DNA from: a virus
DNA length: 48,533 bases
Reading direction: 5' to 3' (one strand)
Virus record (IMG/VR): IMGVR_UViG_3300010399_000047
Coordinates: 1 to 48,533 of that record
Made by a program: the position numbers and the translations under genes. Positions 1 through 48,533 of this stretch are shown piece by piece. The notes under the pieces were generated by a model. That model was given only the letters and a program-made list of their open reading frames with translations, searched no databases and was not told the origin of the DNA. Numbering within the stretch: the first letter of the stretch is position 1; each line of letters opens with the position of its first letter.

Positions 1-131
1 AGCAAGGTTAGCATGGTCAGCAGCATGGTCAGCAGAGTCAGCAGCATGGTCAGCAGAGTCAGCAGCATGGTCAGCAGAGTCAGCAGCAAGGTCAGCAGCA
101 AGGTCAGCAAGGTCAGCAGCAAGGTCAGCAG
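1..131. repeat. Left copy of the 131-bp terminal direct repeat
   Basis: Bases 1-131 equal 48391-48521 except for base 9 (T here, C at 48399). The repeat lies wholly inside the Ser/Ala repeat-coding tract of the gene split between the two ends. It most likely reflects overlap of a circular or permuted genome, with the assembly broken in low-complexity sequence. A true packaged terminal repeat is less likely, because the break falls inside a gene. Confidence 0.85.
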
Positions 132-232
132 AGTCAGCAGCATTTTTAAAAGAAAGGGCTAAGAAAAAAATCCTTAAACAATGCCACGATTTTGTTATCG
201 AAAGAATTAAACAACTAGAAGAAATAAAATAA
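2..232 (+). CDS. C-terminal part of DUF7666-type Ser/Ala-repeat protein (continues from 47936)
   Basis: The frame is open from base 2 and ends at TAA 230-232. It reads repeats of the form x-S-A or x-S-A-A, where x is W, E or R, up to about residue 46. A basic helical tail of about 30 residues follows, rich in Lys and Glu and ending QLEEIK. It is the 3' end of the gene that starts at 47936: merging the two window ends over the shared repeat keeps one frame. The next gene starts at 234, two bases after the stop. Function is unknown. The true repeat number is uncertain because this is the assembly break. Confidence 0.75.
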   Translation, partial: ARLAWSAAWSAESAAWSAESAAWSAESAARSAARSARSAARSAESAAFLKERAKKKILKQCHDFVIERIKQLEEIK

Positions 233-233
233 T

Positions 234-398
234 ATGGAATTTACTTACGAACATATCCCAAGCAAAGAACAACTGATGGCGCAAATTGACGAGTGCGAGG
301 GAAAGCATGTCCAACAGGCCATTTATTCAACTTTTCACAGTGCCTTAACACAGGTTTGCTTTGGGTGCTTGAAAATTCGTAGCACAATAAGGAAATAG
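234..398 (+). CDS. Small Cys-containing phage protein, 54 aa
   Basis: It starts at ATG 234, two bases after the previous stop, and ends at TAG 396-398. The next start follows two bases later at 401, so it fits the tightly packed operon. The C-terminal third carries CFGC followed by a basic end (KIRSTIRK), which could be half of a metal-binding site. I do not recognise a family. No good Shine-Dalgarno sequence is visible, so translation may be coupled to the upstream gene. Confidence 0.55.
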   Translation: MEFTYEHIPSKEQLMAQIDECEGKHVQQAIYSTFHSALTQVCFGCLKIRSTIRK

Positions 399-400
399 TT

Positions 401-682
401 ATGTCTAAAATCACAGAAGCAATAAATGAAATAAATAAGGAATTTGATAAAAAGTTCTACTCTGGTTACCACGAAGACGAATCAATCTCGGCTAATAAAG
501 TAAAAGCCTATATTATTTTTGAGATTATTCCTTCCCTTCTTAAGGCGTCCGTAGAGGAGATAGAAACTGAATTTTATAAGTTAGAGGAATTACCTAAAGA
601 ATTTGCAGTTAACCAGGAAATTATAAGAACCCGAAATAGCATTAAATCCAAACTTTTAGAAGGAGTAGAAAATGCACAATAG
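401..682 (+). CDS. Hypothetical protein, 93 aa
   Basis: ATG 401 is preceded by AGGAAATAGTT, so the ribosome site overlaps the stop of the gene before. The protein is mostly helical and acidic (EAINEINKEFDKKF near the start, KLEELPKEF in the middle), with no Cys pairs or membrane segment. The next gene (672) overlaps its last bases. No family recognised. Confidence 0.6.
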   Translation: MSKITEAINEINKEFDKKFYSGYHEDESISANKVKAYIIFEIIPSLLKASVEEIETEFYKLEELPKEFAVNQEIIRTRNSIKSKLLEGVENAQ

Positions 683-797
683 CGAAACCCATACAGCTTG
701 CAATGCAAGAATTAAAAAAGAAGGCGGACAATCTAAATGCTGTTACTGCGACCCGCATGAAGGTTGTGAACTTTTAGAAGGAGTAAAAGAAGTATGA
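672..797 (+). CDS. Tiny Cys-rich protein, 41 aa, probable zinc binder
   Basis: ATG 672 overlaps the end of the previous gene and has a strong AGGAG eight bases upstream. The TGA stop overlaps the next ATG (ATGA at 794-797), a coupled stop-start. The sequence has CCYC, then EGC eight residues on, plus one earlier Cys and two His, enough for a small metal site. No family recognised. Confidence 0.6.
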   Translation: MHNSETHTACNARIKKEGGQSKCCYCDPHEGCELLEGVKEV

Positions 798-1504
798 AAA
801 TAGCATTTGATGTAGACGATACTTTACTGGTTCCTAGCGTAGCTTCTGGTTTTCCTACAGACACACCAAACTACGATACTATTGCCTTATATAAATGGTT
901 TCAAGCACAAGGACACTATATGATTATTTGGAGCGGTAGCGGTATAGATTGGGCAAAGACTTGGGCAGCAAAATTTGGTTTAACTGCTGATGAATTTCCA
1001 AGAAAGCAGAAACGGGAAGATGTGGATATTGCTTTTGATGACTGTGATGTAGATTTAGCTAAGGTAAATGTAAAAGTTAAAAGATTAAATAATTCTGTAA
1101 GCCGTAAAGATTGGAACGAAACTAAACTAAACACTAACCCCATGAACATACAAGACGCAATAAAGGTGGCTCTAGAGAAAGGTGGATACGAAGGATGTAG
1201 TAAAATTGGCATTAATCCTAATGCTTTAAGCTACCAAGATATTACAATAATAGTCTTAGACAGACTTTTTTGGCAAAGTCTAGCCAAGGCTTTAAATTGG
1301 GAGAATAAGACGGTAGTAAGGCGTGGCACAGTTATAGGTAATTTTGTAGGCGGTGATAAATTTCTCGGTGACGAAATGGGCTTTGGGATGGATTATGTAA
1401 ATGTAGAAATCTACCACGCCCTCCGTTACTTCGAGCTTAAACTAACAGGCCAACCCGAAGAACCCTTTTGGACAGAACTTTTATCCACTAATAAAAAAAT
1501 ATGA
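794..1504 (+). CDS. HAD-like phosphatase fused to a common phage C-terminal domain, 236 aa
   Basis: Residues 6-11 are DVDDTL, the nucleophile loop of HAD-superfamily hydrolases. WSGSG (46-50) fits motif II, Lys 71 or 73 fits motif III and D82-D83 fit motif IV, so the fold looks complete and active. From about residue 117 a second domain begins (IQDAIKVALEKGGY, then LDRLFWQSLAKAL and a W/F-rich end). I know this domain as a stand-alone small protein in many phages. Substrate unknown; nucleotides or polynucleotide ends are usual for phage HADs. AGGAG precedes ATG 794. The stop overlaps the next start at 1501. Confidence 0.75.
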   Translation: MKIAFDVDDTLLVPSVASGFPTDTPNYDTIALYKWFQAQGHYMIIWSGSGIDWAKTWAAKFGLTADEFPRKQKREDVDIAFDDCDVDLAKVNVKVKRLNNSVSRKDWNETKLNTNPMNIQDAIKVALEKGGYEGCSKIGINPNALSYQDITIIVLDRLFWQSLAKALNWENKTVVRRGTVIGNFVGGDKFLGDEMGFGMDYVNVEIYHALRYFELKLTGQPEEPFWTELLSTNKKI

Positions 1505-1674
1505 AAGAACATAATTTTATAAGAAGTAAAGGTGTAAGAGAATTTGAAGAAATTATTTTTTGTGCAAAATGTGGTTATGTAGTTTGGTACTTTAATATGA
1601 GTGCAGATTGGAACGTTGAAAACTTACAATCAAAACTACCAGTAGAATGCAATTATTTATCCACTAATAAGTAA
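1501..1674 (+). CDS. Small zinc-ribbon-like protein, 57 aa
   Basis: ATG 1501 overlaps the TGA of the HAD gene. CAKCG near residue 22 with a later Cys (VEC) suggests a small zinc knuckle. Its 3' end (TTTATCCACTAATAA) repeats the 3' end of the gene before it, so both proteins end in LSTNK, a sign of local duplication or gene conversion. Function unknown. Confidence 0.6.
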   Translation: MKEHNFIRSKGVREFEEIIFCAKCGYVVWYFNMSADWNVENLQSKLPVECNYLSTNK

Positions 1675-1682
1675 GGAGAAAA

Positions 1683-1898
1683 ATGGAAATACAAATTAGG
1701 TGCGACAGGTGCGGAGCTGAATTTAAAGGCTCTAAGACTGAACATTTTACAGGTGGATATTATGATTTATCTAACCCTGACTGGAAAAAGTTAGCAGACG
1801 GTAAAGATACGGAATTTATTATTTGTGATAACTGTATGTTTAAATCTCCTAAATATATTAAAGAATATGGTCAGCACGCCCCACACCAAGGAGAATAA
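1683..1898 (+). CDS. Zinc-ribbon protein, 71 aa
   Basis: AAGGAG sits six bases before ATG 1683. CDRC near residue 7 and CDNC near residue 48 form a four-cysteine zinc ribbon. The remainder is polar and includes an aromatic GGYYDLSNPDW stretch. Such proteins are frequent in phage early regions and often bind nucleic acid or partner proteins, but no role can be given here. Confidence 0.7.
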   Translation: MEIQIRCDRCGAEFKGSKTEHFTGGYYDLSNPDWKKLADGKDTEFIICDNCMFKSPKYIKEYGQHAPHQGE

Positions 1899-1902
1899 TT
1901 AT

Positions 1903-2298
1903 ATGAAAATAACTCTATCATCAAAAACCTTTGAACAACTAGTTGAAGAAAATAATTTTGGCTGGAAATATATAAACAGCAACTACAAACCCCAAAAATA
2001 TAAAAAGGGCAAGGTTGAAATTGAGCTTAAGCACTTTGGTAAATATATCACCAACCAAGAATTTTTAGACTGGTGTAGAGAGAATGGTAAACGTCCAGCT
2101 ACTTTTAATGAAGCATTACAGTTTGCCCTACAAAACCCTGATAAGCAGAAAAAATATTCATTAGCTACTTGGGATGGCGGGCAGCTGTACTATCTCTTCC
2201 TGGGTTCGGGCGGTGAGCAGCGGGGGCTCAGCGTGGGCAGGAGGAGCTTGATTTGGAAGCTAGGATTTTGGCACTTGAAGAAACAGTGGAAAAATTAA
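1903..2298 (+). CDS. Hypothetical phage protein, 131 aa as read, probably frameshifted near its 3' end
   Basis: ATG 1903 follows CAAGGAG. The first about 85 residues are ordinary low-GC coding sequence (FEQLVEENNFGWKYI, then KRPATFNEALQFAL). From about base 2171 a GC-rich patch codes TWDGGQLYYLFLGSGG and the frame stops at 2298. In the -1 (+2) frame, bases 2217-2318 read on as ELDLEARILALEETVEKLTK, a convincing coiled-coil end. That frame stops at TGA 2316-2318, overlapping the ATG of the next gene exactly as neighbouring genes do. I infer one base missing, or a programmed shift, near 2240-2256. Family not recognised. Confidence 0.6.
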   Translation: MKITLSSKTFEQLVEENNFGWKYINSNYKPQKYKKGKVEIELKHFGKYITNQEFLDWCRENGKRPATFNEALQFALQNPDKQKKYSLATWDGGQLYYLFLGSGGEQRGLSVGRRSLIWKLGFWHLKKQWKN

Positions 2299-2314
2299 CG
2301 AAAGTGATTAATGT

Positions 2315-2719
2315 ATGAGAGAAATAAAATTTAGAGCTTGGGATGGTGAAAAAATGTATTATCAAGATAATGCTGATTTTATATTTTCTAAAAGTATTTC
2401 TGTATATCCTACAAATGAGTATAGTGATTATAGTGGCCCCGATTTTATTAACTTTAAAGAATTAATGGAATACACCGGCCTCAAAGATAGAAACGACAAA
2501 GAGATTTACGAGGGGGATATAGTTAAACGAAATAATAATGCAGAAGGTTATTCTGATGCATGGTCTGAAAAGTTGTATACAGTTGGATGGGACAGTAAAG
2601 AAGCGAGGTTTGTTCTTATGGAAGATGGACATTGGGGTTTGATTTGGAGAATGGAAGTCATCGGCAACATTTACGAGCATAATCATTTACTTAACGAAAA
2701 TGGCAAGACCAGTAACTAA
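2315..2719 (+). CDS. YopX-family protein, 134 aa
   Basis: It has both hallmarks of the YopX family (first seen in phage SPbeta): REIKFRAWD at residues 2-10 and the central MEYTGLKDRN...KEIYEGDIV block. The end, EVIGNIYEH, also fits. YopX proteins are short, common in phage accessory regions and of unknown biochemical role. Length is typical. Start ATG 2315 overlaps the inferred stop of the preceding frameshifted gene. Confidence 0.9.
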   Translation: MREIKFRAWDGEKMYYQDNADFIFSKSISVYPTNEYSDYSGPDFINFKELMEYTGLKDRNDKEIYEGDIVKRNNNAEGYSDAWSEKLYTVGWDSKEARFVLMEDGHWGLIWRMEVIGNIYEHNHLLNENGKTSN

Positions 2720-2751
2720 GCAAGTAAAATTTAATTAACAAACAATAACCC

Positions 2752-3078
2752 ATGAACGAAATTTTAAAGAAAGAGCAGGAAGAGTTTAGCAGAAAATTTA
2801 AAAAGTATAGTAACCCAACTGCAATATCTACTTTTGATGGGATGCTAATGGCTAGCGAATTTGAAGACTTCCTCCACGCCTCTAATCTCCGAGCAGCTAA
2901 AGCAGTCCTGAATGAACTGACAAAGGAAGGGTGGCCGGAAGAAATACCGAGTATTTGTTCAAGACATCAGCAGTATAGTACTAATTGCAATATTTGTGAT
3001 GCTACTAGACTTTATAATATAGCCGTTCATGAAGCCAACCAACGCCTAGAACAAGTAAGGAAGGAGATGGGGATATGA
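2752..3078 (+). CDS. Hypothetical protein with a Cys/His cluster, 108 aa
   Basis: ATG 2752 has an A-rich upstream region but no clear Shine-Dalgarno sequence. The protein is helical. Residues about 68-81 (CSRHQQYSTNCNIC) give a possible zinc site. The C-terminal helix is Glu/Arg-rich. Its TGA overlaps the next ATG at 3075. Unrecognised. Confidence 0.6.
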   Translation: MNEILKKEQEEFSRKFKKYSNPTAISTFDGMLMASEFEDFLHASNLRAAKAVLNELTKEGWPEEIPSICSRHQQYSTNCNICDATRLYNIAVHEANQRLEQVRKEMGI

Positions 3079-3251
3079 AGAAAATAAAAGCTTGGGCGGT
3101 TTTAGATGACGAAGGTAAGCCACTAGATATTCTATTTAATAGACCAACAGAATACAGTCAATTTCATATTGGAAGTTGGGGATACCCAGTCGATGACCAT
3201 GAAGTTATCTCTGTCCTTATAACCCCAATAACTAAGAAGAAAGGAAAATAA
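3075..3251 (+). CDS. Small hypothetical protein, 58 aa
   Basis: Coupled to the preceding gene by an ATGA overlap, with AAGGAGATGGGG upstream. Sequence begins KKIKAWAVLDDEGKPLDILF and ends in a Lys-rich tail. The N-terminal beta pattern resembles small phage proteins that begin with a strand-turn-strand, but I cannot name a family. Confidence 0.55.
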   Translation: MKKIKAWAVLDDEGKPLDILFNRPTEYSQFHIGSWGYPVDDHEVISVLITPITKKKGK

Positions 3252-3253
3252 AT

Positions 3254-3385
3254 ATGCATTTTCATAAATGGACTAAATGGAAAGTTATTTATAACGAGGA
3301 ATACGGCTATACTTCTTGGAAGATAGTTCAAGAGAGGGTTTGCGAGAAGTGTGGTAAGACTAAAATTAAATGTCAGATAAAGTAA
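3254..3385 (+). CDS. Tiny zinc-knuckle-like protein, 43 aa
   Basis: Starts two bases after the previous stop. It contains CEKCGKTKIKC near the C-terminus, a CxxC plus a third Cys. It is rich in Trp, Tyr and Lys. The structured non-coding region 3398-3593 begins right after its stop. It could be a complete tiny protein or the 5' part of a gene interrupted by the following element; the sequence does not decide. Confidence 0.5.
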   Translation: MHFHKWTKWKVIYNEEYGYTSWKIVQERVCEKCGKTKIKCQIK

Positions 3386-3626
3386 TTCCCCTTTAAGAGC
3401 TGTTGGTGGGATATTGCCCCAATACAATGTCCTAGACATGGAATAAGGCAAGAGGTAGCGATCCATTTTCCAGTTTCCCGTCAACAGCTTTTAGTGGAGA
3501 ATAATTGATTTGCGTATGCTGGTGTCGAAACGCCTGCGATAGCTTTCACTTGGATGTGTACTTCGTGAAGGTGCTAATGCCAGCAGCCGCAAACTAATTA
3601 ACGCCATCCCGCTTGGCATTGTAGAT
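3386..3626 (+). ncRNA. Two-domain structured RNA ahead of the HNH gene
   Basis: No open frame of note. Domain 1 is closed by a 14-bp stem, 3398-3411 with 3476-3489 (two G-U pairs). Inside it are hairpins 3412-3416/3420-3424 (loop CCC) and 3427-3431/3435-3439 (loop CTA). Domain 2 is closed by 3509-3514/3588-3593 and 3518-3522/3580-3584, with an inner TTCAC/GTGAA hairpin. The HNH gene starts at 3627. I could not find group I core sequences, so intron status is open. Confidence 0.55.
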
Positions 3627-4109
3627 ATGGAAAACGAAATTTGGAAAAGTATTAAAGGTTATGAAAATTTATATTGGATAAGTTCTTTTGGCAATGTTCG
3701 TTCTGTTCGGAAATATCTAAAACATGAAGTTAGAAGAGGTTATCATCGAGTAGACTTATGTAAAAATGGCAAAACTAAAAAGTGGTTTGTTCATAGGTTG
3801 GTTGCATTTGCCTTTATACCTAATCCAAAGTTAAAACCTTTTATAAATCACATAGACGGAAATAAATCTAATAACAAAATTCCTAATTTAGAATGGGTTA
3901 CCAACCTTGAAAATATTAGGCATGCCATTAAATTGGGATTAAGAAATTCGGAGACATGGTATGGGAGGGCAAAATTAACTATTGAACAAGTTAGGGAAAT
4001 TAGAAAAAGATTTAAACAAGGATGTGGTATGCAATTAGCGCATGAATTTAATGTATCAGATACTACCATTTATCGTATTGTAAATAAAAGAATTTGGAAA
4101 GATTATTAA
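3627..4109 (+). CDS. NUMOD4-HNH homing endonuclease, 160 aa
   Basis: Residues 1-48 are a NUMOD4 DNA-binding module (EIWKSIKGYENLYWISSFG). The HNH core follows: HRLVAFAFIPNP at 56-67, NHIDG at 74-78, and the N-rich K/N segment leading to LEWVT. Residues 117-155 form a helix-turn-helix of the kind that fixes site specificity. All expected catalytic residues (H56 and the NHIDGNKSNN motif) are present. It sits behind a structured RNA and among unrelated small genes. That is typical of a mobile homing element, either free-standing or carried by an intron. Confidence 0.88.
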   Translation: MENEIWKSIKGYENLYWISSFGNVRSVRKYLKHEVRRGYHRVDLCKNGKTKKWFVHRLVAFAFIPNPKLKPFINHIDGNKSNNKIPNLEWVTNLENIRHAIKLGLRNSETWYGRAKLTIEQVREIRKRFKQGCGMQLAHEFNVSDTTIYRIVNKRIWKDY

Positions 4110-4143
4110 CTAACCGCCGTGGCTGGCTAAAACGCCGAAGAGA

Positions 4144-4353
4144 ATGATTATAGCCTTTTTGTTAGGGTTCGCTGGATTCGCGATTTGGTTTTTGAGATTA
4201 GATGACAATAAGAAAAAGCCCCATTGGACAAGCGAGGGGGAAGTTTGTCAGCACGGACACTACGAGTTTAGTTGTACGCCATGCAAGATTACAAAACAAA
4301 AGCCGCTCATCTCCGAGGAGAGAGCGGCAGGGGAAGAGGGGAATAAAGATTAA
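4144..4353 (+). CDS. Small single-TM protein with CxxH/CxxC tail, 69 aa
   Basis: ATG 4144 opens with a hydrophobic segment (IIAFLLGFAGFAIWFL, residues 2-17), then a polar domain with CQHGHYEFSCTPC, a plausible metal site facing the cytoplasm. GAAGAG upstream is a weak ribosome site. It could also be read as a signal anchor. Function unknown. Confidence 0.6.
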   Translation: MIIAFLLGFAGFAIWFLRLDDNKKKPHWTSEGEVCQHGHYEFSCTPCKITKQKPLISEERAAGEEGNKD

Positions 4354-4376
4354 ATAAAACTATAACTAACCTTAAA

Positions 4377-4706
4377 ATGACCCAAGACCACAAAATTATC
4401 TTAACACGGCAATGCTGGAGATCTTTCCGAAAATTTATAGAAATGAAGAGGTTACCAGCACTTAGTAAAGGACCTTCTGAATATCATTTCGTTTACACCC
4501 TTATGCCAAAAGAGTATTACCCGCGTATCCACTTTATCTGTGAATATTCTCAAACCCACGTAATCATCAGTTTTCATCAAGACTTAAGCCAGCATAATTC
4601 CATAAAAAGAAGCGACATCTTAATGCAATGGCACAAAACGATTAATGAATACCGGACACTTTATCCTAAACTTATAAAATTAAAAGAAATGCGAAACAGT
4701 CTATGA
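4377..4706 (+). CDS. Hypothetical protein, 109 aa
   Basis: Starts after an A-rich leader without a clear Shine-Dalgarno sequence, and overlaps the next gene by ATGA at 4703. It is basic and aromatic (RQCWRSFRKFIEMKRL, then YTLMPKEYYPRIHFICEY). Alternating strands and helices suggest a compact alpha/beta fold. No family recognised. Confidence 0.55.
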   Translation: MTQDHKIILTRQCWRSFRKFIEMKRLPALSKGPSEYHFVYTLMPKEYYPRIHFICEYSQTHVIISFHQDLSQHNSIKRSDILMQWHKTINEYRTLYPKLIKLKEMRNSL

Positions 4707-4945
4707 TCTGGCAAAATTTAACAAAATTACCACCGACATGCCCGCTATGTGATGAAGAACTGGAGCATGTGGAAAAAGAACTAGTATGGGAATGCCTGAG
4801 CTGCGACTTCAGTATAAGCAGTCTTAAATTTAAAGAAATCGTCAGCAACCTGGTCGATGATGACGTTTTTACCGGCAGCTGTGAAGAGTGTGGAAAGAAA
4901 ATTAACCCGCGCTACCGGATATGCCGGCAGTGCGAAAATCAATAA
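4703..4945 (+). CDS. Double zinc-ribbon protein, 80 aa
   Basis: Two complete four-Cys sites are visible: CPLC with CLSC (first half) and CEEC with CRQC (second half), joined by a short helical linker. Coupled to the preceding gene by overlap. Double ribbons of this kind usually mediate nucleic-acid or protein contacts; no specific role is evident. Confidence 0.7.
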   Translation: MIWQNLTKLPPTCPLCDEELEHVEKELVWECLSCDFSISSLKFKEIVSNLVDDDVFTGSCEECGKKINPRYRICRQCENQ

Positions 4946-4954
4946 TTAAAATAT

Positions 4955-5236
4955 ATGAACAAATTACAATATACCCAAGAGTTAGCAGCTAGACTAGGCA
5001 AAACATCTTTTGAAACAGAACAGATAGTGAATTCTGCGATTAGATTAATCTATGAAATAGTGCGCAGAGGAGAAAAATTAAACCTCTCCGGTTTTGGCCA
5101 ATTTAGCGTGAGCCATAGGGCAGCGCGCGTTGGAGTTAATCCGCGGCCCCCTTACCCTAAGATCACCATACCAGCATTAAACACGCCCAAGTTTAAAGCC
5201 GGCACGGCTTTTAAAGAGGCGGTGAAGTTGAGGTAA
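4955..5236 (+). CDS. HU/IHF-family DNA-bending protein, 93 aa
   Basis: Length and layout match HU/IHF: an N-terminal helical pair, GFGQF at residues 46-50, the DNA-arm region with VNPR (61-64), IPALNTPKF and KAGTAFKEAVK at the end. HU-type proteins bind the minor groove as dimers, bend DNA and help recombination, replication or packaging. The arm is Pro-rich (NPRPPYPK), slightly unlike bacterial HU. Only three bases separate it from the next gene, so the two are co-translated. Confidence 0.92.
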   Translation: MNKLQYTQELAARLGKTSFETEQIVNSAIRLIYEIVRRGEKLNLSGFGQFSVSHRAARVGVNPRPPYPKITIPALNTPKFKAGTAFKEAVKLR

Positions 5237-5239
5237 ACC

Positions 5240-5578
5240 ATGGGAATGTCTGTAGGTGCGTATTTAATTGATACGCAAATATTGAAAGAAGAAGTTGATA
5301 AGCTAAAAACAAGGGGAGAGATAGAAATTCTCGATAAAGCCCTCACTGAATTTGGGCCAGAAATTGATGGTAAAATTTTAGTACTACAATGCGATTATTG
5401 GGAAGAGTATTCTACCTACTTTGAATTAATGAGGTTTATTGAATTATATTTCGGGATAGAAGATGATTTTGAAGTTGTAAACAAAGCAGTCGCCCATGAA
5501 GTAGATCACGGAATTAATGCAAATGAAGTAGCTGAAGAAATTGGAGTGGAATTACCCGAATCGGAGGACGAAGAATGA
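5240..5578 (+). CDS. Acidic hypothetical protein, 112 aa
   Basis: ATG 5240 lies downstream of TTGAGGTAAACC; ATG 5246 is an alternative. The protein is strongly acidic and ends PESEDEE. It has LVLQCDYWEEYSTYFELMRF in the middle and HEVDH later. The HEVDH resembles part of a zinc-protease HExxH but is one residue off, so I do not call a protease. TGA overlaps the next ATG. Could be a DNA mimic by charge; that is speculation. Confidence 0.6.
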   Translation: MGMSVGAYLIDTQILKEEVDKLKTRGEIEILDKALTEFGPEIDGKILVLQCDYWEEYSTYFELMRFIELYFGIEDDFEVVNKAVAHEVDHGINANEVAEEIGVELPESEDEE

Positions 5579-5742
5579 ACTATATTCCACCGAAGAAAAC
5601 AGTTCACATCGATGTTGTAATGGATCGCGATACTGATAAATTTTCTGTTATTGTCTCCGGAGAGTATTGGGATGGATTTAAAAAGATGGTAGAAGAATCT
5701 GCAGCAAGGCATGGTACAAACGTAGTTTGGAACCTAAAGTAG
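5575..5742 (+). CDS. Small hypothetical protein, 55 aa, last gene of the rightward early block
   Basis: Overlaps the previous stop as ATGA. Reads VHIDVVMDRDTDKFSVIVSG, a beta-rich start, then a helical FKKMVEESAARHG. It is followed within 45 bases by the bidirectional terminator at 5787-5814, closing the plus-strand operon. Confidence 0.6.
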   Translation: MNYIPPKKTVHIDVVMDRDTDKFSVIVSGEYWDGFKKMVEESAARHGTNVVWNLK

Positions 5743-5786
5743 TAAAAACGACGCAATAAAATCGTTTATAAGCCGCGCAAAATAAA

Positions 5787-5814
5787 ACAGACGACACTTA
5801 TGTCGTCTGTTTTT
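5787..5814. terminator. Bidirectional intrinsic terminator between convergent operons
   Basis: Perfect 10-bp stem ACAGACGACA / TGTCGTCTGT with loop CTTA (5797-5800). It is followed by TTTTT on the plus strand and by TTTTATTTT when read on the minus strand. It ends both the early plus-strand genes and the minus-strand operon. The minus-strand stop codon at 5798-5800 lies in the loop. Confidence 0.93.
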
Positions 5815-5956
5815 GCTTCTTATTTTTTTCATACCAGCGTTTATAACGTTCACGCTCTTTAGCCTTAAATTCCGGATCGTCTTTCATCTTTTCCCTATAG
5901 GCTTTAGCGTTCGCACGCTGCTTGGCACGAATCTCTTTTAAAGTTTGTGCGGTCAT
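5798..5956 (-). CDS. Small basic coiled protein, 52 aa, last gene of the minus operon
   Basis: ATG 5954-5956 is preceded by GGGAGATACTT and overlaps the stop of the upstream gene (ATGA). The protein is almost entirely Arg/Lys/Glu-rich helix (AYREKMKDDPEFKAKERERY). It resembles the basic N-terminal helix of some phage HNH proteins, but no nuclease domain is present. Its stop lies in the terminator loop. DNA or RNA binding is a guess from charge. Confidence 0.65.
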   Translation of the reverse strand: MTAQTLKEIRAKQRANAKAYREKMKDDPEFKAKERERYKRWYEKNKKQKQTT

Positions 5957-6075
5957 AAGTATCTCCCGGCTAAAAAGCCAATTAAAAATATTAGAATAAA
6001 TGCAAATGTAAGTTTAGGCCAGCGGCTGACAGTATGTGTAAATATCCAATTTTGTGGGTAGTTGCGGAATTTCAT
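5953..6075 (-). CDS. Small single-TM membrane protein, 40 aa
   Basis: Starts at ATG 6073-6075, which shares one base with the stop of the upstream gene, with AGGTG nine bases before. A basic, aromatic N-terminus (KFRNYPQNWIF) is followed by one membrane segment, LTFAFILIFLIGFLAG, and a two-residue tail. It is coupled at both ends. Candidates are a small membrane regulator or an exclusion protein; nothing settles it. Confidence 0.65.
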   Translation of the reverse strand: MKFRNYPQNWIFTHTVSRWPKLTFAFILIFLIGFLAGRYL

Positions 6076-6290
6076 TAAATCACCTGTTTCATATCAATTA
6101 TATGGGTAATGCAAGTGTATTTGTTATCGATTTTATTTTTAGCTTCAGTAGCAGATCTTCCTCTTATTACCTCAATAAATCTTTGAGGGATTGATATACC
6201 ACCAATACCACCACCACCTACACTGCCTTCATCCAGCTTTATCTTAGGACATCTAAAATAAACTTCGTAAGTAATTATAAACTCTTTCAT
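6075..6290 (-). CDS. Hypothetical protein, 71 aa, coupled to the helicase
   Basis: ATG 6288-6290 overlaps the TGA of the helicase, so I take this start rather than a longer in-frame extension that lies inside the helicase. It is beta-rich (FIITYEVYFRCP) with a flexible GGGGIGG linker and a C-terminal domain (FIEVIRGRSATEAKNKI). Unrecognised; context suggests a helicase-linked accessory protein. Confidence 0.6.
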   Translation of the reverse strand: MKEFIITYEVYFRCPKIKLDEGSVGGGGIGGISIPQRFIEVIRGRSATEAKNKIDNKYTCITHIIDMKQVI

Positions 6291-7693
6291 CCTAACATTT
6301 CCTTTATCTCCCCAAGGCTCTTTGGAAGCAATGAGGCGCTTAATTCTGCTTTGGCTATCAACTTTTTTTGTAGCCAAGTCTCTACTGTCTTCTGGCACAC
6401 TAAGTTATAAATGAACACTGGCTTTGTCTGTCCGTTCCTGAAGATGCGGCCGGCTCGTTGTTCCATGCGCGCGGGGTTCCAGGCACTGTCATAGTTGTAA
6501 AGAATGTTCGCTACCTGGAGGTTGAGGCCTTGGCCGATGGCTTCCGACCCGATAAGTATTTTTCTATTTCCCTCAGACTCAAAGGCCTTGATAATTTCTG
6601 CTCTATTTTCTGTAGCTCCAGTAATTGTGAGAGGGCGGTATTCCTTAAGCTGGTCTTCGAGTATCCCGACCATGCGGCTAAATCTAGTAATAATGATCGC
6701 TTTTTGCCCATTGATTAATGTGCTTTCCAAGTGCTCTTTAAGCACTTCTAATTTTGAAGATTCTAAACTCTCTCCTAATAATTCCATGCTGTCGCAAAGT
6801 TCAAACAGTTTACCTAACTTTACAACTGTGGTTTGCAGCATAACTGGATTATCCAGTTTCGAAATTATCGCACGGTCTATATCAAACAAGAGTTCCTTAA
6901 CAATTAAGTCGTAATTCTTACGCTCCTGCGGGCTAAGCATTACCGGAATTTCCGTTTCAGTATACGGCGGCAGCTGTAAATCTACCTCGGCCAAAGTTTT
7001 GCGTATGATATACGGCGCGCACTTATCGGCTAACTCTTTAGTGTTCTTGTTACCGACAATCTGCCTATCCATGTAGCCGCCCTTAACGCAGTAACGCCAA
7101 ATAAAAGAATAGTAGTTACCAAACATTCCGGGGCGCAACCAATTCATTATCCCAAACATATCTTCGGCCTTATTCATTACGGGTGTGGCCGTCAGGGCAA
7201 GCCGTCTTTTGCTTTTTAGTTTCTTTAATGCCTTATAGAGCTTAGTGCTAGGATTGGCTAGCCTATGCGCTTCATCAGTAATTATAACATCCCATTCAAA
7301 CATGGCAAGATGTTCAATGTCCATGCGGGCGGTTTCATAGCCTACAACAACAAAGCCGGAAGAATACTCGGTGTAGTGTGTGCGGCGCGCGTGTGTAGAG
7401 CCTATTACGGGCGTTGCGGCGGCGTTTGGCAGCCACTTGGGTATTTCGCCTTCAGCCCACTGCAAAACAACGCTCTTGGGGGCGATAATCAGCACACGGC
7501 GGGCGTTGACTGCCTGACATAGCGCGAGGGAAGTTAGTGTTTTACCGCTGCCTACAAAGCTCGCGTTAAGAGCATACGGCTGGGATAGTAAAAAGCCCAC
7601 AATCTCCTGTTGATAGGGGTATAGTGGTAATTCTGGCGCAATAGGAGGGGCTAGGACAGGCGTAAATGGGGTTGGGTCGGTGTTAGTATCCAT
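6287..7693 (-). CDS. SNF2/superfamily-2 DNA helicase, 468 aa
   Basis: Complete SF2 motif set: Q-motif region YPYQQE (26-31), Walker A GSGKT (48-52), DEAH (140-143), TATP (168-171), and motif VI QRAGRIFRNGQ (412-422). The spacing and the RxGQ-type end fit SNF2-like phage helicases, which translocate on double-stranded DNA and support replication, recombination or fork restart. The enzyme lacks extra targeting domains. It is the largest gene of the minus-strand operon. Start ATG 7691-7693 has only a weak ribosome site, and a 155-base structured leader lies upstream. Confidence 0.92.
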   Translation of the reverse strand: MDTNTDPTPFTPVLAPPIAPELPLYPYQQEIVGFLLSQPYALNASFVGSGKTLTSLALCQAVNARRVLIIAPKSVVLQWAEGEIPKWLPNAAATPVIGSTHARRTHYTEYSSGFVVVGYETARMDIEHLAMFEWDVIITDEAHRLANPSTKLYKALKKLKSKRRLALTATPVMNKAEDMFGIMNWLRPGMFGNYYSFIWRYCVKGGYMDRQIVGNKNTKELADKCAPYIIRKTLAEVDLQLPPYTETEIPVMLSPQERKNYDLIVKELLFDIDRAIISKLDNPVMLQTTVVKLGKLFELCDSMELLGESLESSKLEVLKEHLESTLINGQKAIIITRFSRMVGILEDQLKEYRPLTITGATENRAEIIKAFESEGNRKILIGSEAIGQGLNLQVANILYNYDSAWNPARMEQRAGRIFRNGQTKPVFIYNLVCQKTVETWLQKKLIAKAELSASLLPKSLGEIKEMLG

Positions 7694-7848
7694 ATAACTG
7701 CCAATAAGTCGCTTGCGGCGAGATTACCAGCAGGGGATAGATATTAATTAGCAAGGCCAAGAGCTGTTACCACGCAATGCGTAGTCATTAAGCTAAAAGC
7801 ACACTCTTGAACTTTGGTGGTTTACACCACAATCAACCCGCAAGGAAG
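7694..7848 (-). promoter_or_regulatory. Untranslated leader between the minus genes 7849-8031 and the helicase
   Basis: No gene. Read on the minus strand it opens with CCTTGCGGG just after the upstream stop, holds several short hairpins (GTGGTGTAAACCAC is one), and ends near CCGCAAGCG before the helicase. The same opening motif recurs in the other minus-strand leaders. Function unproved; leader-type control of translation is inferred. Confidence 0.4.
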
Positions 7849-8031
7849 TTATTTAACTTCTTCTATGTCTTCAACACTATATTCACCATTATTTGATATA
7901 ATTTCACCTATTTCCCCCAATTCATTGCCATAATAAATATCTTCAGCTTCTTGAGAAGATTTAGCTTTAATTAAATAGTATCCATACTCAGTTTCAGTAA
8001 CATGGACTTTATAGGTTTTAAGTTTAGGCAT
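7849..8031 (-). CDS. Small hypothetical protein, 60 aa
   Basis: ATG 8029-8031 has GCAAGGATTATT directly upstream, a good Shine-Dalgarno at normal spacing, so this start is preferred over longer upstream extensions. Reads KTYKVHVTETEYGYYLIKAK then an acidic helix and EYSVEDIEEVK. This strand-helix-strand pattern is common in tiny phage proteins of unknown role. Confidence 0.7.
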   Translation of the reverse strand: MPKLKTYKVHVTETEYGYYLIKAKSSQEAEDIYYGNELGEIGEIISNNGEYSVEDIEEVK

Positions 8032-8125
8032 AATAATCCTTGCTTCATTCCGCATTATAAATAAAGCGGGTTGATTTGCGGACTGATTGTGATGTAGATA
8101 CAACCTAAAACTTGCGGGCAAAGAG

Positions 8126-8323
8126 TTATCTAACAGAAAAACATGGAGAAGAATTTTTACTAAACGATACTGCCAATATTGATTTGCCATTATCATCCTT
8201 AACAAGATGATAAACTTGGTTTCTTTGTTGCTTAACAATATGAGTGCCAGAGCAATCAATATTGTTTTCTTTACAATAAGTAATAAGATGCCAATTAGCT
8301 AAATTAAATAATATTTCTTTCAT
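8126..8323 (-). CDS. Small hypothetical protein, 65 aa
   Basis: Start ATG 8321-8323 follows GGCAAGGAATAAAT. Reads ILFNLANWHLITYCKENNID then a beta-rich half (YHLVKDDNGKSILAVSF). The ribosome site can pair with the 5' end of its leader (see 8324-8431). Family unknown. Confidence 0.65.
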   Translation of the reverse strand: MKEILFNLANWHLITYCKENNIDCSGTHIVKQQRNQVYHLVKDDNGKSILAVSFSKNSSPCFSVR

Positions 8324-8431
8324 ATTTATTCCTTGCCCTTAGCTTTTGGGTTAATTAATAGCCCGCAAGTTAAAAGCCAAGTTTTAAGCTGTATCTGACT
8401 ATATGCCTTTGCCTGTTGGCAAGGAATGAGC
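8324..8431 (-). promoter_or_regulatory. Leader RNA that can hide the Shine-Dalgarno of gene 8126-8323
   Basis: On the minus strand the leader begins ATTCCTTGCC (8427-8418) and ends GGCAAGGAAT (8337-8328), a perfect 10-bp inverted repeat whose 3' arm contains the AAGGA ribosome site. TTGCC-AACA-GGCAA near the 5' end is a competing hairpin. The arrangement is that of a translational switch. Confidence 0.5.
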
Positions 8432-8545
8432 TTAGTTTGATTCTCTGTCTAAAAATATATTTATTTCAATTTGTAAATCCATAATTAGTTTTACCAATTC
8501 TTCTTTAGATAATGCCCATAATTCACTTTCTGAATGTTCAATCAT
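8432..8545 (-). CDS. Tiny hypothetical protein, 37 aa
   Basis: ATG 8543-8545 is preceded by GAGCAAGGATTAAA, the same extended ribosome site as its neighbours. Encodes an acidic, Leu-rich amphipathic helix (ELWALSKEELVKLIMDL). Short but supported by the ribosome site and by operon spacing. Confidence 0.55.
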   Translation of the reverse strand: MIEHSESELWALSKEELVKLIMDLQIEINIFLDRESN

Positions 8546-8645
8546 TTTAATCCTTGCTCTTGTTGCCAGTTAATATAAATACCAACAGGCAAGCAACAAG
8601 CAGGGGCATATAGTTTACTTATAGCCTAGGCGTTGCCCGCAAGGG
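8546..8645 (-). promoter_or_regulatory. Structured leader of the 37-aa gene
   Basis: Contains CTTGTTGC/GCAACAAG arms (8600-8593 with 8566-8559 on the minus strand). Its 5' CCTTGC (8644-8639) can pair with the GCAAGG (8557-8552) of the ribosome site. It repeats the design of the 8324-8431 leader. Confidence 0.4.
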
Positions 8646-8888
8646 TTAAACGAGAGCAAAACTCTTAATCTCGTGTAAATATTCATTAATAATTCTCGTG
8701 GATTTAGAACCTTTAAACTCTACTGCGGTACATAGATATTCCATTGCTTCGATAATTTCAGTTGGGGTTTTAGCTTTCTCTAATTCGCCTATTGCTTCCT
8801 GGATAACATCACAGTCAATAAAATTATTAGCTTGCTTAGCTCGTTCAAGAGCTAAGATTTTTCTATTTTCTATTGCAATCATGTTCAT
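8646..8888 (-). CDS. Helical hypothetical protein, 80 aa
   Basis: Starts at ATG 8886-8888 (or the in-frame ATG two codons on) after AAGCAAGGAAAACTT. The whole protein is helical (ILALERAKQANNFIDCDVIQ, then IIEAMEYLCTAVEF). No family or catalytic motif recognised. Confidence 0.7.
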   Translation of the reverse strand: MNMIAIENRKILALERAKQANNFIDCDVIQEAIGELEKAKTPTEIIEAMEYLCTAVEFKGSKSTRIINEYLHEIKSFALV

Positions 8889-9017
8889 AAGTTTTCCTTG
8901 CTTTTACTCATATTATTTTAAATACGAGCAACGCATGAGCAAAACCTAAGCTATAAGTTATTTGGTTGTTAAGGTGCAAGCACACTAGCAATTTAATACC
9001 AGCACGGAATTAGTTTA
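8889..9017 (-). promoter_or_regulatory. 129-base leader of the 80-aa gene
   Basis: No open frame. It precedes the AGCAAGGA ribosome site, and an internal TTTTGCT can pair with AGCAA of that site. It resembles the other minus-strand leaders in length and in its ribosome-site end, but pairing is shorter here. Confidence 0.3.
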
Positions 9018-9176
9018 TTAATCTAACTTTTGCAATTCGCCTCTTGCTATCATAGCGTCTATAGTTTCTCTAACTTCTTGCATAGTAGCTTGAGAGCCTT
9101 TTAAAGCTTCTATATACCATTGGCGATATTTTCGTGTAATGGTATAGCCCCTATAAAATCTTATTACTCTAGTCAT
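9018..9176 (-). CDS. Tiny hypothetical protein, 52 aa
   Basis: ATG 9174-9176 overlaps the stop of the upstream gene, with GGAGAAG upstream. It is basic at the start (TRVIRFYRGYTITRKYRQWY) and has a helical C-terminus (MQEVRETIDAMIARGELQ). The N-terminus resembles a short DNA-binding arm; no family recognised. Confidence 0.6.
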   Translation of the reverse strand: MTRVIRFYRGYTITRKYRQWYIEALKGSQATMQEVRETIDAMIARGELQKLD

Positions 9177-9342
9177 TGGATACTTCTCCACGAATTTTAG
9201 TTATAAGAGTGTTTAAATCAAATCTTTGTTGTATATCTGCACCTTTCCAATAATCTTTGTCATCTTGGTGGCCAAAAGTCCCAAAACAAATATTGGCTAC
9301 AAGGTTTTTAATTTGCCTTGCTTGCTTAATGGATAATTTCAT
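9169..9342 (-). CDS. Small hypothetical protein, 57 aa
   Basis: ATG 9340-9342 after AAAGGACAATATT. Reads KLSIKQARQIKNLVANICFG, then a polar part with YWKGADIQQRFDL. The LSIKQARQIKNLV opening looks like a compact helical domain. Coupled to the downstream gene by overlap. Unrecognised. Confidence 0.65.
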   Translation of the reverse strand: MKLSIKQARQIKNLVANICFGTFGHQDDKDYWKGADIQQRFDLNTLITKIRGEVSND

Positions 9343-9373
9343 AATATTGTCCTTTGTCGCTGATATTAAATTG

Positions 9374-9585
9374 TTAAAGAGCTTTATAAACTTTTCTATT
9401 TACTAGAAATAATTGAACCGCAAAAATAAATGTGTCGGTATTACTTCCAGTAAGCAGGGCAAGAATTATCTTGCCGTCATGATGATAAACTGCTTGACCG
9501 TTAGTTTGCGCAAATAAGTTTTTAACTTATGCGCTCTAACTTCACGTGCGGTCATCATCGGAAACAAAACTTTTTTTGGTTTCAT
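9374..9585 (-). pseudogene. Probable frameshifted small gene
   Basis: From ATG 9583-9585 a frame reads KPKKVLFPMMTAREVRAHK and then degenerates to a stop at 9466-9468. In the -1 frame, bases 9526-9374 read on well as NLFAQTNGQAVYHHDGKIIL and stop at 9374-9376. Restoring one G at CATAAGTTAAAAAC near 9527-9532 joins the two into a protein of about 70 residues. It may be a sequencing error, a decayed gene or a programmed shift. The ribosome site is weak. Confidence 0.4.
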
Positions 9586-9597
9586 TGCCTTAAGAGA

Positions 9598-9756
9598 TTA
9601 ATTATTAGGGCAGTGCATATTTTTATAGTCTTGCGATTGTTTAAATTCTTTTGTTGCAGTGGCATTAATGCGCCTACAAACGCCGTCAGACAGGGAAATA
9701 AGGAAAAAATAGAGGAGTAGGGCTAAACATATTACTACAATTAGTTTTTTTATCAT
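9598..9756 (-). CDS. Membrane-anchored small protein, 52 aa, first gene of the minus operon
   Basis: ATG 9754-9756, about 45 bases downstream of the -10 box at 9801-9806. It opens with a membrane segment (KKLIVVICLALLLYFFLISL, residues 3-22), then a polar exported or periplasmic tail with two Cys. It lacks a Lys/Ala-type cleavage site, so an N-terminal anchor fits best. First in the operon, no clear ribosome site. Role unknown; superinfection exclusion is one option for a repressed early membrane protein. Confidence 0.6.
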   Translation of the reverse strand: MIKKLIVVICLALLLYFFLISLSDGVCRRINATATKEFKQSQDYKNMHCPNN

Positions 9757-9775
9757 AATTTTGTATTTATTTACA

Positions 9776-9790
9776 AACGTTTTAAACGTT
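9776..9790. promoter_or_regulatory. Operator-like palindrome, copy 2
   Basis: AACGTTTTAAACGTT, a 15-bp inverted repeat (7-bp arms, one-base centre), lies between the -10 box and the first gene of the minus operon. It is identical to the copy at 9810-9824, with centres 34 bp apart, about three helical turns, so both could be bound from one DNA face. Confidence 0.75.
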
Positions 9791-9800
9791 GTATGTAAAT

Positions 9801-9829
9801 ATAATAGCAAACGTTTTAAACGTTGTCAA
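9801..9829 (-). promoter_or_regulatory. Strong sigma70-type promoter of the minus-strand operon
   Basis: Minus strand: -35 TTGACA (9829-9824), a 17-base spacer and -10 TATTAT (9806-9801). The spacer is filled by the palindrome 9810-9824, so a bound repressor would block polymerase. It drives genes from 9756 to 5798. Confidence 0.85.
9810..9824. promoter_or_regulatory. Operator-like palindrome, copy 1
   Basis: AACGTTTTAAACGTT sits exactly between the -35 and -10 of the minus-strand promoter and overlaps the last base of its -35. A half-site AAACGTT also abuts the TTGACA of the plus-strand promoter at 10120. Confidence 0.75.
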
Positions 9830-10364
9830 TAATTTGAATACAAAACAGCAAAAAAGAGGCTTAAATAAAAGATAAAATATGTTAAAAATCATTATATAAC
9901 CAGACTGATGTAAGATACTACAATGAGAATATTGCTAGATGTATACCAGAAAAAGCGAAAACCCCAATGTTTGACAAAATATATAAAAATATGTCATAAT
10001 AAATCCCTTTAAAGATAAGGGAAAAATTAAACAAAAATTACTATTTAGTATATAAACTAAAAAAAAGAAAAAGTTTTTATGTTTTGAGTTTAGGTGTATA
10101 TATTGTAGGGCGTGAAACGTTGACAGTCTTTAGGAATGTGTTTTAATAAAGGCTTAAATATAAGTATGTCGCGTTTTACTTCTTGAGCGACCTAGTGAAA
10201 CGATAAAATGTATACAAAAAGCCATATAAAAAGTGACGAACAGTGATTTTTTTCAAGTCAGAGGTAGGGGAGGGGCTTTATTTTTTTCAGGAAATTTTTT
10301 GGATACCCGGGGTACCTCGGTCATAAAATTTGACAACTTGTATAACTGGCTGTATACTTTAGGC
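9830..10364. promoter_or_regulatory. Divergent control region without a convincing gene
   Basis: About 535 bases, very AT-rich, no well-supported gene. Plus-strand promoters: TTGACA 9971-9976 with CATAAT 9995-10000 (18-base spacer); TTGACA 10120-10125 with TTTAAT 10142-10147 (16) or TTAATA (17); and the strong one at 10330. A short frame at 9923-10012 and an in-frame GTG at 10233 exist, but neither has a ribosome site. Confidence 0.55.
10330..10358 (+). promoter_or_regulatory. Promoter of the RHH regulator, probably giving a leaderless mRNA
   Basis: TTGACA (10330-10335), 17-base spacer, TATACT (10353-10358). Normal spacing puts the transcription start at about 10364-10366, on the ATG at 10365, so the message would have no leader. 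Confidence 0.8.
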
Positions 10365-10859
10365 ATGAAAAACAAGAACGAAACCAAATTAATCCAAAGA
10401 CCGTTTTCAATTCATCCTGTAAAGCACGTACAGATCTTGGAACACTTTATTTCTGAAGGCCGTGCCACCTCGCAGTCTGATGTTGTGCGTCAGGCGCTAG
10501 TTTATTACCACGATAAAATCTACCCAAACTACATTTTCCATTTGAATCCTACCGCTAAAAAGAAACTTAAGGTCATGGAAGAAGAAGCGGCTTTTGAATC
10601 TGTACCCAACGAAGTCTTTGCAGTAGAAACTCTTAAAGGTATGGTGGTTAAAAGCCAGGACGGAATTGAATATGTCCTTTTGCACCAGATTGCTAATTGG
10701 ATACTATGTATTCCGCTGGAAGGAATTAAGGAGTGGTCCCACATCCACAAAGCAGATGTTGATTTTCACCTTGATAAAATTAAGGAAACCTCTTTAGAGG
10801 AAGGTATTAGGTCACCTGTTAAATCTGAGCTATTACAAAAATACAACATCGTGTTATAA
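10365..10859 (+). CDS. Ribbon-helix-helix regulator, 164 aa
   Basis: An N-terminal RHH/CopG-like domain is visible: a strand PFSIHP near residues 11-16, then VKHVQILEHFISEGRATSQS and DVVRQALVYYHDK forming the two helices. The remaining about 110 residues form an unassigned domain, possibly for oligomerisation. RHH proteins bind palindromes as dimers and usually autoregulate. This one lies next to the palindromic operators at 9776-9824, so it is the best candidate repressor. I chose ATG 10365 because the promoter places the start of transcription there; a GTG at 10233 would add 44 atypical residues. Confidence 0.72.
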   Translation: MKNKNETKLIQRPFSIHPVKHVQILEHFISEGRATSQSDVVRQALVYYHDKIYPNYIFHLNPTAKKKLKVMEEEAAFESVPNEVFAVETLKGMVVKSQDGIEYVLLHQIANWILCIPLEGIKEWSHIHKADVDFHLDKIKETSLEEGIRSPVKSELLQKYNIVL

Positions 10860-10892
10860 TCTTTTCTACAACTTAATAACCAAAGGCAACCA

Positions 10893-10927
10893 AAAACAAA
10901 GTTCCTAACCGGCTTTGTTTTTTTATT
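10893..10927 (+). terminator. Intrinsic terminator between the regulator and the late genes
   Basis: Stem AAAACAAAG (10893-10901) with CTTTGTTTT (10913-10921), followed by a T-rich run. The GTG start of the next gene lies only six bases after the run, so late transcription must read through it. Confidence 0.75.
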
Positions 10928-10932
10928 TTTCC

Positions 10933-11271
10933 GTGAGCAAACCTTCACCAACCAACCAAACCACTAATGCCATACTCAAGTTTTTCTTCGATGCCGGTAT
11001 TTATTCCTACCGACAAAACAGCATGGGTGTTCCTATTCCAGGAACGGGGCGTTTTAGACCAGCGCCAAAGACCGGACTGCCCGATATTGTGGCAATTAAA
11101 CCACCTGGAGGGCAGCATGTCGGGATTGAAGTTAAAACCGGCCGCGACCGACTTAGGCCTGAGCAAGTCGGAACGCTCGAGAATATTAGGCGTATGGGGG
11201 GGATTGCTCTGGTGGTGAAGGATTTTGAAGACTTTTTAAATCAATGGGAGTTAGTAAAAAATAATGTCTGA
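10933..11271 (+). CDS. VRR-NUC nuclease (Holliday-junction-resolvase-like), 112 aa
   Basis: Shows the VRR-NUC core: TGLPDIVAI (48-55, catalytic Asp 51), then GIEVKTGRDRLRPEQ (64-78) with the E-x-K pair 66/68 and Gln 78. Such small nucleases resolve branched DNA or nick, and are often found beside phage terminase genes, where they help clear structures before packaging. Start GTG 10933 is directly behind a terminator and has no Shine-Dalgarno; TTG 10915 lies inside the terminator stem and is less likely. Overlaps the next gene by eight bases. Confidence 0.88.
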   Translation: MSKPSPTNQTTNAILKFFFDAGIYSYRQNSMGVPIPGTGRFRPAPKTGLPDIVAIKPPGGQHVGIEVKTGRDRLRPEQVGTLENIRRMGGIALVVKDFEDFLNQWELVKNNV

Positions 11272-11515
11272 AAAAACTTTTGAAGAGAAAACATTTAGTG
11301 AGATTCTTGCTGAGGGCGCTGATGAAAATAAAGCGTCTTTAGCTACGGCTACGCTTCAAGCATTCAAAGAAGGCGATCCCTCAGCTATTAAGCTTGTTAT
11401 GAATGCTTTAATGGAGCACAAATATAACGAAGAAAATAAGTTTTTAATCCCCGATGAAAGATTTAAAGAAATTATCGAACTGGCTGCTGGCGCAATTCAG
11501 CGAGGAGAAATTTAG
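11264..11515 (+). CDS. Hypothetical protein before TerL, 83 aa, possible small terminase
   Basis: Acidic and helical (EEKTFSEILAEGADENKASL, then AIKLVMNALMEHKYN). Its position just before the large terminase and its size suggest a small-terminase role, but I see no helix-turn-helix, so that is an inference from position. It overlaps the TerL start by 62 bases. Confidence 0.55.
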   Translation: MSEKTFEEKTFSEILAEGADENKASLATATLQAFKEGDPSAIKLVMNALMEHKYNEENKFLIPDERFKEIIELAAGAIQRGEI

Positions 11516-13043
11516 CGCTTTTGGAATTAAAACCCGTCTCCTGCGCTGGATATGTCAGCGCTCTTTCCTCGCGTTCTGCCTGGCGGTAAAACCACGGTAT
11601 TTGGCTACGAATTTCCATTCCTACCTTTGTGGCCGTCTTCAGGAAATGTATAAAAACATCCTTTCTAACAAAGATGACAACATTATTGTTGAAGTTCAGC
11701 CACAGATAGGGAAATCCACAACTTGTAGCGAATTGTTCCCGGCGTGGGTGCTGGGCAAATCGCATTTAGATACAGGTGAGGGCTGGCCGGTTATTTGTGC
11801 GTCTTACGGCGCTGATTTGGCACAGCAGAAGTCGCAGAACTGCCGCGATATTGTAAACAGCGAGATTTACCAGATGATTTTCCCGGCCACCCGCCTTCAT
11901 CCGGAGACTGCGGCCAAAGACTATTGGAAGACTACTACCGGCGGCAGCTACCGCGCTGTTGGTGTGGGCGGCGGTCTTACCGGTATGCCTGGAAAGTTGA
12001 TGATCGCGGACGACTTGTTTAAGGACCGCGCAGACGCAGACAGTGAGACCGTCCGTGAAAGCACCTGGAAGTGGTGGCAGACGGTATTTATGTCCCGCCG
12101 GCAAGACACTTCCGGTGTTGCACTGGTTAACACCCGTTGGCATAAGCTAGATGTAGCAGGTAAGGTGGAAATACAGTTTGAATCAGATAGGTCTTCGGAT
12201 AAAAAAGCATGGGAGTACGACCATTGGGAAAGGCTTTGTTTTCCGGCTTTTGCTTCCCAGGACGAGTATATTAACGACAAGCTTTTTAGGAAAGCAGGCC
12301 AGGTTCTTTGTCCGGAACGTTTTTCTTACGAAACTATGGTGCGTAGGCGCAACAGCACGGAAATCTATGAGTGGAGTAGTCTTTACATGCAAACTCCTAT
12401 TCTGAAGGAGAATGCAAAGTTTAGGGTTGAGTGGTTTAAGTACTTTGATGATGAGGATATTAAGACCAAGGAACTGTCTTGGTATATTTTTGTGGATTTA
12501 GCCAGTTCAAAAAAGTCTAGCGCCGACGACGTGGTGGTTATGGTCTTAGGCAAGGAGCGCGCCACTAGCCACTGGTTTGTAGATGATTTTATTGGCGGAC
12601 ATCTTGATCCTGGCCAGACCATTGATGCTATTTTTAAATTGGTTCGCGAGCATCCGGGCGCTAAAGTGTGGATAGAAGCCCAGGGTTACCAGAGTACGCT
12701 CCAATACCATGTGGAGGAAAAGCAGCGCAAGGATTTATTTTTTTTCCAGGTTGAGCCATTGACCCAAAAGAGCACGAAATCCAAAGAGGCGCGCATTGAA
12801 GGCTTAATTCAGCCTTACAAGTTGGGCACTATTTTCCACCGCGCCTGGATGAAAAACAGCAAGCTTGAAACTCAGTTGCTTGAATTTCCGCAAGGAGCGC
12901 ATGACGACTATCCGGACACGCTTTCTATGGGCCAGCAAGTGATGGATCACACCGCCGTGCAGGAGACCCCGCAGCAGAAGAAGGCGAGGGAAGCGGAAGA
13001 GAAACAGGAGTTTGACCCGCATAGCGCTTTTCAGAGGGTTTGA
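11454..13043 (+). CDS. Large terminase subunit (TerL), 529 aa
   Basis: ATPase: Walker A as QPQIGKST (82-89), Walker B LMIADD (182-187), coupling region VNTRWH (225-230). Nuclease: D348 in YIFVDLASS, an acidic pair near 358-359, EAQG (408-411) and HDDYPD (483-488). All catalytic positions are present. The enzyme pumps DNA into the procapsid and cuts it. ATG 11454 overlaps the upstream gene by 62 bases; no better in-frame start follows until deep in the domain. Confidence 0.93.
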   Translation: MKDLKKLSNWLLAQFSEEKFSAFGIKTRLLRWICQRSFLAFCLAVKPRYLATNFHSYLCGRLQEMYKNILSNKDDNIIVEVQPQIGKSTTCSELFPAWVLGKSHLDTGEGWPVICASYGADLAQQKSQNCRDIVNSEIYQMIFPATRLHPETAAKDYWKTTTGGSYRAVGVGGGLTGMPGKLMIADDLFKDRADADSETVRESTWKWWQTVFMSRRQDTSGVALVNTRWHKLDVAGKVEIQFESDRSSDKKAWEYDHWERLCFPAFASQDEYINDKLFRKAGQVLCPERFSYETMVRRRNSTEIYEWSSLYMQTPILKENAKFRVEWFKYFDDEDIKTKELSWYIFVDLASSKKSSADDVVVMVLGKERATSHWFVDDFIGGHLDPGQTIDAIFKLVREHPGAKVWIEAQGYQSTLQYHVEEKQRKDLFFFQVEPLTQKSTKSKEARIEGLIQPYKLGTIFHRAWMKNSKLETQLLEFPQGAHDDYPDTLSMGQQVMDHTAVQETPQQKKAREAEEKQEFDPHSAFQRV

Positions 13044-13045
13044 TT

Positions 13046-13074
13046 TGACAATTCTTCCAATGCGTGATAATAAT
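13046..13074 (+). promoter_or_regulatory. Promoter-like sequence between TerL and portal
   Basis: TTGACA (13046-13051) follows the TerL stop, with candidate -10 boxes GATAAT at 15-base or AATAAT at 18-base spacing. A terminator hairpin follows about 30 bases after the expected start point, an attenuator arrangement. Confidence 0.5.
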
Positions 13075-13099
13075 TAGGCACAATTTTCAGACAAAAATA

Positions 13100-13127
13100 A
13101 AAACAAAGAACCAGTAAAGGTTCTTTT
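13100..13127 (+). terminator. Terminator-like hairpin abutting the portal start
   Basis: AAGAACC-AGTAA-AGGTTCTT followed by TTTT, the U-tract running straight into the TTG start at 13128. The AAAGG of the right arm is also the only candidate ribosome site, so folding would block both transcription and translation. Confidence 0.65.
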
Positions 13128-15218
13128 TTGTCTACTCGACTCCAAAATCCGGTTAAAGAAAAAGTCCCCAACACTGCTTTTGAGGCTTCTCAACAGTCAG
13201 GGGCTTATTTTATTGCGCAACCTGACTATTCTCCAGAAGAGCTGGAAATGAAAAATTGGGAGCTTCAGGAGATCACTACAGATTATAATCGCCGCGAATC
13301 GCCGCATCGCCTTTTAAACCAGCGCACTTATAGTCAAAATTACCGGGAAAATATGTTGGCGGCCAATTCTGATACTCCGCCACGCGCCAACGCGGAAGAT
13401 ACGATGGTTGTAACCGGAACGACCCGGGAAAAAGTGCTGAGCATCGTCAGCGCTGTTTTGCAGTTGAATTTTGAAACTTCTTTTATGGCCTTTGACCATA
13501 ATGATCAGCAAGATGAAGAGTTAGCCGAGGCTATGAAGGACTGCGTTGATCGCGCTAATAAGATGGAGCAGTGGGACGAGAAGAAAATTTACGCTTATTT
13601 TGAAATGGCCGTTCAGGGTGATGTCTATGTGGAAGAGAATTTTATTGAAGAGACTGTTACTGATAAGAAACCTATAAAACTTTCCGAGGTCACCGAGGCT
13701 TTAATGAAAGATTTTAAAGCTGATTATAAAACCAAAGTTACTACCGGTATGTGTGTGCGTAACCTAATTCCTGGCACCCAGGTTTTTAAGGGTAGTATGA
13801 CGGAAAGAATTTTGCGTAACCAGCCCCATATTTGGACGCGCGAGGTTAGGCCTTATGAAGTTACTAAATCCATTTACGGAAAGCTGCCCCGCTGGGATTA
13901 TGTCCCGCGGAAGTTGGTTGTCGCGGGCCCAGGATTAATCACTGACCAAATTTTAGCGTCCATTAATTGGAGGCTTGAGGGTATTCCGGATGAGAATTGT
14001 GAAATTTTGAAGAGACAGGACAGGTTTAATAACACTTATAGCCTTTATATAAATGGCGTTAAAATGTTACCGAACGATTTTCCATTACCGTGGGGTTTTG
14101 GAGAATACAATATTGTGCAAGGTTCTTTAGAGCCTATTTCTGCGTTTTTTAGCGAAAGTAAATCCATTCCTTGTAAGACCAAATTAGATCAGGAAATTTT
14201 GGATGAAATGTATCGTTTGGCGGTTTTAAAAACCCAAAAATCTTTCATGCCTCCGATTGCCAACTACAGCACCAATATCTTGGGACGTTCCATGTTTCTG
14301 CCGGGCAAAGTTACTAATAATTTGCAAAAAGGGGATATTGAAGTTCTTGGCGGTGACCCCGGTGCTTACAGTATGAAGCCGTCGGAGTTCCAGATGATTG
14401 AAATGATTAAGAAGTTTATTGATGACAAATCTATTTCTCCGGCCCTTGAAGGTCAACCAGGACAAGGCGATCAGACCGCAACCCAAAATAACAATGTAAT
14501 GCAGCAAGCCAAGCAGAAGCTAGGGTTGATGATTTTCGGTTTTATGCAATTCCACATGAACTTGGATTTATTGAGACTATACAACGTGTTGGAAAATTAT
14601 ACCCAGCCGATAGATACAAAATTAAATAAAGTAAAAGACGGTGTAATTAATAAATACCGCACCATTTCGCTTAATAAGCAGATAGGGAATAAAGGTTATG
14701 GTACGAAGCAAATCCAATTTACTACCGAGCATAATACGCCGGCAAAACTTTGGGACATGGAAAATGGGGTAACCAGGGATTCCAGTGGTGTTCCAATTTC
14801 TACTGTAAAACCCAAGAGTCCAACAAAAATAATGCAGATAAATCCGACAATTCTAAGAAGCATAAAATTTTCCTGGTACGCACAATGTGATCCGGTTCCA
14901 AGAGAAACCAGTATGAGTGAGAAGATTGCGTTTGGTGATGATCTTATGCAGGCAATGCAGTTATTCGGACAACAGAAAGTTAACCTTGATTACGCTTCAA
15001 TGAAATGGGCCGAGCAAAGAAAGTTAGATCCTAATTTATTCTTTAACAAGAATGCTCCTACAGGACAACAGCAACAGCCTCAGCCAGGACAGCCGGAGTC
15101 TGCTACTCCTGGCTTACCGGCCCCACAGGAAAGTAATTTTAAAAAACAAGCCAGGCCGTACGGTTCAGGCGCGGGAGTAGCGGAAGCGACTCGTCAGGCC
15201 TTTGGAGGTAGAGGATAA
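13128..15218 (+). CDS. Portal protein, 696 aa
   Basis: Identified by position after TerL, length and content: an N-terminal LLNQRTYSQNYRENM region, a long mixed alpha/beta body and a Gln/Pro-rich C-terminal tail (QQQQPQPGQPESATPG) typical of large podovirus-type portals. Portals form the twelve-subunit ring for DNA entry and tail attachment. Start TTG 13128 is spaced seven bases from AAAGG; ATG at 13248 is an alternative that would drop 40 residues. I did not see a single diagnostic motif. Confidence 0.78.
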   Translation: MSTRLQNPVKEKVPNTAFEASQQSGAYFIAQPDYSPEELEMKNWELQEITTDYNRRESPHRLLNQRTYSQNYRENMLAANSDTPPRANAEDTMVVTGTTREKVLSIVSAVLQLNFETSFMAFDHNDQQDEELAEAMKDCVDRANKMEQWDEKKIYAYFEMAVQGDVYVEENFIEETVTDKKPIKLSEVTEALMKDFKADYKTKVTTGMCVRNLIPGTQVFKGSMTERILRNQPHIWTREVRPYEVTKSIYGKLPRWDYVPRKLVVAGPGLITDQILASINWRLEGIPDENCEILKRQDRFNNTYSLYINGVKMLPNDFPLPWGFGEYNIVQGSLEPISAFFSESKSIPCKTKLDQEILDEMYRLAVLKTQKSFMPPIANYSTNILGRSMFLPGKVTNNLQKGDIEVLGGDPGAYSMKPSEFQMIEMIKKFIDDKSISPALEGQPGQGDQTATQNNNVMQQAKQKLGLMIFGFMQFHMNLDLLRLYNVLENYTQPIDTKLNKVKDGVINKYRTISLNKQIGNKGYGTKQIQFTTEHNTPAKLWDMENGVTRDSSGVPISTVKPKSPTKIMQINPTILRSIKFSWYAQCDPVPRETSMSEKIAFGDDLMQAMQLFGQQKVNLDYASMKWAEQRKLDPNLFFNKNAPTGQQQQPQPGQPESATPGLPAPQESNFKKQARPYGSGAGVAEATRQAFGGRG

Positions 15219-15223
15219 CATTT

Positions 15224-15451
15224 ATGGCTTCTAATTTAAATTCCCAAATTAATAATATTGATAAATCTATAAACTCTACCGAGAACTCTGTTAATAAAGC
15301 TTTATCCAAATCAGAAGGGGTTACTAAATTACCTCACGTTGCACCAAACCGTATGGGTTCTCATATTGCTGCCGAGCATGGAATTTCGCCTTACCATAAT
15401 AAGAATAGTTCTACCACAGGGTCAAATAAAGCTTATTCATTCTCTAATTAA
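15224..15451 (+). CDS. Small Ser/Asn-rich virion-region protein, 75 aa
   Basis: ATG 15224, five bases after the portal stop (TAACATTTATG). Helical, polar start (NSQINNIDKSINSTENSVNK), then a His-containing half (MGSHIAAEHGISPYHNKNSS). Probably a head-completion or accessory structural protein, judged by place only. Confidence 0.55.
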   Translation: MASNLNSQINNIDKSINSTENSVNKALSKSEGVTKLPHVAPNRMGSHIAAEHGISPYHNKNSSTTGSNKAYSFSN

Positions 15452-15454
15452 TTT

Positions 15455-15832
15455 ATGCCAAAAAAACAACTCACAAACGAAGAAACTATCACTGCCCTTT
15501 ATCGGGAGCATTTACGGCTTGTAAATCCGGCCGACCCTGAAATCAGTAAAGATTTTGAGGGTGATGAATTAAGGAATTTTTACAAGTTCTGCCATACAAC
15601 TTTCCACAACCCATTTTTTGGGAAAATAGTAAACGGTTTTATTTTGGAGCAATGTATCAAAACAGCTAAGGATGGAATGACGGAAGATCATTATAAAAAC
15701 GGGAGGTTAAGTATTATCGGGATAAAGTTGTTGGAAGAATTTTTTGGAAAAGCTGCCGCAGAATTTGATAAATTGAACCAGCCTGAAGAACCGTTTGATT
15801 CCGGAGCAAGTTTTTCACAAGCAAAAGTTTAA
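15455..15832 (+). CDS. Hypothetical virion-region protein, 125 aa
   Basis: Begins three bases after the previous stop (TAATTTATG). Helical; contains HTTFHNPFFGKIVNGFILEQ and an acidic C-terminus. Lies between the portal and the scaffold. I recognise no family; a head-assembly role is likely from position. Confidence 0.6.
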   Translation: MPKKQLTNEETITALYREHLRLVNPADPEISKDFEGDELRNFYKFCHTTFHNPFFGKIVNGFILEQCIKTAKDGMTEDHYKNGRLSIIGIKLLEEFFGKAAAEFDKLNQPEEPFDSGASFSQAKV

Positions 15833-15839
15833 TAATTAA

Positions 15840-15909
15840 CGATTATTTATTCGCGTTCGTCCAACGTAGTTAGTTGCAAATAACAACATGGACTGTAGAT
15901 AAATAATCG
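15840..15909 (+). ncRNA. Stem-loop leader before the scaffold gene
   Basis: Perfect 11-bp stem CGATTATTTAT / ATAAATAATCG encloses GTCCA...TGGAC and GTTG...CAAC arms. The ribosome site AAAGG lies immediately 3' of the stem. Probably a processing or stability element of the virion mRNA. Confidence 0.55.
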
Positions 15910-15919
15910 AAAGGTGTGT

Positions 15920-16636
15920 ATGCCAATTAAGGTAAAACAAGATGATGGCAGCGAGATTGATGCTTTCACAGCGGAAGAACTCGCAGCCCAGACTGAGGCT
16001 AAGGCCAAGGAAGCAGCAGACGCAGCAAGAGCTGAAGAAGCTGAAAGGCTTAGGGAGCAACATGAAGCTGAAATTGCTGAAAGAGAAGAAGCTCACAATG
16101 CGGACAAGAAAGAGTTAGAGGACTTAAGGAAAAAAGACTTTAATTTTAAGCAACTGCGGGATAAAAAGATTCTTACTCCCGAACAAGAAGCGGAAGCAAA
16201 AAGGGTTGCTGATGATCTGAAAAGGACAAATGAAAGACTGGATGCTATAGAAAAACAGCCATTTGAATCAGCTAAATCTAGTTTTATACAAAATAATATC
16301 GGTGCAGATAAAGAGTTGGGTGAAAAATTTGATTTTTTCTTTAAAAAATTAAGTGCCGGAGCTAAAACTTTAGATGATTACAACACCGCTTTAAATGCAG
16401 CGTTTATTTCCGCTACCGGCGGCACAAGGCAGCCCAATACTTCCGGAAATATGCAAAGAATTTCAGTAAACGAAAATTATGGAGACATCGGGGCAAAAGT
16501 TGAGTCCCAAGACTCCCAAAATTTTGGAGCTTTGCTTGGATTAAAACCGGAAGACAAGAAACAATTTGGTGCAATAGCTAAGACTGGTGTCGTTCCTATT
16601 TTCTACCAAAGTCCGGCAAAAGAAAAAAATGTTTAA
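15920..16636 (+). CDS. Probable capsid scaffolding protein, 238 aa
   Basis: A long Ala/Glu/Lys-rich coiled coil spans about residues 18-115 (AAQTEAKAKEAADAARAEEA), then a mixed C-terminal domain ending in a hydrophobic VVPIFYQSP. Length, charge and position upstream of the major capsid protein match phage scaffolds (gp20-like), which shape the procapsid and then leave. ATG 15920 is five bases from AAAGGTGTGT; the GTG six bases earlier is less likely. Confidence 0.75.
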   Translation: MPIKVKQDDGSEIDAFTAEELAAQTEAKAKEAADAARAEEAERLREQHEAEIAEREEAHNADKKELEDLRKKDFNFKQLRDKKILTPEQEAEAKRVADDLKRTNERLDAIEKQPFESAKSSFIQNNIGADKELGEKFDFFFKKLSAGAKTLDDYNTALNAAFISATGGTRQPNTSGNMQRISVNENYGDIGAKVESQDSQNFGALLGLKPEDKKQFGAIAKTGVVPIFYQSPAKEKNV

Positions 16637-16670
16637 TAAATTAATTAATTTTTTGAAAGGAATTATATAT

Positions 16671-16982
16671 ATGTCAGATGAAATTAAGGAAGAAGTTAAA
16701 ATTACCGAAGCAGAAGGCCAGGTAGTGCAAAATGAAACTGTTACCGCACCGGTTTCTCCGGAACAGAAAACCGAAGAAGTTACGGCTCCTGAATTACCTC
16801 AAGTTGCGCCAGTTGAAGATGGGACTATTACCCCAGGTGTCACTACTGATCAAACTGTAGTGATGTATAACGGTCAAGCTGTTACTAAGCGTTTAGGCCT
16901 TTTTGATGCCGATGGTGCCCAAGAATGTGAATTAGCAGACGGAACCACAGCCTTTGTGCCGAAGTCCGTTTTAGGAGAATAA
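16671..16982 (+). CDS. Acidic structural-region protein, 103 aa
   Basis: ATG 16671 follows TTGAAAGGAATTATATAT, a clear ribosome site, so I reject a longer upstream start. The first half is disordered and acidic (Glu, Pro, Thr, Val repeats). The second half is a small beta domain (VVMYNGQAVTKRLGLFDADG, then CELADGTTAFVP). Possibly a head-tail or capsid accessory protein. Confidence 0.6.
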   Translation: MSDEIKEEVKITEAEGQVVQNETVTAPVSPEQKTEEVTAPELPQVAPVEDGTITPGVTTDQTVVMYNGQAVTKRLGLFDADGAQECELADGTTAFVPKSVLGE

Positions 16983-16986
16983 TTTT

Positions 16987-17568
16987 ATGGCAAATAATAC
17001 AATAGTAAAAGAACCAAAGACTGAACAGCCCATCCCCTCCGAAGAGTTAAAAGTGCAGCAGCCTGCCCCGGCCATTCCTACAGTCGATCCTGAACTTTTT
17101 GCGCAAATGGTTGCGCGTATGGATGCCTTAGAAAAACGCAATTCTATTTTGGAAGAAGCGGTCAGTAAAAACGATTTAATTGCAGCTCAAAATAAGAATA
17201 AGCCCGCCGCAACTCCGAGCGCTTATTTGAAAGTCCTTAATGGCAAGGTTGTGACTAGCTGGAAAAGTGAAAAAGCTCAGATGCTTTTTAACCCTACGAA
17301 CCCGGAAGTTACTGTAGGCGAAATTTTAAAGGCTCGATACTTCTTCAGTGACGGTACTGATTCTGGGGTTATTGATCAAGTTGAGTTCACCCGCGCGACT
17401 GATAAAGTGTTAGCTGATGTAGTTGAAGGCTGGAAGGCAATTAAGGATTCTGAAGTAAAAGAAGTCACTCTGCATTTTCGCGAGCTTATAACCACTGATG
17501 AAGAGTTGAAAAAATCCTTTGTCATGCCGGCAGATACGAAGATTAATAAAAATTTCTTAAACGCATAA
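16987..17568 (+). CDS. Hypothetical virion-region protein, 193 aa
   Basis: Starts after TAA-TTTT. A Pro-rich N-terminus and a short coiled coil (ARMDALEKRNSILEEAVSKN, about 42-62) precede a folded C-terminal domain with FFSDGTDSGVIDQVEFTRAT. Shares the acidic/Pro-rich start of both its neighbours, suggesting a group of related accessory proteins. Confidence 0.6.
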   Translation: MANNTIVKEPKTEQPIPSEELKVQQPAPAIPTVDPELFAQMVARMDALEKRNSILEEAVSKNDLIAAQNKNKPAATPSAYLKVLNGKVVTSWKSEKAQMLFNPTNPEVTVGEILKARYFFSDGTDSGVIDQVEFTRATDKVLADVVEGWKAIKDSEVKEVTLHFRELITTDEELKKSFVMPADTKINKNFLNA

Positions 17569-17572
17569 TTTT

Positions 17573-18010
17573 ATGGACGAACAAGTACAAGAACCAGTGC
17601 ATGAATCAGTCGCAGAAGCGACAGAAGTTACACCAGTTGTAACTGAACCGGATATTTATGTAGGGGCCACTAAGGTTACTCCAGTAACTTTACCAAGCGG
17701 TTTAATTTCTGTAACCGTTGATGGGAATGAAATTAAAGCTACTCAGGATCAATTTGATTCCATGAAAAGTGTAGCTCCATACGAAGACGGGTTGATAATG
17801 ATTAAAAAGTGGAAACCGACCATCGCAAAAGTTTTGACTATTCTGACTCAAGACAACCTGACGATGAATGAAAAAGATTTTGTCATCCAGCGCATAGACC
17901 AAAGCATACTGCATAACTACCGTTCAGCTACTGCCAAATTGTTTGGAGTAGAAAACCAGGAAGATGTAACTATGCAACAAATTATAGATGTAGTTTCACC
18001 GAAAGTTTAG
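17573..18010 (+). CDS. Hypothetical virion-region protein, 145 aa
   Basis: Starts four bases after the previous stop (TAATTTTATG). Acidic Val/Thr/Glu N-terminus, a beta segment with VTLPSGLISVTVDGNEIKAT, then helices (KVLTILTQDNLTMNEKDFVI). Resembles the layout of 16671-16982. No family recognised. Confidence 0.6.
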   Translation: MDEQVQEPVHESVAEATEVTPVVTEPDIYVGATKVTPVTLPSGLISVTVDGNEIKATQDQFDSMKSVAPYEDGLIMIKKWKPTIAKVLTILTQDNLTMNEKDFVIQRIDQSILHNYRSATAKLFGVENQEDVTMQQIIDVVSPKV

Positions 18011-18189
18011 TCTGAGACGCTTGCCCCGATTTCTATCGAGGCTTGCACCTCAGCCTTAGCGTAATAGGCATTTCGGGCCTTACAGCCTTGTTAGCTTCAC
18101 GCATGTAAGAAGAGCTTGAACACCCTCTATAAACGGTGTTGTTTAGTGCGTTCGTTTTTAATTAATAATTTCTTGAAAGGAATAAATTT
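18011..18189 (+). ncRNA. Structured leader before the decoration-like gene
   Basis: About 180 bases with no gene. CTGAG (18012-18016)/CTCAG (18049-18053) encloses a GCC...GGC arm with CGAT-TTCT-ATCG. AACACC (18119-18124)/GGTGTT (18135-18140) forms a second hairpin. A strong ribosome site GAAAGGA is at the 3' end. Confidence 0.5.
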
Positions 18190-18633
18190 ATGGCTGCAAT
18201 AGCCAATTCCTGGAAGTTAAATTCTGGCAAATTCAAGATCAAGTGGTTCAACAAAGCCGCCAACACTACCATTTCAACTGGTGTTTTGGTTGAGCTTGTT
18301 GCCGGTCTTTTGGTAGAAGCTACTACCACTGCCGGAGCTGCCGATACCCCGATCGTCGGGCTCTACGCTGGTCCTTCTATTTCCTCAACTTCTTCCAACT
18401 ACGCGGTAGCTGAAAAGCTGCCTGTATACGTTCCTGAATCTCCAACGGCCTTATTCCAAGGCGCAGTAGACACTGGAACCTTAGTAGCCGCGTCTGAAGG
18501 TCTTTCTTATGACATCAGCGCAACCAATGGTGTAACCCAGTCGACTTCCACCAACAACGCCGTATTATGTGCCAGATACATTTCTGCCACTTCCGGTCTG
18601 TTTACTATAAACACCTTAGGCGCTCCTCGATAG
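18190..18633 (+). CDS. Probable capsid decoration or stabilising protein, 147 aa
   Basis: All-beta, Ala/Thr/Ser-rich (VLVELVAGLLVEATTTAGAA, then LPVYVPESPTALFQGAV), just before the major capsid protein, as for head-decoration proteins. Its ribosome site TTGAAAGGAATAAATTT is one of the best in the operon, fitting a highly made structural protein. Family not proven. Confidence 0.65.
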   Translation: MAAIANSWKLNSGKFKIKWFNKAANTTISTGVLVELVAGLLVEATTTAGAADTPIVGLYAGPSISSTSSNYAVAEKLPVYVPESPTALFQGAVDTGTLVAASEGLSYDISATNGVTQSTSTNNAVLCARYISATSGLFTINTLGAPR

Positions 18634-18665
18634 TCCGCTTTGACAATTAATACAATCCTAATTTT

Positions 18666-19661
18666 ATGGGACAAATAATTAATCGTCTGAATTTTGCGGA
18701 TTTCAACAACAACTTAACAATTGCTTGGACGAAATCCTATTCAGACTTCCCAAAGCGGGCGAGTGTCATGTACAACATGAGTTCTACTGATGTTGATACT
18801 GGTGACATCTCCGGTTTGGATGGCTTCTCGATGGCCAAAATCAAGTTAGAAGGCGAAGAAATGGCCTTTGGTAGTTTGACTCAAAACTATCGTAAAACAT
18901 GGACCACTTATGAAATCGCCCTTGAGACGAAGATTACTTGGAACATGCGTCACTATTCTAAGTATGACCTTATTCAAAAGGCCATTAACAACTTAGCCCA
19001 GAGTGCTGCAAAACGCATGGAAATCGATCTTACCCATCGCTTTACCTTTGCTAATGCCACCTCTTATGTAACTCAGGAAGGTTTAACTAAAACTACAACT
19101 GTTGGTGATGGTTTAGCTCTCTTGAGCACAGTGCACACTATGCCCGGTACTTCTACCACTTTCCGCAACCGCGTTGCCAACAACCCGGTTTTGTCTAAAG
19201 GCGGATTAGAAGCTGCTGAGACTTTGTTTGCTACTCAGATGATTGATACTAACGGTGAAACGACCTTCCAAGATCCGACTCACATTGTTATTACCAATGA
19301 TCCGAACCAGAAAAATACTGCCATGCAGTATTTGAAGTCTTATGCTGACCCGACTGCAAGCCAGGCTGGCATTATGAACCCGTACGAAGGTAAATACGGT
19401 TTGATTATTTTGCCTTACTTGTCCACTGACAAAAACGGCGCTTACGATTCCACTAAAGCCAAATATTGGTTCTTGGTGAACATGAATCATAAGGATGCCT
19501 ATTGTAAAGTTGGCCAAGATCCGATGTTCATTACCCCGACTGATAACGGCGGTAAGGAATTTGAAACCCTTGATTGGAAATACGGCACCTTGGCTTCTTA
19601 CGCCTTGGAAATTGTAGATGCCCGTTGGATCGTGGGTTCTCTTGGTGACGGTACAGCCTAG
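18666..19661 (+). CDS. Major capsid protein, 331 aa
   Basis: Assigned by position, length and a sequence style seen in Mu gpT-like HK97-fold capsids: SSTDVDTGDISGLDGF, helical LIQKAINNLAQSAAKRMEID, and a central VHTMPGTSTTFRNRVANNPV loop resembling the peptide of gpT-type heads. Forms the icosahedral shell. TTGACA 25 bases upstream may be a promoter element, but its -10 would overlap the start. Starts at ATG 18666 after AATTTT, no Shine-Dalgarno. Confidence 0.8.
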   Translation: MGQIINRLNFADFNNNLTIAWTKSYSDFPKRASVMYNMSSTDVDTGDISGLDGFSMAKIKLEGEEMAFGSLTQNYRKTWTTYEIALETKITWNMRHYSKYDLIQKAINNLAQSAAKRMEIDLTHRFTFANATSYVTQEGLTKTTTVGDGLALLSTVHTMPGTSTTFRNRVANNPVLSKGGLEAAETLFATQMIDTNGETTFQDPTHIVITNDPNQKNTAMQYLKSYADPTASQAGIMNPYEGKYGLIILPYLSTDKNGAYDSTKAKYWFLVNMNHKDAYCKVGQDPMFITPTDNGGKEFETLDWKYGTLASYALEIVDARWIVGSLGDGTA

Positions 19662-19675
19662 TTCTTAATTATTTA

Positions 19676-19730
19676 TTAGAGGCCAGTCTAGGCGTGAAAA
19701 CGCTGAGGTGGTGGTGGGATTGGCCTCTAA
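19676..19730 (+). ncRNA. 10-bp stem hairpin after the capsid gene
   Basis: TTAGAGGCCA / TGGCCTCTAA encloses a second hairpin GCGT-GAAA-ACGC with a GNRA loop (19692-19703). There is no U-tract, so a stability or processing element is more likely than a terminator. Confidence 0.6.
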
Positions 19731-19742
19731 GATTGGAAAAAA

Positions 19743-20654
19743 ATGTTATACAACTTAAATTCTGGATGGGGTTCCTTAATGGCTGAAGGGATTGCGGAAT
19801 CTGCGGTAGCCGGTGGCAAAGTATTTGTAGTTGCTTCCTCTTCGCATCCTCAATTTCAGGCTCTAAAGGAATTATTCATTCCTGATCCTGAAGGTCTTAC
19901 CCGTTTCTACACTACAATAACTGCCGCCTTGGGTGCCTGTGTGGCAAACCGTGGAGACATTATTTATGTAGCTGAAGGCTATACGGAAACTGAATCGGCC
20001 GCCGCCGGTCTTGCTATCGGCGTGGCAGGAGTAACTATTATCGGTTTAGGCAATGGTACTCTTCGTCCGACTATTTCTTTTAGCACTTCTACAGCCGCAA
20101 CTGTAACCATTACTGCGGCTAACGTAACCTTAAAGAATATTGGCTTTGACTTTACAGGCATCGACGCTTTGGCTTCTGGTGTTGTAATTTCTGCCGCTAA
20201 TGTTTCTTTGGTTAATTGCTACGCCATAACAGCCAATGCTTCTGGCCAAGCGGTGCTCGGTGTATTAACCACTGCCGCGGCCAACAATCTTTTGATTGAT
20301 GGTTGCCAATTCGTTGGTAGTTCTGATGCCGGCACTACTGCCGCAGTCAGAATTGTGGGCGGCGATTCTATCACTATTAGAAATTGTTACTTCTTAGGTG
20401 CTTACACTTCCGGAGTAGGGGCTATTCAAGGCCTTACCACTGATTCTACAAATCTTACTATTACCAACAACACTATTGTTAACCTGACTGCTTCCGCGAC
20501 TAAAGCTGCGGTATTCACTTCTGGTTCTACTGGTATCGTTGCAAAAAATATTTGTGGAATTGGCTCCGGAGCTGCACCGTTTACTTTTGCCGCTGGATGG
20601 TGGGCCGGTAACTGGTCCGCTGCCGCTGTTGGCACAAACGGTACCTTGGTCTAA
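19743..20654 (+). CDS. Right-handed beta-helix virion protein, 303 aa
   Basis: Repeating short strands with N-ladder type turns (TLKNIGFDFTGI, NNLLIDGCQF, SITIRNCYFLGA, NLTITNNTIVN) from about residue 100 to 270 mark a parallel beta-helix of the pectate-lyase type. In a head gene cluster it is more likely a capsid-surface or spike protein than an enzyme; no catalytic cluster is obvious. It might bind host polysaccharide. ATG 19743 is preceded by GGAAAAAA. Confidence 0.72.
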   Translation: MLYNLNSGWGSLMAEGIAESAVAGGKVFVVASSSHPQFQALKELFIPDPEGLTRFYTTITAALGACVANRGDIIYVAEGYTETESAAAGLAIGVAGVTIIGLGNGTLRPTISFSTSTAATVTITAANVTLKNIGFDFTGIDALASGVVISAANVSLVNCYAITANASGQAVLGVLTTAAANNLLIDGCQFVGSSDAGTTAAVRIVGGDSITIRNCYFLGAYTSGVGAIQGLTTDSTNLTITNNTIVNLTASATKAAVFTSGSTGIVAKNICGIGSGAAPFTFAAGWWAGNWSAAAVGTNGTLV

Positions 20655-20686
20655 GTTTTTTTACAACTCAATATTGTTTGTCTATC

Positions 20687-20709
20687 CTGCTCCTCCTCGC
20701 GGGGAGCAG
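20687..20709 (+). ncRNA. GC-rich intercistronic hairpin
   Basis: CTGCTCC / GGAGCAG with a C/G-rich loop, between the beta-helix gene and 20739. No U-tract downstream. One of several hairpins in the gaps of the virion operon. Confidence 0.55.
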
Positions 20710-20738
20710 AGATTGGTAAATAATTAACTTAAAATTTT

Positions 20739-21170
20739 ATGCGTTCTTCTCAACAATCAGTGCTCTTAAATGCAGCAACCGCCAATGGCGTGGGCAGCAA
20801 GATTCTGGCAGGTGACTATAAGTACATGATTATCGCCCTTGCGACTTCTAGTTCTGCTTCCGCCACAATTAAGGTTCAGGGTTCTTACGGTAAAGATAAC
20901 ACTGTAGCCGGATCTGCTGGCAATGATGCTCCGGATTTTAGTGCCAGTGCTACCCGGACCAACCAGTGGGGCTACATCTCCTTTGTTAACCTACTTAGCG
21001 GGTCGGTTGTCGCGGGTGGTACAGGTGTTGTTTATAGCGGTACAGATGGTGTGACTTATCTGAAAGTTAATGTTGAAGGTCTACGCTTCCTGTCTTTGGA
21101 AGTTAGCAGCTATTCAGCCGGAACCATTGATGCAAAAGTCATTGGTTTTGAAGACAGTGATCGAATGTAA
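20739..21170 (+). CDS. Beta-rich structural protein, 143 aa
   Basis: Ser/Gly/Thr-rich beta sandwich pattern (YMIIALATSSSASATIKVQG, then LRFLSLEVSSYSAGTIDAKV). Similar to small head or neck proteins that decorate capsids. No enzyme motif. Starts after AAAATTTT. Confidence 0.6.
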   Translation: MRSSQQSVLLNAATANGVGSKILAGDYKYMIIALATSSSASATIKVQGSYGKDNTVAGSAGNDAPDFSASATRTNQWGYISFVNLLSGSVVAGGTGVVYSGTDGVTYLKVNVEGLRFLSLEVSSYSAGTIDAKVIGFEDSDRM

Positions 21171-21183
21171 TTAATACACTCCC

Positions 21184-22329
21184 ATGCTCGAATTTCAGCA
21201 ATCACAACAACTTGCAACACAGAGGATTTGGTTTTTCCAGCTTACCAACCTTGCGCCGGCATCTGAAGTACCTTCAGGTTTAAAAAATAACAGCAATGTA
21301 ACCTTTACTGTTTTGAATGTGCCTCAATACCTTACCTTAAACGGACAAACCTTGGTCGCAGGCACTGAGTACACCATCTCCGGCTTAACTATAACTATGA
21401 CCACTGCACCGATTTCCTCTGATGTTTTGTTGTCTTGGTATGCAAATGCTCCATTAACCGGCCAAACAGGTCATGGTTACTTATCAGTTAACGGCGCTGC
21501 AGGTGTTCAAAGTTCTAACACTTTTACAGAAATTGATTCTGTAAACATGCCAGGTAGTTATTATCTTCAGCTAACTCAAGGGGAGATAGGTACTTTGGGA
21601 ACTTTGAATTTGTATGTGAAGACAACCCTTTCTAACGCCTACAATGGTGCCGCTATCGTCACTTACAATAATCCTTTTGCTTCGCAAGGTGGATTTGTTG
21701 CCCCTTCTGATAGCACAACTGGTGGTTTTACCAAAGCTATGTCTGAGGATTTATTGGAGAAGATTAAGAAGATGATTGTAGCTGAGTTTGATAAGCGTGA
21801 AAAAGAAGAAGATGAAGAAGAGCAGCAGCAGGAGCAGACAGATTATACAGAAATTTTAAATCAAATTCTACAGGCGGTTACAGTTGAGCCGGAAGAGGAA
21901 GAAGTTGAGCCTATAGATTTTTCTCCAGTATTAGAAGCTATCGCCGCCAAGGAAAATCCTAAAGACTATTCTAATAATTTTTCTGCGATAGAAAAAGCTA
22001 TTGCTGCTATGTCTCCGGTCATGACTGAGTTCGGTAATGCCGTAAAAACATTTGAGTCAAAGATGGGTGCCGCCTCTGGAGAGATTAATTCCGCTATGGA
22101 GGGAATTTCTAAATTAACTAAAGGTTTTTCAGACCTTGAAGTTATGATGGAGAAATTCAAGGAAGCTTTTGATTCCCAGGTAGATATGGATAAGCGATTT
22201 GCTGCTATCAATGGAAAGATGAAGGACGAAAAGTTGCAGGAAATTTCTGACAAGTTCCTAGAACTTCAAAAAATGATGATTAACCATAAGTACGATATTT
22301 TGAAAGCATTAATTAAGCCGGCGAAGTAA
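21184..22329 (+). CDS. Structural protein with beta head and coiled-coil tail, 381 aa
   Basis: Residues 1-170 form beta domains (TYISGLTITMTTAPISSDVL-like strands). Residues about 185-381 are helical, with a very acidic segment (KREKEEDEEEQQQEQTDY) and coiled coil up to the end. Likely a fibrous or linker virion protein between head and tail genes. No family recognised. Confidence 0.6.
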   Translation: MLEFQQSQQLATQRIWFFQLTNLAPASEVPSGLKNNSNVTFTVLNVPQYLTLNGQTLVAGTEYTISGLTITMTTAPISSDVLLSWYANAPLTGQTGHGYLSVNGAAGVQSSNTFTEIDSVNMPGSYYLQLTQGEIGTLGTLNLYVKTTLSNAYNGAAIVTYNNPFASQGGFVAPSDSTTGGFTKAMSEDLLEKIKKMIVAEFDKREKEEDEEEQQQEQTDYTEILNQILQAVTVEPEEEEVEPIDFSPVLEAIAAKENPKDYSNNFSAIEKAIAAMSPVMTEFGNAVKTFESKMGAASGEINSAMEGISKLTKGFSDLEVMMEKFKEAFDSQVDMDKRFAAINGKMKDEKLQEISDKFLELQKMMINHKYDILKALIKPAK

Positions 22330-22333
22330 TTTT

Positions 22334-23569
22334 ATGGCCCAAACATTTCCTTACCAATATAGTGACTTATTTGCTTCGATTAATGGCCGTATTCATGGAA
22401 AGATCGGGCTTCTTACTAACCCGCGGACATTAATCAATGATGTGGTTAATGAGGTTTCAAATCTTTATTTACGCAGCTCTAAGAAAAAAGGGGTTTTAGC
22501 ACCTAACCTTTTTAACGACATTTATCAGTATGCAGCACCTTCAGATATTGATGGTGATAGCTTAATTGGCATCCAGCCGCAGAACATGAACAGGAGCCGC
22601 AAGAATATTTGGGATCTTGTTACAGAAGAAGAGTTTGATATTAGAAAACAAAGCTCGGATAACTTGGTGGCTTTTTCTGACCATTCTTTTGTGCGCGGGC
22701 TTTTAATTTCAAAGCACAATGGAAGCCTACAGGAATTATCTATTGCTGCAATACAGAGTTTAACAGGGGACAGCTCTAACGGAAGCTCTTGGACAGCTTT
22801 TGGCGCGGCCACAAATTTAAGGGCAGATTCTTACAATTTTATTAAAGGTAGTGGAAGCATAGAATTCGATATTTCTCCTACAGGTAACACTGCTGGAATT
22901 CAATTAACCACTGTAAATACTTTTGACTTGACTCAGTTTATTTCAGCAGCCAGTGCTTTTGATTGGGGATATATTAATACCTTGGCAAATGTTACGGGCG
23001 TAACTTTACGGGTAGGTAATAATTCCAGTAATTATTACCAGATGGTTATTACAGCTCCTAATGATGGTACCTCTTTTGTAAACGGTTGGAATTTAAATAG
23101 ATTTGATTTTAATTCCAAAACCACAGTCGGCTCACCTGTTTTTGGCTCTTTAAATTATGTAGCCATATTTTTTAATTTAGCCTCCGGATCTGTTACTGAT
23201 ACCGGTTACCGTTTCAACTGGCTTAATGCCAAACAGGGTAATATTTCTAATTTAATCTATTACAGTACTAATCCTTGGCAAACAATTGGAGGTGTAGCAA
23301 TCCCTCGTTCTACAGCTGATACAGATTATTTAATTTGTGATCAGGATGAATATAACCTAATGGTTGAAAAGGGTGTGGAAGTTTTAGGGATGGCCGCCCG
23401 TGAATATCAGGATTCTCAGATGGCCGCTGCCCGTTACGGTAATCCGGCGACTAAGCAGGGGATGGCTTGGGATTATAAACGTAATTATCCAACCGAGGCT
23501 TTAATGCTTACAAGTTCTTACCACTACATGGATAGAGGGCAAGATAATTCTAATATTTTTATAAGATAA
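22334..23569 (+). CDS. Probable tail adaptor/tubular protein, 411 aa
   Basis: Starts with a helical segment used by head-tail adaptors (RTLINDVVNEVSNLYLRSSK, about 31-50) and follows with beta domains (SIEFDISPTGNTAGIQLTTV). It lies directly before the nozzle-like protein, the order adaptor then nozzle as in T7-like phages. The middle part resembles a carbohydrate-binding jelly roll. The adaptor role is inferred from order and size. Confidence 0.6.
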   Translation: MAQTFPYQYSDLFASINGRIHGKIGLLTNPRTLINDVVNEVSNLYLRSSKKKGVLAPNLFNDIYQYAAPSDIDGDSLIGIQPQNMNRSRKNIWDLVTEEEFDIRKQSSDNLVAFSDHSFVRGLLISKHNGSLQELSIAAIQSLTGDSSNGSSWTAFGAATNLRADSYNFIKGSGSIEFDISPTGNTAGIQLTTVNTFDLTQFISAASAFDWGYINTLANVTGVTLRVGNNSSNYYQMVITAPNDGTSFVNGWNLNRFDFNSKTTVGSPVFGSLNYVAIFFNLASGSVTDTGYRFNWLNAKQGNISNLIYYSTNPWQTIGGVAIPRSTADTDYLICDQDEYNLMVEKGVEVLGMAAREYQDSQMAAARYGNPATKQGMAWDYKRNYPTEALMLTSSYHYMDRGQDNSNIFIR

Positions 23570-23579
23570 CTTTAATTAC

Positions 23580-25670
23580 TTGAGCGATTTTCTCATCGAC
23601 ATTAACGAATTCACGCAGGGGCTACAACTTTTGGAAGCGTCAATGGACGCTCCTATAGGTTCGGCGCGCGTGATGTCCAATATGCAAATTACTGATCGCG
23701 GCGGTATTGGCCCGCGCCCCGGCACTTCAATTTTGGGTACGTGGGATTCTGACACAACGGGCAGCGATGGATTTTATAATTTTTTAACCACTTCTATCGG
23801 TTTGGAGATTCCTGTTAAGGCCTCTAATGGAATTTTAAAATATTACCACCCAACTTTACTTGATTGGAAGCAATTAAAATCTGGTTATACAGCCGGCGCA
23901 GAGTTTGGTATGAAGGAGCATTTAGTTAATACCGATAATAATGACTACTTATATTTCTGTAATGCCAAAGAAAATTATTCCAGATGGACCGGAGCTATTA
24001 CCACTACTAATGGAGCGTTCGTTTCCGGAACCACTTTGACCGTGGCCTCAACTTTAAAGCCCGCAACTTTAGAGACTGGTACCTCAACATCTACTAGCGC
24101 TACTACTATAACTGATACTTCTAAAACTTGGGCTTCTTCCCAATTTGTTGGATTTTATGTGCTTATTACTTCTGGCACACAAGCGGGTGTGATCAGCAAG
24201 ATTACGGCCAACAATGCGACTTCTTTAACCTTCGATTCCATTACTGATCCAGGAGCTGGCGCGACTTACCAGGTTCGCGTTTTGAACTTCCCGCCTTCCG
24301 GTACATTGACTGTTGATACCACTTCTGTAGTTTATTCAGCTGTTCCGACTTCTACTACTTTTACAATTACGGATCCCGGCGTGGGATTTGCGAATGGCTC
24401 TGCCGTCACCATTCAGCCAAAAGAGTTTCCAGGCAACCCGAAAGGTAACAGGTTGGATAACTACATTACTCGTATGATTGTCGGTAATGTAACTTCCGGA
24501 ATGAGCTACGACAGTTCTGGAAATTTGATAGGGAATCAATCTAATGCCTCCATATATTTTAGTAAACAATTAGATGCTTCTGATTTTACTTTTTCCGCTG
24601 ACCGTACCACAGGCCAGGGGGGTATTGCTGCCATCCCTTCTGGCGGCGGCAAGATTACTGATGTTTCTAATTTTGAAGATACCTTCATTGTCTTTAAAAA
24701 ATATTATATTGAGCAAGATAAATTTTCTACCACAGACACCGCCGACTTACTCCAGCAAACTCCGCTTAAGCAGCAGTTTGGATCCGTTAATCATGTTATT
24801 AAGGGCCGCGATGATATTTATTTCATTACAGCTGATAACCAGATCACCAGCCTTGGTCGCGTAAAGCTTGCTGATACAGTACCTCAAACTGTAAATGTGG
24901 GATTGATTATAAAACGTTTAATTGATACTTTTGATTTTTCTTCAGTGGTGGGGCATGAATTTGCCCAGCGTATTTTGTTTGCCTGTAAAGACAGTTCGTC
25001 AGCTGCTAAAAATAACCAAATTATTGTTTATAACAAACAGAACAAAGCCTTTGAGGGTATTTGGTATCTAAACGCGTCTCAATTTGATTTGTACCAAGGT
25101 AAATTGTATGCCGCTGATTCCATTACTCCCAATATTTATCAGTTGTTTACCTCAGACCATAACGATACGCGCAGTGCGACCGTAAAATTTGGCATTACTT
25201 CAGAATGGAAATCTAACTGGATTCACTTAGTACCGCGCCGCAGCCGGTTCCGCGTTAAGCCTTCGCAATTTCAGATCATGGGGATTAATACTATGGCTTT
25301 TGAAGGTTATATCACGGACGGAACAGTAATAACTTTTTCTTTAATGAAAGATCTGTCTGATACCCCTGCACTTACTTTTAATTTTGGAATATTACCTGAG
25401 GACGAAGCTTACATGCAGGGAGCAGAGCTCGGCGCTTTTATGGGTTCTAATCCACTGGGACTACAACCTCTTGGGAGTATTTCGGATCCGACTCCGGACG
25501 GCAGTAGGCATTTTAAATTCATTATTTATTTCCCTGACATCTATAGTAATTACATTTCTATTGGAATAAATAACAGCGGTACTGACCAAGACTTTGAAGT
25601 AACTCGGTTTGGCATAGGCACATCTGAAGAGACAATCCAAAGTGCTGACAATATTAAATCATTAACTTAA
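23580..25670 (+). CDS. Nozzle-like tail tube protein, 696 aa
   Basis: N-terminus INEFTQGLQLLEASMDAPIG then MSNMQITDRGGIGPRPGTSI is the pattern I know from T7 gp12-like nozzle or tail-stabilisation proteins, whose beta-propeller closes the short tail. The rest is beta-rich with an inserted Thr/Ser domain. Start TTG 23580 has no Shine-Dalgarno; no ATG is nearby in frame. Confidence 0.72.
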   Translation: MSDFLIDINEFTQGLQLLEASMDAPIGSARVMSNMQITDRGGIGPRPGTSILGTWDSDTTGSDGFYNFLTTSIGLEIPVKASNGILKYYHPTLLDWKQLKSGYTAGAEFGMKEHLVNTDNNDYLYFCNAKENYSRWTGAITTTNGAFVSGTTLTVASTLKPATLETGTSTSTSATTITDTSKTWASSQFVGFYVLITSGTQAGVISKITANNATSLTFDSITDPGAGATYQVRVLNFPPSGTLTVDTTSVVYSAVPTSTTFTITDPGVGFANGSAVTIQPKEFPGNPKGNRLDNYITRMIVGNVTSGMSYDSSGNLIGNQSNASIYFSKQLDASDFTFSADRTTGQGGIAAIPSGGGKITDVSNFEDTFIVFKKYYIEQDKFSTTDTADLLQQTPLKQQFGSVNHVIKGRDDIYFITADNQITSLGRVKLADTVPQTVNVGLIIKRLIDTFDFSSVVGHEFAQRILFACKDSSSAAKNNQIIVYNKQNKAFEGIWYLNASQFDLYQGKLYAADSITPNIYQLFTSDHNDTRSATVKFGITSEWKSNWIHLVPRRSRFRVKPSQFQIMGINTMAFEGYITDGTVITFSLMKDLSDTPALTFNFGILPEDEAYMQGAELGAFMGSNPLGLQPLGSISDPTPDGSRHFKFIIYFPDIYSNYISIGINNSGTDQDFEVTRFGIGTSEETIQSADNIKSLT

Positions 25671-25674
25671 TTTT

Positions 25675-27756
25675 ATGACACAATTTGCCCCCTCAATACC
25701 AACTAAAAGACTTTCTGCGGCTATTCTTTCTACAGATATGGCCTTTAGTTTAAATAATTATTTAGCTTGGGATGCCAATACTTTAGTCGCGGCTGATTTT
25801 CCCGCCGTTGGGCGAGGTGTTTTTCGTAGCACGGCAAATAACCAAATCGAATTTTTTACTTTTGATCCTTCTACTATCGGTGGACCAATAACTATTTTAA
25901 CTCGTGGAAATGATTATAGAGGTGGTACTACAGATGGAGTGAAGCCAAAATACAACTGGCCGGCAAACTCTACACTTGTAGAACTTGGCAGCAATCCTCC
26001 GGCGGAAGCCGAAGATTATGTGGATAAGACTAGTGATGAAGGTATTTCTGGCGTAAAGACTTTTAACTCTCCTCCTGTTGTTCCTACGCCTGCTAATTCT
26101 ACTGATGCAGTAAATAAGAGTTATGCGGATAACCTGGCTCAAGGAGGCGGTGCCGATTCTTCCCCTACGGTAAAAGGAATTGGTCGTCTTTCAACTAGTC
26201 CCAATGTCACTAAAGGAACAGCTACAGTTACTATTGCTTCCCCAGCAATATTCACCCTCAACTCCCATGGGCTGACTGCTAATGACACAATCCAACTTAC
26301 TACCACAGGTGCGCTGCCGACTGGTCTTTCAGCCTCAACTACTTATTACGTCATTTCCACTGGACTGACTACCAACAACTTTGAAGTCTCGGCTACCTTG
26401 GGGGGCAATGCGATCAATACTTCCGGCACTCAAAGCGGGACACATACTTTGATTAAAACTACTCCAATTTTTGTTTCTACCATTGATCCTCAATTTGTAA
26501 ATTACTACGTAGAAACTGGATCTGCTAATGCTTATATTATTACTCCTTCTCCTTCGATTGGAGTATATACAGTTGGACAACGTTTTTCATTTAAAGCGAC
26601 AAATGCAAATACTACAACTTCAACTCTAAATATAAATGCTTTAGGAGCAAAAACTATTGTTAGAGCAGATGGCATAACAGCATTAGTAGCAAATGATATT
26701 CTTGCAGGACAAATTGTTTATGTTGAGTATGATGGAACAAATTTTGTAATGATTAGTGGTTCAGGAAATTTGCCGGTATCTATTTCAAGTATAGTCTATA
26801 AAGAATTTGGTGATGGGAATGACGGAACAATAGTTTTTGACGGTTCAACTACAATTCTAGGGTTAGTTCCGTCAGCTAGTGTATACACATTAACTCGTGA
26901 TATTTACCCGTTGAATATGACTGTTAATAGTGGGGTAACTATTATTACCGCTGGTTATAGGATTTATGTTAATACTGCTTTATCCAATAACGGAACAATT
27001 AAATATGATGGAAATAATGGTGGTACAGGTGGAAGTGGTGCAAGCGGTGGTGCAAGCGGTGGTGCTGCAGGGTCAGCTTTGTCTGCTGGAAGCATATTAG
27101 GTGGAACAGCAGGTCAGTCAGGCGGTACTGGATCTCCTTCGGGTGGGACAGCAGCTGGTGCAGGTGGAAATGGTGGTTCAGTTAGTGAATCTATAGGAGT
27201 TGCTGGAGTTGCTGGAGTTGCTGGAAATAGTGGAACAAATAGCGGTGGTGCAGGTGGATCCGCGGGTAGTGTAACAGCTTCTCAATTTATTCACTTATTC
27301 CAAAACATTTTCAACATGTACAGGAATAGTGGAACATCATTAGTCCAGGTTACTGGTTCGGCGGGTTCTGGTGGTGGTGGTGGGGGTGGTGGAAATGGTA
27401 CTAATGGAGATTATGGTGGTGGTGGTGGTGGTAGCGGTAGTTCCGGTGGTATTGTATTTATTAGCGCAAAGTCTATAGTCAATTCTGCGACAGGTATTAT
27501 ATCTAGCAAAGGCGGTAATGGTGGAACTGGGGGAGCCGGTGTCCATAGTGTTGGTACTGGAGGATTAGGCGGTGCAGGTGGTAGCGGTGGTAGCGGTGGT
27601 GCCATTGTTTTGATTTACCATTCTTATTCAAATAGTGGAAGTGTTACTGTAGCAGGTGGGTCTGGTGGAACTGGGGGAGCAAATGCAGGAACTGCTGGAA
27701 ATGGACCAAGTGGAAATGCAGGAAATTCAGGTGTAATCTTACAATTTGCTATATAA
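25675..27756 (+). CDS. Glycine-rich tail fibre/adhesin, 693 aa
   Basis: N-terminal 110 residues resemble virion-binding fibre bases. LTTTGALPTGLSASTTYYVI (about 205-225) is a repeat common in phage fibres. Residues about 440-690 are Gly-rich (GGTGGSGASGGASGGAAGSA), like the polyglycine-II adhesin tips of T-even gp38 proteins. It is the likely receptor-binding protein. Gly runs are coded by GGT/GGA repeats, a place for copy-number change. Starts after TAATTTT. Confidence 0.78.
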   Translation: MTQFAPSIPTKRLSAAILSTDMAFSLNNYLAWDANTLVAADFPAVGRGVFRSTANNQIEFFTFDPSTIGGPITILTRGNDYRGGTTDGVKPKYNWPANSTLVELGSNPPAEAEDYVDKTSDEGISGVKTFNSPPVVPTPANSTDAVNKSYADNLAQGGGADSSPTVKGIGRLSTSPNVTKGTATVTIASPAIFTLNSHGLTANDTIQLTTTGALPTGLSASTTYYVISTGLTTNNFEVSATLGGNAINTSGTQSGTHTLIKTTPIFVSTIDPQFVNYYVETGSANAYIITPSPSIGVYTVGQRFSFKATNANTTTSTLNINALGAKTIVRADGITALVANDILAGQIVYVEYDGTNFVMISGSGNLPVSISSIVYKEFGDGNDGTIVFDGSTTILGLVPSASVYTLTRDIYPLNMTVNSGVTIITAGYRIYVNTALSNNGTIKYDGNNGGTGGSGASGGASGGAAGSALSAGSILGGTAGQSGGTGSPSGGTAAGAGGNGGSVSESIGVAGVAGVAGNSGTNSGGAGGSAGSVTASQFIHLFQNIFNMYRNSGTSLVQVTGSAGSGGGGGGGGNGTNGDYGGGGGGSGSSGGIVFISAKSIVNSATGIISSKGGNGGTGGAGVHSVGTGGLGGAGGSGGSGGAIVLIYHSYSNSGSVTVAGGSGGTGGANAGTAGNGPSGNAGNSGVILQFAI

Positions 27757-27778
27757 CTTATTAAATTAACTTTCTTTT

Positions 27779-29170
27779 ATGGACGATACACCTTCAACAA
27801 CAAATACAACCGTCCCAGATGGTGGGCTGCGTTTCGGTAACGACTTGGTTACTATCCCTAAAGCTCCCGCAGTCGGTCCGACCGATAATTCGAATTCTAA
27901 CTATACGGTTCAGCCGGGTTTTTTCGGTGCGCAGCCTAGTTCGTCTGTCGTCACTACTTCCAATTCGGCGCAGAACTCAGTTGATAATACTAAAAGCAGT
28001 ATTGATAGCCAATCGCCGAGCGTACTTCCTCCGGCCCCAAGCCCAACAGGATCAACTGGTTCACCTACCACCTATACCTGGTTTGATGGCAGTAGCGGCC
28101 ACTTAACTCCGGACGTAAACGGCTACGGCACTATCGGCTATAACGCTGCCAATGATCCCAATGTCCAAAATGAAGTTACTTCCGGAAATCAAATTTATGC
28201 CAACCAGGAAACCGCCCTCCAGCAGCAACGCGACCAGGCTATTGCGAACTTAACCCAGCAAGAAAATCAGGATGTCGCCGCGTTAAATACTACTCAGGCG
28301 AATGAAACTGGAGGTTCGACCCGTAATCTTTTGGCTATGGGTGGATACCTTGGTAATAATTCTTTCTCCAATTCTTATTTAGTCAGTTTGCAGGTTAGCC
28401 ATGAACAAGCTATGCAAACCCTACAAGCTAAGTACCAATCCGCGATTCAGGCGGCACAAAATGCATACACCAACAATGATTTTACTTTAGCAGAAAAAGA
28501 AGTAGCTAATGCCAGCGCCATCCAGAAAGCGGCGCAGGACAGGAATACGGAGTTTTTGAATCAGACGGATAAGATTCAGACGGAGGCGAGGGCGGCAGCG
28601 GCTGCTGAGCAGACTCAACTGCGAGATGCCCAAACTTTTGCAAAAGACAACAATCTTACCTCACCGTATTATCAATATCCCGGATCATCCCAAGTTTATG
28701 ATACTCGCACAGGTCTTCAAGTTACTGCCGATCAATACGCCACGGCCGGAGGAGCTGGAGAAAAAGGTAATTATAGTGACATTCAAGTTATTCAGCCCCA
28801 AGATAAACATTCCCCTGCATATACCGAATGGCAGGATTACCTTTCTACAGGTGGTAAATTATCTTTCAATGATTATGAGAACATGGATGCAAATAGGAAA
28901 GCAAGCCATGTAACAAATATTACTTATAATCAGCAGCAACAGCAAACCCAAGCACAAAATGTAGCTGATACTGTAGCCCAATGGAAGCAAAATAATGTTT
29001 TCCAGGGCAATGGCAAAATTTCTTCTTCCGATTATAAATTTGCTAAAGAGCAATGGGTAAGTAATAAAATTGGAACGGCAAAAGAATTTGATGATAATTT
29101 TTCAGGATATGCGGATCAATCGGGAGCTACTTGGAAACAAGATTATGATATAACTTCAACCTCACCTTAA
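27779..29170 (+). CDS. Probable internal virion (ejection) protein, 463 aa
   Basis: A disordered Ser/Thr/Pro N-terminus precedes a long Gln/Ala coiled coil (about 130-290, QETALQQQRDQAIANLTQQE) and a polar C-terminus. Position after the tail genes and just before a 1397-residue protein matches the inner-core genes of podoviruses. No enzymatic motif. Confidence 0.6.
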   Translation: MDDTPSTTNTTVPDGGLRFGNDLVTIPKAPAVGPTDNSNSNYTVQPGFFGAQPSSSVVTTSNSAQNSVDNTKSSIDSQSPSVLPPAPSPTGSTGSPTTYTWFDGSSGHLTPDVNGYGTIGYNAANDPNVQNEVTSGNQIYANQETALQQQRDQAIANLTQQENQDVAALNTTQANETGGSTRNLLAMGGYLGNNSFSNSYLVSLQVSHEQAMQTLQAKYQSAIQAAQNAYTNNDFTLAEKEVANASAIQKAAQDRNTEFLNQTDKIQTEARAAAAAEQTQLRDAQTFAKDNNLTSPYYQYPGSSQVYDTRTGLQVTADQYATAGGAGEKGNYSDIQVIQPQDKHSPAYTEWQDYLSTGGKLSFNDYENMDANRKASHVTNITYNQQQQQTQAQNVADTVAQWKQNNVFQGNGKISSSDYKFAKEQWVSNKIGTAKEFDDNFSGYADQSGATWKQDYDITSTSP

Positions 29171-29174
29171 CCTT

Positions 29175-32100
29175 ATGAGTTTAATGGGCGACTCTTTAGC
29201 CAGTCATTATGGGGGTTCCCAGACTGCCTCGGCTACAAAATCAACAACGACAACTCCTCCTGCTAAAACAGGGGCTCCTTCGGCGATGGCTACTGCTCTG
29301 TCTAATTATTATAAAAATAAACCCGCCCCTACTGCACCAGCACCCGCCCCTACACCTCAACCGGGCCCAGTTAAAAGTTTTTTTCAAGGTGTTGGGAATG
29401 ATATTGGAGCCGCTGGGAAAGGTATAGGAAATTTTTTTAAATCTCTTGGAGGTTCATCTCAACCCCAAGGTATGGCTTTCCCTGTTGGTGCAGGGTTGCG
29501 ACAAACAGGCATCGGCCCGGGAACTGCTACTAATGCTAAAGCGCAAGTTATAAAGGAAGAGCAGCTTGGTTCGCAACCAGTACCAAAAACGCCATACAAC
29601 ATGAATGGTTCGGATGTTTCTAGTATGGCTCGTCAAATTCCGCGCACAGTAGCTTCGCTGGCCATGGGTAATAGCGGTCAGACGATTGAGCCTACGACCA
29701 TGGATCCAATTTCTAGATTTTTATTAGGCGATGAATCTATTAAGTCATTGCCAACTCAGGCTTCGGAAACAGAACAAAATTTGAACCAAGCTGGGGTTAA
29801 AGGCAAAGCCGCAACTGGATTAGCCGTTACCGGAGTTGCTGCCAATGCAGTTTTAAATTTACTGCCGTTCCTGGCTCCCTTTGAAAAAGGCGCACAAGGG
29901 TTAGCTGATAACCTGGCCACAAATAGCGAAAAGGTTACTTTATCTCCTGAACAATTACAAGAATTAGCCACCCGACCACTTGCGGATGCCCAAGGTAATG
30001 AATTGGTCGGCGCGCAAAAAGCAGTAGGGGAGAGAGTACAGCAGATGGCTAAGTTTTATGCTGAAAAAGGGCAGTCAGTTACGCTTGATGCCCGCGCTCC
30101 AGCTGAGAGTGTTCCAGGGAAAATTGCAACTGCCATTGGAGGTAAAAACCAAGCACCATTTTTATCTATAGAAGAAGGCGGCACTCCAGTCGAAGGTGCA
30201 GGCGGTAGAGTCACACCATTTTCTCAGGAAGCTTTGCCGGCTCAGACTGAATCACAAGTTGCTCCGTTTGCGCATGAGGATTTAATACCAACTCCACGAG
30301 AGGCTCCAGCACCTTTTGCGCATGAGCAGGGACCTATACCTGTTGGATCTTTTCAGGCTATACATAATCTAGGTAATAGCCATACAGAATTAATGAATGT
30401 TGCTCAAGATGCTGAAAAAGCTGCGACCTATACTGATAATAATGGGGCTACGAGAGTTGATAGGGTTAAGGCTAAACAATTAGAAAAACAATATTTAGCA
30501 GATTCTTTGGAAAATAATAAACAAGCTTCGGTTGATTTTTATCATTCCTTGAATCCTGAGTTTAAGGTGGGTGACACTGTAAGCTATCAAAGATATAGTA
30601 AAGCTGGAAGTGCAATAGTCCATACTCAACAGGCTGATGGCTCTTTTATTGAAAAGCCGTCAAATGAAAGTATCGGAACTGCTCAAAAAGTAAAAATTAC
30701 CGGTGCTGAATTTGATACATCCTCTTCGTTGGATCAGCAACAAAAAACAGGATTCCCTGCGTCTTTTAAACTTGAAAATTTAGTAGGTAAAGATTTGTCT
30801 ACTGGAGAGGAAGTAAGAATCTATAAAAATGACTTGGTGAATGGTAAACACTTGGTGGATACTATTGAAAAAAAGCCAGAAGAGATATTAAAACAGTATT
30901 TGGATTTTCAAAAGGGCAATTTTAATATGGGCTACATGAGTTCGGGAGGGTCTACCCCACTTCAATTAAACGCCGAAATAATCCCCGGTCTTTCCAAGAC
31001 CATCCAGGAAGATATTATCCCGGGAGTTAAAGGTGTTTCTCAGCGCATGGCTGATATTTACCATGAAATAGCCAACACAGTTAATCCTATCAGATCAGCC
31101 CCGGCAGAAGCCTTAGATATTATTATGAAAAATAAAGGCGACTTTGAGCGCCAGGTTTTTCGTACTGAGCAGGCGCAGAAAGCCATCCAAAAAGCTTGGG
31201 ATAAGGTACCGGAAGGTGAATTTAAAAATCATTCAGAAGCAATAGCTACAAGAGATTCACGAAACCTAGAGTTCATGCACAAGGTAGAAACTGGCCAGTT
31301 TGTTGGTCCCGAGAATAAAGACCTAGCCGATAGTTATAGGGAACGATTAAATAATGCTTACCTTGCAATTTCCAAGTATAAAGATATACCACAGCTTGAA
31401 AACTTCTTCCCTCATTTTTGGGAAAAACCTGATGAAGTTGCAAAGAATTTTATGGCTCAGATGGCTGCCAAACGTCCTTTTGAAGGTGGTAAGTCTTTCC
31501 TACATCACCGTATTTTCAAGACAATCCAGGAAGGTATGGCTGCCGGTTATAAGCCCGTAACTACAAATCCCGAAGAACTCATGCAGATTTACGAAACCAG
31601 CGTGAGGCAGTTTGTCATGGCCCAAAAAATTGCAGCTGACCTGAAAAAAGTTGGTATGTGGAAATTTGTGCCTAGCGGCGGAAAACTTGAATTTGGATAT
31701 GCGTTTATAAACGATCCGATTGCCCGTGCTTATTTTCCACCGGAAATGCGTGAAGGCTTTGACGGATCACTAACAAAGACCTACCAACAGGCCGGCCAGT
31801 TTAGTGCGCCTGAATCAGTCGCCCGCCTCATCAATAATTACCTGTCGGTGAACTGGATTAACAAAAGCGCCATTGGTAGGAGTTTAATGCAGGCTAAAAA
31901 TTTTCTCACAGCTCTTCGCTTTGGGCTTTCCGCCTTTCACGGAACTCTTACAACTGTTACTTCTATAGTAAATGAGCTGGATGTTTCTATAGGCTATTTA
32001 GCTCAAGGCAAAATTACTGAGGCTATTAAACATGGGGTATCGTCTCCAGCCGCGGTAATTAAATACTGGAAAGATGGACAGAAGTTTTTTAAAGGCGACC

Positions 32101-33368
32101 CGAGCGCACTTGCCATAGAAGAAGCTGTTTTCCACGGCGGTGCGAGTTTAAGAAGTAAGCAATATTTCAAGAATCAGGTTCTCGAAAAATTTGGCCAGGA
32201 CGTAAGATCAGGTAAAGTGCCCGCCGCTTTGGGGCGTTTACCATTTGCAGCCCTGGAAGGAAGCGCGCGCATTGTATACAGTCAAATACCCAAAGTAAAG
32301 ATCGGAGCTTTTAAGTCTTTATTTGGAGAAGAACTTGCCCGTTATTCCAAGAAAGGTTTATTACTTCCTGATGATTTTAAAGGCGCTCCTCCAGCCGGTA
32401 TGAAAACTTCGCTTACTATAGCTAGGGAAGTTTGGAGTAACATAGATGCTCGTATGGGTCAGCTTAATTATGATAATTTGTTTTGGAATAATATTTTTAA
32501 AGGTGTTATGCAAGTAATGTGGCAAGCAGTCGGCTGGAATGTGGGTGATATGGATGTATTAGGTGGCTCTATGAAAGATACATTTAATTTCGCGAAAGAC
32601 GCGCTACAAGGCAAGCGACCGGATTTTACACCTCGCATGAGATTTCTTATTGCCCTCCTTGGGGCCGTAGGAACATTTGGTGCCATTTATCAGTACGCCC
32701 ATACCGGCAAAGCACCCTCGAGTGTCCTTGATTTATTTGCTCCTAAAAATGGGGAAACTGACCAAAATGGTGATCCTGTACGTGTAACAATACCCTCACT
32801 GCTTAAAGATATTATTAGTTATGAGGCTCATGGCGTAATACAGACATTAGCAGATAAACTTTCCCCGGAACTTGCTGAAATAGTTGAGTTGTTGCAAAAC
32901 CGTGATTATTATGGAAACTATATTTACAACCCTCATGACGGAGTTCCTAAAGAAATTCAACAGATGATAAAGTTTTTAGCTGTAGGCAACCAACCCTTTT
33001 CAGTCCAGAGTTTGGAAGCTGAAAGCAAAAACAAATCTTCAACTGAGCAAAAGGCTGAGAATTTCTTTGGTATTAATAAGGCGGCTTCTTCTCTTATAGA
33101 ATCCCAGAAAACTAAAGATATATTTAATGCTCTAAGTGCTTCGGGTCCCAAGACTCCAGAAGAGCAACAAACCTCTCAATTAAAGAATCAATATCGTCAA
33201 CAAATCCAGCAGGGGAATATTCCGAGCCTGCAAGAGTTAATTAAAAATGGCATCGTTACCGATGCCAGAGGTTATAGAGCTTTTATTAAGGCCGCGAAAG
33301 AATCGCCCGTACAAAGAGCTTATAAAGCATTACCTAAATCAGTTAAATCAACTCTCCAAAAACCATGA
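29175..33368 (+). CDS. Very large internal/polyvalent virion protein, 1397 aa
   Basis: Largest gene. N-terminal 100 residues are Ala/Pro/Thr-rich; long helical domains follow. The block KNFLTALRFGLSAFHGTLTT (about 915) and the later hydrophobic FLIALLGAVGTFGAIYQYAH (about 1160) recall the large polyvalent-protein domains found in phage ejection proteins. Probably injected with DNA, with the hydrophobic stretch able to enter the membrane. No lysozyme or protease motif found by eye. Starts after TAACCTT. Confidence 0.7.
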   Translation: MSLMGDSLASHYGGSQTASATKSTTTTPPAKTGAPSAMATALSNYYKNKPAPTAPAPAPTPQPGPVKSFFQGVGNDIGAAGKGIGNFFKSLGGSSQPQGMAFPVGAGLRQTGIGPGTATNAKAQVIKEEQLGSQPVPKTPYNMNGSDVSSMARQIPRTVASLAMGNSGQTIEPTTMDPISRFLLGDESIKSLPTQASETEQNLNQAGVKGKAATGLAVTGVAANAVLNLLPFLAPFEKGAQGLADNLATNSEKVTLSPEQLQELATRPLADAQGNELVGAQKAVGERVQQMAKFYAEKGQSVTLDARAPAESVPGKIATAIGGKNQAPFLSIEEGGTPVEGAGGRVTPFSQEALPAQTESQVAPFAHEDLIPTPREAPAPFAHEQGPIPVGSFQAIHNLGNSHTELMNVAQDAEKAATYTDNNGATRVDRVKAKQLEKQYLADSLENNKQASVDFYHSLNPEFKVGDTVSYQRYSKAGSAIVHTQQADGSFIEKPSNESIGTAQKVKITGAEFDTSSSLDQQQKTGFPASFKLENLVGKDLSTGEEVRIYKNDLVNGKHLVDTIEKKPEEILKQYLDFQKGNFNMGYMSSGGSTPLQLNAEIIPGLSKTIQEDIIPGVKGVSQRMADIYHEIANTVNPIRSAPAEALDIIMKNKGDFERQVFRTEQAQKAIQKAWDKVPEGEFKNHSEAIATRDSRNLEFMHKVETGQFVGPENKDLADSYRERLNNAYLAISKYKDIPQLENFFPHFWEKPDEVAKNFMAQMAAKRPFEGGKSFLHHRIFKTIQEGMAAGYKPVTTNPEELMQIYETSVRQFVMAQKIAADLKKVGMWKFVPSGGKLEFGYAFINDPIARAYFPPEMREGFDGSLTKTYQQAGQFSAPESVARLINNYLSVNWINKSAIGRSLMQAKNFLTALRFGLSAFHGTLTTVTSIVNELDVSIGYLAQGKITEAIKHGVSSPAAVIKYWKDGQKFFKGDPSALAIEEAVFHGGASLRSKQYFKNQVLEKFGQDVRSGKVPAALGRLPFAALEGSARIVYSQIPKVKIGAFKSLFGEELARYSKKGLLLPDDFKGAPPAGMKTSLTIAREVWSNIDARMGQLNYDNLFWNNIFKGVMQVMWQAVGWNVGDMDVLGGSMKDTFNFAKDALQGKRPDFTPRMRFLIALLGAVGTFGAIYQYAHTGKAPSSVLDLFAPKNGETDQNGDPVRVTIPSLLKDIISYEAHGVIQTLADKLSPELAEIVELLQNRDYYGNYIYNPHDGVPKEIQQMIKFLAVGNQPFSVQSLEAESKNKSSTEQKAENFFGINKAASSLIESQKTKDIFNALSASGPKTPEEQQTSQLKNQYRQQIQQGNIPSLQELIKNGIVTDARGYRAFIKAAKESPVQRAYKALPKSVKSTLQKP

Positions 33369-33554
33369 GGTTATCGCCACAGATACAAGACTTATAAAAA
33401 ATATGATCCATCCTACTAAGATACCCCATCCCAGACTATTAGGCATTTTAAACCCAAAAGATTCTAATATTATTGCCGGAGCAAGGAAGGATATAAATCC
33501 TATTAATACCTTTACTGCTGTAGGAGCCCCTTTGAGCCAAGATTTTAATTCCAT
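33348..33554 (-). CDS. Two-TM membrane protein on the minus strand, 68 aa
   Basis: Residues 13-31 (AVKVLIGFISFLAPAIILE) and 40-64 (SLGWGILVGWIIFFISLVSV) are two membrane segments, the right size for a holin-like or exclusion protein. It has its own promoter (33579-33607) and AAAGGG about ten bases before the ATG. It overlaps the 3' end of the 1397-residue gene by 21 bases. Orientation and private promoter mark it as a moron expressed apart from the late genes. Confidence 0.65.
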   Translation of the reverse strand: MELKSWLKGAPTAVKVLIGFISFLAPAIILESFGFKMPNSLGWGILVGWIIFFISLVSVAITSWFLES

Positions 33555-33578
33555 ATAATTAAGCCCTTTCTTACCACA

Positions 33579-33607
33579 AAGTTACCATAAATCATTAAAT
33601 TTGTCAA
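33579..33607 (-). promoter_or_regulatory. Promoter of the minus-strand membrane protein
   Basis: Minus strand TTGACA (33607-33602), 17-base spacer, TAACTT (33584-33579) with TGG just upstream, an extended -10. Drives 33554-33348. Confidence 0.6.
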
Positions 33608-33610
33608 CAG

Positions 33611-33640
33611 TGCTCTTTAAATATTAAAAATATTATGCTA
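33611..33640 (+). promoter_or_regulatory. Possible promoter of the secreted-protein genes
   Basis: TTTAAA and TATGCT separated by 17 bases, about 60 bases before the GTG at 33697. Four of six bases match in each box. Divergent from the minus promoter next to it. Confidence 0.4.
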
Positions 33641-33696
33641 TGCTAAAAACATACTTTCACGTCATAAACAAAAATAAACATATTAATTTATGTTAC

Positions 33697-35208
33697 GTGA
33701 AAAAGCTTTACGGTTATCTTATTGCAGCAATAATCATCGGTCTTCTGCCCGCCGGTGTTGTTTTTGCGTCTTATTTTAACTCAAAGCAACTTGCTCCCTC
33801 ACCGTCCAATGGTAATTGTTTAATTACTGATGGATCAGTTAACTCCTGGTCTTCATGTGGTAGTGGAACTCTTCCTACCCCTTCCCAAACAGGGCAAATC
33901 CTAGTGGCTTCCTCCACTAATTTTGTCGTGGGCAACTTAATTGCCGGATCTAATATTACTATCAACACATCAACTCCAGGGCAGATAACTTTTTCTGCTT
34001 CTGGTTCTGGTGGCTCTTCCGCAACAACCACCATTTTCTCTAACGCCACTTCTACGGGTCCGAACTTTACTTTCTCCACCTCTACCAGCGGAACTGGAAC
34101 TTTAAAAGTTACAGGATCTGGTTCAACCGTAAACTTCGCCCTTGATACTTCCGGTCTTCAACCCGCAGGTTCTTACGTAACTAACTCTTACGCTTCTTCC
34201 ACTTTTCCTTCCTTTTCTTACGGCACTTCAACTTATGCAACAATAGCTAGCTATCCGACTTACACTTACGCCTCTTCAACGTTTGTGTCTTTTTCCTATG
34301 CTACTTCTACCTTTCAGCCAAAGATTACTCTAACCACGACAGGAACAAGCGGCGCAGCCACGTTTTCCAGTAACACTTTAAACATCCCGCAATACCAAGC
34401 AGCGGGAAACTACATCACCGCATTAACTGGCGATGTATCAGCGTCTGGTCCAGGCAGTGCAGCGGCAACACTTGCGACAGTTAATAGCAATGTTGGAACT
34501 TTTGGCGATGCCACCCATGTTTTGCAAGCTACGGTTAACGGCAAGGGTTTGATTACAGCCGCTTCTAGTGTTTCCATTACCGGCCTAATTTCAGGTTTAA
34601 CCACTGGCCGTATACCGTATTCCACTTCGGCCACAGCTCTCACAGATAGCGCTGTTCTTTTGTTTAACGGCACAGTGTTCGGCTTCAACGCCACGTCCTC
34701 GACAGTTGGCTTTAACATCAAAGGCACGGCGGGAACCAATGACATTTTTAACGTAGCTTCTTCCAGCGGTACGTCTGCTTTTGTAGTGAAGTCCACCGGC
34801 AGTGTCGGTATAAATACTTCTACTCCTTCAAGCAGCTCAAAGCTCGATATTAACGGTGAAGCCCACAGCGAATATTTCCCTATTGGCACAACCTCGGCAG
34901 CGACTTTAACCGTGGACTGGAGCAACGGAAACACCCAAGGCACGGTTTTAGCAACCTCGACTAAGCTCTCTTTCACCAACCAGCAAGCGGGTGGTCATTA
35001 CGTCCTGTTCGTCATTCAAGACGGCGGCAGTCGCACTATGACCTATTCAACCAGCTCACCGGCTATCCAGTGGCCGTCAGCAACCGCCCCGACCCTCTCC
35101 ACTGCGACCGGAGCAATCGATATTCTTAACTTCGTTTGTGGACCGACTAACTGCTATGGCGTATCGGCCACAGGTTTTGCTTCCAGCACGAACATTCAAC
35201 GCCCATAA
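33697..35208 (+). CDS. Secreted, fibre-like Ser/Thr-rich protein, 503 aa
   Basis: GTG 33697 opens a Sec signal peptide (KKLYGYLIAAIIIGLLPAGV, likely cleaved after VFA), so I prefer it to an upstream ATG that adds 19 odd residues. The body has repeats such as SSTFPSFSYGTSTYATIAS and a block found in phage tail fibres (NVGTFGDATHVLQATVNGKG). A signal peptide on a fibre-like protein is unusual: it should be exported by the infected or lysogenic cell and shown at its surface. Similar ATSTG-type proteins occur in Patescibacteria, from memory. GC is higher than in the early genes. Confidence 0.75.
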   Translation: MKKLYGYLIAAIIIGLLPAGVVFASYFNSKQLAPSPSNGNCLITDGSVNSWSSCGSGTLPTPSQTGQILVASSTNFVVGNLIAGSNITINTSTPGQITFSASGSGGSSATTTIFSNATSTGPNFTFSTSTSGTGTLKVTGSGSTVNFALDTSGLQPAGSYVTNSYASSTFPSFSYGTSTYATIASYPTYTYASSTFVSFSYATSTFQPKITLTTTGTSGAATFSSNTLNIPQYQAAGNYITALTGDVSASGPGSAAATLATVNSNVGTFGDATHVLQATVNGKGLITAASSVSITGLISGLTTGRIPYSTSATALTDSAVLLFNGTVFGFNATSSTVGFNIKGTAGTNDIFNVASSSGTSAFVVKSTGSVGINTSTPSSSSKLDINGEAHSEYFPIGTTSAATLTVDWSNGNTQGTVLATSTKLSFTNQQAGGHYVLFVIQDGGSRTMTYSTSSPAIQWPSATAPTLSTATGAIDILNFVCGPTNCYGVSATGFASSTNIQRP

Positions 35209-35209
35209 T

Positions 35210-36397
35210 ATGAAAAAACTTCTTTCTTACATTTTCATATCCCTTTTACTAGTCGGCACGTTCGTTGCCGGTGTTCCCTTAGCTAAAGCCACCAGCTGCA
35301 CTCCAGGTAACGGCTTTTCCTTTTGCCGCTCCCTAACCGTTGTCCACACTAAAGTTTCTACCAACGACCAGCCGTCTTTTGCTTTTGAAGTCTGCGCCAA
35401 CTCCACTCCGGCCACTGGCTCTTGCGCTACCGTATCAGGCTTAAACCAAACCGGAGCTGGGGCGCACGTGCAAAACAGCAACGGTTACGATATTAACTTT
35501 TTTACTGATTCCACCTGCACCACTAAAGTCACAGCGTGGGAAATGGAAAAATATGTCGCTTCCACAGGCGAGATGATTGCTTGGGTCAATGACGGCACAC
35601 TGTCCCATACGGTCGATACCGTGCTTTACATGTGCTATGGCAATTCCTCGATTTCCGCTTTTCAATCTACCGCTTCCTCGGTGTGGGATAGTAATTATTT
35701 ATTTGTCGGCCACCAATTAAATTCTTCTTTTCCGAATGATTCCACGATTAGCGCCTGTAATGGCGTAACCAGTGCATCATCCACCGCTGGACAAATTGAC
35801 GGAGCTGGGGATTTTACGGGTTCTAGCATTAACGACTTACTTGGCGGCACAACTTGCGGTTCCACCGGAGGCGGCTCAAACGGAACATTGGATATTGCGA
35901 CCTCTACTTTTTACACCTGGATTAACCCAAATCAAAGTAATGACGAGGATATTTATAGCGGTGGTGCAAGCGGTATGCCGCAGTTTAGGCGTGATGCTTC
36001 CAATGTTATTAGCATGAACAAATACAATACCGGCTCACTTGCTACATCTTCCGGTACAGTGCCTAATAACACGTGGACGCAGGTAGCCGTAACGTATGAC
36101 GCAGTGGGTAATTATGTGTTTTACATTAATGGTGCCGCAAGCGGCAGCGGCAGTTTCGTTAACCCCTTTACTCTGCTTAACTTTAGGTTTACAAACCATA
36201 CCTGGCGTTTTGGGTTTGGTAATGGCCAGCCTCATATGCTGATAGATGAAGGTCAAATCTCAAACAGTATCCGTGGCGCTGACTGGATAGCAACCGAATA
36301 CAACAACCAGAGCGACCCCTCAAGCTTTGAAACCTTTGGCAGTGAAAATGGTGGGGGAAGCAGTAGCGTCAATTTATTATTCTTTATGTTTATTTAA
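35210..36397 (+). CDS. Secreted DUF2341/LamG-type protein, 395 aa
   Basis: Signal peptide residues 1-27 (ending LAKA). Next a DUF2341-like domain (FRxSLTVVHTKVSTNDQPSF start, ITFFTDSTC-type strand, WVNDGTLSHTVDTVLYMCYG). Then a LamG/concanavalin-like lectin fold (TFYTWINPNQS, WTQVAVTYDAVGNYVFYING, about 240-330). Such proteins bind glycans or surfaces. It begins one base after the previous stop and repeats the secreted theme, so both probably act outside the cell. ATG 35210 lies at the signal peptide start. Confidence 0.75.
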   Translation: MKKLLSYIFISLLLVGTFVAGVPLAKATSCTPGNGFSFCRSLTVVHTKVSTNDQPSFAFEVCANSTPATGSCATVSGLNQTGAGAHVQNSNGYDINFFTDSTCTTKVTAWEMEKYVASTGEMIAWVNDGTLSHTVDTVLYMCYGNSSISAFQSTASSVWDSNYLFVGHQLNSSFPNDSTISACNGVTSASSTAGQIDGAGDFTGSSINDLLGGTTCGSTGGGSNGTLDIATSTFYTWINPNQSNDEDIYSGGASGMPQFRRDASNVISMNKYNTGSLATSSGTVPNNTWTQVAVTYDAVGNYVFYINGAASGSGSFVNPFTLLNFRFTNHTWRFGFGNGQPHMLIDEGQISNSIRGADWIATEYNNQSDPSSFETFGSENGGGSSSVNLLFFMFI

Positions 36398-36412
36398 CAT
36401 TAACTAACACAC

Positions 36413-36643
36413 ATGTTAACAATCACTATTACCACTCCTACGGTGGACGAACAAGACCCAAACCAGATGAATATTGAAGTCACTTATACTAACGCCGAAA
36501 CCAGCGTAAGTTATGTTGACCACTTCCGAATGGCTCCTAACATTAATGACCTCAACACTCAGATTGCGGAAAGCTTAAAAAATTACCAAGCCAAGGATGA
36601 CTTTTTAAACCTACAAGCCGGAGCTTATAGCTTGCCTAATTAA
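36413..36643 (+). CDS. Small beta protein, 76 aa
   Basis: Two-strand start (LTITITTPTVDEQDPNQMNI) and helical end. Lies between the surface proteins and the lysis-type genes. No ribosome site stronger than AT-rich leader. No family recognised. Confidence 0.55.
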   Translation: MLTITITTPTVDEQDPNQMNIEVTYTNAETSVSYVDHFRMAPNINDLNTQIAESLKNYQAKDDFLNLQAGAYSLPN

Positions 36644-36662
36644 TTCTTAACCAATAGGGAAT

Positions 36663-36932
36663 ATGCCCGAAGCGCAAACAGACCATGACAGCCTCATTAC
36701 TTTAGTGGAAACTGTCAAAAATATTAAGGACAACCAAGACAGGTTTCATATAGAAATGAAGCAAAGTTTTAGCGACCTTAAAAATAATTATGCTGATCGC
36801 TTAGATAAATTAGAAAACCGAGTAAGGAAAGTGGAAAACAAGCTTATTTATTATTTAGGCGGGGGAGCTGTGATTGGGATATTGATTGTAGCTTGTTGGC
36901 AATTACTTTTAGCTTATTTTTCAAAACACTAA
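36663..36932 (+). CDS. XhlA-like coiled-coil membrane protein, 89 aa
   Basis: Residues 10-64 are a coiled coil (DRLDKLENRVRKVENKLIYY) and 66-86 a C-terminal membrane segment (GGGAVIGILIVACWQLLLAY). This is the layout of XhlA/haemolysin-type proteins that work with a holin in lysis. AGGGAAT sits before ATG 36663. Confidence 0.72.
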   Translation: MPEAQTDHDSLITLVETVKNIKDNQDRFHIEMKQSFSDLKNNYADRLDKLENRVRKVENKLIYYLGGGAVIGILIVACWQLLLAYFSKH

Positions 36933-36934
36933 TT

Positions 36935-37654
36935 ATGAACTGGATTATTCCTCCTTACAATCCGCAATATTCCCCAATAGCTGATAGTGACAGTTGTTCT
37001 AACCAAGCGACTTTACACGTGATAGAAATGCTACAAGGGAATAAACAGCGTTGGTCACCTCGTGCTCTTGCTGTCCTTAGTGGCACAAAGCCAGGTTACG
37101 GAAATTCCATACAAGCTAACCTAAACGCCATTAACTTATACGGACTTATTCCTTATGACCTTTGGCCGGACTTAGACGGAAATTGGACGGTTACGGACTA
37201 CTTCGCCCCGATTCCCCAAAGTATTTTAAAGCAAGCTAACAAGAGCATGATAGTTAACTTCGCTCCCGCTGATTTAAATGAAAGTCCGCTTTTAGTTGAA
37301 GTGCAAATCAGCCCGACAATGGCGCATTTAATGGCTCAATTTAACGACACCGAAGTCTTTGATTCTTACCCGCCTAGTGTTAAACCCCTTAGCATGTGGC
37401 AACCGCAGACAATAGTAGGGAAGTGGGGCTTATCATTAAAACCTAGAAATATGGTATTTGGTTACAAAGTTTCAAACCCAACCACAACAGGAGATCAGAC
37501 AGTCTATATAGAGGTGGCGAACTCGCTTATTCCTTTGGCTGACTGGCAAGCATTTCTAAACTTGGGAGGTAGCGAACAAAGTATCGTCTACATCACCCAA
37601 GAGCAGTTAAATGCTTACTCGCTGATAGCTAGTGATTACTTTAAGTCTAAATAA
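36935..37654 (+). CDS. Papain-like (C1) peptidase-type protein, possible endolysin, 239 aa
   Basis: DSCSNQA (19-25, nucleophile Cys 21) followed by SPRALAVLSGTKPGYGNSIQ fits the C1-like fold of some phage and viral proteins. The histidine expected in the strand near 170 reads Asn 172 (RNMVFGY). Asn 196 could be the third residue. So it may be inactive, or not a standard C1 enzyme. It sits between a lysis-type coiled-coil protein and holin-like proteins, so cell-wall attack is the best guess. Start ATG 36935 is preferred to an upstream in-frame ATG inside the prior gene. Confidence 0.6.
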   Translation: MNWIIPPYNPQYSPIADSDSCSNQATLHVIEMLQGNKQRWSPRALAVLSGTKPGYGNSIQANLNAINLYGLIPYDLWPDLDGNWTVTDYFAPIPQSILKQANKSMIVNFAPADLNESPLLVEVQISPTMAHLMAQFNDTEVFDSYPPSVKPLSMWQPQTIVGKWGLSLKPRNMVFGYKVSNPTTTGDQTVYIEVANSLIPLADWQAFLNLGGSEQSIVYITQEQLNAYSLIASDYFKSK

Positions 37655-37768
37655 ATGTTTAAAGATCCTCTACAAAAATTAGCTTTTTGGATGGGGGTCG
37701 GCTTTACTTTGTTTTTTACAGGTATTGCTTACTTTATTTACTTAATTATTAGATCAATTAATTCTTAA
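37655..37768 (+). CDS. Tiny single-TM protein, 37 aa
   Basis: Immediately follows the previous TAA. After a basic N-terminus it has one hydrophobic stretch (LAFWMGVGFTLFFTGIAYFI, about 9-28). Too short for a normal holin, but of the size of phage pinholins or spanin-like helpers. Real because of its lysis-cassette place and tight spacing. Confidence 0.5.
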   Translation: MFKDPLQKLAFWMGVGFTLFFTGIAYFIYLIIRSINS

Positions 37769-37774
37769 AGGTCG

Positions 37775-38029
37775 ATGTTACACCCAGATTATACAATTAA
37801 ATCTCTACTCGATATGAACCCAAAATTACAAACCGTTTTACACTGGTTATCCTTAGTCGCTTTAGTCGGCGTGGCTGTTGAACCGAAACTCTTTGACTTA
37901 GCCCCTAAATCCCAGCACGTTACCGAATTTATCTTGGCCGCTTTAAATGCTTTTAACTTCTACGCAGATGTTATTTTTGTTAAACAGCAAGAGCCGCCAA
38001 TACCTACCCCTGGTAATACCTCGCTTTAA
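37775..38029 (+). CDS. Holin-like membrane protein, 84 aa
   Basis: AAAGG lies four bases before ATG 37775. Residues 20-38 (LQTVLHWLSLVALVGVAVE) and about 50-68 (FILAALNAFNFYADVIFV) give two membrane segments, with a Pro-rich C-terminus. This is the usual two-TM holin plan. Position in the lysis cassette supports it. Confidence 0.6.
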   Translation: MLHPDYTIKSLLDMNPKLQTVLHWLSLVALVGVAVEPKLFDLAPKSQHVTEFILAALNAFNFYADVIFVKQQEPPIPTPGNTSL

Positions 38030-38068
38030 GCCTTCCCGACTTTTAGTGAGTTTTACAAATAAATAAGG

Positions 38069-38120
38069 AGTCCAATTCTCGGATAATATCTCCAAGCGGG
38101 ATATTGGACTTCTAATTTTG
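38069..38120 (+). terminator. Long hairpin after the lysis cassette
   Basis: AGTCCAAT (38069-38076) / ATTGGACT (38103-38110) with an inner ATATC-TCC-AAGC-GGGATAT arm, followed by TTCTAATTTT. Probably a terminator, or a stability element of the lysis mRNA. Confidence 0.55.
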
Positions 38121-38140
38121 TTCTTTAACAAATTTATAAA

Positions 38141-38471
38141 TGGGGTCAAGTTAAGAAAGGTTTTGTTATGTCTGACGAATTACCAGGTAATTATCAATCA
38201 AATAATGATGCAAGAATTATGAGAGAATGGGAAATTAGAGACCATGTAGGTAAACTATTAACCCATTTGGAAAGTTTAGGACTTCCTGAAAAACAGGAAA
38301 AAGCAATTAAAGATTTAATCAAGCAAACAACATGGAGAGATTTATGGAATGGTGGCACAATTATTCTTCGCTCTAAAGAAGCTGATGAATTTCTCCAAAA
38401 AGCCATTAATATTGAATATAAATTAATGGAGAATACTGCCATTGCTAAATAATTAATAATTCTTGACCCCA
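38141..38471. repeat. 10-bp inverted repeats flanking gene 38168
   Basis: TGGGGTCAAG (38141-38150) and CTTGACCCCA (38462-38471) enclose exactly the gene 38168-38452. Could be a hairpin on the whole message, or the ends of a small inserted unit. Confidence 0.5.
38168..38452 (+). CDS. Hypothetical protein, 94 aa
   Basis: GAAAGG sits nine bases before ATG 38168. All-helical and polar (RIMREWEIRDHVGKLLTHLE, then KAIKDLIKQTTWRDLWNGG). Flanked by inverted repeats (38141/38471), so possibly a moron. No family recognised. Confidence 0.65.
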   Translation: MSDELPGNYQSNNDARIMREWEIRDHVGKLLTHLESLGLPEKQEKAIKDLIKQTTWRDLWNGGTIILRSKEADEFLQKAINIEYKLMENTAIAK

Positions 38472-38497
38472 GCTATAAGTTTGTTATTAGGAGGATT

Positions 38498-38698
38498 ATG
38501 ACAGCTATAAAGCATGGTATGACAGCTAGGTTTTGCTATCACTGCCAGGCACAAACGGCGCATTTAATAGTGGAAAGCCACGATACGCACATAAAAGCCT
38601 ATATCTGTTTAAGGCACAACGAACTGGAGAGAACCGATGGAAACGAACGAAATGCAGTTTTACTGTCCCACCTGCCAGCAACCAATGGGGATAGCTGA
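38498..38698 (+). CDS. Small Cys/His protein, 66 aa
   Basis: AGGAGG directly upstream of ATG 38498, the strongest ribosome site in the region. CYHCQ, then HDTH and CLRH make a possible treble-clef zinc site. It shares 62 bases with the next gene in another frame. Confidence 0.6.
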   Translation: MTAIKHGMTARFCYHCQAQTAHLIVESHDTHIKAYICLRHNELERTDGNERNAVLLSHLPATNGDS

Positions 38699-38921
38699 TG
38701 TAGGTTTAGGCGAGGGCTACTCTATGGTGTTTGGGCTTTACTGCTTCAAATGCAAACAGTCGTTCAACTTCGCTTACACCCTTGCGTGGATTAGGGATCA
38801 ATTTAACCTGGTCTACTCAAAGCGGATTCCACTTCGGCCACCGCTGCTTCTGCCCCCACCGGAGATCCAGTATACCGAACAGGACTTAGACTTCCTGACA
38901 GCCCTGCGCATAGCGAGTTAA
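38637..38921 (+). CDS. Zinc-ribbon protein, 94 aa
   Basis: CPTC and CFKC (about 27 residues apart) make a zinc ribbon; the rest is basic with a Pro-rich patch (LRPPLLLPPPEIQY). GGAGAG precedes ATG 38637. Last gene before the terminator at 38969. Confidence 0.65.
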   Translation: METNEMQFYCPTCQQPMGIADVGLGEGYSMVFGLYCFKCKQSFNFAYTLAWIRDQFNLVYSKRIPLRPPLLLPPPEIQYTEQDLDFLTALRIAS

Positions 38922-38968
38922 CGCCAAGGTCGCTACCTAGGCCAGTCAGCCTTGGGAAAGCTGACAAT

Positions 38969-38996
38969 AGGGGAGCTTAAAAACTCCCCTTTTTTT
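38969..38996 (+). terminator. Intrinsic terminator of the late transcript
   Basis: AGGGGAG / CTCCCCT stem (38969-38975 with 38984-38990), eight-base loop, six Ts. Ends the plus-strand late operon. Confidence 0.93.
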
Positions 38997-39003
38997 ATCC
39001 ACA
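38995..39003 (+). promoter_or_regulatory. DnaA-box-like 9-mer
   Basis: TTATCCACA matches the DnaA consensus exactly. Another exact copy on the minus strand lies at 40725-40733, and TTATCCACC is at 39532-39540. The three are far apart, so origin status is uncertain. Confidence 0.4.
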
Positions 39004-39042
39004 TACGAGTGTGTTATACTATATATATCTTTGGGAGGGGTC

Positions 39043-39071
39043 TTGACTTAACACCAAAAATGAACTAAAAT
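39043..39071 (+). promoter_or_regulatory. Plus-strand promoter-like sequence upstream of the tRNA region
   Basis: TTGACT (39043-39048), 17-base spacer, TAAAAT (39066-39071). No gene lies just downstream on the plus strand; it may make a short antisense RNA to the tRNA transcript. Confidence 0.4.
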
Positions 39072-39105
39072 TCAAAGTCCAGCGTTAATACATATATAAA
39101 AGCGC

Positions 39106-39244
39106 CTTTTGGGCGCAAAGTAGAGTATTTTTATACAGTTTGGTGCCCCTGGTCGGATTCGAACCGACAATCTTTCCTTACGAGGGGAATACTTGATCCA
39201 ATCAAGCTACAGGGGCATTAGCTCTACTTTGCGCTTAAGCGGCG
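39106..39244. repeat. Long inverted repeat around the tRNA
   Basis: AAAAGCGCC and GCGCAAAGTAGAG (39115-39127) on the left pair with CTCTACTTTGCGC (39222-39234) and GGCGCTTTT on the right; only a six-base middle differs. The tRNA lies in the loop. GCGCC-TTTTG-GGCGC on the left can act alone as a minus-strand terminator. Confidence 0.7.
39141..39216 (-). tRNA. tRNA-Thr (anticodon CGT)
   Basis: Minus strand, 76 bases with encoded CCA. Acceptor GCCCCTG/CAGGGGC, T-arm GTCGG-TTCGAAT-CCGAC, D-stem GCTT/AAGT, anticodon loop CTCGTAA with U33. The anticodon stem TTCCC/GGAAA has one C-A mismatch, so the tRNA is a little odd. It would read ACG codons. It may lie in the same transcript as the RNA at 39262-39423. 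Confidence 0.85.
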
Positions 39245-39261
39245 CTTTTTTCTATGCAAAT

Positions 39262-39423
39262 AAAAAACTTGTACCTTACCCATAGTGCAAGGCGCAAAAC
39301 CCCTTTCAGGGAATACGCTTGGTAGCGCATGGACTTTTTAGTTTCCTTACACTACAGGTACGACACAAGTTTATGTCGGAGTTTTGCTTTATTAGGCGGT
39401 CCAGGCCTATTTTAAAAAGTTCT
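39262..39423 (-). ncRNA. Unassigned structured RNA, about 160 nt
   Basis: From promoter 39430-39457. On the minus strand GTACC/GGTAC (39361-39357 with 39275-39271) and a 10-bp stem (39354-39345 with 39292-39283) close a junction. It holds AAAC/GTTT, the hairpin ATGCGC-TACCAA-GCGTAT and the hairpin CCCT-GAA-AGGG. A run of six Us follows the closing stem. CGACA-TAAACTTG-TGTCG is an alternative fold. Not tmRNA, RNase P or 6S as far as I can see. Confidence 0.5.
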
Positions 39424-39429
39424 GCCTAA

Positions 39430-39457
39430 ATTATAACAGGTTTTTAAAAGAGTGCAA
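39430..39457 (-). promoter_or_regulatory. Promoter of the structured RNA and tRNA
   Basis: Minus strand TTGCAC (39457-39452), 16-base spacer, TATAAT (39435-39430). Expected start near 39423. Confidence 0.7.
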
Positions 39458-39648
39458 GGGGATAAAATAAAAATCAAAAAGCTCTAAAGAAAAAGGTTTC
39501 TCCACCCCTAAACCCCTTGTTAATCACTGTTTTATCCACCCACCCTCTTAGTTAAGAGGGTTTGTTTAATTATTAATTATTCATTAAAATATTTTTACCC
39601 ACTTGTGCTAGGGTAAACAATCGTATACCATAAAGAAATAAAAAGGGC

Positions 39649-39677
39649 TTGACTAAAACCAAAGATAGGAGTAAGAT
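39649..39677 (+). promoter_or_regulatory. Integrase promoter
   Basis: TTGACT (39649-39654), 17-base spacer, TAAGAT (39672-39677). A terminator-like hairpin follows before the gene. Confidence 0.65.
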
Positions 39678-39705
39678 GCGACTTACAAAACAAATCTTCT
39701 ATTTA

Positions 39706-39742
39706 AAACCAAAACGCTGGGCTAACCGACAGCGGGTTTTTT
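39706..39742 (+). terminator. Terminator-like hairpin between promoter and integrase
   Basis: CGCTG (39715-39719)/CAGCG (39730-39734), extended by AAAACC/GGTTTT across an AAAA bulge, then a T run. The first ATG of the integrase lies about 20 bases on. Confidence 0.6.
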
Positions 39743-39759
39743 AATTATGTTTAACCCTT

Positions 39760-40719
39760 ATGTTACTTAGCGAAGCTATAACTCAATATGTTAGCTGGAT
39801 AAATTACGCTAAACGGGAATCTACTAGAAAAAGTTACCGCTACCACCTTATGCAATTTGCTCTATATATGAACAACTGTAATGTAGAGCAGGTTAATCTT
39901 GGCAATATTTTAGGCTACTTGGATACTATGACCGTAATAGGTTGGGATAGAGATCAGTATATGCCTAAGTGCATTGCTTTAAGAAAGTTTTTTGAATTTC
40001 TGGGAAAACAGAAAATAAGCAATTTCGATTACACCTTAATACCGATTATAGAAAAAGAAAATTACAAGTTGCCGAAAGTCGCTATCCCCGAAGATTATTA
40101 TAAAGTTTTAAAAGCCATTCCCGACAATAATGACCCTCGACACATTCGTAATAAACTAATGCTGATGATGTTTAAAGATACCGGTATGAGGTTAAGCGAA
40201 AATCTCTCTTTAAACAGGGACATGGTGGTTACTAAAAGGCAGGTAGAGGTTAGGGATAAAGATGGAATTATTGTTGAAGTTAAAACTTTATTCTCTACAA
40301 CAGTTGTTACTAAAAAAAGCAAAAGACCACACCCGATTAGGGAAGTTTTTTGGACACCTGAAACCCAAAAGCAGCTGGAAAAGTGGCTTAAGAAATTACA
40401 ACACTTAGAAAAAATAATAAAAGGTATAGATCTGCAGGCATTGTATATATCAGTCACGGGAATTAAATGCGGACACAGGTTGAATAAAAGCGGTGCAACA
40501 GAAGTAATGCGCAGACTTTCCCACGAAGCGGGATTATTGTATGTAATGAACAGCCACTCTTTGAGGCATTTATTTGGACATGATATGGGAAAAAGTGGGC
40601 TACAGGACAGCAATGTTTCTATATTATTAGGCCATGCAAACCCACAAAGCTCCTATATTTACAGGCTCTTAAATAGCCCAGAAATGGCTAATTTGGCCGC
40701 AAATACTATACGATCTTAA
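39760..40719 (+). CDS. Tyrosine recombinase (integrase), 319 aa
   Basis: Residues 1-85 form the SAM-like N-terminal arm domain (ESTRKSYRYHLMQFALYMNN). Catalytic set: R144 (TGMRLSE), Lys near 185-188, H266 and R269 (HSLRH), H292 (LLGHANP) and Y301. All are present, so it should be active. It would move phage DNA into the host at an att site, possibly tRNA-linked. It carries its own promoter and attenuator. No excisionase is obvious; the basic 43-residue protein at 40810 is a candidate. Confidence 0.93.
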   Translation: MLLSEAITQYVSWINYAKRESTRKSYRYHLMQFALYMNNCNVEQVNLGNILGYLDTMTVIGWDRDQYMPKCIALRKFFEFLGKQKISNFDYTLIPIIEKENYKLPKVAIPEDYYKVLKAIPDNNDPRHIRNKLMLMMFKDTGMRLSENLSLNRDMVVTKRQVEVRDKDGIIVEVKTLFSTTVVTKKSKRPHPIREVFWTPETQKQLEKWLKKLQHLEKIIKGIDLQALYISVTGIKCGHRLNKSGATEVMRRLSHEAGLLYVMNSHSLRHLFGHDMGKSGLQDSNVSILLGHANPQSSYIYRLLNSPEMANLAANTIRS

Positions 40720-40724
40720 ATTCC

Positions 40725-40733
40725 TGTGGATAA
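40725..40733 (-). promoter_or_regulatory. DnaA-box-like 9-mer (minus strand)
   Basis: TGTGGATAA, the complement of TTATCCACA. Sits just after the integrase stop. See 38995. Confidence 0.4.
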
Positions 40734-40772
40734 GTAGGTGACAGGTGTGACAACCTCAATATTTTAATGAAT

Positions 40773-40801
40773 TTGACACAATATTAATTCTAAATTAATA
40801 T
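40773..40801 (+). promoter_or_regulatory. Promoter of the 43-aa gene
   Basis: TTGACA (40773-40778), 17-base spacer, TAATAT (40796-40801). The ATG at 40810 is about eight bases after the -10 box, again suggesting a leaderless or near-leaderless message. Confidence 0.75.
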
Positions 40802-40809
40802 TTAAACAT

Positions 40810-40941
40810 ATGACCAAGAAAAAGAAAGTTCGCATTTTATCTGAAAAAGATTACAGAAAATCGATTCGAGACAGACAAAGACTTAAAACAATTAAACCTT
40901 TAGTAGAAGAAATACATCGAATTACAAGTAAGATTAAATAG
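40810..40941 (+). CDS. Small basic protein, 43 aa
   Basis: Lys/Arg-rich and helical (TKKKKVRILSEKDYRKSIRD). Its charge and location after the integrase suggest a DNA-binding protein such as an excisionase or regulator, but no motif proves this. Transcribed from the promoter at 40773. Confidence 0.55.
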   Translation: MTKKKKVRILSEKDYRKSIRDRQRLKTIKPLVEEIHRITSKIK

Positions 40942-40964
40942 TTTTTGGGTGACAGGTAGAGCTA

Positions 40965-40970
40965 TATAAT
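40965..40970 (+). promoter_or_regulatory. -10 box of the early-operon leader
   Basis: TATAAT within GCTATATAAT; the -35 region (TTTTTG or TTTTGG) is poor, so it may need an activator. GTGACAGGT lies between, and also upstream at 40739. It precedes the switch at 40994-41139. Confidence 0.45.
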
Positions 40971-40993
40971 TTCTCTTTACAATAAAATATCAG

Positions 40994-41139
40994 GTAGTCG
41001 TTTAATCCCTTAAAAGGCTTATAAACATTGACTTACTCCTGTGGCTCTGACATTAAGTTTAAGAAATGTCATGGGAAGTAGGAGACAGGTCTAAAGCTTA
41101 TAAATATTGATTAAACGACTACAAAAGTAGTCGTTTTTT
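40994..41139 (+). promoter_or_regulatory. Terminator/antiterminator switch of the early operon
   Basis: Antiterminator arms GTAGTCGTTTAATC (40994-41007) and GATTAAACGACTAC (41109-41122) are a perfect 14-bp match. The right arm is also the left arm of the terminator AAACGACTAC-AAAA-GTAGTCGTTT (41113-41136, Ts to 41139), so only one can form. Between lie the hairpin TGACAT/ATGTCA (41048-41053 with 41066-41071), CTCCT/AGGAG or CCTGT/ACAGG, and two 15-base direct repeats (41017-41031 and 41096-41110, one difference). It acts like a riboswitch or protein-controlled attenuator. Ligand unknown. Confidence 0.8.
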
Positions 41140-41207
41140 CTTTTGTCTCCCCAGCTCATTTCGGTTAGGGGCTTGGGGTATAAGTGAAAAACCTAAGAAA
41201 TAAACAT

Positions 41208-41312
41208 ATGAATCAAAGAACAATACAAATTCTCTCCGCCTTTACGGCAGAAGACCTTATTAACCCTACAACCGCGGCAAGTATTGCTATGGCTATGGAA
41301 AATGCAGAATAA
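41208..41312 (+). CDS. Tiny protein, 34 aa
   Basis: First frame after the switch, ATG 41208. Reads RTIQILSAFTAEDLINPTTA. It may be a real small protein or a leader peptide. No strong ribosome site. Confidence 0.45.
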   Translation: MNQRTIQILSAFTAEDLINPTTAASIAMAMENAE

Positions 41313-41353
41313 ATAAATAATTAAGTTTCTCACAGAGAAACAAAAGGAAAAAA

Positions 41354-41581
41354 ATGGAAGCAGAATTAGATTACGGTCAAAAAGCTGTAGGTTTTACCTT
41401 TAACCCTAGTGGAGACCCAGATGTGCAAAAGGTTAAAGAGTTATATGCAGAGATAATCAATATCTGTAATGATCTAAAAATTGCTGTAGGCCCAGGTGAA
41501 AAGGCAAGATTGCTTTCTGTAGCAATTACAGAAGCTCAAACCGCTCAAATGTGGGCAGTAAAAGGAATAACATTTAAATAA
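41354..41581 (+). CDS. Probable Acb2/Tad1-type cyclic-nucleotide sponge, 75 aa
   Basis: DYGQKAVGFTFNPSG (6-20) and AITEAQTAQMWAVK (57-70) match, from memory, the Acb2/Tad1 hairpin-domain family (earlier a DUF). Members of this family bind the cyclic nucleotides used by CBASS or Thoeris defence and so block it. Two helices joined by a short loop are expected. AAGGAAAAAA precedes the ATG. First sizeable gene of the early operon, the usual place for anti-defence genes. Family membership is recollection; activity is inferred. Confidence 0.7.
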   Translation: MEAELDYGQKAVGFTFNPSGDPDVQKVKELYAEIINICNDLKIAVGPGEKARLLSVAITEAQTAQMWAVKGITFK

Positions 41582-41584
41582 CTA

Positions 41585-41971
41585 ATGTCCATCAGGACAG
41601 AAAACAACAAAAATATGCCAGAGATCGTATTCCCATCCGAATGGGTAAAAATCGGGGTTAACGTCAAGCAGGGTGACACAATTAGATTCCTTGATGCAGG
41701 AACTTTAGACCCTGAGACAGAGCGCTATATATTCCAAGTGGAAATTTATAGCAATGGTTTGATGACAGAAGTTAAGAAGTTCAATCTTAACAAAACCAAC
41801 TACAAAGTTATATCTGCTCTTTACGGAAGCAACAGCGATGCTTGGGTTGGTAAAGAAATGATCGTTAATTCAGTTAAGACTAGAAATCCACAAACTGGTT
41901 TATTGGTAGACAGCATAGCTTTAACTGCTCCTGCTACTACTGCTAACACAACTGCTGCAACAGCAGCCTAG
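41585..41971 (+). CDS. Conserved-type phage protein of the replication region, 128 aa
   Basis: VFPSEWVKIGVNVKQGDTIR then FNLNKTNYKVISALYGSNSD and WVGKEMIVNSVKTR resemble a small beta-rich family I have seen near phage replication genes, of no known function. The in-frame ATG at 41615 (MPEIVFP) may be the true start; neither has a clear ribosome site. Ala/Thr-rich tail. Could bind single-stranded DNA, but unproved. Confidence 0.6.
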   Translation: MSIRTENNKNMPEIVFPSEWVKIGVNVKQGDTIRFLDAGTLDPETERYIFQVEIYSNGLMTEVKKFNLNKTNYKVISALYGSNSDAWVGKEMIVNSVKTRNPQTGLLVDSIALTAPATTANTTAATAA

Positions 41972-41982
41972 AAAGGAATTAG

Positions 41983-42015
41983 ATGTTATTTAGTGAAGCA
42001 AAACAATTCCTTTAA
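41983..42015 (+). CDS. Ten-residue leader peptide
   Basis: ATG 41983 has GAAAGGA at ideal spacing and codes MLFSEAKQFL, ending at TAA six bases before the next gene's ATG. The ribosome-site arm AAAGGAATT (41972-41980) can pair perfectly with AATTCCTTT (42005-42013). Next gene's own AAGG touches its ATG and is badly placed, so coupled re-initiation is likely. Confidence 0.5.
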   Translation: MLFSEAKQFL

Positions 42016-42021
42016 AAAGGG

Positions 42022-42633
42022 ATGAAAGTTAAGGTAATAAAATATGCTAATGAAGGTCAGTGGGAGAATTGCGTAGTTACCATATCCCTAGATCACAACT
42101 TTTGTTTTGAAGGAATAGATACTAAAGGTTCATTCAAAACAGGAATATTTAATCAAGCAGATGAAGAACTTGAGATCCTCACCGAAGCAGACGGAGTAAC
42201 TCCTTGGAAATATAGCAGAGGTATAGATCTTGGCTTTAACAAGTGTATGAGTTGTTATAAAGGCCTCTGCCAATGTCCCCAGAGGCAACCAGACGGAAGC
42301 TGGAAGAAAGAAGCTATTGAAAAAGCTCCAGAAGAAGGCGCAGAGTTTAATCCTTCAATGTGGCGTATAGGTTATTATTCAACCGGTGACGGAACTTCTC
42401 CAACACCTAAAAAGAAAGGTTTTATGAGCAACATTGTAGAAAAAATTAAAAATTTAAAGTTAAGCGCTACCGACCGTGTCCTTCGCAAGCATGGCTTGGA
42501 AGATGAAAACGGCAAAGCAACCGAAGAAGCAGCACGTATGATGAAAGAAGAATTGTTGGACGAACGCTGGGCAAGCCGCAGGGAAGCTATCGCCGCTGAT
42601 CTTACAAAGATTGACGAAGAAGAAAAGAAATAA
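42022..42633 (+). CDS. Hypothetical protein with Cys cluster, 203 aa
   Basis: N-terminal beta domain (KVKVIKYANEGQWENCVVTI), then CMSCYKGLCQCPQR (about 74-87), a compact four-Cys metal site, then a helical, charged C-terminal half (KIKNLKLSATDRVLRKHGLE). Possibly a DNA-binding accessory protein of replication; not recognised. Translation is probably coupled to the leader peptide. Confidence 0.6.
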   Translation: MKVKVIKYANEGQWENCVVTISLDHNFCFEGIDTKGSFKTGIFNQADEELEILTEADGVTPWKYSRGIDLGFNKCMSCYKGLCQCPQRQPDGSWKKEAIEKAPEEGAEFNPSMWRIGYYSTGDGTSPTPKKKGFMSNIVEKIKNLKLSATDRVLRKHGLEDENGKATEEAARMMKEELLDERWASRREAIAADLTKIDEEEKK

Positions 42634-42644
42634 ATTTTAGCAAA

Positions 42645-42801
42645 GTCCCGGGGTAGGGAAGCCCCCATACTACTCTACTCCCGGGACGAGAATTGTTTGT
42701 TGCTGGGGGAGAACGCAGGCTAGACGTAGTCTATTGCCGCCCGTGCGGCTTGGAGGTAATTGTCCAATCTTGGGTCACGAAGCGCTCCCCATCATTAGCA
42801 A
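42645..42801 (+). ncRNA. Two-domain structured RNA, cloverleaf-like second half
   Basis: Domain 1: GTCCCGGG/CCCGGGAC (42645-42652, 42680-42687). Domain 2 is closed by TTGCT/AGCAA (42700-42704, 42797-42801) and TGGGG/CCCCA. It carries three hairpins in a row: TAGAC-GTA-GTCTA (42721-42733), GCCGC-CCGT-GCGGC (42736-42749), TTGGA...TCCAA (42750-42767). It is tRNA-like in outline, but loops of three and four bases exclude a normal tRNA. Gene 42811 begins nine bases later, so a riboswitch or a stable small RNA is possible. Confidence 0.6.
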
Positions 42802-42810
42802 ATAATTTAT

Positions 42811-43170
42811 ATGAAAATTTTTGGTCTTGAAATTATAGTCAGAAAATGGGTACCGGACAAACAATGGTTTTTAATAGAAAGTCCTGAGAATTGGGTGATG
42901 TCTAAAGGGGACGGCGCAATAGGAGAAAATCAAGAAGTTGTAGATAAAATCTATAATTTAGCAGTTGAAAAACAACGCTTAGCTTACGTTCCTCCAATGT
43001 TATATTGCGGCAATGGTCCAGCGCTTCCAAAATCTTTAATGGTCCCCGGCAAAACTTTACCAACAGGAGACATTATTGACGGGATAATAAGAAAATGTCC
43101 TGGCACTATTATTAGATCCGATGATCCGGAAACAAAAGAAACAGTAGAAAAATATCTCTCATGCAAGTAG
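42811..43170 (+). CDS. Hypothetical protein, 119 aa
   Basis: Follows the structured RNA. Has IIVRKWVPDKQWFLIESPEN early and GDIIDGIIRKCPGTIIRSDD late. No known family. The ATG is preceded by AATAATTTAT, no Shine-Dalgarno, so its translation could depend on the RNA before it. Confidence 0.6.
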   Translation: MKIFGLEIIVRKWVPDKQWFLIESPENWVMSKGDGAIGENQEVVDKIYNLAVEKQRLAYVPPMLYCGNGPALPKSLMVPGKTLPTGDIIDGIIRKCPGTIIRSDDPETKETVEKYLSCK

Positions 43171-43298
43171 AAATCCCTGACAACTGCGAATGCACCGATG
43201 ACACCGTTTGCGACCACTGCATATGGAATACAGCATGTGCCATCGAAGACTTAAGGGAAAGTATGGATCGAATATTAAAACAAACAGGACAAATATGA
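43161..43298 (+). CDS. Tiny Cys-rich protein, 45 aa
   Basis: ATG 43161 overlaps the previous gene, and its stop overlaps the next ATG at 43295. CECTDDTVCDHC plus a later Cys can bind metal. Acidic start, helical end. Unrecognised. Confidence 0.55.
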   Translation: MQVEIPDNCECTDDTVCDHCIWNTACAIEDLRESMDRILKQTGQI

Positions 43299-43591
43299 CC
43301 TACGAATTTGAAATTAAAGCTTCATTGGCAGCAATTCACCCCAACGTTAAAGATTTTTGTGAAAGCGTGGCCACTAATATGCACGAATTTGGCTACGACA
43401 CTTTCACCTTAGACATCATGAGCTCTATCGGCATCATTACTTTTACCTCTAAGGAACCCTTAAGTAAAGAAGTGTTAGAAAAAACCAGGCTCCAGTACCA
43501 AGATAAGTTACGCGCTGAATATCCTAAACATAATTTTGAACTACATGCCGTTAACTCTAAACGAAAGAAGTTACTTACGAGATATACTTAA
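43295..43591 (+). CDS. Hypothetical alpha/beta protein, 98 aa
   Basis: ATG 43295 in an ATGA overlap is preferred to the longer upstream frame. Sequence TYEFEIKASLAAIHPNVKDF, then SIGIITFTSKEPLSKEVLEK. Unknown. Confidence 0.6.
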   Translation: MTYEFEIKASLAAIHPNVKDFCESVATNMHEFGYDTFTLDIMSSIGIITFTSKEPLSKEVLEKTRLQYQDKLRAEYPKHNFELHAVNSKRKKLLTRYT

Positions 43592-43796
43592 AGTTTATAT
43601 TAAAGATCTAAGCCCTGATGACCTCTGGGATCTGACTGAATTCATTACCTACAAGCAAAGGGCTAAAATCTTAGCTTTAGACATGCAAAGACGACGGGAT
43701 AGGAGTGAAATAATAGACATGGTTGAAAATATCCGCGCCTTTCAAATGAACAATAACCAAGATGAAAACCTGTCCAACATGCAAAAAGGAATTTGA
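43545..43796 (+). CDS. Hypothetical helical protein, 83 aa
   Basis: Overlaps the previous gene by 47 bases. Helical and charged (NERSYLRDILKVYIKDLSPD, then RRRDRSEIIDMVENIRAF). ATG 43545 is favoured over a TTG nine bases earlier. Function unknown. Confidence 0.55.
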   Translation: MPLTLNERSYLRDILKVYIKDLSPDDLWDLTEFITYKQRAKILALDMQRRRDRSEIIDMVENIRAFQMNNNQDENLSNMQKGI

Positions 43797-43965
43797 ACCA
43801 CCCCCTAAGCGCCGGTTAAACAAGTATTGCAGTAAGGTATGTTCCCTGGCCGGCAGTAAAAAAATTTGGGGTAAGTTCGCCCATCCCATGATCCACAGCA
43901 AAGGGGAAACAGGGCTTGAGGGAAACATGATCAGGAACTGGCGGCCAAAGAAACCTAAAAAATAA
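43762..43965 (+). CDS. Zinc-finger-like basic protein, 67 aa
   Basis: CPTC at 4-7 and CSKVC (about 23-27) make a zinc site of the kind seen in small phage MYM/FCS-like or HNH-associated fingers. Lys/Arg-rich C-terminus. Overlaps the preceding gene by 35 bases. Confidence 0.6.
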   Translation: MKTCPTCKKEFEPPPKRRLNKYCSKVCSLAGSKKIWGKFAHPMIHSKGETGLEGNMIRNWRPKKPKK

Positions 43966-43969
43966 AAGT

Positions 43970-44149
43970 ATGATGAACATCACATTGTTAAGGAAAATTT
44001 TAATCTACCGACAGCAGGGCTTAAGGAATGATCGAATCGCGTGGCTTTTGGGAGTTAAAATCGGCACTGTTTACCACTTACTTTACGCTTACAAACACGC
44101 AGTTTTTAATGGAAAAATGGAATTAATTAATTTAACAAAGAATGACTAA
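43970..44149 (+). CDS. Small helix-turn-helix-like protein, 59 aa
   Basis: Reads LRKILIYRQQGLRNDRIAWL then LGVKIGTVYHLLYAYKHAVF, a good helix-turn-helix pattern (second helix GVKIGTVYHLL), suggesting a DNA-binding regulator. Overlaps the next start by eight bases. Confidence 0.6.
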   Translation: MMNITLLRKILIYRQQGLRNDRIAWLLGVKIGTVYHLLYAYKHAVFNGKMELINLTKND

Positions 44150-44420
44150 TATTCTACAAGAAGCCGACAAGCTGACATCCCAAGACCGCCATCAAGATTA
44201 TGGACATCCCTACCATGACTTTAACCGGACTGCCGGCCTTTGGAGCGAGCTGCTTGGTGTTAAGGTAACGCCGCGGCAAGTGGGGTTATGTATGATAGCC
44301 CTTAAGCTTTCTCGGCAAGTTAATAAGCCGAAGAAAGATAACTTAATAGATATTGCCGGCTATGCCCGGACCATAGAAATGATAGATGAATTCGAAAAAG
44401 ATAACCCTGAACAATTATGA
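44142..44420 (+). CDS. DUF6378-type phage protein, 92 aa
   Basis: RHQDYGHPYHDFNRTAGLWS followed by VTPRQVGLCMIALKLSRQVN and DNLIDIAGYA is the signature of DUF6378, a small all-helical family frequent in phages, thought to resemble MazG-like folds; role unknown. Coupled by overlap at both ends. Confidence 0.82.
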   Translation: MTNILQEADKLTSQDRHQDYGHPYHDFNRTAGLWSELLGVKVTPRQVGLCMIALKLSRQVNKPKKDNLIDIAGYARTIEMIDEFEKDNPEQL

Positions 44421-44620
44421 ACCCAACAAAATTTAAAGAACGTAAGACTGCTTTGAAAGCCGCTAACCCCATACCCGAGCCATTAATACAGATTAAGGAT
44501 TCTGAGCGAAAAGAAAAAGATTGTGTTATTTGTAAAAAACCAATGCTAGTAGCCCCTGGACAAACAGCTAAATACCATAATAAATGCAGACCATTAAGAG
44601 TTAGAAAATCCTATGCCTAA
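44417..44620 (+). CDS. Small zinc-knuckle protein, 67 aa
   Basis: Basic N-terminus, then CVICKKPM...YHNKCRP: a CxxC plus His/Cys zinc site typical of phage treble-clef fragments. Overlaps both neighbours. Unknown partner. Confidence 0.65.
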   Translation: MNPTKFKERKTALKAANPIPEPLIQIKDSERKEKDCVICKKPMLVAPGQTAKYHNKCRPLRVRKSYA

Positions 44621-44975
44621 CGATTACCTTCCCAAAAAACCCACTCAGAACGAAAAGTTCCTCTACGAGTTAACCTTGGACCATGAAAGGTTGAAAAGTA
44701 ATTTCCAACTTTTGTTTAAAGCTTTTATGGAAATAAACCAACGCTTAATCGCCCTAGCCCGCGCCAAAGTTACACCAGATGTTTTAGCACAATTCGTTGT
44801 TGATGAAGAAGCCGGTGAAGCTTTTATGAAGATTTATAGCGAAAATTTAGATTCCCTGCTTAAGGAAAAAATGAAAAAAGCAGCCGATAAAATAGCACCG
44901 GAAACCAATGACCAAAAAGGAACTGAAGGAACAACTGAATTACCACATGAGACGGATAAGGGAATGCAGAAATGA
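44613..44975 (+). CDS. Helical hypothetical protein, 120 aa
   Basis: Long helices (FLYELTLDHERLKSNFQLLF, then EKMKKAADKIAPETNDQKGT). Overlaps the primase-type gene by 68 bases in another frame. Possibly a loader or partner of the replication proteins, by place only. Confidence 0.55.
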   Translation: MPNDYLPKKPTQNEKFLYELTLDHERLKSNFQLLFKAFMEINQRLIALARAKVTPDVLAQFVVDEEAGEAFMKIYSENLDSLLKEKMKKAADKIAPETNDQKGTEGTTELPHETDKGMQK

Positions 44976-45342
44976 TTTAGCCGACAGTGTGATGTTAAAA
45001 ACGTGGCCGGGGACAAAATGGTTTTTAGAACACTGGATCAAGGAGCACCAAGCAGAAGCAGAGAAGCTTACCAAGCAGCTTAATTGGTTGAAAAATCCTT
45101 CAAAAAATACGGGGCTGGACCTGGCAAGGGCTAAAGCCGTCCCTATCACCCATCTACTGGAGATAAAACGCAAACTCGCTAGATGTCCATGGCATGAAGA
45201 CAGGAATGCAAGCCTCCATTACTATGAAAAGCAAAATAAGGTGCATTGCTTTGTCTGTAATAACGGTGGGGACGTAGTTGATATAGCGCAAGCAATTTGG
45301 GGAGTTGATTTTAAGGAAGCGGTAAAAAGATTATGCCAATAA
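44908..45342 (+). CDS. CHC2 zinc-finger primase fragment, 144 aa
   Basis: C93, H96, C114 and C117 in RCPWHEDRNASLHYYEKQNK and HCFVCNNGGDVVDIAQ form the DnaG-type CHC2 zinc-binding domain that recognises the primase start site. The RNA-polymerase (TOPRIM) domain is absent, and no second gene supplies it. An N-terminal helical arm of about 70 residues is extra. It may work with the host primase or with the ATPase at 45788. Confidence 0.88.
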   Translation: MTKKELKEQLNYHMRRIRECRNDLADSVMLKTWPGTKWFLEHWIKEHQAEAEKLTKQLNWLKNPSKNTGLDLARAKAVPITHLLEIKRKLARCPWHEDRNASLHYYEKQNKVHCFVCNNGGDVVDIAQAIWGVDFKEAVKRLCQ

Positions 45343-45367
45343 AACAAAACATTATTAATTTAAAAAT

Positions 45368-45787
45368 ATGGGAAATTCGGAAAATCCTGATAGTACAACA
45401 TTAAGAGTAATTGAAGGGGTTTATAACGGGGAACACATGCAAGGCGTAGACGGAAAAATTTACCCCATACCCCCTAACTACGCTTCCAAATCTAAGTTAG
45501 TTGAGGGGGACAGGATGAAGCTTTATTTACAAAAAGATGGAAGCTTCATATATAAGCAAACCCTTCCGGTGGAAAGGAAGAAAATGATCGGAGTGATTAC
45601 GCCAAACATGCAAGTATTGGCTGAGGAAAAAACTTTTTCCATACTGATTGCTTCCATAACTTATTTTAAAGCCAGGCCCGGGGATCAGGCGGTAATTATT
45701 ATTCCCTTAAACGGTCACTCTACCTGGGCTGCCATGGAAAACATTATTAGGAATAATGATATAGATACTGAATTAAATGAAACTTAA
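45368..45787 (+). CDS. Hypothetical protein of a type seen in Patescibacteria, 139 aa
   Basis: Ordered beta-rich sequence (LYLQKDGSFIYKQTLPVERK, then SILIASITYFKARPGDQAVI and HSTWAAMENII). I recall similar proteins in Patescibacteria genomes, where the function is unknown; this is memory, not a search. It lies between the CHC2 protein and the ATPase, one base before the latter, hence a replication or regulation role is possible. Confidence 0.6.
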   Translation: MGNSENPDSTTLRVIEGVYNGEHMQGVDGKIYPIPPNYASKSKLVEGDRMKLYLQKDGSFIYKQTLPVERKKMIGVITPNMQVLAEEKTFSILIASITYFKARPGDQAVIIIPLNGHSTWAAMENIIRNNDIDTELNET

Positions 45788-47035
45788 ATGGAATTTCAAG
45801 AACTCGAGAATAACATTAAAAAATATCTGCTACTCGAGGATCATGGAATCGTGAAGTTACTATGCGCCACAGTTATTGCCAATAGAATCCCAGAATTAGA
45901 CCCAACATGGTTGTTTATTGTATCTAATTCTTCCGGCGGCAAATCAGAACTCTTGTCAGCTATGGCCCATGCACAAGGCTGCTGGGAGCAAGACGACCTG
46001 ACTTCTAAAACTTTCATTTCCGGCGCGAAGCGTGACGGAGTGGAGACTTCCTTAATCTACCGCCTGCCGGAAAATGCGATCATGGTGGTAAAGGATATGA
46101 CTGTTCTTTTAAATAAAGACGAAAGAGATAGTGGCCCGGTATTTGACCAGTTGCGCATGATTTATGACGGCAAGTTTATTAAGTCTTTCGGTACAGGTGA
46201 GGATGTTAAGGCTTCTGTGCGCATGGGTTTTATCGGCGGCGTTACTTCAGCCATTGAAGACTTCCAAGCAAAGCAGGCGAGCTTAGGGCAGCGCGCTATT
46301 ACCTATTATATGAAACAGCCGGACCGACTGGCAGTAACCAGGATGGGCATACGGAGCAAGAAGGATAAAGAAAAACGTACTCTGCTTGGAAAAAGTTTTA
46401 AAGAATTTTTAGATGACCCTAATCTTAAGGTTATACCGGAAACTTTGCCGGAATTAACAGAAGAAACTTATGAGGACTTAGTACAGCTGGCAGAAATGGC
46501 CACCTCAGCTAGAAGCTCTATTAAAAGAAAACAATGGGGCCAAGACCAGAGAATCGAACGCAAAGATTTAAAAGAGATGCCTACCCGTATGGCAAAGCAG
46601 TTAGCAAACCTAGGTAAAGCCATGATGATTATGAATGATGGGCCTCTTCAGCAGTTAGACCGGCAGATTCTTTACCAGGTGGCACTGGATTCCATCCCCA
46701 CTAGTAGGAAACAAGTGATGATCGAAGCTACACAGCACTTACAGGGAGTAACACTTGAAGGATTAGCCTCGGCTATGATGTTACCACGGGAGAGCGTCAA
46801 GATTTATTTAGATGATTTGATCGCTTTGGAAATTATTATTAAGAAAAAAAATTATGGTGATAAGTTTGTCTATGCAATTCGGGAAGACTACCGGCAGCTA
46901 ATGGCGAAGTTTGAAAACGTAGAGATGTCTGACAAGTTGCTAGACAATGAAGCAGAGAATTCTCCACCTCTGCCAGCGGAACCCCCGCTAAGTGCGCAGG
47001 AACAAAGAAATTTAGAGCAGGCTAGTTTTATATAA
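45788..47035 (+). CDS. Phage AAA-type replication ATPase/helicase-like protein, 415 aa
   Basis: Walker A VSNSSGGKSE (45-54) and a likely Walker B strand AIMVVKDMT. The shape, an ATPase core followed by a winged-helix-like C-terminus (ESVKIYLDDLIALEIIIKKK), resembles DUF3987/primase-helicase-like proteins. It directly follows the CHC2 gene group. Probably unwinds or loads at the phage origin. Exact family not proven. The Pro/Glu-rich tail is probably flexible. Confidence 0.75.
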   Translation: MEFQELENNIKKYLLLEDHGIVKLLCATVIANRIPELDPTWLFIVSNSSGGKSELLSAMAHAQGCWEQDDLTSKTFISGAKRDGVETSLIYRLPENAIMVVKDMTVLLNKDERDSGPVFDQLRMIYDGKFIKSFGTGEDVKASVRMGFIGGVTSAIEDFQAKQASLGQRAITYYMKQPDRLAVTRMGIRSKKDKEKRTLLGKSFKEFLDDPNLKVIPETLPELTEETYEDLVQLAEMATSARSSIKRKQWGQDQRIERKDLKEMPTRMAKQLANLGKAMMIMNDGPLQQLDRQILYQVALDSIPTSRKQVMIEATQHLQGVTLEGLASAMMLPRESVKIYLDDLIALEIIIKKKNYGDKFVYAIREDYRQLMAKFENVEMSDKLLDNEAENSPPLPAEPPLSAQEQRNLEQASFI

Positions 47036-47055
47036 ATAGTAACAATTTATAAAGT

Positions 47056-47205
47056 ATGAAAAGAATAAAAATAAGGCGTATCAGCAAAGAGGATAAAGAA
47101 AAATTATTTAAAAAAGGTCATATTACTAACGGCTTAAGACCTGTAAAGTATAAATATTTAGAAAAGAAAATGAGTGGGAAGAGAATTAAGAAACGGATAG
47201 ATTAA
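47056..47205 (+). CDS. Tiny basic protein, 49 aa
   Basis: Lys/Arg-rich (RIKIRRISKEDKEKLFKKGH), about half of residues charged; likely binds nucleic acid. No clear ribosome site. Lies between the ATPase and 47230. Confidence 0.55.
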   Translation: MKRIKIRRISKEDKEKLFKKGHITNGLRPVKYKYLEKKMSGKRIKKRID

Positions 47206-47229
47206 TTGTTAACAATTAAAGGAAAAACA

Positions 47230-47487
47230 ATGGAAAACGAAAAAAAAGAATTTTATTTTAAAGTAAATGGTGAAACCATATTTGAGTTTGAATTTGGTGG
47301 GGAAAAATCTGTGGTTGATTTTTTTAACAAAAGTGTTGTGCAAAATAGCTATGGTATTTTTGGCAACTGGAGTGATTTAGGAAAATTCTTCTTGAATGAA
47401 GTAGAGTTAAAAGTTTCTACAATTTTTCGAGATAAAAAAGGTCATTTTGTAAATCCGAAGGATGTTATTAAAACAGAACCTAAATAA
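47230..47487 (+). CDS. Hypothetical protein, 85 aa
   Basis: AAAGGAAAAACA precedes ATG 47230, so the TTG upstream is rejected. Aromatic beta start (FYFKVNGETIFEFEFGGEKS) and a Lys-rich end. Unrecognised. Confidence 0.65.
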   Translation: MENEKKEFYFKVNGETIFEFEFGGEKSVVDFFNKSVVQNSYGIFGNWSDLGKFFLNEVELKVSTIFRDKKGHFVNPKDVIKTEPK

Positions 47488-47514
47488 TTCTTAACCACCC
47501 ATAGGGAGAAGATT

Positions 47515-47667
47515 ATGGATAAAGAATTACAAAAAATTCAAGGTATTATAAAACGTTTAGATGAGCTTTACCAGTTTATTGATTACAGTAAATTTTCAGA
47601 AGTAGAAAAACTTAGGATGAGAGCCTATGTAAAAGATAGATATAAATGGTTCTTTAATTGGTTTTAA
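47515..47667 (+). CDS. Tiny helical protein, 50 aa
   Basis: GGGAGAAGATT before ATG 47515. Amphipathic helix (DKELQKIQGIIKRLDELYQF), aromatic C-terminus (YKWFFNWF). Possibly membrane-associated at its end. Unknown. Confidence 0.55.
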   Translation: MDKELQKIQGIIKRLDELYQFIDYSKFSEVEKLRMRAYVKDRYKWFFNWF

Positions 47668-47700
47668 ATTAACCGTTGCAACCGCAACAGGAAGGGAGAG

Positions 47701-47925
47701 ATGGAAGAAGAACTTAAAAAACTCTACGACAGCGAAATAAACGTTAGAATTGACTGTTTCTGGGATGGCGGTTGGAGGGTAATGCTGGGAGACGAAACAA
47801 ACGGTTATAAGAATCCTGACTTTGATTACTGTGAGCTGGATGAGATAGTGCCAGCAATAAGAGAACTAGCGAAAAAATATTACCCAGATAGTAAGTACGT
47901 TCGTAATTTAAACCCTAGGAGATAA
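47701..47925 (+). CDS. Small hypothetical protein, 74 aa
   Basis: GGAAGGGAGAG directly upstream. Reads NVRIDCFWDGGWRVMLGDET then a helical EIVPAIRELAKKYY; a strand-hairpin-helix fold. Widespread-looking phage protein but not named. Confidence 0.65.
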   Translation: MEEELKKLYDSEINVRIDCFWDGGWRVMLGDETNGYKNPDFDYCELDEIVPAIRELAKKYYPDSKYVRNLNPRR

Positions 47926-47935
47926 TAAAAAATAT

Positions 47936-48533
47936 ATGAAAACACTATATAAATCACTAAAAGCAGGACTTACAAGCCACGGGGACTATAAATGGAAAGT
48001 CGGGGAATGGCGACACCAAGACGGAGAAATAAAAGCTTGCAATAACGGTTTCCACGCCTCTGAAAATATCATTGACGCAATGGGTTTTGTTAATATGGAA
48101 TGTTTGGCTTTAGTGGAAGTAAAAGGTAAATCCGATAAGTCTGAAAAAGACAAGCAAGCGTGGAGCGACATGAAAATTAAAAAGGCCTGGTATTGGAAAA
48201 AAGAAGACTCCGTTGCTCTTTCTATCTTTGCTGCAGAATTAGTTATTAAAAACTACGAGAAGAAATATCCTGATGACAAAAGGCCAAGGGAAGCTATAGA
48301 AGCAGCTAAGAAGTGGTTAGAAAATCCGACAAAAGAGAACGAGTCAGCAGCATGGTCAGCAGAGTCAGCAGCAAGGTCAGCATGGTCAGCAGCAAGGTCA
48401 GCATGGTCAGCAGCATGGTCAGCAGAGTCAGCAGCATGGTCAGCAGAGTCAGCAGCATGGTCAGCAGAGTCAGCAGCAAGGTCAGCAGCAAGGTCAGCAA
48501 GGTCAGCAGCAAGGTCAGCAGCAAGGTCAGCAG
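47936..48533 (+). CDS. DUF7666-type protein with Ser/Ala repeat tail (runs off the window, resumes at 2)
   Basis: N-terminal 130 residues form a folded domain I associate with DUF7666 (KTLYKSLKAGLTSHGDYKWK, then CNNGFHASENIIDAM). From about 48341 it becomes repeats x-S-A or x-S-A-A with x being W, E or R. Codons TGG, GAG and AGG change x by one or two bases, so repeat slippage can alter it. The gene ends at 232. The repeat may form an extended coiled or fibrous tail. Assembly breaks here; true length is unknown. Confidence 0.75.
   Translation, partial: MKTLYKSLKAGLTSHGDYKWKVGEWRHQDGEIKACNNGFHASENIIDAMGFVNMECLALVEVKGKSDKSEKDKQAWSDMKIKKAWYWKKEDSVALSIFAAELVIKNYEKKYPDDKRPREAIEAAKKWLENPTKENESAAWSAESAARSAWSAARSAWSAAWSAESAAWSAESAAWSAESAARSAARSARSAARSAARSA
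48391..48521. repeat. Right copy of the 131-bp terminal direct repeat
   Basis: Matches 1-131 with one mismatch. Twelve more repeat bases follow before the window end, so the two ends cannot be joined without choosing a repeat number. Confidence 0.85.

Follow-up and report, generated by a model that had tools for sequence, protein, structure and literature searches.

An orphan terminator/antiterminator leader, most likely ON by default, at the head of an uncultured phage's early operon

Introduction

To our knowledge, riboswitches are rare in phages, and we know of few cases in which early phage genes are controlled by RNA. The phage riboswitches described in one study, including the glutamine riboswitch of phage Melnitz, belong to known host classes (PMC9004378). 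RNA-only antitermination operates in early phage operons through the put RNA of HK022 (PMC9378689), and Tn916 combines an insulating terminator with an RNA antiterminator within an integrating element (PMC11658703).

Here, we describe an untranslated leader with which the early operon of an uncultured phage begins, a predicted RNA of about 160 bases that has two alternative folds, one for read-through and one for stop. The leader lies in a 48.5-kb virus record (IMG/VR IMGVR_UViG_3300010399_000047); the window that we analyzed is the whole of this record, 48,533 nucleotides. An initial annotation had placed a terminator/antiterminator switch here and suggested a riboswitch or host-signal sensor of an undescribed class. 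The anatomy of such a switch is borne out, with an exclusive terminator and antiterminator and a structured core at the head of the early operon, but the proposed new class of riboswitch or sensor found neither homologs nor an Rfam family. We conclude that the leader is an attenuator that is an orphan by sequence, that it is real and non-random, and that it is most likely ON by default.

Results

Inspection of the record located the pairing, the terminator, and the direct repeats that had been claimed for the leader (Table 1). The perfect 14-bp pairing, P1, is present exactly as described. The 10-bp terminator is present as well, but the right arm of P1 serves as its left arm rather than its right: the stem consists of 41113-41122 paired with 41127-41136, followed by a T run. 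P1 and the terminator are mutually exclusive, as 41113-41122 is common to both. Between the arms of P1, the two near-identical 15-base direct repeats that had been noticed are real and form part of longer 18-nt repeats (16 of 18 positions identical), which stand opposite each other around P2 and pair to form it. The core also contains the hairpin that had been reported at 6 bp, although the fold gives this apical hairpin 7 bp plus 3 bp. In a candidate pseudoknot, CUUAAA in J1/2 would pair with the apical-loop sequence UUUAAG. Directly 3' of the terminator, at 41149-41178, the leader is followed by another strong hairpin (CCCCAGC...GGGGCTTGGGG), which has no T run behind it.

Table 1. Positions of the leader elements and of neighboring genes in the window.
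Feature	Position	Strand	Basis and remarks
Tyrosine integrase gene	39760-40719		Upstream of the leader; PF00589
Basic 43-aa ORF	40810-40941	+	ORF call; directly upstream of the leader, not necessarily part of the switch
Candidate -10 element, TATAAT	40965-40970	+	Read from sequence; putative RNA start ~40977-40982
P1 left arm (antiterminator 5' strand), GTAGTCGTTTAATC	40994-41007	+	14/14 complementary to 41109-41122
Alternative hairpin that takes up the P1 left arm when the terminator forms	40996-41019	+	Constrained fold; isolated energy -3.1 kcal/mol
Direct repeat copy 1 (18 nt)	41014-41031	+	Gives P2 5' strand and AUAAACAUU internal-loop strand
P2 (41015-41020 with 41094-41099) and its interior	41015-41099	+	MFE fold
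Apical domain P3-P4-P5	41030-41091	+	-21 kcal/mol; z -3.2
Direct repeat copy 2 (18 nt)	41093-41110	+	Gives P2 3' strand and AUAAAUAUU internal-loop strand
P1 right arm	41109-41122	+	41113-41122 doubles as left arm of the terminator
Intrinsic terminator (10-bp stem, AAAA loop, T-rich tail)	41113-41141	+	Scan; -12.0 kcal/mol
Acb2/Tad1 hairpin-domain gene	41354-41581	+	PF24729, 2.3e-10; among the first genes after the switch

The anatomy alone does not separate a metabolite, a protein, an antisense RNA, or a ribosome as the trigger of this switch. The rival triggers that we weigh are compatible with an attenuator, and our confidence in each of them refers to the trigger. A ribosome could act through a 14-codon leader ORF (41066-41110, MSWEVGDRSKAYKY), whose stop at 41110 abuts the start of the P1 right arm; the shared arm would lie under a ribosome at this stop. 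Translation-coupled attenuation of this kind is nevertheless very unlikely, as the ORF has no clear ribosome-binding site and no run of control codons, an ORF so short is expected by chance, and a ribosome would block P1 and the terminator alike.

The competition between P1 and the terminator is beyond chance, and the statistical case for it is strong. Within the 245 nt that precede it, the terminator left arm (taken together with 8 nt upstream) finds complements of up to 14 nt. Among 20,000 dinucleotide shuffles, the longest competitor was 12 nt, found in 4 cases, and 14 was never reached. We also examined 206 terminator-like hairpins from 564 kb, comprising the phage record, its relatives, and other fetched loci. 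Only for the leader hairpin does the upstream competitor exceed 8 nt. When folding was compared with that of shuffled sequences, z was -4.8 for 40985-41145 and -5.6 for the P1-closed domain (40994-41122). When the 105-nt core was shuffled 3,000 times, the best repeat had 15 matching positions, short of the 16/18 observed.

Repeats and inverted arms might also act at the level of DNA, as protein-binding or integrase attachment repeats or as a 129-bp mobile element, and the RNA pairing would then be incidental. Consistent with this, the outer arms bound a 129-bp segment with inverted ends, the int gene ends at 40719, and GGTGACAGGT-type repeats start at 40737, 40948, and 41081, with exact copies nowhere else in the genome. 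However, the flanks differ, so that there is no target-site duplication, the arms have no second copy, and the integrase matched SAM-like and catalytic domains alone. A DNA-level element also leaves unexplained the canonical terminator that shares an arm and the effect of the core on folding, and we consider it highly improbable. We weighed operator/attP and transposon readings and set them low on the repeat, arm-copy, and integrase-domain results, and a miniature transposable element was rejected because its flanks differ, the arms are single-copy in the record, and the related records contain no copy. The three copies of GGTGACAGGT or GGAGACAGGT (40737-40746, 40948-40957, and 41081-41090, + strand) all lie <350 bp behind the integrase gene, the third in the P3/P4 strand of the leader.

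The energetics of the switch were obtained from a thermodynamic model, and they bear on folding rather than on transcription or regulation. Under constrained folding, the P1 state has an energy of -43.5 kcal/mol and the terminator state one of -42.0 kcal/mol; the two are thus nearly isoenergetic, and the error of folding energies is larger than the 1.5 kcal/mol gap between them. In the free ensemble, P1 had a probability of 0.91 and the terminator 0.09. P1 alone accounts for 14 bp and -18 kcal/mol. When chains were grown from 40980, P1 was finished at 41122-41124, at which point the terminator right arm had not yet been transcribed. Because P1 is finished ahead of the 3' arm of the terminator, read-through is the predicted default. 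With the terminator imposed, the alternative hairpin of Table 1 takes up the P1 left arm. This arm is identical in sequence to the terminator right arm, and exchange between the two states would thus be flat branch migration, with a predicted initial cost of about 6.5 kcal/mol and a flat course thereafter. Termination is predicted for RNAs whose 5' end lies at 40998 or later. For starts near 40980, extending the RNA to 41160 moves the equilibrium prediction toward the terminator, and the balance between P1 and the terminator therefore depends on the 3' end of the RNA.

This balance is also sensitive to the core. When the core was shuffled with the arms and terminator retained, the mean P1 probability fell from 0.94 to 0.33, and that of the terminator rose to 0.66. 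Single changes in the core lowered P1 below 0.5 in 10 of 303 cases, most of them in P2. In the folding model, the ~100-nt core thus sets the balance between P1 and the terminator, and its pivot is P2, the helix of the two repeats.

Such a core could be that of a metabolite or ion riboswitch, in which a bound ligand would stabilize P1 and P2 and allow read-through. The core is structured beyond chance with its pivot at P2, and the internal-loop sequence is repeated in a pseudo-twofold arrangement. Terminator exchange through strand displacement is the geometry of ON-type platforms, a known type (PMC11077080), and riboswitches occur in phages of streamlined hosts (PMC9004378). We nonetheless regard a metabolite or ion as an unlikely trigger: our Rfam scan was negative, our searches for related leaders found no conserved aptamer or homolog, and the 14-bp P1 is predicted to win without ligand. 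The strength of P1 suits a default-ON attenuator, whose antiterminator would have to be blocked, no less than it suits a ligand-gated aptamer.

The collection of homologous leaders that the initial annotation had proposed came back empty by Rfam, BLAST, a single-sequence covariance model, and pattern scans. Rfam assigned the leader to no family at threshold and gave chance matches only up to E = 10; within the same limit, the T-box covariance model was unmatched, and the C4 and isrK families did not match the leader. BLAST of the leader against annotated phages and plasmids returned noise only. Related records were gathered through the Acb2, 128-aa, and terminase proteins, and in the 17 related records tested, the leader was absent by BLAST and by the covariance model. 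This model was built from a single sequence and scores its own leader at 198 bits; the sole other match, at 13.9 bits (E 8.3), is at the level of chance. Note that a single-sequence model has little reach, and its result is thus weak negative evidence for distant homologs. Pattern scans of IMG/VR gave 0 matches to the paired repeat motif and 28 chance-like matches to the single repeat motif. One of these 28, near a prophage edge (L048, 1-130), contains GTCGTTTAA and GGCTTATAAACATTGA in another spacing, which we took as chance. Since no homologous leader was found, there is neither covariation nor a conserved aptamer to support a riboswitch class, and the proposal of a new class, which draws on anatomy, is not supported.

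In protein searches, Acb2 returned 10 loci in unrelated contexts, the 128-aa protein returned L012/L013 and L016-L020, and the terminase returned one distant match; searches with the 415-aa protein and the integrase found no related loci. The nearest relatives of the replication module, L012 and L020, share replication proteins with the phage, and both have a different region upstream of their replication genes, without such a leader. The L012 record yielded no integrase, and leader and integrase may thus perhaps have come together, although this link is weak. L020 (JALHRJ010000037.1) is a phage-like contig binned in a Cyclobacteriaceae MAG, which reflects either its host or a binning error. 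In L007, one phage contig carries two tandem Acb2-like genes (4551-4769 and 5018-5236). The ATSTF-like repeats of a tail-type protein, together with TGA read as a residue in the relative L006, may hint at a Patescibacteria host.

The leader RNA would arise from a promoter near 40970, with its start about 14 nt ahead of P1. The candidate -10 element is accompanied by a poor -35 (TTTTTG at 17 bp spacing) and is absent from the consensus scan list. From 41140 to 41700, that scan listed no sigma-70-like site in the + orientation, and early transcription thus probably runs through the leader. A pattern scan of the + strand from 41140 to 5784 found no further terminator-like site. Downstream of the leader, the + strand carries a short ORF, the Acb2/Tad1 gene, and the gene of a 128-aa protein common to other phages. 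It also encodes a DnaG-type zinc ribbon protein and a 415-aa protein that may be an NTPase, judging by its NSSGGKS motif. The Acb2-like gene and the replication genes previously reported downstream are present; the former is confirmed by its profile match, and the zinc ribbon gene is confirmed as well. A riboswitch that senses a host defence signal (e.g., a CBASS cyclic nucleotide) via the pseudo-twofold core, and so admits read-through into an operon that starts with a matching Acb2-type sponge, would be one explanation of the leader, and we consider it extremely improbable.

Upstream of the leader, the basic 43-aa ORF is preceded by a promoter-like site, TTGACA-17-TAATAT. Its product had no family match in a profile search and no relatives were found among phages; it is possibly an RNA-binding regulator. 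In a protein-gated attenuator, an RNA-binding protein, perhaps this product or a dimer on the duplicated motif, would stabilize or block P1. The position of the small basic ORF upstream on the same strand is consistent with such gating, and the two repeats facing each other across P2 would suit a dimer. Yet the product has neither a family match nor relatives found among phages, any binding is putative, and we rate a protein trigger as possible but somewhat unlikely. Within the TTGACA-17-TAATAT site, 60 bp behind the integrase gene, lies a perfect AT-rich palindrome, AATATTAATT-CTA-AATTAATATT (40780-40802), a candidate operator or core site for recombination.

Two further observations concern the wider record. 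Both of its ends (48306-48533 and 1-150) lie in one low-complexity repeat (AGCAGCATGGTCAGCAG with variants), and the map may thus be circular, cut in the repeat. A tRNA-Thr(CGT) gene with complementary sequences flanking it is encoded on the minus strand within 39141-39450; about 250 bases of apparently structured noncoding DNA adjoin it, and the Rfam match there is to the tRNA only.

Discussion

We propose that the leader is probably a cis-acting transcription attenuator of the early operon that is ON by default, as judged from the folding model. The core would fold co-transcriptionally, and the arms of P1 would pair once 41122 emerges, before 41127-41136 exists. With the terminator left arm held in P1, polymerase would continue into the early genes, among them the Acb2-like, 128-aa, and primase-like ones. 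The terminator would form instead if the P1 left arm were trapped in the 40996-41019 hairpin, if a factor or an antisense RNA bound to it, or if remodeling of P2 and the core made it unavailable. Early transcription would then end at about 41139. We infer that this termination is regulated. Our best guess at its purpose is control of lysogeny or timing by an RNA- or protein-based repressor, and a metabolite ligand seems less likely than either.

One way to name an RNA trigger is immunity of the P4/IsrK type, which amounts to the same attenuator with its trigger specified. The terminated leader, or a fragment of it, would act in trans and force termination of new early transcripts, and a resident prophage would thereby repress early operons, its own as well as those of related superinfecting phages. 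The segment 41109-41122 pairs upstream (40994-41007) and, over 10 nt, downstream (41127-41136), as P4 CI RNA is complementary to seqA and seqC (PMC4825925). The leader is located at the head of the early operon, an integrase is present, and no CI-type repressor was recognized among the subset of phage proteins scanned. However, this A-B-C topology is not specific to the P4 family and is common to every terminator/antiterminator leader, and the repressor scan covered part of the proteins. Rfam gave no match to C4, isrK, or another family, and no antisense match of at least 12 nt was found elsewhere in the phage. We therefore consider an RNA trigger of the P4/IsrK type quite unlikely.

If the default-ON attenuator is real, an RNA fold gates the early operon just ahead of the replication and anti-defence genes, and its trigger becomes a concrete, testable question. 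The leader is a single orphan example, and general claims are limited accordingly.

Several known systems resemble the leader in part. Like P4 CI RNA and Gifsy-1 IsrK (PMC4825925), it is an untranslated early-operon RNA with complementary segments on both sides and a terminator that can be read through; unlike them, it has no sequence or Rfam similarity to that family, and a processed trans-acting RNA is hypothetical here. With the HK022 put RNA (PMC9378689) and Tn916 canT (PMC11658703), it has in common that RNA alone would control termination, and that this happens in the early region of an integrating element. Those RNAs are processive antiterminators that act on many terminators, whereas in the leader, pairing would directly open one terminator. 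Phage riboswitches (PMC9004378) are likewise phage-borne RNA switches but, in contrast to the leader, of known class. ON-type riboswitch platforms and classic leader attenuators have the same architecture: two exclusive hairpins with a common arm, an intrinsic terminator that precedes the first gene, arms separated by a structured domain, and an antiterminator that comes first. Compared with known attenuators, the leader carries no known aptamer, T-box, leader-peptide, or protein-binding signature, and it is set apart by a P1 that, at 14 perfect base pairs, is unusually long.
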